From: Tubiluchus corallicola
Lineage: Eukaryota > Priapulida > Priapulimorpha > Priapulimorphida > Tubiluchidae
NCBI GenBank assembly: GCA_030141605.1
Contig: JAQGDQ010000185.1
Location: 1-64,000 of the forward strand
Direction: 5' to 3'
DNA length: 64,000 bases
Shown piece by piece: positions 1 through 64,000 of this stretch. How positions within the stretch are numbered: the stretch's first letter is position 1; each line of letters begins with the position of its first letter. The notes below the pieces were generated by a model. The model saw nothing but the letters and a program-made list of their open reading frames with translations, did not search any database and had not been told where the DNA came from. The translations under genes were made by a program, and so were the position numbers.

Positions 1-95
1 ATATTATTTTAAATTTCTACTTTTTCTGAAAAAACTTTGGGTGAAAACAACAAGTAACGTGAGTAAGTAAAACGCTGCATTGAACGTACTGAGTG

Positions 96-805
96 TCAAT
101 GATAAAAAGCTAGCGTAGTGATGCACCACCCCGCGATGACACAAGAACTTTTTATTTTCTCTCCAGATTGACAGAAGGTTTCCCGTGTGTCAGACAGAGA
201 TACTGGGTATACAGTGAATTCTTGCTTTCTAATAGTTTGTTTTATATCGCCACTTTTTGATTTGGACTGTGCAACAATCAGACATCTGGCAAAGAGAGCG
301 CATTCTTTCTTGATCTCTTCAATCTGGGAGATTGCTTTGTTAGAATAATATTGCCATATAACAAGCTCCATTTTTCTCGTTGGAGAGCCAGAGGTCACTG
401 TTCCTTTAAGGGATCTCTCCTTTGCAAATCTCTGGCAAGCCTCTTCTGCAAGGATTGTTAAACGGCAACGGTCGCTCACGACATGACAGTTTGACTGATA
501 AGGCCGGTAAGATCCATTCCTTTAACTGCAAATGGGTATTTGACAGACTGGAACACTGTCTTCAGCTTCATATTTTGTTTTTCTGGCCTGTCTTGGAGGC
601 TTGTTGACACTTTATGGTGGTGATTCTCAACACTTTCTAAAGTCCATCCATGATTCTTCTCCAAGACAGGAAGTTCTGGGGCGGTGATGAACAACCATGT
701 CCTGTTTCTTTCGTTTAGTGTGATGCCAGTCGGTCTACCATTCACTTTCGTCCAGCGATTCTTGTGTTCACCGCCAAGGCACCGTCCAAAGCCATAGAAG
801 GACAT
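96..805 (-). pseudogene. Frameshifted fragment of an uncharacterised animal protein family
   Basis: Two minus-strand reading frames abut at 476-479: 109 codons (805 down to 476), then 127 codons (479 down to 96). Both are hydrophilic, rich in K, R, E and L, and read like one protein split by a single frame change. The first part has FGRCLGGEHKNRWTKVNGRP near its start and ends LISQTVMS. The second has ACQRFAKERSLKG, then ALFARCLIVAQS and KQEFTVYP. From memory this order (VM, then F-ERI/L-G, then LFAR-L-V--S, then YEF---P) recurs in uncharacterised, possibly transposon-linked, proteins of invertebrates and fish; I cannot name the family. The frame stays open above the first ATG to about position 850, and a CAG acceptor-like site lies near 816, so the piece may be an internal exon. 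A GTGAGC at the junction could instead be a splice donor, but no acceptor follows closely. It runs out into AT-rich sequence below 96. Most likely a decayed copy. Confidence 0.45.
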
Positions 806-859
806 ATATAATTTTTGCTGACAACATATTGTCAGCCTTAATTTCCTTCTTGTTAGTCT

Positions 860-1141
860 ACTCCAGAATTAAGTCTTCATTTCAGAGTGATACGTAAAAT
901 TGTTCATGAATAGCAAAATAGCATTAAGCAATACGAAAGAGTTAAGTTCGACGGTAGTACAAAAGAAAATACGTGAAGGGATTAAGGGATGGAGGGGCAT
1001 CTTAATATATGTATCAAAAGAAAGGTAGACACACCTCTCATAATAATGTACAGTTATATGAATCCCCAAGGCTCACAAAAGAGAATTCTAAAGCACTTTC
1101 TAATCTTTGACGTAGGCTATATTGTAAAAATAGGTGTTGTC

Positions 1142-1180
<39 letters not shown>

Positions 1181-4100
1181 GTGTTTAAGGGGTTAAATAT
1201 TGAAATAAAATTCTCAACATGGTTTTTATGACTTCCAAAAAAAGTAAAAAGTGATGGCAAAAAGTTCCCATGTGCACACAGAGTCACTTTTTGTGCCATA
1301 TAGCAACTAACGAATGTTTGCTTGTTTCTAGAAGGTTATGCCTTTATCATTCTATCAGTGGTAACGATTTTCTCAAAAGGTGTTTCATATATTTACGAGA
1401 ACAACTTTTCAAAAAACACATTGAAACAGTACTCCATTATAAAAAAATAAATATTTATTAAGTTTAAAGACCTAAGGCTATTAACCTACATTAAACAATA
1501 TCCAATTTTTTTTAAAACTGTTAAAAGCTTGTATATAAATGATTTAAAAGTGGATAGGATTATTGTTCAAGCATAGTATTGTTTACACATATGATGGGAA
1601 CCTTATAGAAATGAAGAAGCACATTTCTGAGTCAAACATAGCCCTGCATGCCCGTCTCAACGCCCAACATCGTTGAAGTGATTTTGCAACTGTTGAAGAG
1701 ATTTATATATTGATATATTATGCCGAATTGGTAATTTTCGTTGTAATAAACTAACTAATTATTTCTGTCGATCGCACATATACTTTATTTTAAATGGCTT
1801 AATGTAATTCATAAATAATAATTCGCAATTCGTAAAATTAAGGCATGTTATGTTAGCCCGAGCTATTAATGCCATTGCCAGCTAAAATTGTGTTTGTCAA
1901 AATACGCAATTCAGTCGGCTTACAGATACTGACTGATATTAGTTCAGTCAGTACGCAAAGTCACACAGTTTAACTTTCAGTAGCAAAAAGACGCGCTTAT
2001 AGTTGTGAAACAGTTTACGGAATGTCCGCAAATTTTGAACAAATCGGGTCTCAACTATTGTAAAATATGTGACTATATAGGTTTTCAAATCACAGATTAT
2101 CAAATGGATGATTGTGCAATTAAAAGTCAGACAAACTTGTTTTGGAAGGAGTTTACAATTCCCTACCCAATTTTTACACCCTAACCCTATCCGTAGCCCT
2201 AATTCTAATCCGCTTCACGAACTAATTTTTTGTTTGTGCGGAATTGTAAGATTTAGCTCTTATTTTACACTAGAATAGAACAGAACAGCATACAATTTAT
2301 TTTTTTACTAGGATTTGTATTAAAATTTACTATAATGCAATATTTCCATGATGGTCCATGCATATAATACATAAAATACACTATACATTGTACGTTAGTA
2401 CATAAAATAGATAATTTCAAATAAGTAAAATTAAAATTAGACAAAAAAATTACACATTATCAGTATACATTAAATTGAATTAATAAATACGTTAATGTTA
2501 AAATTTACATATTATCGTCAGAATACTAAACTATTTTTGTTCAAAGTTCACGCCTGCCAATTTTGTGGATGTGCTCTATGGAACCAATTTTATTTATGCA
2601 ATGTAGCTAAAAGTTGCTCTCAAATTCCCAATAATGTAGATCATTAAAATAACTAATTGTGACCGTAGTATAAGTTGGCAAATTGCATGACATTCCAAAT
2701 CATGGAATCATAGTCAGAAAGCCTTTTATAATTTTACTGGGCAGCTGACGAACTTAGCAGAAAAGTCATTCATTACTATTACATACTGTGAAGAGATACA
2801 TAACATCTAATCTGTGGAACAAATGGTTGCGAACATGTTTTGCACTAAATTACTAAAAGCGATTGTGTAAATTAAAAATTATTTCACCAATTGTCTGCTT
2901 TTAATTATTTTTGTGATTTTAATCATGTTAAAACATCTATGTACCGAATATTGTATGTATATATAATATTAATGCGTACGAAATAAACTGTTAAATTCAT
3001 GTTCAATTTCATATAAAATTATGTACCCTATTTTACTTATAAATATCTACAAGCTCAATAAAATATTATATTCTCGGTTTATAAAATGTGTAATTACTTA
3101 TTCTGTAAGTATCGTCTTATTTCCTTTTACTTACTTTATTCTTGTTCCTACCAGCTTTTTAGTTTTTTGCAAGTTTTGTTAAATATGATTTACTTAATTT
3201 TTAAATACACTTTTGTTATTTTAATGAGTTTCATTTATTAACATTTAAGTATTTTTTAAAAATGCATTTGTAGATTTTGCAAGTAAATCTTAAATTAAAA
3301 TCTATATGTCATCGAATAACGTATTTGCGCAGTATACTTATGCATCAACAAAATTGTAGTTTTGTATTTAAAAATAATTAATGTTTTCTTTTCTTTATAT
3401 GTAAAAACAATGAATTCTCTTACCATAGTTAATCCGTTTTGTGGAGTATAGGAGTCTGTGTTCATAAATTTGGTGACGCATATATTTACATTTCGTCAGC
3501 TTTATTGCAGTTATAACTGAGTGGAAAAGGAATTTATAATTTAATTCTAGCGAATCAACGTGACAACTTCAACATAAGATGCGAAGCCATTTTGTTGCAT
3601 TGGACGCGTCACAGACGCCGACATTTTACCCAGCGTAGAAACTAATTCATACAATGTCTGGACCACAGCACACTCAACAGAGGTACAAAACAATACACTG
3701 ATCACTTTACAAAGTTTGCAACTTAAAAGTTCACAAGAAATACTGTTAGTGTGTATGTTCACTCTGCAACTACATCAGTTACACTGACTAAACAAGTTTT
3801 CAGAAGGCAGGGCTTCATGGAAATATACGGCGTTTACGGGATAAACACAGGGAATTTTCTCTAATTGGAGTTGTTAGCGATATTATCTTAAACACTGCCT
3901 TTTCTAATTATATGTTGCGGCGACAGGCAACGATCGAACAATACTGTACTACGTTCAATCGGTTTCTACAGTTTATGATATGTATAATCGATACTTATTA
4001 GATTTAATAATAACAAATGCGTTTGATTTGAATACGCTGCGGCCATTTTGGTGTAATTTTCGCCGTGAGACTTGCGTTTATGGCCGTTCGTTTGCTGCCG

Positions 4101-4990
4101 ATGAGGAAATAATACTCCTTGCGTAGGTTATAATAAAATTGCGTGCCAGTAATAATACAATGCAGTACAAAATGATTAACGACCTTGAAATAATAATAAA
4201 ACAATATATGGCTTTTTCTATTAGTCTGGAACCTATCAGGAATGCCATCGGATACGCTGAAAGTTTAAAATGTATGTGTTTGAAGCCAAAATGCTATATA
4301 ATGTACATTTCTTATGCGTGTTTGCCTGAAGTAAAAAATGTAAGAACTAGTCTTATACATAAGTTTTTTATTTAATGATATGGTAGTCAAGGAAGTTATT
4401 TCTTTAGCCCTGTCAGCATTCAGAGTACATTTATACTTTTTATGAAAATTTGAGACAAGCATATTGCTTGGGGGTTTGCATGCATGATCTATTTTATTGT
4501 TTGTCTGACACACGTTGATCTAATTATTAGCCTTAATTTGCTGGTCTACATGAATTATTTTTTAAAAAAGTTGTGTAGTGAACGTTGCGTACCAAATAAT
4601 GACATAATATGTCAGACTCGTTTTTTAGTTAGTTGTTTAGGATTTTGCTTTTATTTTATACAGCAATGAAGAATGTAATCAAAATATAACCTGTTATGTT
4701 AAATTTGTGTTTTTCTACTATATAGGGATTTTTGTAAGACAAAATGGTGGACATATAATTTTATTTTTTTAGTAACTTGTTTGTTATTCATGCGGCACGT
4801 CAGAAATATTCATACTTTTCCATTGATCTGGTGCTTGAAATTAGCACAAAATCAGTTGCACAAAAAATTCTTTTTACAGTAATGAACTACGTCAGCTACA
4901 TCAACTGTTAAAAAATTGCCCAAGGTTGTTGCTATTGATTGAAGTTAAATTTAGATTAGAAGAAAATTAAATAAAAAATGAGGAAAAACG
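860..4990. other. AT-rich non-coding stretch
   Basis: I see no gene. It holds a pure (TA)n tract at about 1147-1176, a 10-bp-arm hairpin at 1927-1953 (arms TACTGACTGA), and a short CCCTAA-like run at 2176-2210, the complement of the telomere-like arrays elsewhere in the window. Open frames of 60-80 codons here look like chance. Confidence 0.6.
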
Positions 4991-4995
4991 TTGGT

Positions 4996-5094
4996 AGCGT
5001 TTTGCACGCTTGCTGTGCGTTTTGCATGCTTGCTATGCCTTTTTGCATGCTTGCTGTGTCTTTTTGCACCCTTGCTATTTGCACGCTTGCTGTG
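4996..5094 (+). repeat. Degenerate tandem repeat, about 20-25 bp unit
   Basis: About five imperfect copies of a unit resembling TTTTGCATGCTTGCTGTG stand head to tail; copies vary in C/T and in spacer length. The short minus-strand frame through it (AC-K-A-SMQ-G repeats) is only the translated repeat. Confidence 0.75.
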
Positions 5095-5099
5095 AGACA

Positions 5100-7945
5100 C
5101 AAACACAGATTTAGGTGATAAGCTTCTTTATACATCTGATCATCCAATTTTTTAAGGAAAGAGTTAAAGAAGATTTGCAAAAAATACTCTGTGCGATCGT
5201 TTATTGTTGGCTCGCTTTCTTTGCTATACCTTTGTATTGCTATACATATAAGCTGTACGTATAGATCATGCAGTTTTTGAAGATCACATTGGCGCCAATT
5301 TCCCCGTGTGTAATTAAGTTATTCAATTTGAATATCTGCCCACGTATTAGTGCAATGTGAGTAGAATTAACTATGAGTTTATTTGTTTTTACTTTTTGAT
5401 GAAATATTTCCGCATTTTCATTTTATCATTTCTATTTGAGCAGCTAACTTACTTTAGATCAGTTTTTGATGTGTGCCAATTTGAAGCTGATACTACAATT
5501 GTAATCTATAGCATTGTGTCAATTAGTCACAATGCACCTGTAGTCATACTGAAAATTGTTCACAATGGACTTGTGCTTTTAATTTCCGTTAATTCTAACA
5601 AATTATGCTCTGTGTAGTTAAGCTCTAATTTTGTTCAGTGTTTTAAAGGGATTCGCTAAAAAGGTTTAAGAATTGGACAAAAGTTAACTTTTTGATTGTA
5701 AAGTTAATTTTTACTGCCTTTTATTTCGTGTGTGTAGTCTAGCAGGAAAAATCGAAAAACACGCGTCAGTACAATTTTAAACATCCACTATTTAGGAGTT
5801 TATTAGTTTAAGATTTGATTTGCAAAAATACATTTTGCATTTTATCTCACTTTTATTATGTTTTTTAAGCCTACAGTTTCTTGTACTTCATTCGCAGTAA
5901 ACTATTTGTAACAGGCCAAATACCAAGCTCTTAGTTTTTCACATAAAAATATATTCAAAACCGTAATTTTTAGCTTTTAAATAAACCTGTTAGTATTGTT
6001 TTTGTGTTCACAAATTAATTTCGTTAAGTTTGCGCTGACGTACTATCAAAGTACCTTTTGTGGAAAATAGGTTCGGGAAAATAAAATTTATATGAACTTT
6101 AATTATTTTAAGGGGATTAACATACAGTCAAATTGCTTATCAAAAATATTTCCACTATGTGCAACAAATCATTTTAGTTGAAAACAGATATATACAATTG
6201 GCTAGTTCGAGAATGTTATTACACAGTTGGTTAAGTCGTTCAAAAATACTCATACTCATAAAATTTTGCTGTTTTAGTTGCTTATATCTTCTTATAATTG
6301 AATTGTTTGGTGTTCAATGATGACTGCAAATTGATAATAGGTGACAGACATTATCATTGCGTTATGACAGATATAGATAAAATTACTACGAAAGTTCTCT
6401 TAAAGAACCAATGTGCATGACGTCATCAAAGAAGCCGCAATTAACTGGCTTCTACTCCACACTTGGTGAAATTCGCATCATTAAATTTAGCTTGTACTAC
6501 GCATTGTCATGCAAAATCCCGTATTCATGTTCACACAATATTACTCATTTTCTCCCGAACAACAAATCACAGTGGGCCGTCTGATCACGTGGTACATTGA
6601 CTGCACACATACATGCATATGTGTTTTACGCGGTGCTGACTAATGCACTGCAATTTTGCGCAATTTCGTGGAAGTAAATGCATATCAATATTGCTGCGCT
6701 AAGGCAATTATCTTCGCCGTGGTTTTCCGCCTAGCCAGCTCTGTTAAAATCCGCCAAATTAGAACGCTTTTGGCAGACAATGGAAATCAACAAGCGGGCG
6801 GGAGGCTGGCATGAATGGCGGACAAATTACCCTCCCCAGTATTCATTAGAATGACTTCAGACGAAGTAGCAAGTGAATCAGCTCGAAGGAAAAGTCAGGA
6901 CGGATTTCTATTGATCTGAGTCAAGAGGCGCCTGTACGAGTGGTTGAAGTCAACTCCTGTTTTAATGACATTTAGTAGTCAGCATATTGTATCTCAAGAA
7001 GAATTGTTTTGCCTTGTCTAAATATCTGAAACTTCTTACAATGTGATGAAAAACCTAATAAGCAGGCTTCACACAAGACAATTATTTATTGTAGCGTTCA
7101 CACGTTTACTGTTCTCAAACACACCAATATAGAAAACAGCAATATGTTGGTTTTTATTTCCGCTGGTTTCTTGACAACGTATTTTAGCCAAAGTCTTGCG
7201 AATGTGCATGGAGCAGACTAGTCATTTTTGGAACTGATTAAAATACTCTTGAGTTATTATCAAGCGCACTTTCAGGTGAAAGTCTAATTCTGCCGTTCCT
7301 ATTTCTGTTCCTGTAGCCATAGACGTTACTGTTGCAACCAGTATCATCATTGTTTTTGTTGCCCTTACTGTAGTTATAGTTGTTAATACTGTTAAAGGTG
7401 ATTAGTAGTTGCTTCAGTTGCTCTTGTTCCTACCGCGGACTCGTTATAAGCATGAAGCCAGTTACTTCAGTATTTAAAATTAGTTGCATAAAAGGAAGCA
7501 AAAGCATTAAATTGCATGTCACCACAGTGCCACAAACTTACACGTTTCATGTTGTCGTCGTCGTTGTATTTCTCAAAACTGAGACATTTTAAACAGAGTG
7601 TGAAGCAGTCAGTTGTGCTAAATTGTGCAATTTTGTTAAAAAGAGTAAATAAGCCAAAGTGTCTTGTTTATGTGACTTTTATTTAGATTTTTGACTTGTA
7701 AAATGTCTCAAAACTGGTTAAATCTATGTTATTGTGAGTGACAAGACAATCAGCTACGTCAAAATGTAGGTTAGTTAGCTAATTTATACTTATACAAATA
7801 TCATAGTGTTAAAATATTTTCATTTAATTTATTTCAAAATTTAACGAACATTGTTTGTGAAAAGTGATTTGTTCGTAAATAAACAGCTAACGAAGATGCA
7901 CGAAAAGGTTTAACAGTACAAAAATTCTTCCTTCTTCTTATCCTT
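5100..7945. other. AT-rich non-coding stretch
   Basis: No gene recognised. From about 6550 to 6960 GC rises a little and contains a palindromic CACGTG-type site (6585-6592), AGCGGGCGGGAGG and a nearby GGCGGACAAATT. This could be a regulatory island, but only composition supports it. Confidence 0.4.
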
Positions 7946-7949
7946 ATCC

Positions 7950-7966
7950 TTATTATTATTATTATT

Positions 7967-8014
<48 letters not shown>

Positions 8015-8040
8015 ACTACGACTACTACTATTATTATTAT
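7950..8040 (+). repeat. Compound (ATT)n (GTT)n (ACT)n microsatellite
   Basis: Uninterrupted TTA units give way to about 14 GTT units, then ACT/ATT units. The stepwise change of motif along one tract is typical of point mutation followed by slippage expansion. Confidence 0.9.
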
Positions 8041-10850
8041 AATGTTATGACGTTGTTTGCATTTTCCTGTTTACAATAAGTATTGTAGAACATTGATAAA
8101 ACTAGTAGCAATGTAACCAATAAAGGGGACACAAAAAGGTGGTTCATAACACATTTATTTAATAATAATTTTTAATAACTGCAGTTTGTACACTGTACTT
8201 CAGGAAACATTGGCGATCAGCAAGACTCATTTGGGATCACATGTCAATCAGAGTAGTCTAGTTTTTTGAAACTATTGTAAATATATAGAAAAATCATAAA
8301 CACACAATTATTGCAAAACAATCAAACATGCGAAAAGCTTTAAATAAAATTATAGAACAGAGAACATTTTGTCTAAAATTTTGGCAGCATTTTCAACCAG
8401 TACATTCCATTTCGTCTATAGCTCCATTTCCTAAAAACACAACTAACATTAATCCATTTTGAAGCATGAATTATTACTTCGGTATCAACAAAAATGCTAG
8501 GCTGGCAATGAAAAACAAATGAGCATGAGCTTTTTAAACCAATTAACTCAAAAACGATGTTTTATCTGTTTGATGAGTCATCATATGGCAACATTGAGCA
8601 GTCTTACCTAATTTTTTAATGAGTTAGGTCGCAACTTCGATGGCAAACTAAGACGGCGATAACGACAGGGCGGCTGGTATTGAATGACGATGATGATGGT
8701 GATGTTAGTGTTGATTATAAAAGCGACTGTGGCGATTGGCGACGACGATACTGTTCTTACGCTGATTTATGTTGCAAATTGTAGTATGCTGTACTTACTA
8801 AGAAAACGTAAATTTATAGTTCAATACAGTTTAATTTGCGTGGTAATCGTTGGGAAGAAATAACTATGTTTTCCCTAATGTATTAAAACTGTACTTACGA
8901 ATTTTGTATAATCTGGATTTTCACTCGCATTTTGCTTGTGAAATTTCCAGTATAGATTTAAGTGGATGGTAGCTACATAAGTTACCACTAAGAGAATAAG
9001 AACGTGTCCAACTGTTTGTAAAATAGTTAAAATTCGGTTAAGGAGTTTACGACAAAGTTATAGGTTGTAGATTATTTATTAACTTTTCTTTAATACCTTT
9101 ATGTTTACAATGAGAACGACTGATAAAAAGGATATGTTTTTGGAATTTCTTTTAAAGCTTCTGCTGACGCAATTTCTATTAACACTGAAACACAAAAAAT
9201 GCTTTAGCAAAGTTATAAATCAACTTATTATTTTGAAGCTTAAATAAATTTGAAACAATAATCAAAAACGTGAAATGTCAAATGTCAGATTAATAGATAA
9301 CTACAAAGACTCCAATAATGATTATTTTTGTTATGTTTGTCATTTTGAACGCATAATGGCTCCATCTACGTTCCGTAAAACGCGTGAAGCCAAAACACGT
9401 TTAGTGGTACCGTTGATAATGCTGTAATTACACGCTGTAAGACGAAGTCAGTGCACGGTGGCTCCATCTGCCAACTGGTTATGAACTAAAGGAATCTTTT
9501 AATTTGTCAAAACAAAGTTAAAGACATCGCTTGTGTGACGCAGCCGAACCAAGCACAGTACTGCCATCTAGAAGCTGTTTATCAAAATTAAATCATGAAA
9601 TATGCTATACAAGGAAGGTTGAAGCTAAATAACACATTATGACTCACAATGTGAACAAAGTGCTTATATCTTTGTGAATACAGTGTGTTCCGCAAAATAC
9701 TACACACAGTGGCATAAGTTGCAATTAATCGTTTAAAAACTTGGCTTAAAGTGCAGTTGCTTAGAGTATGTTAAAATTATTAAATATTTTATTGACAAAT
9801 TAACCAGCCAGTTAGTGCCACTCGCTATTGATGCAGAGTCACGTGAATATTCAGAATTATAGATACTTACAAAAAGTAATGCGTGTAATAGCCAAAGAAA
9901 TCATGTAAAGAAAGAAAAGTACAGCCGAAACTATTAGCATATTGTGGCAAGAAAGGTAGAGTCTTATGACGTAACAGCACTTTCTGTAGCATGACCAACA
10001 ATGTCTACAGCAACCTGTAAAACAGAATGTTTCAATGACAGCTATAAAAAACCACTAATAGCATATATAAAGGCCTAGGCCATTCAAAGTAAAGGGCTTC
10101 AGTTAAAAAGTTAAAATGTAACAGGTGTCTGGAATAATAATATTCTTATAACTAACTACAGTTTGCTGTAGCGACTTGCACGTATGTCTGAAGTTATTTT
10201 TCTTGAATCAGTAATTAATATAGAAACCATCTTCGGATAAATATAGACCCAAGGAAAATAATTAATGCATCTACCTTAGATTCAGCGTCATATTAAAAAC
10301 TACCATACTGAATTTTCATCGTTTCACGTAGTTCTTTTTATCTGTTATGCTTTGCAATTTATTATTTTTAAAGTAAAATTTTATTTTCTAATTTCTGTTA
10401 TTACTTATGGTAAAGTATTCAAAACCTGCCTTTAAAAATGTAACAAAATTTTAATGACGTTTAACCAGTTTCAACAGACGTTCGATAAGTTAGGGACTGC
10501 AAGTTTCACTACAATTTAACCACCAATTCAGATTTTTTGACAATGCGATTGCAATCTGTCAAGTGAGTTAAGTTTAACTAATTCAGGCATCAGTCAAGGT
10601 CTAGCAGTAGTATTCCTGACAGCAAGATTGGGTAGGGTATAGTTTCAGGGGTTTGGTGTTTTGAATCACGAAAGAGTATCCAGCGATGCCCTACTCTCCT
10701 GTAAGACCTTTCTCCCACCTAAAAGATCGGAACATGTCAAAGCTAACTGAATGAAAGTAAGTAGTTCATAATTATATATATTAGGCAGCCTAGCTGTGTC
10801 TTCGATGCTTTAAAAATTACAAGCCAGTCACGGTTCCTGTTCAAAGTCAA
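8041..10850. other. AT-rich non-coding stretch downstream of the membrane-protein gene
   Basis: No gene recognised. The near end would hold the 3' UTR of the minus-strand gene ending at 10852, but I see no clear AATAAA on that strand in the first 150 bases after its stop. The phrase TGGCTCCATCT occurs twice (near 9359 and 9459). Confidence 0.45.
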
Positions 10851-10851
10851 T

Positions 10852-12329
10852 TCAAGAGCCCTCTTCAGCATAGAGGCGCTTGTAATTTATGACCATTATT
10901 GGTATTACGCCAAACAGTGCCATCAGTATGAACAGGAAGCTTAGAGCGCATAGACCTAATAGATCGTTGTTGTTAGAGTTCAGCGATCTGCTGCAGGATC
11001 TTGAAGGAAATATCAGCACTGGTATCGTATAGAAAAAAGACTGCACCAGTCAAGGATGCGAAGTCGACTGTTCTTCGTAGACACCTTGCGATTTGAAAAC
11101 GTAGGTTTCAAACGTGAGATACAAAAGACAGCGTTATGCCTGTTAAGCCAAATGCCTTTGTATCAGATTTTATCGAAGTTTCTGGATACGTCAAATTTAT
11201 ACCCTCACCAAGAGCTATTTCAATAACAATAAACTGATAAATTTACTAGTGTTTAATACAAAACTGTTTATGAAATATAAATGGGAATCTGATGAAAAAA
11301 GAAATTGGAAACTATGAAAGATAAGTCTGTCAAAATTATAAAAAACTTACCAAGTGCTCTCTCGGAATCGGAATCGGAATCGGTATCTGGTTGAGGAGTT
11401 GAGTCAGGTTTTCGAATTGTAACCGCGACGAAAAACAACACATTCAGCATTAACAAGATTCCTCCAACTATCGGTATGAAAACAGAAAATTTCTGCCCAA
11501 AGAACACAGAGCTGAAACAAACCAGCACTAAAATGAATAGCCACGCAATGTGATGTCATCAGTATCAACAATCAGAGACCCTATAATATTTTGATGATAT
11601 AATGTTGATTATAATGAAAGTCTATATAACTGAATTAAGACTTGAAATACAAAAAAATTTTAGTTTTCAAGTTTCAAGTTTATTTTTATTTATTACAACT
11701 GAATGAAGGACTGAATAATCTAGTGATGAATTCGGCGTGCATTTCACAGGTTTTGAGATTGCAGGTTTTCATTTTTTACTTATTTTACGTTATCTGTTTT
11801 GGAGCCGAATCACCCCAGAGTTTACTAAAGCGCATTCGTGATTTGCAAAAATGCTAGTATTGCTATGATTTTCGAAAGTTTTGTTTGTATCAACAATTTT
11901 TTGTTGATGGGCAGCGGGTGCATACCGCTACATTTTCGTGTCTAAGCAAGTACTGTGACCAATCAGCTATTTCTCTCGCCCTTAAGAGTTCGATAAGTAA
12001 AATCTACTGTAAGCATTATGTAAATTATGTAATAGTTATAATTGCAAAAATCCTAGTACTGTGCAAAGTACATTATGTAAGAAACTCATATAGTTCATAG
12101 TTCCGCTTACTCTGCATACAAAAACGAAGCCATAATAAGCCAAAGAATCCAAGTGTGAAGATTTCCCTCTGTCAATCTCGGCCTGTGAAGAGACTGTCTC
12201 GCAGGCATTTGGGATTGTCTTGACAACGCTGAGTTGTTCTTCTCGTTGCAAGCTACACTGGTTGATGATGGTGATGATGCTCTTCTATACGAGCTTACTG
12301 CACTCAGAATTGACGATGGTATTGTTGGA
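10852..12329 (-). CDS. Multi-pass membrane protein, three 3' exons (5' end not found)
   Basis: Minus-strand exons: 12329-12111, 11511-11351 and 11018-10852 (TGA at 10854-10852). Splice sites are good. The first intron runs from GTAAGC to a TTTGTTTCAG acceptor, the second from GTAAGT to a pyrimidine-rich CAG acceptor. Exon lengths 219, 161 and 167 keep one open frame through both junctions (phases 2 and 1) to a natural stop. The product is about 180 residues as seen, or 141 from an ATG at 12208-12206. The N-terminal part is Ser-rich and basic. Hydrophobic segments follow: WILWLIMASFLY, FIPIVGGILLMLNVLFFVAV and LCALSFLFILMALFGVIPIM. Between the second and third lies an acidic DTDSDSDSE stretch made by a GGAATC hexanucleotide repeat. 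The C-terminus NYKRLYAEEGS is probably cytosolic. I do not recognise the family; a claudin/MARVEL-like small membrane protein is only a guess from layout. A further upstream exon is likely, because 12329 follows a TTTTTAG acceptor. Confidence 0.65.
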
Positions 12330-12622
12330 CTAAAAAGTTTACATTAATGATAATCATTTAATGATGAATTTTATAGCTAATGCTGAGTGTAACCTTTACC
12401 ATTTGTTGGGGGGGGGGGCGATGCAAAAAACAACGAGTAGTATTAAATAGTAACGTATTGCTCTCAGGCATTGCTGAATCAATAGAGAATCTATTACACC
12501 CGTGTCTTAAAAATCACTATGCACTTTGAATATTAATATTCTTTTTAAATGTTTCTCCGATCTTAGCAACTTCTTACGTGAATCAATCGGGGCCTTTGGC
12601 AATTCTTTTTACTATTTGTTGA

Positions 12623-13183
12623 CCGGAACCCCAATGTTATGACGACGACTTCAACTCTAGAGATGAAGTGCAAAACTACCTTGGAGTGATGTACTTTGAT
12701 CACCTGAACTGAAGTTCAGAGGAAAATCAGCTCACCATATAAACCCCACTATTCTCTCACTGTTAACAATGTGGCTTTTCAACAAGGTGCTGCTCTTCTT
12801 CACTACTCATGGTTATGGGTTGTGAGAGACTTTCTTAAAGCAAGATGTCCGATTTGCCATTGGATTTGTCTCTGAAACTCTTGAGGTTCCTGAAGAAGGT
12901 AAGAAAAACTGCAAAAACCTACTAACACAGTAGTTGTTTTCAGATTTTCGCCCAATTTGACTAACATAATCGACCAAGGCTTTACTTCATCTGTATAAAT
13001 TTTGATACAATTTTCTTTGTTAAAAAAATTAGACAGCCTGTATTTAGTGTTGAACCCTCTTATATTTCTCCAGGTTGCAATTTTGAGAAGAAGCGACCAG
13101 GGTCCAACTCCAACACATCTTACAAATGTTTCGCAAGCTTGTTTTTTTATATCGATCAGTGGTGTGTTATAGGATCTTCTTAA
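12623..13183 (+). pseudogene. Decayed coding region of unknown family, with one plausible intron
   Basis: Three plus-strand frames in succession look coding. 12623-12709 reads CYDDDFNSRDEVQNYLGVMY; 12711-12872 reads KISSPYKPHYSLTVNNVAFQ and then GAALLHYSWLWVVRDF; 12826-12898 reads FLKQDVRFAIGFVSETLEVP. The last ends at a good donor (GAAG|GTAAGA). A TATTTCTCCAG acceptor before 13074 continues in phase (CNFEKKRPGSNSNTSYKCF) to a TAA at 13181-13183. The stop or frame break at 12710 and the one near 12825 argue for a pseudogene or undetected tiny introns. A 140-codon frame on the opposite strand (13225-12803) covers the same bases. I favour the plus strand because three of its pieces plus a splice pair agree, but I do not recognise a domain. 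It lies head-to-head with the membrane-protein gene, about 300 bp away. Confidence 0.35.
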
Positions 13184-13189
13184 CCTCCA

Positions 13190-14390
13190 ACTTCCACTAG
13201 CTAGATCAAATGGCCAGCTATCCACACTATTTCTCAGGATGATTCAAATGTGTTTAGCTGTGTTCAGGTTATAGCCTATTTAGGTGGATTTTGAGGTGAA
13301 TTTGTAGGCTATTTAGTTCAATCTGCTTCGATCATAGCCTTCAAGACTGTAGGGTTGGGGACGAGACTTCAGATTAAATGGTTAGAGCATGATAGATTCT
13401 CTATTCTGTAGCCGGTAATTTCGGGTAATGGGTTGGTCTACACTAGTGTTTTTTGTTGTTTATTTACTCCCCTAGCAGAAGGTTGTGTTGCAGACTTATC
13501 TAAATAGAAAACAATATATGTAACCATAATAAGTGGATATAACCATTAACCTGAACTACTAAACATTCGTACCAACTGTTTAAATACATGTTTAATAAAA
13601 TGTATGTCTTTTCAAGTGTTAGTTTTCACTATACAGCATTCATTTTAGAAGGACTTCATTTTAGCTGACTCGATGACCTGGTAGTCTTTCGCTGACCTGT
13701 CTCTTGCACCCCTTTTTGATATTGCACTTTTTTCTTTTCTATGTGCGTGAAAATTTCACACGTGCATTTAGTTGCATACTTCAAGCAGTTTTACATTTCA
13801 AGATAGCCCAAAAAGAGGTAAAATGCATTATATCTACCACTGCTGACAAAATAATAAGAACGGCTAGGTAAATACGTTTTCAGTCTCAGCACTACAAAAA
13901 ACTTAATTTTGTCTTTTTGCTATAAAAAAGAGATAGCAAAACACATGTGAAGGACAGGCTTTGTTGGCTTTAAAAGTTTATCTAGATTCAGGCTAATCAC
14001 GTAATAAACCATTACCTTGCTTAAGTTTGTGTACCGCAAAATTAATCTTGAGTTAATCTTGAGTTCAGATATTTTTTTATTTCTAATAATGTTGATCTAT
14101 AATGGGAGCTTGGGAAGTTCTATTCGTCACGAAGAATCACCAAAGATAATATGGGCAACTTTTTTAGCCAAGTTAATTCCAGCAATACAAAAAACAATAG
14201 ACACTAAAATAGATTTTTGTTTTTGTGGTAAGAAAGGGCATGTGATAATGTATTAATTTTAGGAAAGCCTGGGAAAATTTTACGCAAAACTTTTGCCCCC
14301 ATGGTTTTGTTGGTATAGGCAGTATAGGCATGGATGTAACAGATCCAGATCTACAGATGTGCTTTATGTAATAATCTTAACGTGATGAAT
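13190..14390. other. Non-coding stretch
   Basis: Nothing recognisable. The 79-codon frame at 14017-14256 has no features that set it apart from chance. Confidence 0.5.
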
Positions 14391-14394
14391 TATT

Positions 14395-14545
14395 ATGCTT
14401 GATACTGTAACACCCGCTGTTCCTCACCGTCAGGGGGTTGCAATACCTCTTCCGGTAGGTTCGAATCCATGCTTCCGGATAGGCCCGAGTAAATGCTGGA
14501 TAATGCCATCATGTAGAAGTTCAGGCCAGCATTTTGTAGAATTCA
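14395..14545 (+). repeat. tRNA-like SINE remnant
   Basis: GGTTCGAATCC (14458-14468) is a perfect RNA polymerase III B box, with GC-richer flanks than the surroundings. A convincing A box about 35 bases upstream is not seen, so this is a degraded SINE head or tRNA pseudogene rather than a working tRNA. Confidence 0.45.
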
Positions 14546-14744
14546 AACTGAGCATTAAAATTTACTGTTCATTACAAAGAAATTACTGTAAAAAGATATG
14601 TCCGTTTGCCTGCTGAATTGTTGACGAGGCCTTTCCATATCAACGGTTTTATCCGTGGTATACAACGCTGATATGCGATGGTTCAAACCATCACAATGTA
14701 GGACGAGATGAAATAAACTGACCGGTAATAAAGTCATAGCGAAA

Positions 14745-14825
14745 ACTCAGACAAAAGTCACAATTTTGGTTAGGCAAAAAAGTAACAAGTCAGTATGAAA
14801 GTCAGGTAATCCAACAAAAGTATTT
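14745..14825 (-). repeat. Degenerate phrase repeat (complement of GACTTTT-type phrases)
   Basis: The plus strand shows ACAAAAGTCACAATTTTGG, then AAAAAAGTAACAAGTCA and GAAAGTCAGG, that is GACTTT-centred phrases on the minus strand. The same phrase type follows the TTAGGG-like arrays at 15966-16060 and 55510-55560, suggesting one repeat family in both orientations. Confidence 0.4.
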
Positions 14826-14961
14826 TTAAAGTAATAAAACAGAAGATATTTTAAATCTGTTATTAACTGACAATACATGACTTGTACAATGTGCATATTG
14901 ACAACACTATTTATATATGATGGCAAGACATGAATGTGAAAAAAATCACGTTTTGTTCACA

Positions 14962-15965
14962 TTCTTAGGGTTAGGGCAGGGGTGTGCAAACTGCGGCCCG
15001 CCAAGAGGTTTGTCAACGTAATGAAAGTGCGGCCCACGCGATCCAGCTGAAGTCCGCGCCAATATTGCAAAGTTAGTGTGGGTAGTTTTTTCCTCTAGAT
15101 CGGATGGCATTAACCTTTAGAAATGCGAGAAGCAATCTGATGGGCTGGTAGGAAGACCAATTAGCCAATCTCTAGGCTTCTATTATCGGGCCTGTTGATC
15201 TGTCCAGTCGTCTTCTTGGTCATAGCAGGTAGAACATTTTGACTTGGGTATTTTACGAAATAAATTATAAATAAATAAAGTACAAATAACATTATAATAT
15301 AACAAGTATAAATTATCTACCTACTGTGACCAAGAAGACGACTGACACAACAATTTGTAAGCAGCCAGCAAGCTGAAAAAGTGTGGTCATCCCTGATATG
15401 GTGGGATTCCAAGATTTTAGTTTCAGCTTAGGCTCTGTAGTACGCGCTTCAATCAGCGGCTATTTCATCGGTTCATCAGATGCAGGGTTCTTATAGATCA
15501 GAATCATGGATAAGAAAAAGAGGAAGATTGAAGAAGAACAGCGAATCAAGACAGATTAATATGCACTGTACTACACAGACTGTGTGATACACATTACTAA
15601 TATGCATTGTAATGAAATTACCACTATCAGTCGTTAAAGTAGAAATATATGGTTTTTAATATAAATTTTAACAACTTCTAAAATAGTTTCCTGAGCGTAG
15701 TAGTGCAGTAGTAATGATGTGCGCAAACCGGATGCAAAAAAATTGTTATTAGGTCCTACTATACTTGGCTCCTTAACCAAACCGCATGTGGCCCGGCTAG
15801 TCAGATAATTTACACCCCCCTTGGTTAGGGGTTATGTTTAGGACTTGGGTTCTCGTCCTGGTTAGCAGTTAGGGTTATGGTTAGAGTTAGGGTTAGGGTT
15901 AGGATTCGTGCGAGGGGTTAGACTTATGGTTAGAATTAAGGTTACAGTTAGGGCTAGAGTAATTT
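14962..15965 (+). repeat. Telomere-like TTAGGG array, split by a hAT insertion
   Basis: TTAGGGTTAGGG ends at 14976 and the array resumes at 15823 with GGTTAGGG, then runs to about 15960 as GTTAGGG, GGTTATG, AGAGTTAGG and similar degenerate units. The two halves flank the mobile element exactly. The array is internal, so it is interstitial and not a chromosome end within this window. Confidence 0.7.
14977..15822. mobile_element. Non-autonomous hAT-type DNA transposon (846 bp)
   Basis: The left end reads CAGGGGTGTGCAAACTGCGG followed by CCCG; the right end, reverse-complemented, reads AAGGGGGGTGTAAATT and carries CCGGGCCACATGCGG inside. The GGGTGTGCAAACT...GCGGCCC style end is known from animal hAT elements. 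An 8-bp direct duplication GGTTAGGG flanks it (14969-14976 and 15823-15830), the size hAT makes, though the host array repeats this motif so some agreement could be fortuitous. An internal 18-bp perfect inverted repeat (15205-15222 with 15327-15344) brackets an AT-rich spacer. No transposase frame is present, so any movement would need an enzyme supplied from elsewhere. Confidence 0.75.
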
Positions 15966-16065
15966 CCTTTATAACTAAGTGACTATTTTCCTGTGACTTT
16001 TTTCTGTAACGTTTTACCTGTGCCTTTTTACCTGAGACTTTATTACCTGTGTTTAATAACATTTT
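15966..16065 (+). repeat. Phrase-repeat tail after the TTAGGG array
   Basis: Successive phrases CCTGTGACTTTTTTCTGTAA, TTACCTGTGCCTTT, TTACCTGAGACTTTATT and ACCTGTGTTTAAT form a loose repeat of about 20 bases. A comparable tail follows the array at 55470, so array and tail probably belong to one dispersed unit. Confidence 0.5.
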
Positions 16066-16069
16066 GCCT

Positions 16070-16955
16070 ATGTTACAATAGTATAACATGCTTAGGTTAT
16101 GAACCGTTATTTAGAATCGTAGACGAAATATTAATCCTACAAGAAGGATTAAAATTTAGGCTCAATTTTTTTAATTATACTTGATTTATAAACTCACCTC
16201 ATTAGCGAAATTCTACTTTCACAAGTTCACGCCAGATTTTTTTGTTCCCAAAGCACATTCTCGTCTTGCTTATTCAAAACAGCTTGGACTGGAAAGTGTT
16301 TAAGAATGACTTTAGCTTTTAGAGGCAGAACACCAAGTTTATTCGAAAGCCCATTGTTTGCTTTTTCACTGAAGTGCATTTTCGAACTCGATTTTTTCTT
16401 TTGAATTAGAAACAATACTCATTTCAAAACAACGCAGCTAATTACGGTTTATTAAACATGAGAAATCTATTTTTGTAGATGTTACTTAAACTTTCAAATT
16501 TCTAAATCTAAATTAATTACTGACTGTGGTATTAAAACTTGAATCGAGACTTGCTAAAGGGCCGAGGTTATTTTGTTTAGCTTTAGCTCCTCTCAGGTCT
16601 TTCATTTTTATAAGAAAACCACAGCATGATTATATTATTAGCATAATTTAGAAGTCTGAAGACAGCAAAATTGAAAATAGGTAGCTTAAAAACAGAAAAC
16701 GTTTTCTTTTCAGGAATATGTCTGTGTGGTGATATATGTAGTGTCGCGAGGCTGAGTTGGTGAGTTTCGCTCTGTTTTGCTTTCAAAGTTTCACTTACTC
16801 AAGGACACGGAATGTTCGGCTTGTATGTTCTTTCAAAACAAAATGTAATAATCTTACCTGCAGCAAACTTTCTGATTTGCTTAGATTAAACATTTACTTG
16901 TCTTAATATACGAACGTTTTTTATGACTTACCTGTCTTACTGTAATAATATATAA
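16070..16955. other. AT-rich non-coding stretch
   Basis: No gene or repeat recognised; short frames only. Confidence 0.45.
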
Positions 16956-16959
16956 ATGC

Positions 16960-17420
16960 CACATTCTGCATCCTTGAGTCCGATGGTTGCTGGTGATGGT
17001 TTAAGTGCCAGACAGGACGAGACTGACCCGTCCTACCAGGACTTGTCGCCCAACTGTTTCCGGCGCCAACGTGGGTCTGGTAGCCCCTCAAGAGTAGATT
17101 GCTCTTTATGTTTTTTGTTTAGCAAGATACTTGTTCAATTCAATCAGAAAGCTTCCTTCACACTTACGAAACGTTAACAGTCTGATGGTTTCGAAGTTTA
17201 CTCTTTTATTCAACGATTAGTAGATTAGTTATGCATTTTGATGCCGCTCTTTTAAAACTGATTTAATGTCTCCCAGCCGTTTGATTTAGTAGTCGTCAAT
17301 TCTTAAAGAAGTGGCGGTAGGACCAATACCTCTCACCCACCGATAACGCTGTTCCAAGTAGTCCAGGATTTTTTTAACTACCCTGGTGGCGAAAACATGA
17401 CGGAAGAACAACACCCAAGC
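16960..17420. other. GC-richer patches of unknown nature
   Basis: Two patches (16960-17100 and 17300-17410) stand out from the AT-rich background. The first has CAGGACGAGACTGACCCGTC and CCAGGACTTGTCGCCC; the second has CCAGGATTTTTTTAACTACC followed by CTGGTGGCG, which can fold on itself. A 73-codon frame covers the first (16956-17177). They may be degraded mobile or coding fragments; I cannot assign them. Confidence 0.3.
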
Positions 17421-17429
17421 GGACTTTTA

Positions 17430-18615
17430 ATTTTTTGATTATAATTTCAAATTATTTTAATTCTGTGCATTTGTATTCTGTGCATATGACATCTAAAGCA
17501 GATTTTCCTAAAATCCAATCTTAAATTTTTGTCTTATCATTTTCGCACTCACGGTACTACTCTGTTTGGAAAAGGCAAAGGCATTATGCTGATGACCGTG
17601 TCTCATGTTTGAAGATTACCTTTGGTAATAAAGTTAGTTTTCGCCCAAAACTATTTAATGTAGGTAGTAGGCTATGCCGTAGCCTATGCTGTAGACTGCG
17701 ATGTTACAAAACTGCACAAAATAATTAAGTATATACATATATACTTAATATATTACAAATATGAATAAACATTGAACATTTTCAAATTAAATAAACAGCA
17801 CAAAATACCCTTTTAATGTAATTAAATTCGCACTTTTATTTTAAACATAAAGTAAATTGGTATTTTTTTCACAGATATAGTTTTGGTGATCAAAATTAAT
17901 GGTAATGTAACCCAGATTAACTTTTGCTGTTAAACAATCTTTTGGAACGAGTAGTTGGCAACGAGATTTATTCAGAAGGGCTGTTGCCTAGTTTTTTATG
18001 GTTTTGTTCTCAACAGAGAAAAGGGAGAATATAAATTTAAAATGTGGCTAAAACAACAGCTTTTATTTAGTAATGAAAGAGTGACGATATTGTTGGATTA
18101 ATAGTTTGAGAAGTGATTCTATTTCGCCTTGATCCTCTTCTCGTTCTCGTTGTTCATGTAGTACGTTTTTGTGACGTCACAATACAGAGTTACCCCGTAT
18201 CCAAAAATTTAGCGATAAAACGGTTCCATAGCAACGATAAACGGCATTGTAAATGACGTATCTAGGCAGTTCATTAGAAAAAATAAGCGAGTAACCAGTG
18301 TTTCGTGTTCCGGACTAGTTTTGAAAAAACTGTTACTTTACGCTTAGAAAATTTGCAGTGCCAATTGATGTACTCTGCTTTTCTTGAGGTTCTTAAAAAC
18401 TGTGAATGATTATTGTTTAAGTAGCGCATTGTCAGATAAGTAACACTAAAAAATAAAAACCAACTCATGCACTTTGTATTTCAAATATTTCATATTTTAT
18501 TTTGCATTAGTATAGGTAAACTTTGTTACACCTCCACCCTTCCCCCACACCAAGACATGAGAACGCCTCTGGAAGTGCTAAATAGAGCTCCAGTTCTCAA
18601 ATCATCTCTAAGAAC
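17430..18615. other. AT-rich non-coding stretch with small palindromes
   Basis: Holds TAGGCTATGCCGTAGCCTA (17668-17686) and a near-perfect AT palindrome around 17725-17750 (TAAGTATATA / TATATACTTA). No gene seen. Confidence 0.5.
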
Positions 18616-18620
18616 GGGTT

Positions 18621-18950
<330 letters not shown>

Positions 18951-18954
18951 TTTT

Positions 18955-20305
18955 TTCTCTTCTGTTCATATGATAACAATTCTGGTGTACCAAATTGCTC
19001 AGTTTGGAATCTTTGTTGGAAACGTGGGAAATGCCGAACATATCCAACAATACCAAACCATTACCCAGGAAAAGGCTTCGATGAAAATCTAAATGTTTTA
19101 GATGTGCCACGTTGCTTTGTGGGCATCCCAGGCTTATGGATGTATAGTACAATTTTTTACCAATCATTTGCATTTTTTTCTTGCCATACGTAACCTCATA
19201 AATAACTGTATTTATATTCACTTGCTTAAACTCTGAAAATTTTTGATTCTCTGATTTGAAGTGTTTTGCTCGAATCAAAAGCTTTCATCGCAGACAGACC
19301 TTGTCGCCCTACTTTTGCTCTATTGCCTTTTAATGACGGTTTGGCAAAAACTTGTATAAATATTATTCAACAACACAGCCAGCTCTATTAGATGTGGTAA
19401 TAGAAACATAACTGAACGGTTTTGTTATGATAGATGGAGCATGGAGTCATCTATGATATTAATTACGTCATCAACTGATGGGAGTCATCACTGAAAGAGT
19501 GAAGCCATGTTTTAGTGCAGCTGCAATCTGTAGTAAAATGTTCACAGCTTCTTCAATGTTTTGCTAGGACGCTCTGCGTACGGTTTTTATCATGTTTATC
19601 ATCTCAATTGTCAGTAAAATTTACGGGGGAAGGGCTATTAATAAAATTCATGGGGTGGGGAGGGGGGGGAAGGGGTTAGTATCCGTAACACACGAATTTA
19701 GTATATGACAGGAAACCATGAAAAATCTTTATTGTTTTAACACAGCCATTGTAGAAAATTTATAGATGATTGATGTACTTGTAGAGAACTTGTAAGAAAT
19801 TTGTAGCTTGGGTGGCATTTTTAGACTAAGGTTAAAAATCAGCTGCTTCACTCTGGTGGTTAGAACAAGAAGAGAATACGAAAACTGTGGTGAATTGTAA
19901 AACACTTTATTTATTCGATTTAGTCCAAACAGTTTAGTCTAGTCGTAACGCGCCCGTTAGCTACCCAGGTCACATGCACTTACTGAGCCTACCTGATTGA
20001 TAAGTGAATCTTACTAGCAGATTATGTAACCATGTGTGGGAAGCCCAGCAAGCATAGGTGACAAAGCAACAGTGACCAAGGCAACAACCTGGATGAAAGC
20101 TGGGTCAAGTGATAATAATGAAGAAAATTAAGAAATTGAAATACAGGTAGCAGCACATGTTCAATCGGTGAAAATGCGCGACTCCCATCACTGTGGTTGC
20201 ATGTCACAGATCGGAACTAGTTATGTGACTGCAATCTTGCATCTATTTAAAGGCTACTGCAAAAGACATTTTAAGTATTTTTTGTAAATTCACAAAGCTG
20301 TACGT
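18955..20305. other. Non-coding stretch
   Basis: Apart from the G-rich tract, only a weak A-box-like TCGTAACGCGCCCGT at about 19942, without a B box. The 124-codon minus frame ending at 18904 is extended by the microsatellite and looks spurious. Confidence 0.4.
19651..19676 (+). other. G-quadruplex motif
   Basis: GGGG-T-GGGG-A-GGGGGGGG-AA-GGGG has four runs of at least four G with one- or two-base loops, a textbook quadruplex-forming tract. More G runs (GGGGGAAGGG) lie at 19625-19634. Confidence 0.75.
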
Positions 20306-20310
20306 TACGT

Positions 20311-20406
20311 CATCATCATCATCATCATTATCATCATCATCATCGTCGTCGTCGTCGTCGAAGTCATCATCATCATCATCATCAACAACAACAACATCAT
20401 CGTCAT
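20311..20406 (+). repeat. (ATC)n / (GTC)n / (AAC)n compound microsatellite
   Basis: Imperfect CAT units, then five GTC units, then CAT again and a short CAA run. Acidic frames on the minus strand are translated repeat. Confidence 0.9.
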
Positions 20407-21239
20407 CAAGTTTTATATCCAAGTAAAACAATCAGAAACTGTAAACGGGGAGTGTAGATAATCCAGTTATTGAGAGACCAGTTTTCGCAATGCTGGTAAT
20501 GTGGTTCTACCAGCTAAGTAAAGAAGTAATTTGGAATTGTTTAGCTCAGAGATTTTTAGGAATTTTATGAGATTGTCATTGTATATCGTTTTTAAGTATT
20601 TCTAAAAAGCAGTCAAACATTTGCGAAAAATCGTGAATTTCCAATAATCATAAATTTTTTTTATTAAACGAAAGCAAAAACTGTAACTGGTGAGTACAAC
20701 AAATTTGGGAAACCAATATTTCGCAGACAATATGGAGTTTGACAGTTAAGTGATGTGCAGCTGTTTGAGAATTTTCAGATATTCGTCAGGTATTTTCAGA
20801 AATATTATTAGGTGGTCCATTAGAAAAAATTAAAATGTTAAAACACGCAAAACGTCAAGTCAGCTTTACCTGAGTATTCATTGTTGGCGTGGTTTAGGTA
20901 AATGCTAATGCCTGTGTATTTAAGGACCCTGGGGCTTTTTTCTGCATGACTAGGTAATCATGCCGGACATTCTGGTATTTATTTTAACAAGGCAATTATT
21001 ACCGCTTTGTGTTGACGTGTTAATTTTCCGTCCAATTAGCTGCGTTACCTGCTAAATTGAAATAAATTGTTGCAGAATTAACAAGCGGAAAAGTGTCAGA
21101 CGTTTTAGAAATGTTATTTGAAGGTCGCAAATTAAGTTGCTGCTGCAAACGTTGACACAAATTTATTTAATCATTAACAAAAAATAATAAATAAGCAATA
21201 ACAAAATTAACACAATAGCTGCAGCATTAACAGGAGATA

Positions 21240-21485
21240 TATCAAAAGCAACAACAACGCCAAGAGGCGGCAACAATGGCAGCGCAGCTGTACTGGTACC
21301 AACAACAACAGCAGCAGCAGCAGCAGCAATGACAGCATCTACAGTAACACTAATATTCACATTAACAACACTGTAACAAGAGCACCAATAACAAAACCAG
21401 GCAGTGATGACAGCAATGACAACGACAACATAGCGACAACGACAATGTCAATAACAACAACAGCAATAACTGAAAAGTCAACAGC
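21240..21485 (+). repeat. Degenerate (AAC)n / (AGC)n tract
   Basis: CAA and CAG triplets dominate, with a pure AGC run at 21310-21328 and interspersed ACAATGAC-type units. The Ala/Val-rich minus frame at 21360-21163 is explained by the repeat. Confidence 0.75.
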
Positions 21486-21489
21486 GATA

Positions 21490-22740
21490 AGAAAACAAAA
21501 ATAAAAGTAATTTGACGTATTTGTTTTCAATTATAAAAGATCAATTAATTATTAGTGGTCGTTGGTAGGTTAGGCCTCTTTACTCGATGAAATTAGTTCT
21601 TCCGTCTCTATCTAGTGGTCTTAGCTAAAAAATGCGTGTTTATTCCTGAAATCCAATATTTATTCTTACTTGTTTAGTGACCACGGATTGATTAGCTATA
21701 AAAACGCCGTCGATTGCCTTATTGAGCTTGAACCTTTTTATTTTGGCTTTGCTTTAAAAAAGTTTGTAAGTGGCGTGAAAGGCAGCATGACGCACCACAA
21801 AATCACCCATCGCAGACATGCTGAACCTCTAAAAAGCAAACGCAGAATTTCTGCAATGTGGTACTACAAATGCGAGCGAACCATTAGTTTCCCATGCATG
21901 GATGCTTTTACAAAACTCAAACTAGAACTCCCTTGTCATCATCATACATCATCAACGTCAAAAGTCGAAACATTGCAAAAGAAGTTGAGTTGAAACCGTG
22001 CGGTACATCTAGCTGTGCTGAATGATTTCATTCTTTGAAAATCCGGCATGCTAGTAACGTCAACTTAAAACTAATGGCGCAACGAAAAACAAACGAGTTT
22101 TAAGGCGAGTTTTGTGGATTTAGATTTATTGAAAACACTTGTTTTTAAAACACGGATTGAACTGATTAAGGAAGTTTGTTTTCCAGCCGGTTCTTGTTCC
22201 ATTGCATCCGCTTTGGACTAAATAAACATTCAGACAACACTGAAATGTTAGTTCAAAAGCTTAGCTAAGAACGTTAAAGAAATTTTCGAGTAGAGTAGTT
22301 TAGTGTTAGGACGTTGAGATTGGCATCATTAATCAGTTTAAACAGATGAACTAAATACTGATTGATTGGTTACACATCTGACGAATGCCAATAATTTTTC
22401 ACGTTTTTTTTCAAAAAGCAAACTATAGTGAATTAATAATTTACCGAGTTAGTAAATTAACAATTATACTGCCTAACTTTATTATTTAGATACTGCTGTT
22501 AGAACTTTCCACTAAATTAAAATAATTCGGCACTCATTTAGCATTGTTATTAAGTTAAGTGTTATTGGTATTTTTGTGGTTCTTAGGAATTCTTTTTGAT
22601 GTATTAATGATGAACGTTATCATCTTAATCATCATCATCGTCATCATCAGCATGGTCATCACCTTCGCCATCATCGGCAGTATTGTTGCCGTATCATCGC
22701 CACCACTACCATCGTCATTATTATGGTCATCATTAGCAAA
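21490..22740. other. Stretch with one unremarkable ORF and a CAT-rich patch
   Basis: A 107-codon plus frame (21670-21993; e.g. MWYYKCERTISFPCMDAF) has more balanced composition than its neighbours but no recognised domain, and frames of this length are expected by chance here. 22620-22740 is a degenerate CAT-rich patch. Confidence 0.35.
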
Positions 22741-22744
22741 ATTG

Positions 22745-22967
22745 TTAGGTAAGTGAGTAAGTAAATAAAATTTATTTAACTTTGCTTATAACATAGAAAA
22801 TGTACCTTTAAAGTTAATATTACGGCCAATACATTAAGATAAAATCAATAAATAAAGTGCACTTACACAATTATTATATATATAGCTTTAATATTAGCTT
22901 CAAAGGTAGTATTTTCCATGTTATAAACACCGTTAAATAAATTTTATTTACTTACTCACTTACCTAA
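22745..22967. mobile_element. MITE with long terminal inverted repeats
   Basis: A 36-base perfect inverted repeat forms the ends (22745-22780 and 22932-22967; outer bases TTAGGTAAGTGAGTAAGTAA). A second, slightly diverged arm lies inside (GCTTATAACATAGAAAATG against GTTTATAACATGGAAAATAC), giving about 65 bases of near-perfect pairing around an AT-rich centre. If the ends are at GGTAAGTGAG, the flanks are TA on both sides, as in Tc1/mariner-type insertions. No coding capacity. Confidence 0.8.
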
Positions 22968-23479
22968 TTTTTTCATAGTATCATATACTAATTGTACTGT
23001 ATACTTATTGTACCAATAAGCTATCATATATATGACCAGCATACATACAGCACACAGTTGCAGATGATGAGATGATGACAAATCGAACTCGCCATAAATT
23101 CCCGACAGCTTCTTTCAATTGCATTCCTGGACATTCAGAAATGTAGCTACACGAATTGCGACATTTGGCATTGGTGATGATAACTAGATTAGCCTTCAAT
23201 AAGGCCACTAGGTTATATGCCAGAGCTTGCAAATTATGAAGCCAATCAGCTGCGCTGCATCAGATATTAACTTATAGATTAGTTCTTTATAACCCTAAAA
23301 TAGTTTTGTAAATAGAAAACGCATAGAAGTATTTTTAAAACAGGGAGAGAAAGAGGGAGTAACCAGTCCACAGTCCAATATCTCAAAACTATTCTATAGA
23401 TTGGGACGCGTGTGGTTTTGAAAATGTGGATGCGCTGGCAGTTTCTGTTGTGAGGGCAAAACATTTCTAGTTACAGTTA

Positions 23480-23693
23480 AGTGGCGTTTATCAGACATCC
23501 GGAATGCGTATGCGCTATGGGGGTGCGGAAAAGATAAAATAGGTTTACATATTTTCAATGCACTCGTTTATCAGATCTGCGTTATGCGTTATTTTTTTCT
23601 GCAGTTATTCTTATTGATTTTCTATTCCGCAGCTATTCCGCAGTTGGATAACCTATAACGCATACGCATTCCGGATGCTAGCTAAACGTTACT
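23480..23693. mobile_element. Harbinger-like MITE (214 bp) with TTA duplications
   Basis: The ends AGTGGCGTTTATCAGACATC and AGTAACGTTTAGCTAGCATC (the latter reverse-complemented) both run on into CCGGAATGCGTATGCGYTATRG, so the last 22 bases or so of the arms are almost identical. TTA directly flanks both ends (23477-23479 and 23694-23696), the 3-bp target site typical of PIF/Harbinger. The interior repeats CCGCAG and TTATGCGTTA motifs. No open frame of note. Confidence 0.8.
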
Positions 23694-23699
23694 TTACAC

Positions 23700-24510
23700 G
23701 TTTTTGTCAATAAAAAGCAATTTTTAAAACAAAAAATATATTGATACCAATCTCAAGCATTTCTCTGACTTTTTATATCTTACGTCGGTTATTATAGGCT
23801 TAGTATTTTTATTATTATTATGGCAGGATTGATGTTTCTTTCTATGTAAGGATTAATGTTTCTTTCTAGAATTGCTAGACAGGCAAATGTTTCTTGCGTA
23901 CAACATAAGCTGAATATATTAAATACACAATATTAAAAAAATTCGTAGCCATGGCAAGAGAACGAACGACTTAAAAGTTCAACAAATTGTAAAAACAATT
24001 CCGAGAAAAAACACTCTCACTGGAATTGTCTCAGATGATCTGCATTATTAATTTCAAAAGTTTGACAATCTAAACTCTCCCGATGGCATGATAAATTTAG
24101 TGTTCATCATAGATTTCTCTGCAAAAATTGTTTTCATATTTCTCTCACACTCTTGTTTTCCTGGGGCTTTTTATTGTCACTTCCACATTTACTTCATTCG
24201 TAAATCATGATTCGTTGCATAATTGTCGCCATGGCAAAACTCGCCAGCTCAGTGCCCTAGGCTGCAAGTTAGTTCTACTCGTGTTTTTTACCAACAGGTG
24301 ATGTGATCATAGGTGACACGTTACTCAAAAAAGTCAGCAGTGAAAAGTGTCTGGGTCATGTAATTGACTCGTCTCGTCTCATTTCATCTTATCTAGTCTT
24401 ATTTTTTTATCTTTGTTTATTCGCTGTTTAACATAAGAACGCTAATAGGCTGACGTTATAAACACACAATTAAATAAATTTAAATAACAGACTTGAAAAA
24501 CAGGATATAT
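23700..24510. other. AT-rich non-coding stretch
   Basis: Nothing recognisable. GATTGATGTTTCTTTCTA and GATTAATGTTTCTTTCTA form a short tandem pair at 23827-23866. Confidence 0.45.
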
Positions 24511-24514
24511 GAAA

Positions 24515-24600
24515 AAGTAGGAATACAGCCCGGGTCTGAACCACGGACTTTTGCTTATACGTCCACCGTATTCGCCAGGGATCAAGGCAGTCCAAAATTC
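24515..24600 (-). repeat. tRNA-derived SINE-like piece
   Basis: The minus strand carries a B box GGTTCAGACCC (24542-24532) followed by GGGCTGTATTC, with CTGGCGAATACGGTGG upstream as a possible A-box region. The B-box flank GAATACAGCC (plus) recurs at 44642-44651 with the same spacing, indicating a shared family. Confidence 0.5.
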
Positions 24601-24789
24601 ATCCATTATGCCCCGTTTATACATAGGTATGTGTAAACACACGCGAACCAATGTTTTTCTTGTATGTTATTTACTGTAGTATTTAATTTCGTAGGGTACA
24701 AGGTGTTATGTTGCTATGTTTGGCATGTTACAGCCACCACCTTCAGGTATGTCCAAGGTTAGTCAAATTGAATGGAAATTCTGTCAATC

Positions 24790-24894
24790 TGCAGCAGCTG
24801 CTGATGATGATGATGACGGTGTCATCGTCATCGTCGTTGTTGCTTGTTTTGCTGTAGCTGTTGTGGTCGCGGTCTTGGTCTTGGTAACGATAAC

Positions 24895-24964
<70 letters not shown>

Positions 24965-24995
24965 GCTGCTGAAGCTGCTGCTGCTGCTGCTGCTG
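24790..24995 (+). repeat. Compound trinucleotide microsatellite
   Basis: Runs of GAT, GTC/ATC, GTT, GTA (about 24896-24931), GTT and CTG follow one another. Poly-Val and poly-Thr or poly-Asn frames on both strands are artefacts of the tract. Confidence 0.9.
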
Positions 24996-24999
24996 GTAT

Positions 25000-27940
25000 C
25001 ATTCTCGCAGCTACCCATAAGGGTGAGTATGTGACGATCTGAGAGAAAGTTTTGCAAAACGATGACGTCACATTTTGTTATCGCACAATCTGGATCAAAG
25101 TCGAAAATTTGCAATTATAATCATTCGCATTTTTAGTATTTTGTTTAATTTAATAATTTATTAACATTGAATTTCAGCTTATTAATGAAATGAATTTAAA
25201 TCGACGAAACTACTTTTGTTCTTTAAACAAGTGCGCTTTGTCTCTATATTCAATGATTTGCTCATATCGTCTTTCTCTGCTTGCAGTCTGGCAGTAAAAA
25301 TATTAAGCATATAAAGCATTTGCACCAAATATTTACGGTGTATCACATTGGAGGCGATTTTATTACTACAATCTAACAAACATCAGAGCTGCATTTATAA
25401 AGGATTAATCAAGTTTTTCAGGTTTGAATATTCCTACACTGGAAGTATAATTACATCCGAATTGAATTTGCAGCACGTTAAAGGGCTAGAAAGAAAGTGT
25501 GTTTATAGTACCATGTGCCGTACAATGAAAGTAAATGATTCTGTTGTAGTTAATATTTTAAATAGTGTCGTAAACTTGCATTCGCTAATATGGATCAAGT
25601 TGGAGAGAGAAGCTATTTGTACAGTAATTTTATTGAACTTTGCAATTGGTCTGTGTAAATATTGATATGCCTTTTGAACTTATAATTTTTTATATAATTG
25701 TATTTTATGCTATATGGAAGAGAAATTTGAAATAGATGTGTGTCTATCTATCATACTATCAAACCCATGCCACATACTGGGTTTTAAATTATTGTTAAAT
25801 TAATTCGTATTTTCCTTAGCTCAGTGATAAAAGCGTTTCTTATCATAATTTTCCTTACTTAACAAGTAAAGAAAACAAAGAAAATTAAGTAAATTGAAAC
25901 AGTTGTTCCCTGAAAAAAGAGAAAGAGCAATCCAGTTAATTGTAGAATTGTTGCTTGCAGCCAAACTACTGTTGCTGACTGTACTGAGTCAAACCTGTAG
26001 TATGCAATATTTACACTAAGACTCAAAAACTGCAAATCAATGCATATAAATACGTAATAAATCGTTCTTATTCAAATGACGCTTTTTATCGTGGTCTCCA
26101 ATATCTGATAATTCTCCTGATTAATGAATTATTCGAGACATCTTGAAGCCTAAAAGCCGTCTATTCATTATGCTGTATAGCAATTTCTAACATTGGAACA
26201 GCAATTTTATGCATCTCAGTACATCCATTGCTTTACACAATGCTTACAGTCTGAGTCCAATAAAGGATTTTGCCAGGGGATTTTCTAAGGTTGGTGAACT
26301 TTACTGATATTGAAAGTATTACAATTCCGTTGCGACTGGTGGAATATATTAGAATTGGCAATATAATTGTGACTTAATAGATACGAAAATACCCGGGTAA
26401 TAAATAGTATATGGTTCTAATGAAATTCTTTTACCCGCAAATTTTCCAAAAAAAATCCAATAATAAACAATCCAGTAATAATTGCTAGATAGTGAGAAAA
26501 CAGTAAGAAACTTATTTTGTCATACATATTAAAAAACACATCAAAAAAGAAAATTTTAGAGTCATGTAGAAATACTTGACGTAGTTAATTTATATTTTTC
26601 ACATAATTTTAAATAAACGTAGTTAAAAAACGTAGAGTAATGAAATGTGTTATAACAATTAATTTTCTATATGATTATCATGTTTATTCATCGAATTTGG
26701 GAGGGGAGGGACTTTGTATGTGTATTAGTTTTCATCCTCCCTACATTTCAAAAAGTATCGGGCGGGCTTATCCAAACTACCTAATATACTTTATTCGTGC
26801 AACTATAATTGTATTTTATGTACTCATGTTTTTATGTATTTTATGAAATGGGAAATAAATTGTTTACTTACTAATATGTTTGCTGTCGTCTATAGGTTTT
26901 TAAGATAAGAAAATGTATTTATTCAGGATAAACTTGATTGAGCAAAGCTCGTTTACAAGTACGTCCCGATTGGTGGTTGCAGTACTTTAAAATTAAGAAA
27001 AACAAATACATATAAGTACAAAAACATAAAAGTTACAAGCATACACAAAATCGCCAAACAGTGTGTAACTTATATGTAAAGAAAATAAGCAAAAACGCAG
27101 AAAAGCTAAGATTAGAAAATTGAAGTAGCTGAAAAATAATGGTCGTATAATTAAACAGGCAGGAATAATAGCGAAAACAATAAGCTGCGCACTTATTGCA
27201 AATTTAAATCAGAATTTAAGCAAGAAAACTATTTACATTTTATAAACAACAAATGTGAAAAGATGTTCACGAAGCTGCGAATAACTTACATACAGAAAAA
27301 GGACGACACCAACAACCTAAGATCCCTGTGAATATGAGAATCTGCCAGCATTGTGACAGCCAACTGACAAAAATCATTTTTTGTTTTATTGCTCTTTCTA
27401 CAATCGGTTAAGACAAACTTTTTATTCTGTTATAACAGGCATCAATTGCAATTTCACTAACTTGAACGATAATGAAAAGCTAAAATTCCCAGTGGGCTAG
27501 CGACTGCGATATAACCAAAGTAGTTGCCCATTACATTTTTTAGTTAAAAAATGAATAAATAATACTAACATGTAAATATTTATAGTATTATTTATTGTTT
27601 TTTCATGATACGCTAACTGTCTATACCTAAATTATGTATATTTGTTGTTTGTTATGTGTTTTTTGCTGTTATAGCTATAGTGTAATAGCTGTGTTTTGTA
27701 TTTTTGTATTTTATTGTTGCTTTGTTGTACGTGTGTCATTGTAACGTAATGTTTATATGCCAGTAAAATTCTTACAAACTGTAATAATAAAAAACAGAAA
27801 TGTAAATGTAAATTAAAGCAATAATAAAAACATTTACATTAGAAGTCAACTAGCTGGCATGGGGAATTAGGACTGCAACCTTGAAAATAGGGGCCGCTTT
27901 AAACATTTTTCCTGAATTCGTATTGCGCGCATTAACAATT
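25000..27940. other. AT-rich stretch with LINE-like 3' tails
   Basis: 26640-26880 ends GAAATGGGAAATAAATTG, and 27560-27840 ends with AATAATAAAAAACAG-type sequence, both resembling LINE 3' UTR ends. 26905-26950 on the minus strand (CAATCAAGTTTATCCTGAAT then AAATAC) looks like the end of a minus-strand copy. No reverse-transcriptase residues are visible here. The 105-codon frame at 25348-25665 has no recognised domain. Confidence 0.3.
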
Positions 27941-27950
27941 TAGGTACACA

Positions 27951-28002
27951 GAAAGCTGCGACCGAGCTTTCACTGAGAAGAAACCATCATGGTTTCATCT
28001 CA
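27951..28002. other. Two adjacent hairpins
   Basis: GAAAGCT (27951-27957) pairs with AGCTTTC (27965-27971). Immediately after, TGAGAAGAAACCAT (27974-27987) pairs with ATGGTTTCATCTCA (27989-28002) with one mismatch and a one-base gap. The patch is GC-richer than its flanks. It could be a transposon end, a structured RNA or a protein-binding palindrome. Confidence 0.55.
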
Positions 28003-28004
28003 GG

Positions 28005-31000
28005 GCAAACCCAGCCTTCGAACGATTAGGTAGCATAGAATCTGCTGGCTTTAAAGTTCTTTTGGAAGTTACCTACTAGGCTAGTGATCCAGTAGTTTTT
28101 GAAAACGTTTTCTGTGCATTTAATCTCAAAAACAACCAGTAGTTCGGCAGTTTTAATAATTGTGCACCGCACGTGCTAAACCCGCCCCAATGTGAAAATC
28201 TGAAGCAGTAGCAATCTGGTCGAGTTTTTGTAAGATATATATTATTCATGGTCAGGAAAATTATGATGCGTCTTTTTCTGATCTGTGAGGATTATACTTC
28301 AATATAAAAGCAATTCGTGCAATCCGAAGTAACATGGAAAACGCATTTTATTACTGTTGAATTTACTCAATTGTACAAGACGGGCGAGTTGAGGATTTGA
28401 ATAATGTATGCCGATATTAGCGATCATACAATATTTATGACAATAAATCATCAGATATCGCAAGCAGAAAGTGCTGAATTCGGGGATTTCATCAAGTGTC
28501 GCCGACTAGAGTGAGAAACGAGCTATTGTAGCAGACTGCCAAATCTGACTGCGAGTTTATTGAGATGTGGAACCAGAACTGTCATGGTTATAATGAAGGT
28601 GTTATGTACTTTTAACTACAGCCTTAATTATAAATACGGCTTTCTTGTAGATATCAGAAATCACTTTTTGCTCGATACGGTGACTTTCAAAAGTTTTTCA
28701 AATTTTTATCAGATGGCGTTGAATTGCGCTTGAAGACGTGTGGGAGTAAAACACATTCGTGATGAGAAATGAAATATAATATTTCGTTTCTGCTTTCTTG
28801 TGACTTGCTGACTTGGTTACAAGGGCTAAATCACTCAACTGTATTTAAAATGGAGCTGCTAATTATTATTACGCATGACAAAGGTGCCTATTAGTGAATT
28901 TCTGTAATAAGTATAGTTAATCAAGTAAAAATAAATTAAAACATAAATAGTAAGGTAAGCCGACGCTTGGCAGACCAAAAAAAGGCAGTAGAATGAGAGA
29001 CAAAGAAGCAACAGTAGACAAACAATTAGCAGAAGGCGAAACAAAAAGCAAGTCAAAATCAAAAGCAATTTCAACTTTTTTAACCATACAATTGTCAAGT
29101 GACCCTATCCCAGGCAAGTGTTCTGTAAATTTCTTGACTGTTGTTACTATAGTTCTAGAGGAAACACTCAAAGTAACGCACTTTGGCTCTTATCTAGGCC
29201 CTTAATTTTTAACCGGTACATATCTGCCTTGCAGTAAGTAAATTCCAGTGAAAAAAGTTTAATTTAACTCGAGCCCTATGAGGAATGAAATGATAGTCGA
29301 AAAACTGATCGACGTTCCTTGACGTTTTAGCGAGGTCACCGTTCACCACACGTAAAGGCCCCTACCCCAGGTGTTCATCCTGCAAGTTTCGTAACTCTAG
29401 CCCTCAGTCTTTGTGAGTTAACATGAATTAAAAAGTGGTAAACTAGATCGCCATGGGTTCTCCCTATATACCCTTCCTTAGCATACGCGGACAAAAAGCA
29501 GGGCGACCCAATGCAAATTAAGGCGGAAATACTGGTAAACGTCAAGCAAATATGAGAAAGTCAATATAATGGCGATTGCTAATCAGTTACTTATCATTGA
29601 ATAAAGTTAAAATAAAGTTTAGTCTGCCTGTACCGATAAGGGATCTCCCTACTGTGAAATAAAAACAACCCAACGTTATTAAATTTATTTATTATTGTTT
29701 TAGAACATTTATAATTTTTTCCATTTTGCAAAAATATCCAATCATAAAATTTAGAAATTGTAATAAAAAAACGAATATACATGTATATACGATACCTGTT
29801 ACCTATTTCATACATGTTTATACCTGTAACATATTTCTTACAACTTTGCGACAAAGTATTGATATGTAATACCTGAGAGAACCAGAAAAACAGGAAGCGA
29901 TTAAAATTACACAAACTTTAAATATATATCCAATCAAGATGTGAACTGAAAGAATATACTTGGAACAACTACAACATTGTAATTCAGATTATTTCCTTTA
30001 GACCGGTGGTTAAACTAAATATTTTGAATAATTGTGAAAAAAGCGAAAGAAATATAAAACTTGGTATAACAGTTCTCCAGACTATATTCAGATATTCACT
30101 CTATCTTTGTCAAAGTGCAAGATAGCCGCCAAAAACAAAAATGTCAATCGAAGTTGACCAAATTGTTCTTAGAAGTAGGTGATGCATTTCAGAAATGGAG
30201 CTAAGACGAAAAATGATACCACCCAGAATTCAAGATGGCCGCCAGTATTAATATCCAAATTTTAATAACTTCATTTATAACACTAGAAAGCTGTTTTTAA
30301 GCTTTTCTAGGTGAGAAACTCAATGGATTTGCAAACCTTTTGGTATTTATTGGTAGCTTATTATTGCAAAATGCTAATGTGGCGATTATTGTGGAAGCCA
30401 AAACATTAATATGGTGATAGCACGGTGCATTATGCAACCATAAACAACATGTGTAGATGTTTAGTCTTGCAGAAACTTTTAAAAAATTTCAAAATTATGA
30501 CTCCGATTTATCGTAATTGTGGTGCGTCTAACGTTTCTAGGTTGCAAGTGACGTGCTTGCAAATTGTCCATATAAGAAACAAAATTAATTTTACAACATT
30601 GGTATAATTGACGGAAAAGAAAGGGCGTCCATACAGGCGTACATTACAAGTATAAGCCTTATAAATTGTTAACAGACATTTTTGTCATTTATGTAGAAAG
30701 ATCATGTTAAGAAATCCCAATGTATTTGTTACTCGGGAGCTTAATTTCTGCAGCAAAAAGAAAATTTAATATTTGTAGAAACAGTTATCGCCAGATTGGT
30801 ATATCGTGGTTTGATGTTACAGTACACTACCTATAGTTCGATAAGAACTAAAGTAAAAAAAACAATTAAATTATTTATCAAAGCACAACAATATAAGCAA
30901 GCTAATGAAAAGATTTAGTTTACAATATTACATTCAATTTTAAACACTTTCGCCATGCACCACCATGACCATGTTTTAGTAACATAATCATCTAGACTAA

Positions 31001-31165
31001 AAAGTGCACAGAGAATGGATTTTTTGAAAACCAAATCTGAACAAAACAAAATCATGCAGCTTTCAAATTAAGCCGTTTTACAAACCTAAAAGTTTTGTCA
31101 TCTTTTTACGCAAAGTGTTTGAATTATGAAGCCAGTGTGACTGCACTGCTCGGATATATTTTTCT
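28005..31165. other. Non-coding stretch
   Basis: No gene recognised. AAGATRGCCGCCA occurs twice in the same orientation (near 30120 and 30232), with related sequence around each, suggesting a diverged short duplication or two regulatory sites of YY1 type. Confidence 0.4.
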
Positions 31166-31169
31166 TTCT

Positions 31170-31531
31170 TTCAGTGTACATGCGCGCATGCTTTTCATAT
31201 TCATACTTTTCTAATACTTTCCAGACTTCCTGCGTCGACAAGAGATCTGCAGTGCGCATGCGTGCCTTCAGGATGTTTATATCGGCGGGTTTCTCTCACA
31301 CAGGATGACCGCCAACGCGTCGAAGATGCGATGTTCGTGTTTTGAGAGTTTAAAGTTTATCGGAAAACATTTGGCGTGAGAGATAATCCTACCTCTCAGA
31401 AATAGCTGATACATTTTTACTGTGTGGCGTTACTGTAGGACCAACTGAATCAAGTTTCACCAAATAGACACTCAGAGAAGGCATCGGATCACACCACCGT
31501 AGAAGAGAGAAAAATTTTCTATAGCGTGAAG
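31170..31531 (+). promoter_or_regulatory. Candidate promoter and non-coding first exon
   Basis: TGCGCATGCG (31253-31262) fits the NRF-1 palindrome common in animal housekeeping promoters, and TGCGCGCATG lies at 31191-31200. CpGs cluster between 31230 and 31350. TTTATATCGGCG follows near 31276. Downstream, 31290-31531 is a moderate-GC stretch ending GCGTGAAG|GTAGGACG, a good splice donor. A short upstream ATG frame (ATGACCGCCAACGCGTCG...) closes after 24 codons, so the exon would be mostly untranslated. No following coding exon is recognised. Support is motif and composition only. Confidence 0.35.
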
Positions 31532-31534
31532 GTA

Positions 31535-34320
31535 GGACGCGAATTCCTCCAAAAAGCTCGTTACAATAAAAACGTACCTATGCACGTATTGTCTGGTAGT
31601 TAAACGTTAAATAAGGTGGAACAACTCTCAAACTATCTAAACTCTCCGCAAAAATAGCTTTTACAATTTGCAAGCACAATCAAACGGTTTCAGGACTTTC
31701 AAAATGGCTTCAAATGCTGCTGGTAATATTAATACCTGGTAACTTACTGGTAATATTAATACCGAAAGTGCACATCACAGTAATGACAGGATTTCTGACG
31801 TTGTTCCTTTGTGCACGTATTGGTAGGTGGTAATGAACCCCAAATTCCCAATGGCTTCATGCTACTCTCATACCATTCCATTTTTACATGTCACTCTGAT
31901 TTTTACTTATTTTTTTACAGATTTTTAACTTTCTATTATAGTTGCCCAGAGCACAAGGCTAATTGGTAAAAGAAATGTTATCATAGAATTTAGTTAATAG
32001 ATCAAAGCGAACAATGATTTTTTGTTCTATTGAAACTTTGAAGACATCGGATTAATATTTGCAAGGTTTCCCGACTTTATTATCTTATCCGTATTTAATA
32101 AGCTACTTGATCATATTGCAAATTCTTTTTATTATTTTTTTGTCGAAAGTTGTGCATTTAGACATTCTTTCACATAAGCTTTATTTTTTCTTTAATTAAA
32201 GTGTTAGTCAGTTATAAAATCCATTAACGAAGTCATCAAGGCTTTTTATATGTTTTGTAAATTAATGCTCAGTATTAAGCTTTTGATAACAAAATTATTA
32301 CAGTTTAATAAGCAGAACAAGAAATTTTGTGTCATTATGTTTTTCATTGATCTTCCGATTGGTACAACGTATATGGCCTAAAACCTACTTCATATTTAAG
32401 CGCCTAAATTTCTGAACCAGCTTAAGGGCTCGGCGTTTCAACGCCTGGCTGGAAACAGGCATGTTGGTTTTGGATCGAGTTGTAATTCTCGTGAAGTTCT
32501 GGCGTTCGGTGCCTGAACCTTTCCACGGCGATGCATTTATACAAGCTTAAAACATTTATAAACGCTATAAACGCTATATAAATTAATATTGCGAGTAATA
32601 AAGGTACAGAAAGATGCAATTACCTGGGAGATATTTTAGCGATATTAACTTCTCTTAAACGTGGTTATTCTACTTCATATTTAACTCACAAATAGATGAG
32701 CGATAACTGTATACTTTGCGCGGATATATAGAATTGATGTACACGTAAATTTTTATAACTTTTAATAATGCTCTGATTTATAAAGCAAAAGGTTACTTGA
32801 TAGTTTACGTGCAAATGGCTGTTCAAATGATCGCTTAAGTGTCATTCTCGTTGTCACGATGATCAACGGCAGTTCTAATCGCGTTGCACATAATCTATCG
32901 ATGGAACTCGATGAAAGCCGAAATTGCCCGCAGAATGACATTGAAACCCAGATTTTTTCAAAATTGGTAGCATTTAAATTCCGCAAAACCAAATTTTGAA
33001 ATGACATCTATAGAATAAACAGGCGCGTGAATATAACATCATTCGTTCGTTATCCATTTGCCTGCTTATTCGTCAAGCGATGACGTCACGCTTATTTGTA
33101 GTGACCGCGCATATTCCCAGTGATCTTTGGCCAAATATTAAACCCTGATTTTTGAACAAAGTTTCAAGTTTCAACTTTATTCTAGACTCAATATGCACTG
33201 TGAAATGAATTTCTACAGAGCATTGAAGTGTCGGCGCTTTTTTCAGCTTCACAGAACGCTTACCTATCATTTTCAGCAGGAAAAACAACAATAAACGTAG
33301 CTCTAGATGGTAAGCCAAGGTTTGAATTGCCAAAGGTGTTTTAGCTACATTTGCTGCATTAGCACTTACATACACTCCTTCAAAGAATTAATTAAAGAGG
33401 GCAATTTATCAAATGAAGTTCTCTAGAAGCTCTTCTGGGAGCGATAACTCAGCTATTTTTCACGAGGTATGGCGTAGTTTAATTTAGGTTAATCTTTGGC
33501 TCATTTAAGGTTTGGCTAAACACACCTTGTCCACTCAGCTATTCCCTACACCTATGGTGCTTTACATTTCACACATATGCTACTTTGCACTCTGTTTAGA
33601 CAATTTTATGAAACCACTTAGCTAAATGGCTTCAAACTCTTAATCTCAAAAGTTAAATCAGTTAAATACCACGTCTTAAGACCACGTAATTAAGATTATC
33701 TGATAATACAAGAACAGTCGTTGCAAACATGCTAGATGATTTCGGGTATGGAACCATTTGTTTGGAGCTTACATAAATGTCGCTTTACGACATTTTTATC
33801 CGCGAGCAGTGCATTTCACTATTATGATAGCCAGCGAGTTTAGTCGTCAATGTCGTCCACGTTTAATTCGTGTTAACTGGCAAACGCAGAGTACTAGGTC
33901 AAAAATCTTGTAGGGATGGCACGTGGTATGTGAACAGTGACCCACACTAAAGAGTCAAAGACATGGGACATCAGTCATTTCGAGTCATAACATTGACTAA
34001 CTGGAAAACTATAGTACGCAGTGTCGAGAAACTTGCGAGGTAAATACCTGGGGTAGAGCCTCAAACAATGGTATGGTTAAAAACTATGATTGCTTTACGG
34101 CCCGAGATTGGAGCCAAAATACGAAAATTGGGGAAAAACTGGTCTGTTACACATGAGTAAACAGCTATGGCTAGGCGTATTCAAGTAATAATTAGTCCAA
34201 CGCACACTGTCACACATGTGCGGTAAAATCCTTGACATGAGTTTTTGAGAGTTTTGACATGAGTAAAACACATATGACCAGGCATAGTCAAGTCATAAGC
34301 GCGGTCCTGCATCTAAATTC
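31535..34320. other. Non-coding stretch with short repeats
   Basis: TGGTAATATTAATACC occurs twice at 31719-31763. A minus-strand LINE-like tail, AATAAAGTTGAAACTTGAAA, lies near 33160-33185. A diverged pair ACATGAGTAAA...CTAGGCGTATTCAAGT and ACATGAGTAAA...CAGGCATAGTCAAGT lies about 107 bases apart (34151 and 34258). No gene seen. Confidence 0.4.
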
Positions 34321-34328
34321 ATTCAGGG

Positions 34329-34589
34329 TTGTTTAGCCTTGAATTGCTTAACCCGATTCGCTGTTTTCTTTGTTTACTCTGGAGGAACTGCGACAATAAC
34401 CCAGAACGCGACAACCTACAAATTAATGAATTTCTGGACACGTATAAAACACTGACGAGCACTTTACGCAATTACCTCTATGCGACGAGGTTTTGCTATG
34501 TCGTAATTGGTAAACACGATGCAATTTGTTCACGGCAAATAACAGATATCCAGAGTCACAGCGGCGTAGACGGGCAAAACTCAAATTAA
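34329..34589 (+). other. Unassigned 86-codon ORF
   Basis: The sequence around NNPERDNLQINEFLDTYKTL faintly recalls the C-terminal NNP-x-F-x-Y region of P-element/THAP9-type transposases. Other hallmarks of that family are absent, and a frame this long is common by chance here. Confidence 0.15.
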
Positions 34590-35382
34590 CCTGCCTTGCA
34601 TTCACTTTTTAAACCAAACACAGAATCCCGCTACGCGCTTTAAAGGGATAAATTTTAATGCCGTTTTACGTGTAAGCAAGTACATATTACCGTAATTACA
34701 TTTAAAAACTAAAACCAAGTATTACAATTTACATTATAGTAGATGAATTTAATAGATATGATAGCTGCTGCCGTTGCCTTTACAAGATGCATAAATACGG
34801 CTCTTTGACACTTAAATAAGTTGAGGAAATTAAACATATTCAGTCAAACGTAAAGACGCTTTTGATCGTTCCAAGATAGGTCAAACAGCCTTTAAGTCAG
34901 CCTTAGTATTTAATTGTGCTTTCTGCATAGAATTTCCGTGCATAATAAATTTACCCATTGAACTGCTATTCGCTTAATCCACAATATAGAGGTAAAAGCA
35001 CCTTTATGGATTGCGGGTAAAGCTTTTGGTGTAGAACTGGTGATAAGAATCCTCCTATTTTGCAATTCGAACTCAGAACCCTACTTCAGCCATTATATTG
35101 AAATATAAATAATTTTATGACAAAGATCATCTGATTATGCTGAAGGTGAAATGCTTGTTTTTTTTTCACTTATACACCGTGCAATTTCATTTTCTTCGAT
35201 ATCATCTTTCAAAATTCAAAAACATGACACTTCTTGTCTATCCTTGCCTCGTAAAAAGAGATAAATAAGTTTATCTATTATTAAAATCAAAAGCTTGAAC
35301 ACAAAACAAGACAAAAACTACAAAAACATAAAAAAATAAGCAAGGTAGAACGTACAGCGACAAAAAATATTTGAAAATAACC

Positions 35383-35646
35383 TATACTATACTATACTAT
35401 ACTATACTATACTATACTATACTATACTATACTATACTATACTATACTATACTATACTATACTATACTATACTATACTATACCATACTATACCATGCCAT
35501 ACATACCATACCATGCCATGCCATACCATGCCATACCATGCCATACCATACCATACCATACCATACCATACCATACCATACCATACCATACCATACCATA
35601 CCATACCATACCATACCATACTATGCTATACTATACATACCATACT
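35383..35646 (+). repeat. Pentanucleotide satellite, ACTAT then ACCAT units
   Basis: About 20 near-perfect ACTAT units (35383-35480), a mixed zone with CCATGCCATAC, then about 14 ACCAT units (to 35618), and a return to ACTAT at the end. The 92-codon frame through it is a translated repeat (YYTIL and YHTIP units), not a gene. Confidence 0.95.
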
Positions 35647-35649
35647 TGA

Positions 35650-36775
35650 AGTTTTTTAACCTATCTTTTGTGTTTTGGTAAAGGGCATTTGAGATGGTGG
35701 TGAGTGCTGTGTCTGTGAGTAAATACTTCTGGCAGTAAAGTATGGATTACAATTCTGTGATTTGAATGTGGCCAAATTTTTGCAAACATTTTCACGGCAA
35801 GTAAATAAAGGTTGAGGTTGGTCAATACTAAAAAGTAAACGTTTTCAGTGAACGTTTTTGAGCAGTATCCATCAAGCCGGTAAAGTTTTGGGAAAGAATT
35901 ACAGCATAAAAGTACAAATTGCAAAAATTTAAAAGAATATGAATGGCAAAACACGCTGCAGTATAACAAAGTTGTTCGTGTACTGACATTTATTTTTCTC
36001 CACCATGCATAGCGTTTTATGGCGTCAAAATATAGATGTGATAAAATCGAATCTATGGCAAAATGAAGCATCTTTGCAGCTTGCCAGAAGTAGTTGTCGC
36101 CTACATATGGACATGTGAATTTTAGCACTAGTCCCAGGTGTCTTTATTGAGGTTTATGGCAACCAGGAACTGCAGTAAAGTTTCGCTTTAACTCTTCAAC
36201 TACCAAAATGCAAAACGTTACCCTTATCCGGCTACAATTATTTACCCAAATTACATGAACTATAGCCTCCTCCATGCATAGTAACCGAACTGTTAATAAA
36301 AATTGTTATGGCTTTAGAAAGATAAGAAAGGAAGGAAAATGCTATTTTTTGGGCACACCGTACCACTTTTTATTGATGAGACAACAGATGGAACATGGAT
36401 AAGCTGTTCTATAATTAAAGGCGCTCTAGCAATGAAAGGCGACAGAAAAGTAAGTAATTTTATAAAAACTTTACTGCAGCTGTGACAACTGAATTACTTT
36501 CTCAGCAAAAGCTTTTAGTGACAAAAACGCCTTCGTCAGGCTGCGTATAAGTGGCAATTTAGTGGAAGTGCTGTATGCAACGTTTACAGTTGGCACTGCG
36601 CTCAATCTCAGTAGTGTCATGGTCATTGTCAACGTCACCACCGTTGACGCTGTTGTTGTGTTCAGCGACACTTGCTTCCAACAGTATAATTATGGTTTTT
36701 AAGCTTTTACAGACTCGGTATCCACGTTTTGTTATGCTGTGTCAATACGATTCTCAAAATTGTTATTGACAAGTA
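35650..36775. other. Stretch with a long but unremarkable ORF
   Basis: A 155-codon minus frame (36128-35661) is the longest non-repeat frame in the window. Its composition (clusters of C, F, S and H) looks random, and no domain or splice structure supports it. Confidence 0.3.
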
Positions 36776-36779
36776 AAGA

Positions 36780-37160
36780 TATTATTTTCTTTCTTTATGT
36801 CATTATCATTGCCATCATCCTAGTTATTCTTTGTCATCAGATATTTATTTCAATTGTCTTAATTGTTTTACTGTAATTACCATCATCAGCATCTCCACTA
36901 TTATTGTCATTGTTATTCCCACCAATATGTATTGGGTGTTCTTCACCATCATCATTCTTATCTTCATTTTCAGTACCACCATCGTAATCTTTGTAGGCAC
37001 CATCATTTTCCTTGTAGTTGTCGTCATGATTATCATGATTACATTGCTATCATCAGCTTTCTAATTGTCATCATGATAGCATTATCAAGGTCTTCGCTGC
37101 CACTATCATTGCACTCACCATCATCAGATTCATCGTTGTCGACATCATTATCACATCGTC
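36780..37160 (+). repeat. Degenerate CAT/ATT-rich low-complexity stretch
   Basis: ATCATC, ATTGTC and CACCATC-type triplets dominate. Overlapping frames rich in I/V/F (plus), Y/H (plus) and M/T (minus) are all by-products. Confidence 0.6.
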
Positions 37161-37164
37161 CTAA

Positions 37165-38415
37165 ACAGTGTTCCTTCAATAACCAGTACAAAGTTAAACA
37201 AGTAAACGATTCGTTAGCGATTTCCTGTATATAAATGAAAACTGGTATTGAAATGATGTTGTGAATGGCAATTGGTTAGTAAATGGTTATTACAATTATA
37301 ATAAGTTCTTAAAATTTGATGTAACAAATCTTGTACAAGTTGGATGTCAAAAAAGCAAAACGTCTTGTAAATCAGCAATTGCAAAAACACATAGCTCTAC
37401 AATTGCGAACGGATAACATGTCACCGTGACATAAGGTTGACACTACGATACGATCCTGGAATGACATCTGCTTCAGTTTTTAATTAATAAATTGCTGTTA
37501 CCATTAGTAATATTTTCTTTTGGGAAAAATAATTAATAGCAAACCAAGTTAGATCACGTCGCTAGGGTCACAGGTGTAATGAACCAGCGTTATTTTATAA
37601 TGCATTATGCCATCAAAAGGCACCGCTTTTTGTACATTTACATAAACGTGGCTGCGGCGCAATTGACTATAAACTAAACAAATTTTGATGACAGGATAAA
37701 ATGACAGGAAAGAAAAACAACACCGTCGTTACATAACATTTTTATGGAGTTAGTGACACGTGCCGCTGAGCTTAATAAGTTGTTTCTGGTGGTGTTAATA
37801 CAACTTTATACGCCTCAACGCTGATCAGAGTATGACCTTATTCCGCTGCTGGTTCTGATTAAGAAATTTACACTAGGGGCGTTTAAGCCTAATCACAACA
37901 TTAAGGAAAATATTGGAACAAAACTGCTGAAGCGGCAATGCTGTACCCTGTGTGTTTGGTCGCAATAACAGTGCAATGATTTGCGCCGCTAACGATGATT
38001 TAGAATTGTGCATAAATAGAATGGAATATTTGCAGTGAATTATTCACATGTGTTGGTTAATAATGAATTCACCCACATGAAGGAAGCCATACCCTGTGTT
38101 ATGCCTTGCAGTTTCGTGTTCACATGAATTCTCTGCGATACTGGAATTTGTAACCTAAAGTTCATTCCACCGATTTAGCACTTCTTCCACGTTTATTAGT
38201 CGATTTATATTTAAGTTATATGTAATAATTGTCCAATCAGTAACTCATTACTAACCCCTTCATTTATTATTTAAACTAAGCTGTGGTTCTTTTGTACAGT
38301 TTTTTATTTTGTGTGTATAGTTTTATAATCTGAATCACTTATCTGTTTTATATAGTTCTTTATGCACTGATCTAAATCTAAAAAAAATTAAATCCATACA
38401 AGTGTACTTATAATT
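37165..38415. other. Non-coding stretch
   Basis: No gene or repeat recognised. Confidence 0.45.
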
Positions 38416-38420
38416 TATAA

Positions 38421-39593
38421 GGCCCGTGACACATGGAGAAAGGCCTAAAGCCATAATCCATAATCCGTCAGTCATAAGGCGTCTTCCATCTTCCATAAAG
38501 CAGACGTAATCCGCGGTATGCGCTTTGCTCTGTGTAACTAGCAAGGCCTTTAGCCATAATGTATTTTTGGCGGGATGTGTGAATCAATAATTTATTACCG
38601 TAATTTATTAGTTTACCTGATTCAAAATGAGACAACCACTGGATCCGGTTGCCTTTTTTACATAATGCGGCGTATTAAAAAATTAAGGAGAAACAAACAA
38701 TATGGGCTAGATCCATTTACTGCAACAGGCAATGCGAAGGTGGATCATTTGTCATAATAATATTGCAAAAAAATCAAGAATGATGGTTCAACTAGACTAG
38801 AATGCCCCTCCAATTTTTTTACGAAATTTTGGCACTGACAAAAGATCGCATGGCGCCAGGTTGCACAAGTAACAGGCGAAAAACGACTGTTACTGTTAAT
38901 TATGTTAAACAAAACATTTAATTTTCGATGAAAAAGATGACTACGATCATTCACTGCATTAAGACTAGTACAAAGCCATCAAGGACACTAATAATGTTTA
39001 TTATTACGATATGTATTAGCACTTAGTATAGTATAATGAAACCATACACATCTAGAGCCGACCGGTTGGGATGCCAAAACATTTGTATTAATTGCAAATT
39101 TCATTCGCGTACATTTAAGTAATTTTGCTCATTACGGAATAACAGGTTTCCTTAAAAAAATGTTATGTAAAAACCGTTAATCTGCACCTATCTAATTGAT
39201 TTTTAGTAAAATGTCATGTTTAAAAAATGTTTTTTATTGTTTATAGGATGATTTTGTCATGAATAAATCCTCTGTTACGATATAACTGCATTATGCACCG
39301 TGAAAACCACAAATGCGCTCACTAAGGTGTTAGCGCTGACCAAAAACGCCCTATGACAAATGATATTATTGCCAAATTCATTTCGCAATAAGGCGCCTTA
39401 TGAACTACTCAAAACGGCTGGCGATGAGCCTACTTCGGATTATGTCAAACGCCTTATGGTAGGCGGAAGACGGCAAATGGATTATCTGTGTGGCAGGGAC
39501 CATTGGTTTGCATATGTTCATTTTCATGAGGCGGCTTAATCTCTTCACTGTTTGTGCTTTACGGAATATGTCCAGCTCTGTCTGACACGGGCC
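38421..39593. mobile_element. Non-autonomous Harbinger-type transposon (1173 bp)
   Basis: The left end is GGCCCGTGACACATGGAG; the right end, reverse-complemented, is GGCCCGTGTCAGACAGAG. TAA flanks both ends directly (38418-38420 and 39594-39596), matching the 3-bp TWA target of PIF/Harbinger, whose ends often start GGSCC. Subterminal motifs are also mirrored: CATAAGGCGTCTTCC on the left, and on the right CATAAGGCG and GTCTTCCGCC in reverse complement, with AATCCAT/AATCCGT near both ends. Inside, only short frames remain (38575-38757 plus, ending RRIKKLRRNKQYGLDPF; 38954-38745 minus), too short for transposase. It is probably an internally deleted copy. Confidence 0.75.
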
Positions 39594-39599
39594 TAAAGA

Positions 39600-40465
39600 T
39601 GGTTTAAAGTTGCTTACATAGATGACACATTTACTCAGTAATTTTTATATGTAAATCGGATTCGTTAATCTGTTAATCTAAACGAACTCTGTTAATCTAA
39701 AAATAATAAGCCAAAGAATTTACCTGAAATCGGCAATTACCCAACCTTTAATTATTGGACATTTTGGACAGATATGCTGCAGATACGCCCAGGTAAATCA
39801 CTCACAAGAAAAAAAAAACTTGTGAGTCCGGAGTTATCTGATGCGATAAACATGGAATTAATTTATTAAGTATGAAAAAGTGGTTCCAAGTAACAAAAAA
39901 CCAATTAACAGTTGAAATTAGGAAATTACAGCAGTTTTACAAAAATATGACATGTTTCCAATGGTAGTTTATCTGTTTCTATCTTATAGCAAAAATAGTA
40001 GATTGTTGCATTAATTTGCGCGAGAAAAATAATAGCAGCTACATTAGCAAAACGTACAATTTGGTAGCATCTTGGATAACAAAAATGGTAATTATTACCT
40101 TCATAAGAATAAAAAACGTCAAAGAGAAATAGCTATAATCGTACACGTGTAAATGTGAATAGGAAAATTAGCTCAGGAATGTCAGGTGACTATACCTAAA
40201 GTTGTCTTCTGACATCTGATTGGCTGTTAGGGGGAACATTTAAAAGGGTTAAACTAACAATTTAACTAACATGGCAACTAACAAGACTTCAAAAATGTTC
40301 AGATGTCGTTAGAGCTTATATATGCTTTCCAGCCAAAATTAAAAGACCGTGAAAGCGAAAGTTAGGCAGTGTTAGTGATATGATACTGCAAGAGAAAATG
40401 AATTTTACTAAGCTTTACACAAGTACTTATTTTGTACAAAGTGGTGTATAAATATTATTTAATCT
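39600..40465. other. AT-rich non-coding stretch
   Basis: Nothing recognisable beyond an A-run hairpin-like CTCACAAG...CTTGTGAG at 39801-39828. Confidence 0.45.
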
Positions 40466-40469
40466 GCTC

Positions 40470-40623
<154 letters not shown>

Positions 40624-40629
40624 CTTGTA

Positions 40630-41185
40630 GTGCAAGGACCATTCTTGTTTTACCGCGGACCTAAAAAGCAAAGGTTCGACAAAAGCATATTGCTTGCAGA
40701 AAGCTGTTTCCTTCATTTGCAACTTGCAGTAAAATTTCACTTCGAAGTGTTCTTAGTAGTAGACCATTTGCGTCATAACAGTATAATTCCTTTTGCATAA
40801 TGCAAAAATTTCAATTTAAAGAAATTAAACAGTTTAATATAAAGAAGATATAATCCTGTGATGCTCTTACTGTAAATTCGTGTCATTGCTAAAAAGTGCA
40901 CCAATCAAGGCCCCGGCACTGCTTTTTCTAGGTTATTTTGTTAATTACTCTTGATTAATTATTGTTAAACATAGAAAATATGATTCGTGCATCCTTTCGT
41001 GCTACTGTGTGACCCGGAAGTTTACGATTAATGTATTTATTAACCAATATTACATTAGCCAATAAACGTAATTCAAATGAAAAAAAAACGTGAATAATAA
41101 TGATGATGAAGTTCGCGTAACACAAAATTTAATTAACATCGCGCACGCGGTATAGGTTCTACATGCCAAGTCTGCAGTGACTACG
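40630..41185. other. Non-coding stretch
   Basis: No gene or repeat recognised. Confidence 0.4.
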
Positions 41186-41265
41186 TGCACAAACTATAAC
41201 AGTTTATATCTGTGGTTTTCTTATTACCTACCGCATTCCAGAGTGCAGCAAAGTAGAAGCCACTT
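41186..41265 (+). repeat. Dispersed repeat, copy 1
   Basis: TATAACAGTTTATATCTGTGG...TTCTTATTACCTAC...GTGCAGCAAAGTAGAAGCCACT matches 43923-43997 in order and orientation, with scattered substitutions. Confidence 0.65.
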
Positions 41266-41269
41266 AGTC

Positions 41270-42505
41270 GTTGGAGGCGGACTTGAGCTTACTTATCAGG
41301 AGTAGCATCGCCCTGCCTGTGTTTTTCCAACTGCGCACTAGTATTGTAAAGACATTAAGCTGGCTGGCAGCATAGTGGTTTCTCAAGCTGCAGCATAGAC
41401 TTAAATGACGGCACGCAAGACAATTTAGCTCAAGTCGTAAGTTCCCATGCGAAATATCAGTTTCTGCAGCATCCCATCACCCATTGTTTATTCATCCCTC
41501 CCTCCATTGTTACGCGAGATTTTACGTTGAACTAAAATAAATTAAGCACGACAGGTCATTAACTAACATAAATGTGATTAGGAGCAAAAATGCTCTAGGT
41601 TCTTGTCAATCCAGTTCGCTGAACAGGTCACAGTTTACGGACCCAGTCCCATTCAATCCAGGCCTATGGCCTGAAAAAATTTCTTTGTAAGTTTGGGTGG
41701 ATGAGTGGTGGTAGATGTACTTGCAGACTTGTGTTCGAGGTTAGCAGCTGACACGCCAGGTCCTATATAATATTCGTTATTTATGTGTTGCTAAAGTGTA
41801 AGTCGCTAAGTTGCCCTTTGTGCTAATGTTGCGTGTTAAGTGAGTGCAGACAAATGATCATATAAACAGTAGATATGATAAATGTGGGTACATCTTAAAC
41901 AAGTTTAAATACTCTGCGATACACTGCAACCGAGAGAGTTATTTTCGTAAAATTAAATTGAATGAAACATCCGGTTTGAGATTCAATATGTCCAACCAAC
42001 GCTAAAATCAGAAAATTGGAAATCTATAAAGTTCAAGTCAAACAAATGCAAGCCGCTTTGATGACTATAGATTTAACAGACAGGTCTAACCCATCTGTCA
42101 TAGTTTGTCACTTTTATTTGTTTAGTTACTTGAATAAATCTTGTAATCCGTCTTTCCCTTTTGTTGTGTTTTCGAACAAATCCTTATAGCTACTAAAATG
42201 ACAACGTTGATATGGTGACAAATTTTTCATTGCTTTATTTAAAAATAATCATATTTATATTTGGATTTTTGCAATAGTCAGTAATTACTCATATTGGATT
42301 GTTAAATTTTGTACTCCGCACCCGGTAGTGACGACATAACAAGGCAAACTGAATGCAGGAAATTCATAGAAAAGACTTCACTTCCCTATGCTTCTCATGC
42401 TGGTTACAATGATAGGATAGGAGCTGAGCTGGAAAACACACCTGCCCCTTAGCCCAGCGTATATAGACACCATTGTGCATTGTGCAATGGCTTCTCATAG
42501 GGCAG
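41270..42505. other. Non-coding stretch
   Basis: No gene recognised. CCATTGTGCATTGTGCAATGG at 42470-42490 is a partial palindrome. Confidence 0.4.
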
Positions 42506-42511
42506 AGTCAT

Positions 42512-42536
42512 GGGGGTGGGGGGAGTGAGGGTGGGG
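42512..42536 (+). other. G-quadruplex motif
   Basis: GGGGG-T-GGGGGG-AGTGA-GGG-T-GGGG has four G runs with short loops. Confidence 0.7.
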
Positions 42537-42549
42537 TAAAAACAAACGG

Positions 42550-43785
42550 CATTTCGCCGTCGTTAGGACAAATTTTAATAGTAAAGTTTGTCCAGGCTGT
42601 CGTCCGTATTTAATCGTGGAAAAAGCAAAATCGGTCAATATCAGACTATCAATATTATTGTCAAGCCCAAAATTGATCACTTTTTTGCCATTTGAGTGGC
42701 AGTCAATCTGATTGGCAAAACGATTTTAAACGGCAAATAATTTACTTGTGAGAGATGGTCCATGATTCCCATTTTTTAATCTCATGGTAGGCATTATTAA
42801 CTAGAGGAAGACAGCACAATTTACTGTCTAGCTTTAGTTTTACTGTAACAGTTGTGTTATTAGCTGTAACTATAAAAAAGCAAAAATATAAAAAAAGAGC
42901 ACAGATGAGGTTTCAGTTCTCATCATTGCAAGTTTAAAGCTGCATTTCATTAGTCTTCATTGAAATAATAAAATGCCAGATTTAGTCTTTATTCTAATTA
43001 TTTATAGATGCGGCTGTTAGCTAGCCATTCACAGCGTGACGTGAGCCATTTGATGATTGTGGCAATTTTTTCTATCAGCATATTACTAACCTCAGCAGCA
43101 CATAATTGAAATCAATTTGCTTGCTGCATGCAAAAAACGAAACTGTGCCAACAGCATGGTGACGACGTTATGGGCATTTTATAATCATCATACTTAAAAG
43201 AACAAAACACTCTCCGTGACCTGTTCATTATGTAAGATACTAGAAAAGCTCAGGAGCCCTATGTCAACTCCATGTGATGGCTATTGACAATTACAGTTAG
43301 TATTACTACGTGGATTATTAGCAAGCGACCATGGGCGGAATAACCATGGGCTAAAGTTGGTCCTTAAGTTGGTGAAACTTTTGCACCTAGTTAATTGGCT
43401 TTGAACTCAATGAAAGTGACAATTAATTATCAAGTGATAATATACCGTGGTTTACAGGGTTGTATAAAGCATAAAGACGGCATGAAATCGGTGACGCACC
43501 CAATGACAGTGCTGATAGTGATCATCACGACAATTATGACATAATGATGGCAATAATTGTGAAGGGTAAAAAGAAGCAAGGACGGGAGTGGTTCTACTAA
43601 GGAAAGAGAAAGTAGGAAAGATGAGAGACTTTGGAGAATGTGTCACGATTTGTTAGTGAAATAAGGTTGCATGACGGACAGAGATAAAGACGTAAACAGA
43701 GATAGACAGAATTCAGCACAGAGGAAGAATCAACGCCGTGACGTATGTTCTTTGCCACCCCTTCCCTTTTGATTGGCTATATATG
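42550..43785. other. Non-coding stretch
   Basis: No gene recognised; ACCATGGGC occurs twice near 43330. Confidence 0.4.
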
Positions 43786-43789
43786 TTAC

Positions 43790-43850
43790 AAAATTTTAAT
43801 TAATGTTATATGTTGGGATAAACAATAAATGACTTGATTTGATTTGTGGT
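43790..43850 (+). repeat. LINE-like 3' terminus
   Basis: GGGATAAACAATAAATGACT followed by TGATTTGATTTG has the AATAAA-plus-short-tandem ending usual for animal LINE 3' ends. No coding part is visible upstream. Confidence 0.4.
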
Positions 43851-43869
43851 AGCGTGTAGACGATGACAT

Positions 43870-43997
43870 GGTGAAATGTTTGCCACTTTTACTTCACGCA
43901 GTTATGACTAAGTAGAGCTACTGTAACAGTTTATATCTACGGCTTTGTTATAATTTACGTACAGGGCTGCAGCAAAGTAGAACCCACTCACATGCTG
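43870..43997 (+). repeat. Dispersed repeat, copy 2
   Basis: Contains ATGTTTGCCACTTTTACTTC (43878-43898) followed by TAACAGTTTATATCTACGG and GCTGCAGCAAAGTAGAACCC. The second half matches 41186-41265; the first half matches 44174-44195. Confidence 0.65.
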
Positions 43998-44170
43998 CAA
44001 CTATACTTAAGCTTTCTTTGTAAGTATCATTAGCTTACATGCGTTTCCACGTGCAACTTCATGCAACGCCATCTTTCGCAATACGTTTTTGTGACAGCCT
44101 GTGGACCTTTACATTTTTATTTATTTATTTTTAATTCTTTAATTCAGTGAATCTTGCATTGCTGTAGATT

Positions 44171-44215
44171 TGTGGGATGTTTGACACTTTTACTTCACCG
44201 AACTGTAACTAATTT
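44171..44215 (+). repeat. Dispersed repeat, partial copy 3
   Basis: GATGTTTGACACTTTTACTT plus CACCGAACTGTAACTAATTTACTGCTG matches the first half of the 43870 copy and stops before the second half. Confidence 0.55.
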
Positions 44216-44635
44216 ACTGCTGTTTTTCAGGATTCAAACATTTTCACGACACTAAGCAGAAAACGAGTTGTTGTTTTATGAACTGTTAACGTGAAACTGT
44301 TTATTAACAACAATCCGCTGAGAGTCAAGTCCACGCTGATGGAAAGAACTGTGAAGGCACTTTATAGATGGTTGTTCGTAAACAAGCTACTCTTGAACGC
44401 GTTAATTATTTCAGACTTTTTCATGCATAATAAAATTGTCAATCCGGCAAAAGGGTCACCATTATGAAATAGAAGCATAAGCTTTATCATTTAGCATTTC
44501 CAAACGAGTCAGATAGGTAAAGAACTCAAGAACGTAGAATTAAAAATTAGGTTAGGTTAGGCACCTTGAACTGATGGCACAAATCCACACTTAATTAGAT
44601 TTTAATACCAAACGTGAATGGCAAAAATTGTGAGA

Positions 44636-44705
44636 AAGTTTGAATACAGCCGGGATTTGAGACCCTTAAGCCAAAATATTCCCCAATTATCACCTTTATA
44701 GCTGG
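44636..44705 (-). repeat. tRNA-derived SINE-like piece (same family as 24.5 kb)
   Basis: Minus-strand GGTCTCAAATCCCGG (44665-44651) is a B-box variant followed by GCTGTATTC, as at 24542-24521. TGGCCAGCTATAAAGGTG at its 5' side may be the A-box region. Confidence 0.5.
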
Positions 44706-44802
44706 CCAATCAAACTCAGCATTTCTAATGTGGGCAATTAATTAGAATTTGCTTGTCCAAAAGAGATGTGCTTTAGACTGTCTTGATCACTGGTGAATAT
44801 GA

Positions 44803-44872
44803 TGGCCTAGTGGTCTAAAGCGCTGCCTTGTAAGGAGGAACTATCTGGTTCAAATTCAATTACAAACAGAGA
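44803..44872 (+). repeat. tRNA-like SINE head
   Basis: TGGCCTAGTGGTCTAAAGCG (44803-44822) is an excellent A box, and GGTTCAAATTC (44848-44858) a B box with one mismatch, spaced as in a tRNA. The intervening GCCTTGTAAGGA could form an anticodon arm with TGT in the loop. The acceptor stem does not pair well, so it is probably a SINE head or tRNA pseudogene. It lies about 100 bp from the minus-strand piece at 44636. Confidence 0.55.
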
Positions 44873-44874
44873 AT

Positions 44875-47615
44875 AAGGTTGCAATGGTTCAAGTATACAA
44901 ACAGGCTGAATTGGGATACTATGAAAGTTTTCAGTTGATCACATTTTAATTTTGTTAGCTTGACATAAAGTATCAGCCCTAGCCGAGTTGACATCTAAAC
45001 TGGCAAGAAAGTTAAAAAACTCCTTTTATATCTGTGAATAGAATACCAATGCTTGTTGTAATTCAGCAAACGCACTTGTAGTACGAAAGATTGATCATCA
45101 TTTGAAAAACATTTAGAATAAAAAGTCCTTGCAGGCTTTTGTTTTGGCTTTCTCTGGCAATCATTTACCCAGATGACTAACGAACTTATTATAATGAACG
45201 AATAGTACGTGCGTCCTTCAACAGTGACAATAATATTGTTCTTATTGTATAGCGCATTATAAAAATTACATGTGCATAATGAGTAATTAATAACCATTTA
45301 TCACTGTCAAGTTTTGTGGTCGGATAATTTTTCATAGCGAGTAATTAACCTGCATTCTATACATACGCAAGCGTTTTCTTCTAATAATTATTAATACGTT
45401 TAGAATTTGCCAAGATATAATGTAACCATTTAGTTATTCCGGAAATTTTGTACAGAAAGTTTTTTTTTAAAGTCACATGCAGAGCTGATGATAAACATTC
45501 AAAGTCAAAAAGGTGTTTGCAAGTAAATTAATGTCAGAGTTTGTACAGGCACCAAATTGGTGCATGGTAATAGTTAGCCTTTCTGATTAGGCTCAAATTA
45601 GTATACGTCTGGAACATAATAGGCGGTAGTGATTAATTAACTAATCCAACCTTTCTTATATTCTGTAAGTATACTTTGGCCTACTGTTACACAAAAGTAT
45701 AAAAATATGACTGGCCTTAAGTAAGCTAGCTGATTTAGATTCAATCATTCTAAGACGTTCAAATACAACCATAGAAATACTGCACTAATTTTAAAATAAG
45801 ACGACATTAGCTGTATTTTCCTGATAACTTTGAAATGACCATTTTCTATTTAGCCTTAACGATTTCATGTATATATTGTCCTAGGTATCAACGTGCAAAC
45901 TCTAGAATCTAGACAGTACCGAAACGTTTTAGTTAATTTCGTTTGCGCCTTTGGCAATGTGACACGATAATTTATAGTGTCTTTGCGGTGTCACTGAACC
46001 ATGGTCATTGATTTTTTTGACGCAAAATCATAAATATGAACTCACAATTTGACAAGTAGCGCCTTTATATAGTGTTATAGCTTTTGAACATAGGACAAAA
46101 CTTCGGAGTTAAAAAATAGGCCTAATCTGAGTCAGCGGCCCAAACCAATTTCACCGAGAGTCGTATAATGTTATAAAGTGTGTAACATTGAAACCCGTGA
46201 AAACCTAATGCAATTGTCCCTTCTGCGATGACGCCTCGGTGTATAAAATGTAAGAAAACTGCAATGGTAAAATAAAACTCACATGTATTCTAGCGAAATT
46301 GCTTCGGAATAATCACATTTCCTGATCCATGTAGGGTGATATGATCTATTGAGTTGTGATTACATTTTGGAATAAGGCACCGTGGAGAATCCATTGTTAT
46401 CGCCGTGAAAGCCATACCTGTTCTCCAGGCATAAAAAAGTAATATAATGTGATTACGACACTGAGCAATACTCATGTGTTATTTCACATTCAACATTACG
46501 CAGAACAGTGTCAATAAACAGGAAATATCTGAGAAGCACAAAAAGTAGCTGCAAGTAATGAAAAATTGCACAATTAAGAAAAAGGGAAAGAACGCGACGT
46601 TTCAAATCGCCACTTTGGTTTGCCATCAAATGAAGTACTTAAAACGGAAAAATAAAAAGTCACACAAAAGTACCAAATGTTGGTTTTTTATTTTTTATTT
46701 TATAACACCCAAATACAATTTAGTAATTTGATGTGTTTTTTCCCTTTTCAATCCTTCACCTCACGATAAACAACAACAAATGTTTGTAACGTCGTTTTTT
46801 TCTCTTAACTGTAGGATTTTACATCAGTTGTGCTCATTCTTGTGTTTAGTAATTATATTTGCGTTGTGAAATTGGTACATCAATAAAAACGTGTTTACAC
46901 TCTGTGTACCGAGGTTTGTATATTGCGTGTAAATCTGCATTTTCTTGCAGGAATACCAACATTAAACTATAAGTCAAAGCAATCTACTCTTTGAAATATT
47001 GAAAGAAAACATACTGTTTTTTCAAGAATGATTTAAGTTACTTTATTACGACACAAACGCGATTTCGAGTTTGCGCCACTAGTTCTCCGCTTTTATATGC
47101 TTTTCGCCATTCACTAGTTAGAATTGCACTAGCGATGCATTTCGGAAACAGGTTGCGCAAAAAGCAGGTGCTGTACCTCTCATAGACGTTCGTTTGTGAC
47201 GTAGTGCGCACTTCGAGAGCTCATGCGTGAGCTCAGCAGTTAATTTGAAATTTGAATTTTTGTCTTGCCGAGTTTTAGCACAACACGCTGAATCTCTCAC
47301 AGAATCACTGTACTTCAATCTTCGCTTTTATTTCGCAAACACTGCAACATGCTCATGGAATGTTTGTGCTCCTGAAATTATGTTCATTTGTGATGTCATC
47401 AATAGTTAGTCCGCTATTAACTAAGAGTTTAATTTGTTATTTAATTAACAGAAGTGCTTTTGCAGTACTATTGGTGTTGCGTTAAAACGTAACACTTTTT
47501 ACTGTTCTTGAAAATAGAAATAGGATGTGAAAAATCATCCTGTTTTCCTTTAAGTCCCTTCTGCAGATGGTCTACATTCAGCTTGTCGCTTCTACTTTAT
47601 GTGTTTGTAGTACCA
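44875..47615. other. Non-coding stretch
   Basis: No gene recognised. 47040-47400 has slightly higher GC and two overlapping 60-66 codon frames on opposite strands, without a recognisable domain. Confidence 0.4.
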
Positions 47616-47635
47616 GTAAAAAGTATCAACTGAAG

Positions 47636-47697
47636 GCATTAGTATCAGCATCAGTATCGGTATCACGTATCAGTATCAGCGCCTTTTAAAGTATCAG
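47636..47697 (+). repeat. Degenerate GTATCA hexamer repeat
   Basis: AGTATCAGCATCAGTATCGG, then TATCACGTATCAGTATCAG and a later AGTATCAGTAAG; a weak tandem of (AGTATC). Confidence 0.7.
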
Positions 47698-47699
47698 TA

Positions 47700-50600
47700 A
47701 GCTTATGGGCGCAATGCATTGTTTGTAAATATTCTCAAAATATTTTGTTGACCTGTACGTCTCTAATTATTCTTCTGTTGATGTTATGCATTTGCTTTGA
47801 CTCTAGAAAGTTCGGCAGGCAATTACATAATTTAGGCTTTCATAAGCGCTTTGTTTCATGGTAACATACAACTACAGTTGAACAGCATTTTACCCCGTTA
47901 TTGACTGGTAAAATATTAGCCAGGAGAGTGCATATCTTTCAGCACTGACCAGGAAGTCTTTGCACAAAATTAAGCTAATATTAATTGAGGACCGCTAGGT
48001 TGTTTTCCCGCACAATGCCCCATTTTTCGAGCCACTACAAAAACAAAACGTAGCATAATGCAGCTGGAATTCAAGGCTTGGACTCGCGTAGGATTCCCTA
48101 ATTGCTTTCGCCCTCTTCTTGCTTTCTCTTGGAACGTATTCCAAGGCAAAACACTTATGAGACGGTTAAAAGCCAGCGAGTGAAGCCAGCAAAACAAAAA
48201 GCAGAAGCCGGGATAGGTTTGAAATCGCGCGTGGCTTTTAATCCGGTTTTGTAGTTTTAACGAAATGCTTTAAAATATAAGTCTTTCTGAATTCTAAGAA
48301 CAGTTGTGTATTTTCGTTTGTGCCAAGATTACTTCTCCAGTTTTATTCTGCATTCTCGAAAAGATTTTCGATAACATAGACCTGGAGTCAGCAAGACTGT
48401 GCGAAGATCAGTGACAATGACATTATTGCAATTATTCTTATTTCTTGCACATTTGTAGTCATTTTTCGTCATCGCCATTTCTTGATATATTGCCCTAGAA
48501 AAGTTAAGCTACAGTTGTAAAGCTGTAATTGTAGTTTACTTCGCCGTCTTAGCTTAAGCCCGTTGTACACCAAAGCGTCTGGCTTCCAGGGTTCGCTTCC
48601 AAAATCTTTTATTTCATCACTTATCGACGTATGCGGTTTTATTTCTCGCCCCCATGCTGGACACGGACGCCAGGCGCTTGTCGCTTTGGCGTATCTTGCG
48701 CATTATAATTGCAATACCCAGTTTGTCACATTTAAGATTTCATTACATCACAGGCAGTAGCTTACGAATTACGTTATCAACGCCTTTTGTTATAATTTAT
48801 ATTACTGTCTTTCTTCTGCTACAGTTTACAGACGTCACCAGCATACTTTTGTAGACGATCAGACGGTGTCAGGTTATTTCTGTCAGTGGTAGAGAAGTAC
48901 AATAACTACAAAGAATTATGGATTTTATGAGCCTACAATGACTATGTCAAGTGCAAAAATTCGCGATAGTGCACAAATGTTATTGATTTTCGCGCAGTCT
49001 TGCTGATTCGTGCTCGATATTACCGAAAATCTTTTGGCTGAAGCTGAAAACATGTTACTTGTTGCGCACTACATTTTATGTATATTAACCAAGCAAGAAG
49101 CTCTCATTTCTCTGAAGTTCTTCAAGAATATTGTTGTTTGTCCTTTTCTTTCTCGGCAAACGTCAATATTACCTTTAACGTTGATTTCATAAAATGGTGA
49201 AACCATAACCACCCTAATTACTTTTGTTCTACGTTAGAGCGTTAGGTATCTTCAAACATAAGGGAAATACGGCCCTTTAACACTAAAGCTTTAAATCTAG
49301 CCAGCCTCTTAGGAACAAGAAGAGTCACTGGTCGTGCACTACCATGTTTAACTTTTTAACCTAGAATATTCGTTTGTTGAAATAGGAGTTGAATGAGCGT
49401 TCTAGTGCACCTAACCTATTTGTTTGGCAATAAGCTTTTCTGTGCATATGTTTCAGGTAAGGTGTGAAACAGATTATTCTATAGAATGCACAGGCATTTT
49501 ATGGAGTGCTAACACAGGCCAGGTAAAGTGTTTGAAATAATTTCTTCCACGTTCTTTTTAGTCATCATAAGTAATGCAAAAGTTTTTTATGCAAAGCATG
49601 TAAGTCTACTCTTTCGAATATACTGTTCTTCGGCATTTTACAAAATAAATTTTAGGTAATGTTGAATATAAAGCAAATAGCCAATTGTTTTGATGCAACA
49701 GTTTTGTTCTAGAAAATGTACAAAAGCCATGTTTCGTGTTCTTGCAAATTTTTGTGATAAAATAGGTAACTAACAAACTAACATTTCAATTGAACTTCCA
49801 GGTTACATGATTGTTTCATTCATAGCTGATACCTGCTGCAGAAAGGTTGTGCTTTTGGATCCGGTACAAAGTGCGGGATCCTTAAAACTTGGTCATGTTG
49901 TTGTTGGTGTTATTGTCACATTTTTGTTTGTAGGCTATCACGGGGCACAATTTTCATTGTAGGAAAATGAAATTTTGCAAGAAGATACTTTATTTGATTG
50001 TCAAGACCGTCATGCAGCCGAATTTTTCACTTCTTAATGCAGCCTTCAAATATGCTCTTTAAATGAATAACACCTCTTAAATGGATCTGCCTTATAGGCT
50101 ATTACGTGGTTGGGGTTTATTTCATAATAATGCATCAATGGATTTGTCCCAACGATGCACATTCTGTTTTTTTTAAAAACGGAACAGTAAACACTTCCCA
50201 TAATATTCTTATGGAAACCATTAACTCAGACATAAAAGACGTGCCAGATTCAAGGACATTAGCACTTCAATTCTAGTTGTGTTTCATACAGGATGGATGC
50301 AGAAACACCTGTGCTTAAAATAAAAGAACAATTTTACACTGAATTATTAAAGGGAAGTGAATAAAGCAATGAACACTGTTCTTCTAAGCGATAAAACATA
50401 CCAGCAATTGATCAATCATGTAAACAGTGCGAAAAAGCAACCTCCTCATTGTGGTCCATGTTGCCACCTGTACAAAAGGGAAATAATGATAAAAGGTGAA
50501 CTGCTTGACATACTTTGTGCTGCATGTATACGGATTGTGCAATCTCATAATTATTCTAAAATCGACTATTATATTAGTAGTAGTAGTTATGCCGCTCAGT

Positions 50601-50700
50601 TATATTTGCTATAAAAGTCTTTTAGGCTAATAATAAAACAATTAACTCACCTGTTTACTTGAACTCCTTGCTTAATTTAATACATCGATTAAGCCATTTT
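47700..50700. other. Non-coding stretch
   Basis: No gene confirmed. 48000-48230 is less AT-rich and open on both strands (minus 75 codons, 48197-47970). A B-box-like GGTTCGCTTCC at 48591-48601 may be one more eroded tRNA-like piece. Confidence 0.35.
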
Positions 50701-50707
50701 CTATACA

Positions 50708-50950
50708 ATGCCTAGGTATTGTACGAAAAATCTAGGAAAAATTTGAATTATGTCCATTTTATACTTTACCAAAGCCACTTTTCGCCTTCTGTGTAGATGC
50801 TACCTATTATACAAAAGGTCTTGGACTCTAGACTCTAGATAAAGTGTGAAGCTGCCATAACGAAAACATTTACTTCGCTTTTGTCAAAATGTAGAGATGA
50901 CATGTGTGAAATGCCTAGGAATTATACAAAATGTCTACACGTCTACACAT
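50708..50950 (+). repeat. Degenerate tandem repeat, about 100-bp unit, three copies
   Basis: ATGCCTAGGTATTGTACGAA (50708), ATGCTACCTATTATACAAAA (50797) and ATGCCTAGGAATTATACAAA (50911) are three diverged copies of one phrase at about 90 and 114 bases spacing. TTTACCAAAGCCACTTTTCG and TTTACTTCGCTTTTGTC in between also align. Confidence 0.5.
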
Positions 50951-50954
50951 AGGC

Positions 50955-51390
50955 TGTAACACGAACATACATTCAAATTTATATAAATTTGTAAGGATTT
51001 TTCCCCACACAATAGCTAAATATTGGTCTTATGTTACACTTCTCAGAATATTGTAATTCAGCATGCGTGACAGTCACTGCATACAGTTTTGCGAAAATTT
51101 TAACTACTGTTTTATTAATATTCATAACACGCCTCAACGTCTTTTTCCAGATTTGCAATTGTGCAGCAAGACAATAAAGAAGCGCTAGAAAATGTGACTT
51201 ACCGACAAATGCAAAATAATTTTTTTCTCCAATTTAGTTAAGTTTTTCTGAACGTTAAATATCTAATAATAATAATTACGTTTAGGTCATACTCCAGGGA
51301 TAACACCTTAAGTAACTCAATACTTATTTCCAAGGTGGTCCCTATTATTGCCTCGCATGTTACTTCGATAAACTATTTTTACGTCATTGG
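50955..51390. other. Non-coding stretch
   Basis: No gene or repeat recognised. Confidence 0.4.
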
Positions 51391-51392
51391 TA

Positions 51393-51460
51393 TTACTCGG
51401 TCGGGAGTTGAACGCGCAACCTCCCGGGTGAGAAGCGAGTTACGCCGCCCGATCTAAATA
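51393..51460 (-). repeat. tRNA-like SINE head
   Basis: The minus strand reads GGCGGCGTAACTCGCTTCTC, then CACCCGGGAGGTTGCGCGTTCAACTCCCG. The last part is a good B box with T-arm-like pairing. GC content is far above the flanks. Confidence 0.5.
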
Positions 51461-51728
51461 GTTATCGAATTGTTTTGTGAGAACTGAAGATCGCGAAATT
51501 ATTAACAAGAAAAGAAATCAGAAAATACAGAGTAAGAATATATGTTCAAGTGAGCTGTAACATCCCAGCTGGAAGTAGTAACATTCCAGTAGTTCATACC
51601 TAGCGAGTTTTGATGATGCCAAGCGTCATTCACGCTTTAGCGGGAAAGCAAACTGTTGAAAAGAACAAGTTAAGAATAATGCAAGCAAGTAGTAGCATCT
51701 CTTTCTGAGATGTAAAATAAATTAAACT

Positions 51729-52030
51729 GTGACATGCCAAGTAACACTACAAAACACAATACATGTAGACAACTGTAGACTGGTTAGATCATTCTGGCAA
51801 AGTTTTAATACAATGTATTTAAAGACTGATATCAATATGAATTCTTATATTTTTAGCAAATGGAGAACAATTTTATTTGTTAATGCCAATCTTATATGTC
51901 CTTTTGTATTATATTGTAAATGAGTTTTTTAAGTTAATTTTAGTAGTGTTTTATCCTTGTATGTATTTTATGTATTTGTGTTTTTAAGAACAAGACTCCG
52001 AAATAAACAAATAATTCTATTCAGTTCAAT
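51729..52030 (+). repeat. Probable LINE 3' end
   Basis: A 64-codon open frame stops at 51921-51923 and is followed by a T-rich segment ending ACTCCGAAATAAACAAATAA and TTCTATTCAGTTCAATT, like an animal LINE 3' UTR and tail. No catalytic motif is included, so the call rests on the terminal sequence only. Confidence 0.3.
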
Positions 52031-52233
52031 TAATTTAAGTGCTGAATATAGAAACTATAAGTGACTTTTAAAAAAAAACTGCGTTAAAAATGCAAACCAA
52101 GAATATTAATGGTGTTTACACAGTTTCGGCAAGTGTCAAGAAATCCCAGCCAAAAATGGCTTCAAATGATGCGTAGCGAAAGTTCAGCAGTTTGTTTTTG
52201 GAACTAACACGTAGAAGCTATGGCAGCGTGAAG

Positions 52234-52455
52234 ATGTTTCAGACGTCACAGAGTCAACAAACAATCTCTTTTGTGTTGATTTTTATCATTAGTACCACAT
52301 GCGCCTGTGAGACTTTATTAAATTCATCAAAACTTCGATCTCTGCAAAAACTCTGTGATGCTGAAAGTGTTTTTCCAGCTAAAATAAGATGCCCCGAGGC
52401 TCACGCTACATGCGCTTTTAATCCAACTTGGCATGAAGCCCGCACCACACCATAA
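52234..52455 (+). CDS. Possible small secreted Cys-containing peptide
   Basis: A 73-residue frame from the ATG at 52234 (an in-frame ATG at 52192 would add 14 residues) to TAA at 52453-52455. After a short polar start, TISFVLIFIISTTCAC looks like a signal-peptide core with a possible cleavage near the two cysteines. The remainder has three further cysteine sites in LCDAESV, IRCPEAH and ATCAFNP. The start context GTGAAGATGT is acceptable, and AATAAA-like sequence occurs downstream (about 52719). Frames of this length are frequent by chance, and no family is recognised; only the leader-plus-cysteine pattern raises it above background. Confidence 0.25.
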   Translation: MFQTSQSQQTISFVLIFIISTTCACETLLNSSKLRSLQKLCDAESVFPAKIRCPEAHATCAFNPTWHEARTTP

Positions 52456-52459
52456 GCTT

Positions 52460-53135
52460 ACTTACAAATTATTTCAAGCTTAAATGAATATTTAACTTGA
52501 TCTACTGGTTTAATCTTTTTTAATGCCATTAAATTCTCGGCCTCAGACTAGAGGCTTTGTGGTGACAAAATTGGCAAAGAAAAGATGACAACCATTAAAT
52601 TTTCGGAGCTCTGGTAGAGCTTTCCGGGTGATAACATTGATAAGAAGACAAGCGTCTTGACAGTTTTGTCACCGTGAAGGCTTTAGACTTTAGGCAGAGA
52701 ATTTAGTGGCTTTAAAATAAAAAGGTTGCTGAAACCAGCAGATAAAGTTATATATTTATTTATTATGTCATCTTGTTGGAAACTTGCTTATATTTCAAGC
52801 TTTTTCGTAATTTCTTTGTGAAATAAATCGATTGGCCTGTGGTCAACTTGCCCTGACATTGTTAACAATGTAACGGCATAACATAAATGACGCATTAAAC
52901 TTTGAAAATGTTAAAAGTGTTAAAAAATTAATGTTTCGTTTGCCGTTAGGGTGTTAAAAAGTATTTTCTTTTGCTTGGCAATAATAAAATGTGTGTAATA
53001 AATAATAATAATAAATAATTAATGATAAACAATAATATTGTCAAAATGTATACAAGCGAATAATAACACTGACGTCAACTAAATTTCGTTTCACAGATGA
53101 GTCAAGGTATTGCTATCTTCAGCTTGACCTGATAG
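52460..53135. other. AT-rich non-coding stretch
   Basis: An (ATA)n-like patch at 52998-53035; no gene. Confidence 0.45.
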
Positions 53136-53137
53136 TA

Positions 53138-53215
53138 TAATCTAGTGGTAACGCGTCCGCTTTCGCCGCTTTCCGTCTGTGAGATCGTGAGTTCGATACT
53201 GCGACCGGTAATATC
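53138..53215 (+). repeat. tRNA-like SINE head
   Basis: ATCTAGTGGTAACGCGTCCG (53140-53159) is A-box-like and GAGTTCGATACTG (53189-53201) B-box-like, with T-arm-like flanks. The middle is longer than a normal anticodon arm, so this is tRNA-derived rather than a tRNA gene. Confidence 0.5.
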
Positions 53216-53393
53216 GAAGACTTTATTATTCGAATACCGAACACAACCGTGTGTTATTTGGGGTAAAGAAGGGGTAATAATAAACTCAGTAATGTACTTG
53301 TAGAATTTGCACTCGGCAAAAACTCTTTGAGCTTATGTTAATTGTTTATCCTAAAGAAGAACTTAAATAAATATTATTAACATTACTATTATA

Positions 53394-53558
53394 GTGGCGT
53401 TTACACTAAGGAGAACGTAAGAGACCGGTCCTGGATCCTCTTAATCGGTTCCCTACCTTAAGGTCAATCTTCACTAGTACCCCCGTTTGCACTACCTGTA
53501 GATCGATATAGGTAGAAGCCTAAAACGCGTAGAGTATTTTCTGCCTAGTGTAAACAAG
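53394..53558. mobile_element. Short MITE (about 165 bp)
   Basis: GTTTACACTAAGGAG at the left end is matched by CTTGTTTACACTAGGCAG (reverse complement) at the right. The interior is GC-richer than its flanks (GACCGGTCCTGGATCC, GTACCCCCGTTTGC). The outermost bases differ between ends, so the exact termini and target duplication are uncertain. GTGGCGTTTA at the left also begins the element at 23480. Confidence 0.6.
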
Positions 53559-53559
53559 G

Positions 53560-54325
53560 TTTTTGATTCTGTTTAACTTAGTTATTACTTCTAGAGTGGA
53601 AGAAAGAAGGCATGCATATTTTGACGCCAAGTGTTGTCAAACAAAGTGCTCTGGACTTTCCCAAAGCCAGGCTAATTTTAAACACGGATTAGCATTTTAT
53701 GTCGAAGTTTACCAAACAGTTAGCTCAAGTCAGCGACCGGGAACTCACTGCTAACAATCCACAAGCCAGGCCCAGGTCTACACCCATCTTTTGTTTTCGG
53801 AAACAATAAGTGGAAACACAAACATTTACGCACACGCTTTCTCTCGTTTTGTGTCCTCTGTCAAATCATTGACTCAATGGCGGTGGTGCCACCTAAAACA
53901 GTATATTCGTTTCCATTCAGTTGATTATTCATTTAATAACTGGCTACTTATGGAATTATAATCTATAATTTTGATTTGTTAACGTACTATATTTCGCATT
54001 TTAGAGTATTGTGATTAAAGTCTCATGTTAAAGTCTCGTCTCAGGTCTTTATGTTTTAAAAGGCACTGCCCTGGAAAACTTGTAGTTATCAGCAGTCATA
54101 AAAACTCACTGACCGTTTCGTTGTTTTCGATGCTAGGTTTTTTGGTGCTTTTGTCAATTAGTGCTCACCGATAGTAGACCGGTTTGTTTTTAAGTAGAAC
54201 TTGGGTAATTTGACTGACAAACTATATGACTATATAACTAGTGGGAGAACTCTAAACCCTGGAAGACTTTTGCAATGTAAAAGTCCTTTTTATGAAAGCG
54301 TATTAGGGCCATGATATCCAGATTT
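53560..54325. other. Non-coding stretch
   Basis: No gene or repeat recognised. Confidence 0.4.
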
Positions 54326-54327
54326 TT

Positions 54328-54377
54328 TATAACCAGATTTTTTATAATAGCACGGAAAACGGAAAAATCTGGTTATA
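54328..54377. other. 15-bp inverted repeat
   Basis: TATAACCAGATTTTT (54328-54342) is perfectly mirrored by AAAAATCTGGTTATA (54363-54377), with an extra partial copy of the left arm just upstream (CCAGATTTTTTATAA). It sits about 50 bases before the integrase-like frame. Confidence 0.65.
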
Positions 54378-54423
54378 ACTAGTTTTTAAAACATTGTTAA
54401 AATGCACATCAACTCTTTCAATC

Positions 54424-54618
54424 ATGGAGGAACGAGACGAACTCGAGTTTTTGTATTTTAGACTCGGATTTAGTAACAAAGAGATAACAGAATGCTTAAC
54501 ACGTGAGAACGTTAAAAAGGATAACAAAAAACTTGGATTGTTTCGAAGGCGAGCGCAAAGTGATGTTACTGACGTTATGCTATTAATTCAGGAGCAGGTT
54601 GATAAAACGGAAAGATAA
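54424..54618 (+). pseudogene. N-terminal fragment resembling integrase-core (rve) proteins
   Basis: From ATG 54424 the frame reads MEERDELEFLYFRLGFSNKE, then KKLGLFRRRAQSDVTDVMLL and a short C-terminus (QEQVDKTER), 64 residues in all. From memory, F-LGFSNKEI...LGLFRR...SD---V---I resembles the helix-turn-helix start of integrase-core-domain proteins found in fish, cnidarian and other animal genomes, which normally continue into a D,D,E catalytic core. Here the core is missing: the frame stops at TAA, and the next frames (54599-54838) do not show it. It is either a 5' exon (CAG|GTTGAT near the end is a weak donor) or, more likely, a truncated copy. Neighbouring LINE and MITE remains suit a mobile-DNA origin. 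Confidence 0.5.
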
Positions 54619-54839
54619 TAAAAAAGACGTGCTAAAAACTCGCTCTGACTCTGAGACCTCCACGAAGTGCTTCACGAAGGTTTTTGTAAATGGTGTTCGG
54701 TCAAGTTTTACGAAAAAAAACGGGCAAAAACCACCCATTTTGGCACTCTATACCCCCTCCAACATAAAGTTTCGTGGAAATATGTTAGGTTGTTTGCGTA
54801 ATAGGGTTACTGCTATAACAGACAAAACAACCAAATAAA

Positions 54840-55460
54840 GAAACCATGTTGAAGCATAACTTCCTTGCCAAAGGTAAAAATAACTAAAATAATTATCTCC
54901 CACAGTAACGCTAACCCTTAACTCATTCTTTATTAACTGTGCCACTTTTTCGCGTGCTATTTTTACCGTGCCATTTTTACCAAACATTCAGTGAGGGACA
55001 AAAGCTGTCACCAAGTAGACAAGTTCAAATTGAATAACGGTCAGTAAACCATATTGACTCTTCTCAGAGCCAGCAACATATATGTATTCGCAAAAAATTC
55101 CAAATTCACTATTTTGCTTTACTTTGACTACTTTTTATAATTCGGTGTAATACTAGGTATAATTCGATTAATGAATAATATCTATGTGCTAAAAATTAGA
55201 TCTATTTTTTCCGTGCGGACTTTCATAGGCAACCTGTCAGAAGTGGGGCTTGTTATATAGTACATAATCAAAAAAGTCTCTGCTGTTCATCCAAAACCAC
55301 CATTTGCTATTTGTTTCTTGCCGTATTATAGGCTGTATGTTGACATACATGAATAACAACATAACAATAACAATATATAAAATACACATTATACAGGAAT
55401 TGAAAAGACATTCCTTATACGGTGACCCGTAACAAAATCACAAGACAAAAATTACAATTA
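54840..55460. other. AT-rich non-coding stretch
   Basis: No gene recognised. Confidence 0.4.
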
Positions 55461-55469
55461 ATTTTGACT

Positions 55470-55565
55470 AGGGTTAGGGTTAGGACTAGGATTAAGGTTA
55501 AGGTTATGGTTATTTCTTTTTGCCTATGACTTTTTTGTGTCACTTTTTGCGGAACTCCATTAGAC
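55470..55565 (+). repeat. Telomere-like array with phrase tail, copy 2
   Basis: TAGGGTTAGGGTTAGGACTA grades into AGGATTAAGGTTAAGGTTAT and then TGCCTATGACTTTTTTGTGT and CACTTTTTGCGG. Array and tail have the same order as at 15823-16060. Confidence 0.6.
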
Positions 55566-55817
55566 AACATGTGATTCACACACATATAAAAACCTAATTT
55601 CAACACAAGCATAATTCATTACTTCGGTATTGTGTAGAAACGTATAACTAAAGAATTTCTTACGTATAGTATGACATCGTTGTGATTCGTAAGTATGATT
55701 TTTTCGTGACGTAAAATGTTTTTAAATAAATAACAAACCGAGACCTACTCTTAGTAAATTTGATCAAAAGAGGGATATATTTCAAAATATTTTTACAATA
55801 TGGGACAGATACTTGCA

Positions 55818-56117
55818 CGGTATGATATGTATTAGCTTAACTCCTGATTTTGTCAATGTACTGTTTTTTATTTATATTTTCTATACTATATCAGTTTATA
55901 TTAACATGGTATGATATGCATGGTATTATATATAGGAGCTATATCACGATTTTGTCAATGTATTGTTTTTATTTATTTTTTATACTATATCAATTTATAA
56001 TAACTTTAAATTTTAATTCATATTTTACTAATATTGTAAACGTGATACTTTTAATGGTCTGATTAGCAAATAAACTGCTGACTAGTGAACAAATAAATGA
56101 ATGAATGAATGAATGAA
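55818..56117 (+). repeat. Duplicated LINE-like 3' region with (TGAA)n tail
   Basis: A unit of about 100 bases, GGTATGATATG...GATTTTGTCAATGTAYTG...TATACTATATCARTTTATA, appears twice in tandem (about 55818-55905 and 55906-56003). It continues to AACAAATAAATGAATGAATG, a tail of five TGAA units ending at 56117. The layout is that of a LINE 3' UTR ending in its microsatellite. The 70-codon frame across it is a by-product. Confidence 0.55.
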
Positions 56118-56842
56118 GTTCATGTGGCAATTATGAGAATGAATTGCAGTTTACTAAAAGCACACATGTATTCTAATTTCATTGCCCTTTCTCCACAATG
56201 CTCCTGTGGCTCTCCCTATGAAAATCCATTTTCTTATGCACTGTCCACGTTACCAACCAATCCGTACCTAGTATATCTATCCTATAAATGCGCTCTCTCG
56301 GAATAATATCCAAATACTACTATGTGGTATTTGGATATTATTCTCCTGATTCTAACAATGCTATAGTATCCGCTGCTATTTCGTTTATTATACAAAGTGG
56401 GCGCATTAATCAATAAAATTAAAACTATAATTCTTTAAATCTCTGAATTGTACCTTACAAGACAAATTCTTTATACTCCAGCGTTCCCGTGACCCCAACA
56501 CTTTCATCTTTCATTAGCTTCACTATCACTCATTCTATTTTTGTGCTTAACATCAACATCAAACACATCATAACCAGCTTGTCCCACCATTTCGCACGCC
56601 CGCTATTCTTACATATTCTAAAAAAAGTTGCATATCTTTCTAAATCTTGTGCTACTTAATGCATAACTAGCATTTCTTGTAATTGTGTGCCTAAGATATA
56701 AATGACGTATCTATTCACTGAAAGGCTTTTATATAGGTTACACCTGTTAACCGATCAGCGTTTAATTAATTACCCTTTGTTTTTTATTATAATGTACTTA
56801 TGATTGTAGTGTTTCTTATCAAATAAAAATATTGTTTTAACT
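56118..56842 (+). mobile_element. 5'-truncated LINE: reverse-transcriptase C-terminus and 3' UTR
   Basis: 56118 onward reads MRMNCSLLKAHMYSNFIALS, then PQCSCGSPYENP. A +1 shift at 56227 gives HFLMHCPRYQPIRT. A third frame from 56330 reads FGYYSPDSNNAIVSAAISFI, then IQSGRINQ and a TAA at 56414-56416. C-x-CG...E-P-HFL-x-CPRY, then LFG...N-I...FI-x-SGR at the very end, is the well-known C-terminal zinc-knuckle-like signature of jockey/CR1/I-group LINE ORF2. Two frameshifts make it a dead copy. About 425 bases of 3' UTR follow to the tetranucleotide tail. It begins directly after the tail of the preceding LINE-like repeat, as a 5'-truncated insertion would. Confidence 0.8.
56301..56343. other. 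17-bp perfect hairpin inside the LINE
   Basis: GAATAATATCCAAATAC (56301-56317) is mirrored by GTATTTGGATATTATTC (56327-56343) around a nine-base loop. The inversion lies between the CPRY motif and the LFG-like motif of the LINE, so it coincides with the second frame break and may be a small inverted duplication that helped to break the frame. Confidence 0.7.
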
Positions 56843-56941
56843 AATGAATGAATGAATGAGTGAATGAATGAATGAATGAATGAATGAATGAATGAATGAA
56901 TGAATGAATGAATGAATGAATGAATGAATGAATGAATGAAT
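56843..56941 (+). repeat. (AATG)n microsatellite, LINE 3' tail
   Basis: About 24 AATG units with one AGTG variant. It follows TATCAAATAAAAATATTG, so it is read as the microsatellite tail of the LINE, expanded. Confidence 0.9.
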
Positions 56942-57280
56942 GCACATTATTAGGCACTTTCTTGCCATTCCCTATACGCTAAAGAAAATGAGGCATTCTT
57001 TAATACAGCGTAGTGTAGCACGTGCATCCCATTCAGTCAGATATCTGTGCACCGCATTAGTGTGTGTACTTTCTCCATTAATACCCGCTTCAAAAACATT
57101 ATCCTTTGCGTGTGTGTCTGTTAGCTAATGCAACACCGGCAGCTGTCGCAGCTACTATGCAAGCAGTTGCGCTGACCAGTCCTCATGTAAATATCCTAGG
57201 TCATGATCACTTATGGCAAAGGCCAGGCAAATATGCATGGTTATTCAGCTATAGGGCAGGCCTCAATCATACATCGAGCA

Positions 57281-57487
57281 TCAGGAGAATACCCTCGCAA
57301 ATAATATCGCGAACGATCGAGTAGGGAATCGATCCATTTCATTGCCAATTTCCTGCGAATTGATGTGGATTCTGACAGACGATACTGCGGTCGGGACAGA
57401 CTTGCTGTCCTTTGGGTCATGTCCTAGGAAATACTTTATTTCAGCAGGATCAAGAACAATTTGTTGTGGCTTGCCTGCAAGATACAA
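57281..57487 (-). CDS. Candidate exon of unknown protein
   Basis: The minus frame reads GKPQQIVLDPAEIKYFLGHD, then PKDSKSVPTAVSSVRIHINS and QEIGNEMDRFPTRSF, ending at a stop in 57281-57283. Composition is balanced and hydrophilic, and local GC is well above background. A TATCTTGCAG acceptor (exon from 57474) precedes it on the minus strand, and GCGAGG|GTATTC near the end could be a donor. Plus-strand frames across the same bases (57106-57324, 57342-57542) look less protein-like. I do not recognise the family; it may be one exon of a gene or a mobile-element remnant. Confidence 0.35.
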   Translation of the reverse strand: MYLAGKPQQIVLDPAEIKYFLGHDPKDSKSVPTAVSSVRIHINSQEIGNEMDRFPTRSFAILFARVFS

Positions 57488-57754
57488 TAGGCTCCTGTTT
57501 CATGTTTGTTTCATACAACACATATTACATTGGTTTGCATAATAAATCGAAGTTTTGTAAAAACACTAGTTTCAGGCTTTTTTTTAAAGAAAATGAGAAT
57601 TTTATACTGATTTTTACCACTAATGAAATTTAATTACAGTAAAGTTTGCTCGGTTCTAATTTCTAAACATTTCAACAACCCCTTTGAACTGGCTTTTTTG
57701 TGCAACCTAAATAGATCTATAGATAAAAGCTTGACTTTATGGTTGTGAGTCCTC

Positions 57755-57970
57755 AGCAAAACTCATTTTGGGTGTCCGGCACTTTTAGCACAAACGTTTT
57801 GGTACAGACAGTTTGGTGTTACGCACAGGCGAATTTTGACATAGTTTATTTCGTAGCTATTGTTATCTTTCTAGGCACAATTAAATCTAGGCACAAGGAA
57901 TACCGGGCACAGATCACATTGATTACAAGGATTATTGGGCAAAGATTACTTTAGTCACAACGCGTGTTGG
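57755..57970 (+). repeat. Degenerate GGCACA-phrase repeat
   Basis: TCCGGCACTTTTAGCACAAA, TAGGCACAATTAAATC, TAGGCACAAGGAATACC, GGGCACAGATCACATTG and GGGCAAAGATTACTTTAG are loosely periodic phrases with a GGCACA-centred core. This resembles the phrase repeats after the TTAGGG arrays in style though not in sequence. Confidence 0.4.
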
Positions 57971-57974
57971 GCAT

Positions 57975-58840
57975 ATATCAGTCACTCAATGTATCATAAT
58001 TATAATAGTAATAACTTTTATTTAAAATTAGCTAAACATTCAAAAGACAGCACAAGCCAAGAGGCTTTTATCGCCAACTGTAAATAACAAATTACACCTA
58101 ATTAACAGAGATTGTTATCCTGCTTTTACCCTAATTATCCCAAATTAAGTAATGAATCTTAGAAAAATTTTTCGAATAATTAAGATTTTTGGTTTCGATC
58201 TAGCCCCTTTGAAGTTTTTGATTAGAATTGATTAAACACTCCGTTTCTATATTGCAACGCTGCTATAGGCCTTGTAATGGACTGACTGTCTTCTTCGTAA
58301 TAACCGTGTGTGTAATTGGTGAAGAAGTAATAATTAGTTTAAGGATTTCATGTGTAGCTGTTGACCTGTTCATGTGCTAATCTGTTGACTAAATTAAAAA
58401 TTTGGATAAATTCAAAATAAGTTTTATGGTGATAAATAAAGAAAACTTTTTTACATCATTTTTGATGATGATTTACTGATAAAAATTGTGTTTACTGTTT
58501 AATTATACGTGCTATAATTAATAATTTGCAGATCATACAACAGACGTAAGAAACAAAAATCTACACTTTTAATACGGACCTTTATCATTTCTGTAATCTC
58601 TTAAAACCGAAGCTCAGTTTTGCTTTTGCCGTAATACTTTCTGTAAACTTTTCAAATAATCGCATTAAAGTAGTGCTCTTTCTAAAACTGTTTGAAGATA
58701 ACATTTTACCTTTCAGTCGATGACTGTGGCCAATGTGGCCGACAAGAAAGCCATAGATGTAACTGACGTCCTCGGGGAATCCATTAAAATCTAAACGGTG
58801 CACCGTCTCATTAAACAATCACTATACATGTCTGACTTTC
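57975..58840. other. AT-rich non-coding stretch
   Basis: No gene recognised; the 77-codon minus frame at 58818-58585 has no known domain. Confidence 0.4.
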
Positions 58841-58841
58841 T

Positions 58842-59202
58842 GTATCAGGTTCTATAACTTATGCTCGCCATTGGCTTGACATCGAGTTACTTCTCGTCAT
58901 AGTAAATGGGGCTTGAATAGTCTGCTTGATCGCTATGCATCAAGGCATGGCTTCGAGAAGAAAAATCTGAATTCCCCCAGCAAAAAAGAAAACGCTCTAG
59001 CAAAGGAAACCATTTTCATGCAGCAAATGAATGCCGTCGTTTCTGGAGTCGTAATTACATGACTCGCATTTTTAACTGTTAGTGTTTTAAGAGTCATTGT
59101 TTTATAATAGTGTCTGTTTGACCAACAAGTTAAACAGAATGTAGTGAAATCATTTTCATTTATGACCTAACAGTGGCGAGCATAAGTTATAGAACCTGAT
59201 AC
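58842..59202. mobile_element. MITE with perfect 29-bp terminal inverted repeats (361 bp)
   Basis: 58842-58870 and 59174-59202 are perfect inverted copies (outer bases GTATCAGGTTCTATAACTTA). If the true ends are TCAGGTTC, both are flanked by TA, as for Tc1/mariner-type elements. The interior has no long frame. Perfect arms suggest a recent insertion or arm homogenisation. Confidence 0.75.
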
Positions 59203-59204
59203 GT

Positions 59205-59650
59205 CACAAAATTATTAGGTTATATATATATATATATAAATATTTATTTAGAATTAATATATGTAATAGATTCACTGGGTTAGTTGCGTAAATGAATAAT
59301 AAAAACAATATCACTTAGTAGTTAAGGAAACTCACACCTTCACATAAATGAAAAGGCATACTATATTCGATATTGAATTTGATTTTATGTTACGGGACAC
59401 AAATTATTCGCAACATAAATATTGCAGAATATAATTTTTAACTGCTGATGGTCTAAAATGGAAAAATCCCTTCGACGACTTGAATCGTTTAAAACATCAT
59501 GAACAAATGAAAGTGAGGTTTTGAGCCCATGGATCTTTTAAATTTTAAATAATCACGTTTGTCGTAGTTAGTATTATATTTACATTTAATAAATTTCAGA
59601 AAATTCTGTATTTCTCGCACGGAAGTAAAACTAAATTAGAACATCTGAAA
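59205..59650. other. AT-rich stretch with (TA)n
   Basis: A short TATATATATATA tract lies at 59220-59238. No gene seen. Confidence 0.45.
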
Positions 59651-59655
59651 ATGTT

Positions 59656-59732
59656 TACCTCACTAGGACTCGAACCCAAGGCCGTCAGCTTTTCGCAGCT
59701 ATGCTAACCTTTGTACCATTATTTTAAATAAC
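59656..59732 (-). repeat. tRNA-like SINE head or tRNA pseudogene
   Basis: On the minus strand, TGGTACAAAGGTTAGCATAG (A-box side) is followed by GGGTTCGAGTCCTAGTGAGG, a perfect B box (59676-59666) with a T-arm-like flank. This is the most tRNA-like of the set, but the acceptor stem does not close convincingly. Confidence 0.55.
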
Positions 59733-59739
59733 CGGAAGG

Positions 59740-60460
59740 GCGTCCATTTTGTCTAAAAGTTATCTGCGACAAACTTTTAATAAAAAGGCTTAAATTTTGA
59801 TGAGTTCTGTTAGCTCCTAAATTGCTTGTACAAATCAGAATTGAGACTTCAAAGCATCCTTTTTCAACTGAGTAAATACTCAAACTTTCAATATTTCTGC
59901 CAAGATTAATTAAAATGACTGAAGTTAATCACATATAATATTAAAATTTACGACTTTTCGCAAGCAAAAGTAAGCATTTACTCAGCTTTTTGTCAGTTAT
60001 CTCATCTGAAGTAATTATGGTTCTTGAAATGTAGTGACATTTGATGGCAATTGAGATTACAAAAACGTCTGTTTTTGTTGATGTTTCTATATTGCAAAAC
60101 ATGGTTACGTTATTGTAAGATTGTTCTCGTGCCAGCAATTGTCTAAATATTCATGTTATGCTACATGTGTGGCATCAAACTTAAATCTCCGAATCTGCTA
60201 TCTGCAAAATAAGAAAGCTTTCTAGTTTTGTGTTGCTGAAAATTAGCAGTTTTACCAGTTTTACATAAATTATGATTACTCAAAGATGGATACTCAAAGT
60301 TTTCTGATTAGGCCACGTATCCAGGTAATCGTCAGGCATGTATTATGGTAAAAATAATCAATAAAGCCTGACAAGCATAAATTTCTAAAGTTAATTAGTT
60401 AATTAGTGGTTTGCTAACTTTCTATCTGCCAATGGCTTGTTCCCAGTATTGCAACCCCTT
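59740..60460. other. AT-rich non-coding stretch
   Basis: No gene or repeat recognised. Confidence 0.4.
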
Positions 60461-60465
60461 TCAGG

Positions 60466-60671
60466 TTCAAGTTTAGGTCTATTATGCAGTGAGCGGCTCT
60501 CAGCACCATAATTCCACCCCTCTCCCTCTCTTTTTTCTTTCCCTCCTTTCTCTCTCTCTCTCTCTCGGTCTCTCTCTCTCTCTCTCTTTGTCCCTCTCGG
60601 TCTCTCTCTCTCTTTCTCTTTCTATCTCGATCTCCATCTCATATGATAGAGGGAAGCAATTTTGTGACGTA
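60466..60671 (+). repeat. Dispersed repeat with (TC)n core, copy A
   Basis: TTCAAGTTTAGGTCTATTAT, then GCAGTGAGCGGCTCTCAGCA leads into a CT-rich microsatellite and ends AGGGAAGCAATTTTGTGACG. The same outer sequences in the same order occur at 63202-63384. Arg/Glu and Ser/Leu frames across the CT tract are artefacts. Confidence 0.85.
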
Positions 60672-60674
60672 CAA

Positions 60675-61465
60675 CCAGTTTTGGCGCGTTTAAGTTCGGT
60701 AACTATAACACGTAACCACACAGTTATTTTCCTGTTCCAGTCTCACATATTATGCGCTAGCTATCACACATGTAGCATTTTACGCCGTCGCTAACAACAC
60801 AATTATTTTGCGCAACCTTTTCAGATAATTTTATGAATTTTCCCCAATGAACTTGCCTAGAAATACCAGTGCATCTGAGACGCTCTCTCTGCAGCTATCG
60901 CAGGCTTATTTAGGTATCTCATCGGCCTTAACGAGAGCAAAAACGGGATATTTCTTCATTTGGCATTAATGTAATGTAGGGAGTATTAACATGTATTAAT
61001 AATGCAAATGTGCAGAATGCATGGATGAAGCATGCAATATTCAGCATGTCTTGTTATAACCACATTGAGACCATCTAGAGAAAAGAAAGAACCAACTTTG
61101 CTAGCTTCATCGCTATGAAAAATGTAGACTTATTTCTCAATGCCGTAATGGTCACATGAAAAAAAGGATACTAAATTTTATCAGTATCTCTTGGGCACTG
61201 GTGAGTGCCATAAAAGAGCTGGTTGAGTGGTATTGTTATCTCGGCGAGTTTTGTCAGCAGTCGACTCATTTCACTGCAACAATTCAGGAACAGAACGTAT
61301 AAGAATTGTGCTTATTGTGCTGTAGGTTATCCGTGGCACATGAATGATATTACTGCGTTGATGTATAAAAGATTACGTCATTATTTTTATGATTTAATTA
61401 TCGTATAATTTTGCACAAAAATGATAATTTGTGTACCTAGAAAGCTCACTGTTGCAATATCGCAA
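60675..61465. other. Non-coding stretch
   Basis: No gene or repeat recognised. Confidence 0.4.
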
Positions 61466-61471
61466 TCGCAG

Positions 61472-61871
61472 TCTTATAGACATCACCATTGCCACTGATG
61501 CCATCGCTGTATAGCATCACTGCCGTACACACCATCACCACCACCATCATCATCATTATCCCCAAACATCAAAACCAATAGCACGTTTATTATCGTCGAT
61601 GTAATTATTAACGCATCATCGTCATCGTTGTTGTAGTAATCAACGTGATAATAATCACCTCTGTCACCGCCGTATTCTTATAGACATCATCATCGCCACT
61701 GATGTCATTGCCGTTGCCCCTTGTCACCACTGCCGTACGCACCATCACCCACCATTATGATCACCACCCCCCAAACATCACCACCTATAGCGTTTTCATT
61801 ATCGTCGATTTCATCATCATCAGAAGCATCGTTTTCATAGTAATAATCATCTTCATAGTCACCGCCATCAT
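61472..61871 (+). repeat. Diverged tandem duplication, unit 204 bp, CAT-rich
   Basis: Unit 1 begins TCTTATAGACATCACCATTG at 61472; unit 2 begins TCTTATAGACATCATCATCG at 61676. Both then carry CCACTGATG, TGCCGTACRCACCATCAC, CCAAACATCA, TATCGTCGAT and GTCACCGCC in order. The 88-codon frame at 61702-61968 runs through unit 2 and is not supported as a gene. Confidence 0.8.
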
Positions 61872-61874
61872 CCC

Positions 61875-63195
61875 GATAACGGCACAAAACTACGCCTTAC
61901 AACTTTATTTATTGCATGGAATGAATGTGGTTTCTGTACTGCCGTCAGAAACGTCTAGCCTTATGTGATACAGCCTTTATGCAAATCGATATGTGAAGAA
62001 TAATTGATTGTTATATAATCGAGTTATCAAGAGCAACACGATCGCTCTCATTTAGCGTTTTGGAGTGAGTTGATTTAATCCCTTAATGGATAGTCGATGT
62101 AATAGTTCAAAAGTCACAATTCGTCCTTTGATAGGCGCAAAGTGTTTTTATTTTAATTTTGGCAAGCGACCAAGTCTAGAATGGGTTTCACTGTTAAACC
62201 TCTACTGAGTTTTTCAGTTAACTGGATTTGGTGCTTGAGATAAAGATACTATGATTCTTCTAACTTTGCTACATTTAAAAAACCTCACTTTCTGTATGAA
62301 ATATATGGAATATTTACAATATATACAGTACTGAAACATACAGTAGTTAAATGCGATATAATAGTTATATTAAATATAATATAATCTAGCGTGACATACA
62401 AGCGATTTTTCGTAGGCGACAGAAATTGGAAGGCAAATGCCGAAACGTAGTAGCGAATAATGGCATCTAGCATCATTTTTTGCGTTATTATTTAGAATAA
62501 GTAATTATTTCAGTTTATTCTCGATGACTGTTTTCACAGTAATAAGATGTAATTACTTTGATTTATTTGCCGTCGTAATACAGGACGTTCCAAAAGAAGT
62601 GCAAATGTGAGAAAATGAACCTCTACTTTTGTATTATGACATCATAATGATGTAAAATATTTCACTGTGCCAAAGTTGCTGTCATATAACTTGGTATGAG
62701 CACATTTATTGGACATTGTATGGCGTTAATATTTGCATGCTTATGGCCTTTGTTAGCCCCCTATTCTTTTGGATCACTCTGTATAAGTAAATTCTTCTAA
62801 TGGGTAGATTTTTAGCTGTCTAGGAAAATAAGTGATGCATTATATCCCTCCCTATTTCTCACATGATTAACACGCGCGACGCAATTAGTGATGCGATAAT
62901 TAGATTGCAATTTGTTACGTTTAATTTGCCATCTTGCACCATTTTTCTCTCGTTGTGTTTTTGCTACTTAAAATTGAAATGGCTAAATGAAGAATTATTG
63001 TTTAAATACGACCGAGACAAAAAAGCTTGTGATATTGTGCTTATACATAGTTTAGGTGTGCTTACAGTCGTTACTATATTTGTGTTCACAAGCAAGTTGA
63101 ATGTTTCGCAGATGCTTTATCACATTTATCAACTTCTATGGCTGTTTCAGCCTGCCAAGTCTACACGATCCTTCCAAAGAATGACGTTCAGAAGA
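61875..63195. other. Stretch with one membrane-like ORF
   Basis: A 121-codon plus frame (62863-63228) has a hydrophobic N-terminal half and reads LNEELLFKYDRDKKACDIVL in the middle. It runs into the dispersed repeat at 63202, has no splice support, and is near the length expected by chance. No other feature. Confidence 0.2.
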
Positions 63196-63201
63196 TTGAC
63201 A

Positions 63202-63293
63202 TTCAAGTTTAGGTCTGTTATGCAGTGAGCGGCTCTCAGCACCATAATTCTACCCCTCTCACTCTTCCTTTCGCTCTCTTTTTTCTCTCCCTC

Positions 63294-63340
<47 letters not shown>

Positions 63341-63384
63341 TCGATCTCCATCTCATATGAGAGAGGGAAGCAATTTTGTGACGT
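63202..63384 (+). repeat. Dispersed repeat with (TC)n core, copy B
   Basis: Same left and right flanks as copy A at 60466, with a purer TC run (63296-63336). The flanks differ by only a few substitutions while the cores differ in length and interruptions. Confidence 0.85.
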
Positions 63385-63389
63385 ATATG

Positions 63390-64000
63390 ATCCTGAAAAT
63401 ACAAAAAAGTGTTCGACTAGTTTAAAACAATGAGGATTATATAAAATATAAAACGCTGCACCTGCAAGCTACCTGTAAGATTATGGGCTGTGCGCAGTGA
63501 TTATCCATACATTTATTAGAGTCATAAATCTGTTGTTATCGTTGCTATAATTCAAACTTTATTGTAGGGACTTATTCCCACTAGACGAAAGTCACCCAAT
63601 ACAGATTTTACTGTTTGTTAGAATCAAGATTTTACCATCACTACTTTTACATTTTTAATGAAGAATCAAGAAAGGTACAGCAAATTTCCAGGCAAATGCA
63701 ATCCATAAACCGTTATGAACTTAACTAATAGGGTTGTTCCTATAATGGGTTGATCACGCACTTCAAATGAACGTGCCATTGTTACATTATTGTGGCTTCT
63801 TTCATTTTAACTTATAAATAAATGCACGGAGATTAATGTTTAACTCCATCCATGATACATCTGTCTCGACAATGAGTGTTCTAATTTTTTATGGAAAACG
63901 GGTATGTGACAAAGGCAAACGCTTCACACATCATGACTTTCTGCAGAACGTCATCTCTGAACATGCAAATTAGCTGTTTGATGCTAAGGAAATGCTCAGT
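63390..64000. other. AT-rich non-coding stretch
   Basis: No gene or repeat recognised up to the window edge. Confidence 0.4.

Follow-up and report, generated by a model that had tools for sequence, protein, structure and literature searches.

A putative divergent ZDHHC9-type gene in Tubiluchus corallicola with no DHHC domain found at its locus

ZDHHC palmitoyltransferases possess four or more transmembrane segments, and in these enzymes the DPG motif is placed after TM2 and the NxTTxE motif after TM4. The text of PMC3813974 that bears on family membership calls the DHHC cysteine-rich domain (CRD) the sole domain conserved across all DHHCs; it describes the DPG and NxTTxE motifs as usually conserved and notes that some accepted members deviate from DPG. 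The locus analyzed here shares with the ZDHHC9/14/18 type a TM2 exon that aligns without gaps, including the IP pair, the P of DPG and the P of the PR pair that follows, and it shares the position and phase of the exon 1 end (compared in the genes on contigs C1867 and C1279). In contrast to that type, no DHHC cysteine-rich domain was found, the aligned DPG box reads KPD (DPG in C1867, C1279 and human ZDHHC9), the PR pair reads PQ, the TM1 region is six residues shorter in the alignment, and there is an acidic Asp/Ser tail. An early stop would be a further difference if the proposed exon 3 is correct. With the ZDHHC5/8 type, to which C1985 and C2236 were assigned by eye against a ZDHHC5 row, the locus shares the superfamily and the arrangement of TM2 then DPG, whereas those genes have their own DPG and DHHC-domain exons.

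The window, the whole stretch of DNA that was analyzed, comprises bases 1-64000 of contig C1168 (425,636 bp) in a genome of 343.5 Mb and 2344 contigs. Its GC content is approximately 35%. Four stop-to-stop ORFs of at least 150 codons were present, three of which consist mostly of one trinucleotide repeat. The Rfam search of the window gave nothing reaching threshold, and no tRNA was found in it. Apart from the locus itself, a DNA-level search returned a single match, of 39 bases, to intron 1. Several other features were recorded in this region. TCA trinucleotide arrays lie at 18621-18927 and 20310-20408, and the first array generates artificial long ORFs; a sub-threshold acidic Pfam match (CDC45) falls in the TCA-array region. 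An inverted repeat at 22745-22967, with 57-nt arms that are 93% complementary and a 109-nt spacer, looks like a small terminal-inverted-repeat element. Elsewhere on C1168, the minus strand of 114289-116076 (L008:289-2076) holds a 596-codon ORF matching glycosyl hydrolase family 8 (E 7e-11). This family is mainly bacterial, and horizontal transfer is a possible origin of the ORF. A neurotransmitter-gated ion channel exon covering the transmembrane region was seen at L007:6267-6689 (E 2.5e-21).

The sequence-only reading had proposed a small spliced membrane-protein gene made of three minus-strand exons with matching phases and two GT-AG introns. All of these elements were present on re-reading, and each exon uses a different frame from the other two, as had been claimed (Table 1). 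The three hydrophobic segments and the acidic stretch of the model were also present; by hydropathy two segments are strong, one of them in the provisional exon 3, and the first is weak. The joined exons form one open frame of 181 residues that ends in TGA. The first in-frame ATG is at 12208 (12208-12206) and would give a product of 141 residues, and the ATGs downstream of the TATAAA element (12375) are at 12357, 12344 and 12208. Since the exon 1 frame is open upstream of ATG 12208 as far as 12343, translation might also begin in an earlier exon. With TATAAA at 12375 and the first in-frame ATG at 12208, 12329 need not be an exon start. A start site approximately 30 nt downstream of TATAAA would make exon 1 the first exon.

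Table 1. Predicted features of the locus, in window coordinates.
Feature	Position	Strand	Basis
TATAAA, possible core promoter element	12370..12375	-	motif scan; promoter role inferred
Exon 1, 219 nt, first (weak) hydrophobic segment	12329-12111	-	joined translation
Intron 1, phase 2, GTAAGC...TTGTTTCAG, 599 bp	12110-11512	-	joined translation; comparison with C1867 and C1279
Exon 2, 161 nt, second hydrophobic segment, KPD, acidic Asp/Ser run	11511-11351	-	homology to ZDHHC9-type exon 2
Intron 2 (proposed), phase 1, 332 bp, acceptor provisional	11350-11019	-	donor phase as in C1867 and C1279
Proposed exon 3, 167 nt, third hydrophobic segment, TGA	11018-10852	-	joined translation
Alternative exon 3, other frame, stop-terminated, without strong hydrophobic segment	10973-11040	-	rival acceptor; end hand-counted

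The splice sites were ranked among the 3504 GTs and 3329 AGs of the strand by a generic metazoan matrix. The donors at 12110 and 11350 ranked 150th and 33rd, respectively, and the acceptor at 11511 ranked 96th. The acceptor at 11018 was weak (873rd), and the AG before 12329 was weaker still (1092nd). A rival acceptor before 11040 ranked 407th. The best 19-residue hydropathy values were 1.6, 2.6 and 2.8 for the first, second and third segments; among the 632 ORFs of at least 40 aa in the window, a fraction of 0.27 reached 1.6 and 0.047 reached 2.5. We also searched for comparable chains of exons, with thresholds that were chosen after the chain was known, and the counts are descriptive only. 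At the observed thresholds, one chain was found in the window (both strands searched), no chain in 30 Markov-1 sequences, and one in both strands of 274 kb of contig C1168 (approximately 5 kb of it N). When the site scores were relaxed and the minimum lengths kept, the 274 kb contained 4 distinct exon-2 candidates on the plus strand and 201 on the minus strand, and among these the window chain alone had strong hydrophobic segments in exons 2 and 3. Relaxing the lengths as well (exons of at least 100 nt) raised the candidates to 82 and 369, respectively. Under the most relaxed settings, a single other locus, 31694-31822 on the plus strand, and a variant of the present exon 2 at 11492-11351 also passed the hydrophobic test.

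The homology of the locus was traced through exon 2. A tblastn search of the genome gave 10 matches: three fell on the locus itself, four on near-identical loci, and the remaining three were weak (E 0.25 to 7.5). The four near-identical loci (L027, L028, L029 and L030, on four contigs) matched window exon 2 at E 0.0038 to 0.0195. They are 93 to 99.9% identical to each other across most of 3.2 kb and were therefore counted as one; they appear to be copies of a divergent ZDHHC9-type gene region that either duplicated recently or stand for haplotypes left uncollapsed. Their exon reads VYFAREFSVVIPVIGAILFLLTACCFFLTACRDPGVVPR in three of the four, and the fourth differs by one residue. The reported stretches of these loci contain 5 or 6 stops because they extend back into the intron. 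The gene on C1867 has a PGRN motif in exon 1, an exon 2 of 161 nt, a cysteine pattern in exon 3 and DHHC in exon 4, with possible further exons after it, and its joined exons 1-4 matched human ZDHHC9 (8hf3) at E 2e-61. Beside the catalytic cysteine of this gene, at approximately 11856-12020 of C1867 (L034), HYTG follows DHHC, vs PWVG in ZDHHC9. Among the remaining matches, L031 and L032 were considered as relatives and rejected, for they faded on closer comparison; L033 gave E 0.001 when the target was limited to seven loci (25% identity, residues 88-151) but E 7.5 genome-wide. No further convincing relative of the locus was found in 274 kb of the contig (next best E 0.40).

We compared window exon 2 with its counterparts in C1867 and in C1279, which carries a canonical ZDHHC9/14-like gene. 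All three are TM2 exons of 161 nt that are entered in phase 2 and left in phase 1, window exon 2 matched both genes significantly, and the position and phase of intron 1 are common to all three. The peptide aligned with C1867 over its full length, with no gap and 16 of 53 residues identical ( E 5.8e-8 in a search against 8 kb of window, without composition correction). The ungapped score was 75, and block shuffles averaged -21, none of 20000 reaching 75. For C1279, with 11 of 53 residues identical, the score of 53 was likewise reached by none of 20000 shuffles, and for human ZDHHC9, with 8 of 53 identical, by 4 of 20000. Identity by codon position was 29, 30 and 17 of 53 against C1867 and 21, 31 and 13 of 53 against C1279, and the figures for C1867 suggest protein-level constraint in exon 2. 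Both exon 2 and intron 1 thus have good support as predictions.

Exon 1 was recognized in combination with exon 2. A profile of exons 1 and 2, built from C1867, C1279 and human ZDHHC9, scored the joined window peptide at 28.5 bits vs 21.1 bits for exon 2 alone, and none of 2000 shuffles reached 28.5. The aligned region includes the final 8 residues of exon 1 and so spans the splice junction, which lends support to the junction in addition to the exon. MAFFT placed MPARQ...RLTEG of exon 1 opposite FPGRN...GRLM of the ZDHHC9-type exon 1. Exon 1 alone was not significant, either pairwise (994 of 2000 shuffles reached the score) or by profile (534 of the 1636 scoring shuffles out of 2000 made), and when its final 14 residues were aligned from the donor, 744 of 20000 shuffles reached the score. 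The statement that the family was unrecognised is hence superseded: exon 2, and exon 1 through the joint profile, come from a ZDHHC9/14/18-type palmitoyltransferase gene. For the joined product, Pfam and the PDB gave nothing above threshold, the PDB search yielding two sub-threshold matches (E 0.41 and 0.46).

The proposed exon 3 has the correct starting phase and a strong hydrophobic segment. Neither the genome search nor the ZDHHC exon comparisons gave it a significant relative; its score against C1867 exon 4 was reached by 524 of 2000 shuffles and that against the TM4 exon by 1394 of 2000. Intron 2 showed no trace of ZDHHC exon 3 or exon 4 by DNA alignment, with 194 and 180 of 300 shuffles reaching the scores. 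In our judgement, exon 3 is probably real, with considerable room for doubt. The claim of a spliced membrane-protein gene is supported, since intron 1 and the exon 2 donor agree in position and phase with two related genes of the same genome. For exon 3, and hence for a small protein complete with all three segments, the claim is plausible but not proven: exon 3 is without a significant relative, and its weak acceptor has a rival.

The codon signal at the locus is weak. A codon model trained on nine long ORFs of the contig (4708 codons) separated coding from non-coding sequence only moderately: in bits per codon, leave-one-out coding blocks scored 0.096 (sd 0.128) and non-coding ORFs scored -0.137 (sd 0.111). 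Compared with 1717 non-coding ORFs, exons 1, 2 and 3 and the join fell at the 95th, 99th, 64th and 94th percentiles, respectively. A reverse-strand frame outscored the exon 1 frame (9.7 vs 4.3 bits) and, over exon 2, was equal to the exon frame (7.1 vs 7.0 bits). The synonymous-only codon score was approximately zero. A custom gene finder based on the codon model returned no positive model at the locus, and its best model there (-0.8) used the exon 2 donor and a different last exon.

The catalytic part of a ZDHHC enzyme was looked for at several levels. A genome search with PF01529 (E 0.1 or better, 49 candidates scored) gave 31 DHHC matches, none of them on C1168. A three-frame Pfam scan covering 1-40 kb of the minus strand of the window detected no DHHC, and its weak matches (CDC45, DUF4834 and Flavi_M) were under the curated cut-offs. 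NxTTxE is absent from the translation of the joined product. The locus product cannot be filed as a palmitoyltransferase by activity, since these searches did not find the domain that defines the family. A search of the literature for ZDHHC proteins without the DHHC domain found nothing on point, which is no proof of absence.

Given these results, we hold with little more than even confidence that the locus is a divergent ZDHHC9/14/18-type paralogue which kept its first two exons and lost the DHHC cysteine-rich exons. The kept part would be the N-terminal region, TM1 and TM2. Exons 3 and 4 of C1867 are 153 and 138 nt, and both are phase 1-1, so that loss of the two would preserve the frame. 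In the remaining message, exon 2 would be joined to a short terminal exon that adds a further hydrophobic segment. Its product would be a small membrane protein derived from the N-terminal hairpin, with no acyl transfer by the known DHHC mechanism. If it has a role, this would most likely be to partner ZDHHC9-like enzymes or their accessory subunit without catalysis, or to act as a decoy for them. That it is a conserved, expressed, non-catalytic TM1-TM2 hairpin protein tuning real ZDHHC enzymes, for example by competing for their accessory subunit or by pairing with active enzymes, is possible but doubtful.

The main rival, which we consider unlikely, is that the locus is a decaying duplicate, a 5' half that was copied from a ZDHHC9-type gene or remained after the rest had gone and that is becoming a pseudogene, the splice sites and frames being leftovers. 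The lost DPG box, the want of a catalytic exon on the contig, the unmatched exon 3 and the weak codon signal are all consistent with decay. However, exon 2 is still 161 nt, open and frame-intact despite an identity of 16/53 to C1867, and the third-position identity is far under that of the first and second positions; the constraint so indicated applies to the time since the split from C1867 and not to present-day action. A full-length ZDHHC gene cut by the contig end, with the catalytic exons beyond position 1 and exon 3 a chance ORF, is improbable. Downstream of exon 3 there is just 10.9 kb of contig, so that catalytic exons off the contig are conceivable, and exon 3 is provisional. In C1867, however, exon 3 comes approximately 1.5 kb after exon 2, and the DPG has already gone from window exon 2. 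C2236 and C1897 were considered as carriers of the missing domain and rejected: C2236, with its DHHC exon 3.8 kb from a contig start, has its own DPG and CRD exons, and C1897 has its own preceding CRD exon.

Two further explanations set the ZDHHC relationship aside. GT and AG occur frequently, two frames of approximately 80 codons are open in exon 1, and the codon signal is weak, as would be seen if the model were non-coding sequence with compatible splice sites and hydrophobic frames that arose by chance; the homology of exon 2, whose length and phases recur unchanged in two further genes, makes this very improbable. The idea that can be credited least is a hairpin protein like DPM2, the dolichol-phosphate-mannose regulatory subunit (PF07297). 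DPM2 was the best Pfam match of the joined product (E 0.08 to 0.03, positions 22-72 of 75), it has two close transmembrane segments as the locus product would have, and it appeared in none of 10 shuffles. Nevertheless, the locus product scored 13.7 to 14.9 bits vs a gathering score of 27.3, and 4 of 10 shuffles of exons 1 and 2 matched other families at E 0.03 to 0.16, which makes the DPM2 E-values unremarkable here. Moreover, the ZDHHC match adds exon anatomy. With the alternative ending, Pfam also gave DUF6264 (E 0.26).

The locus illustrates that descent which direct Pfam and PDB searches miss can be recovered from exon length and phase. Should the gene prove to be expressed and conserved, it would represent a relative of palmitoyltransferases that lacks the catalytic domain, and a testable candidate for a built-in regulator.
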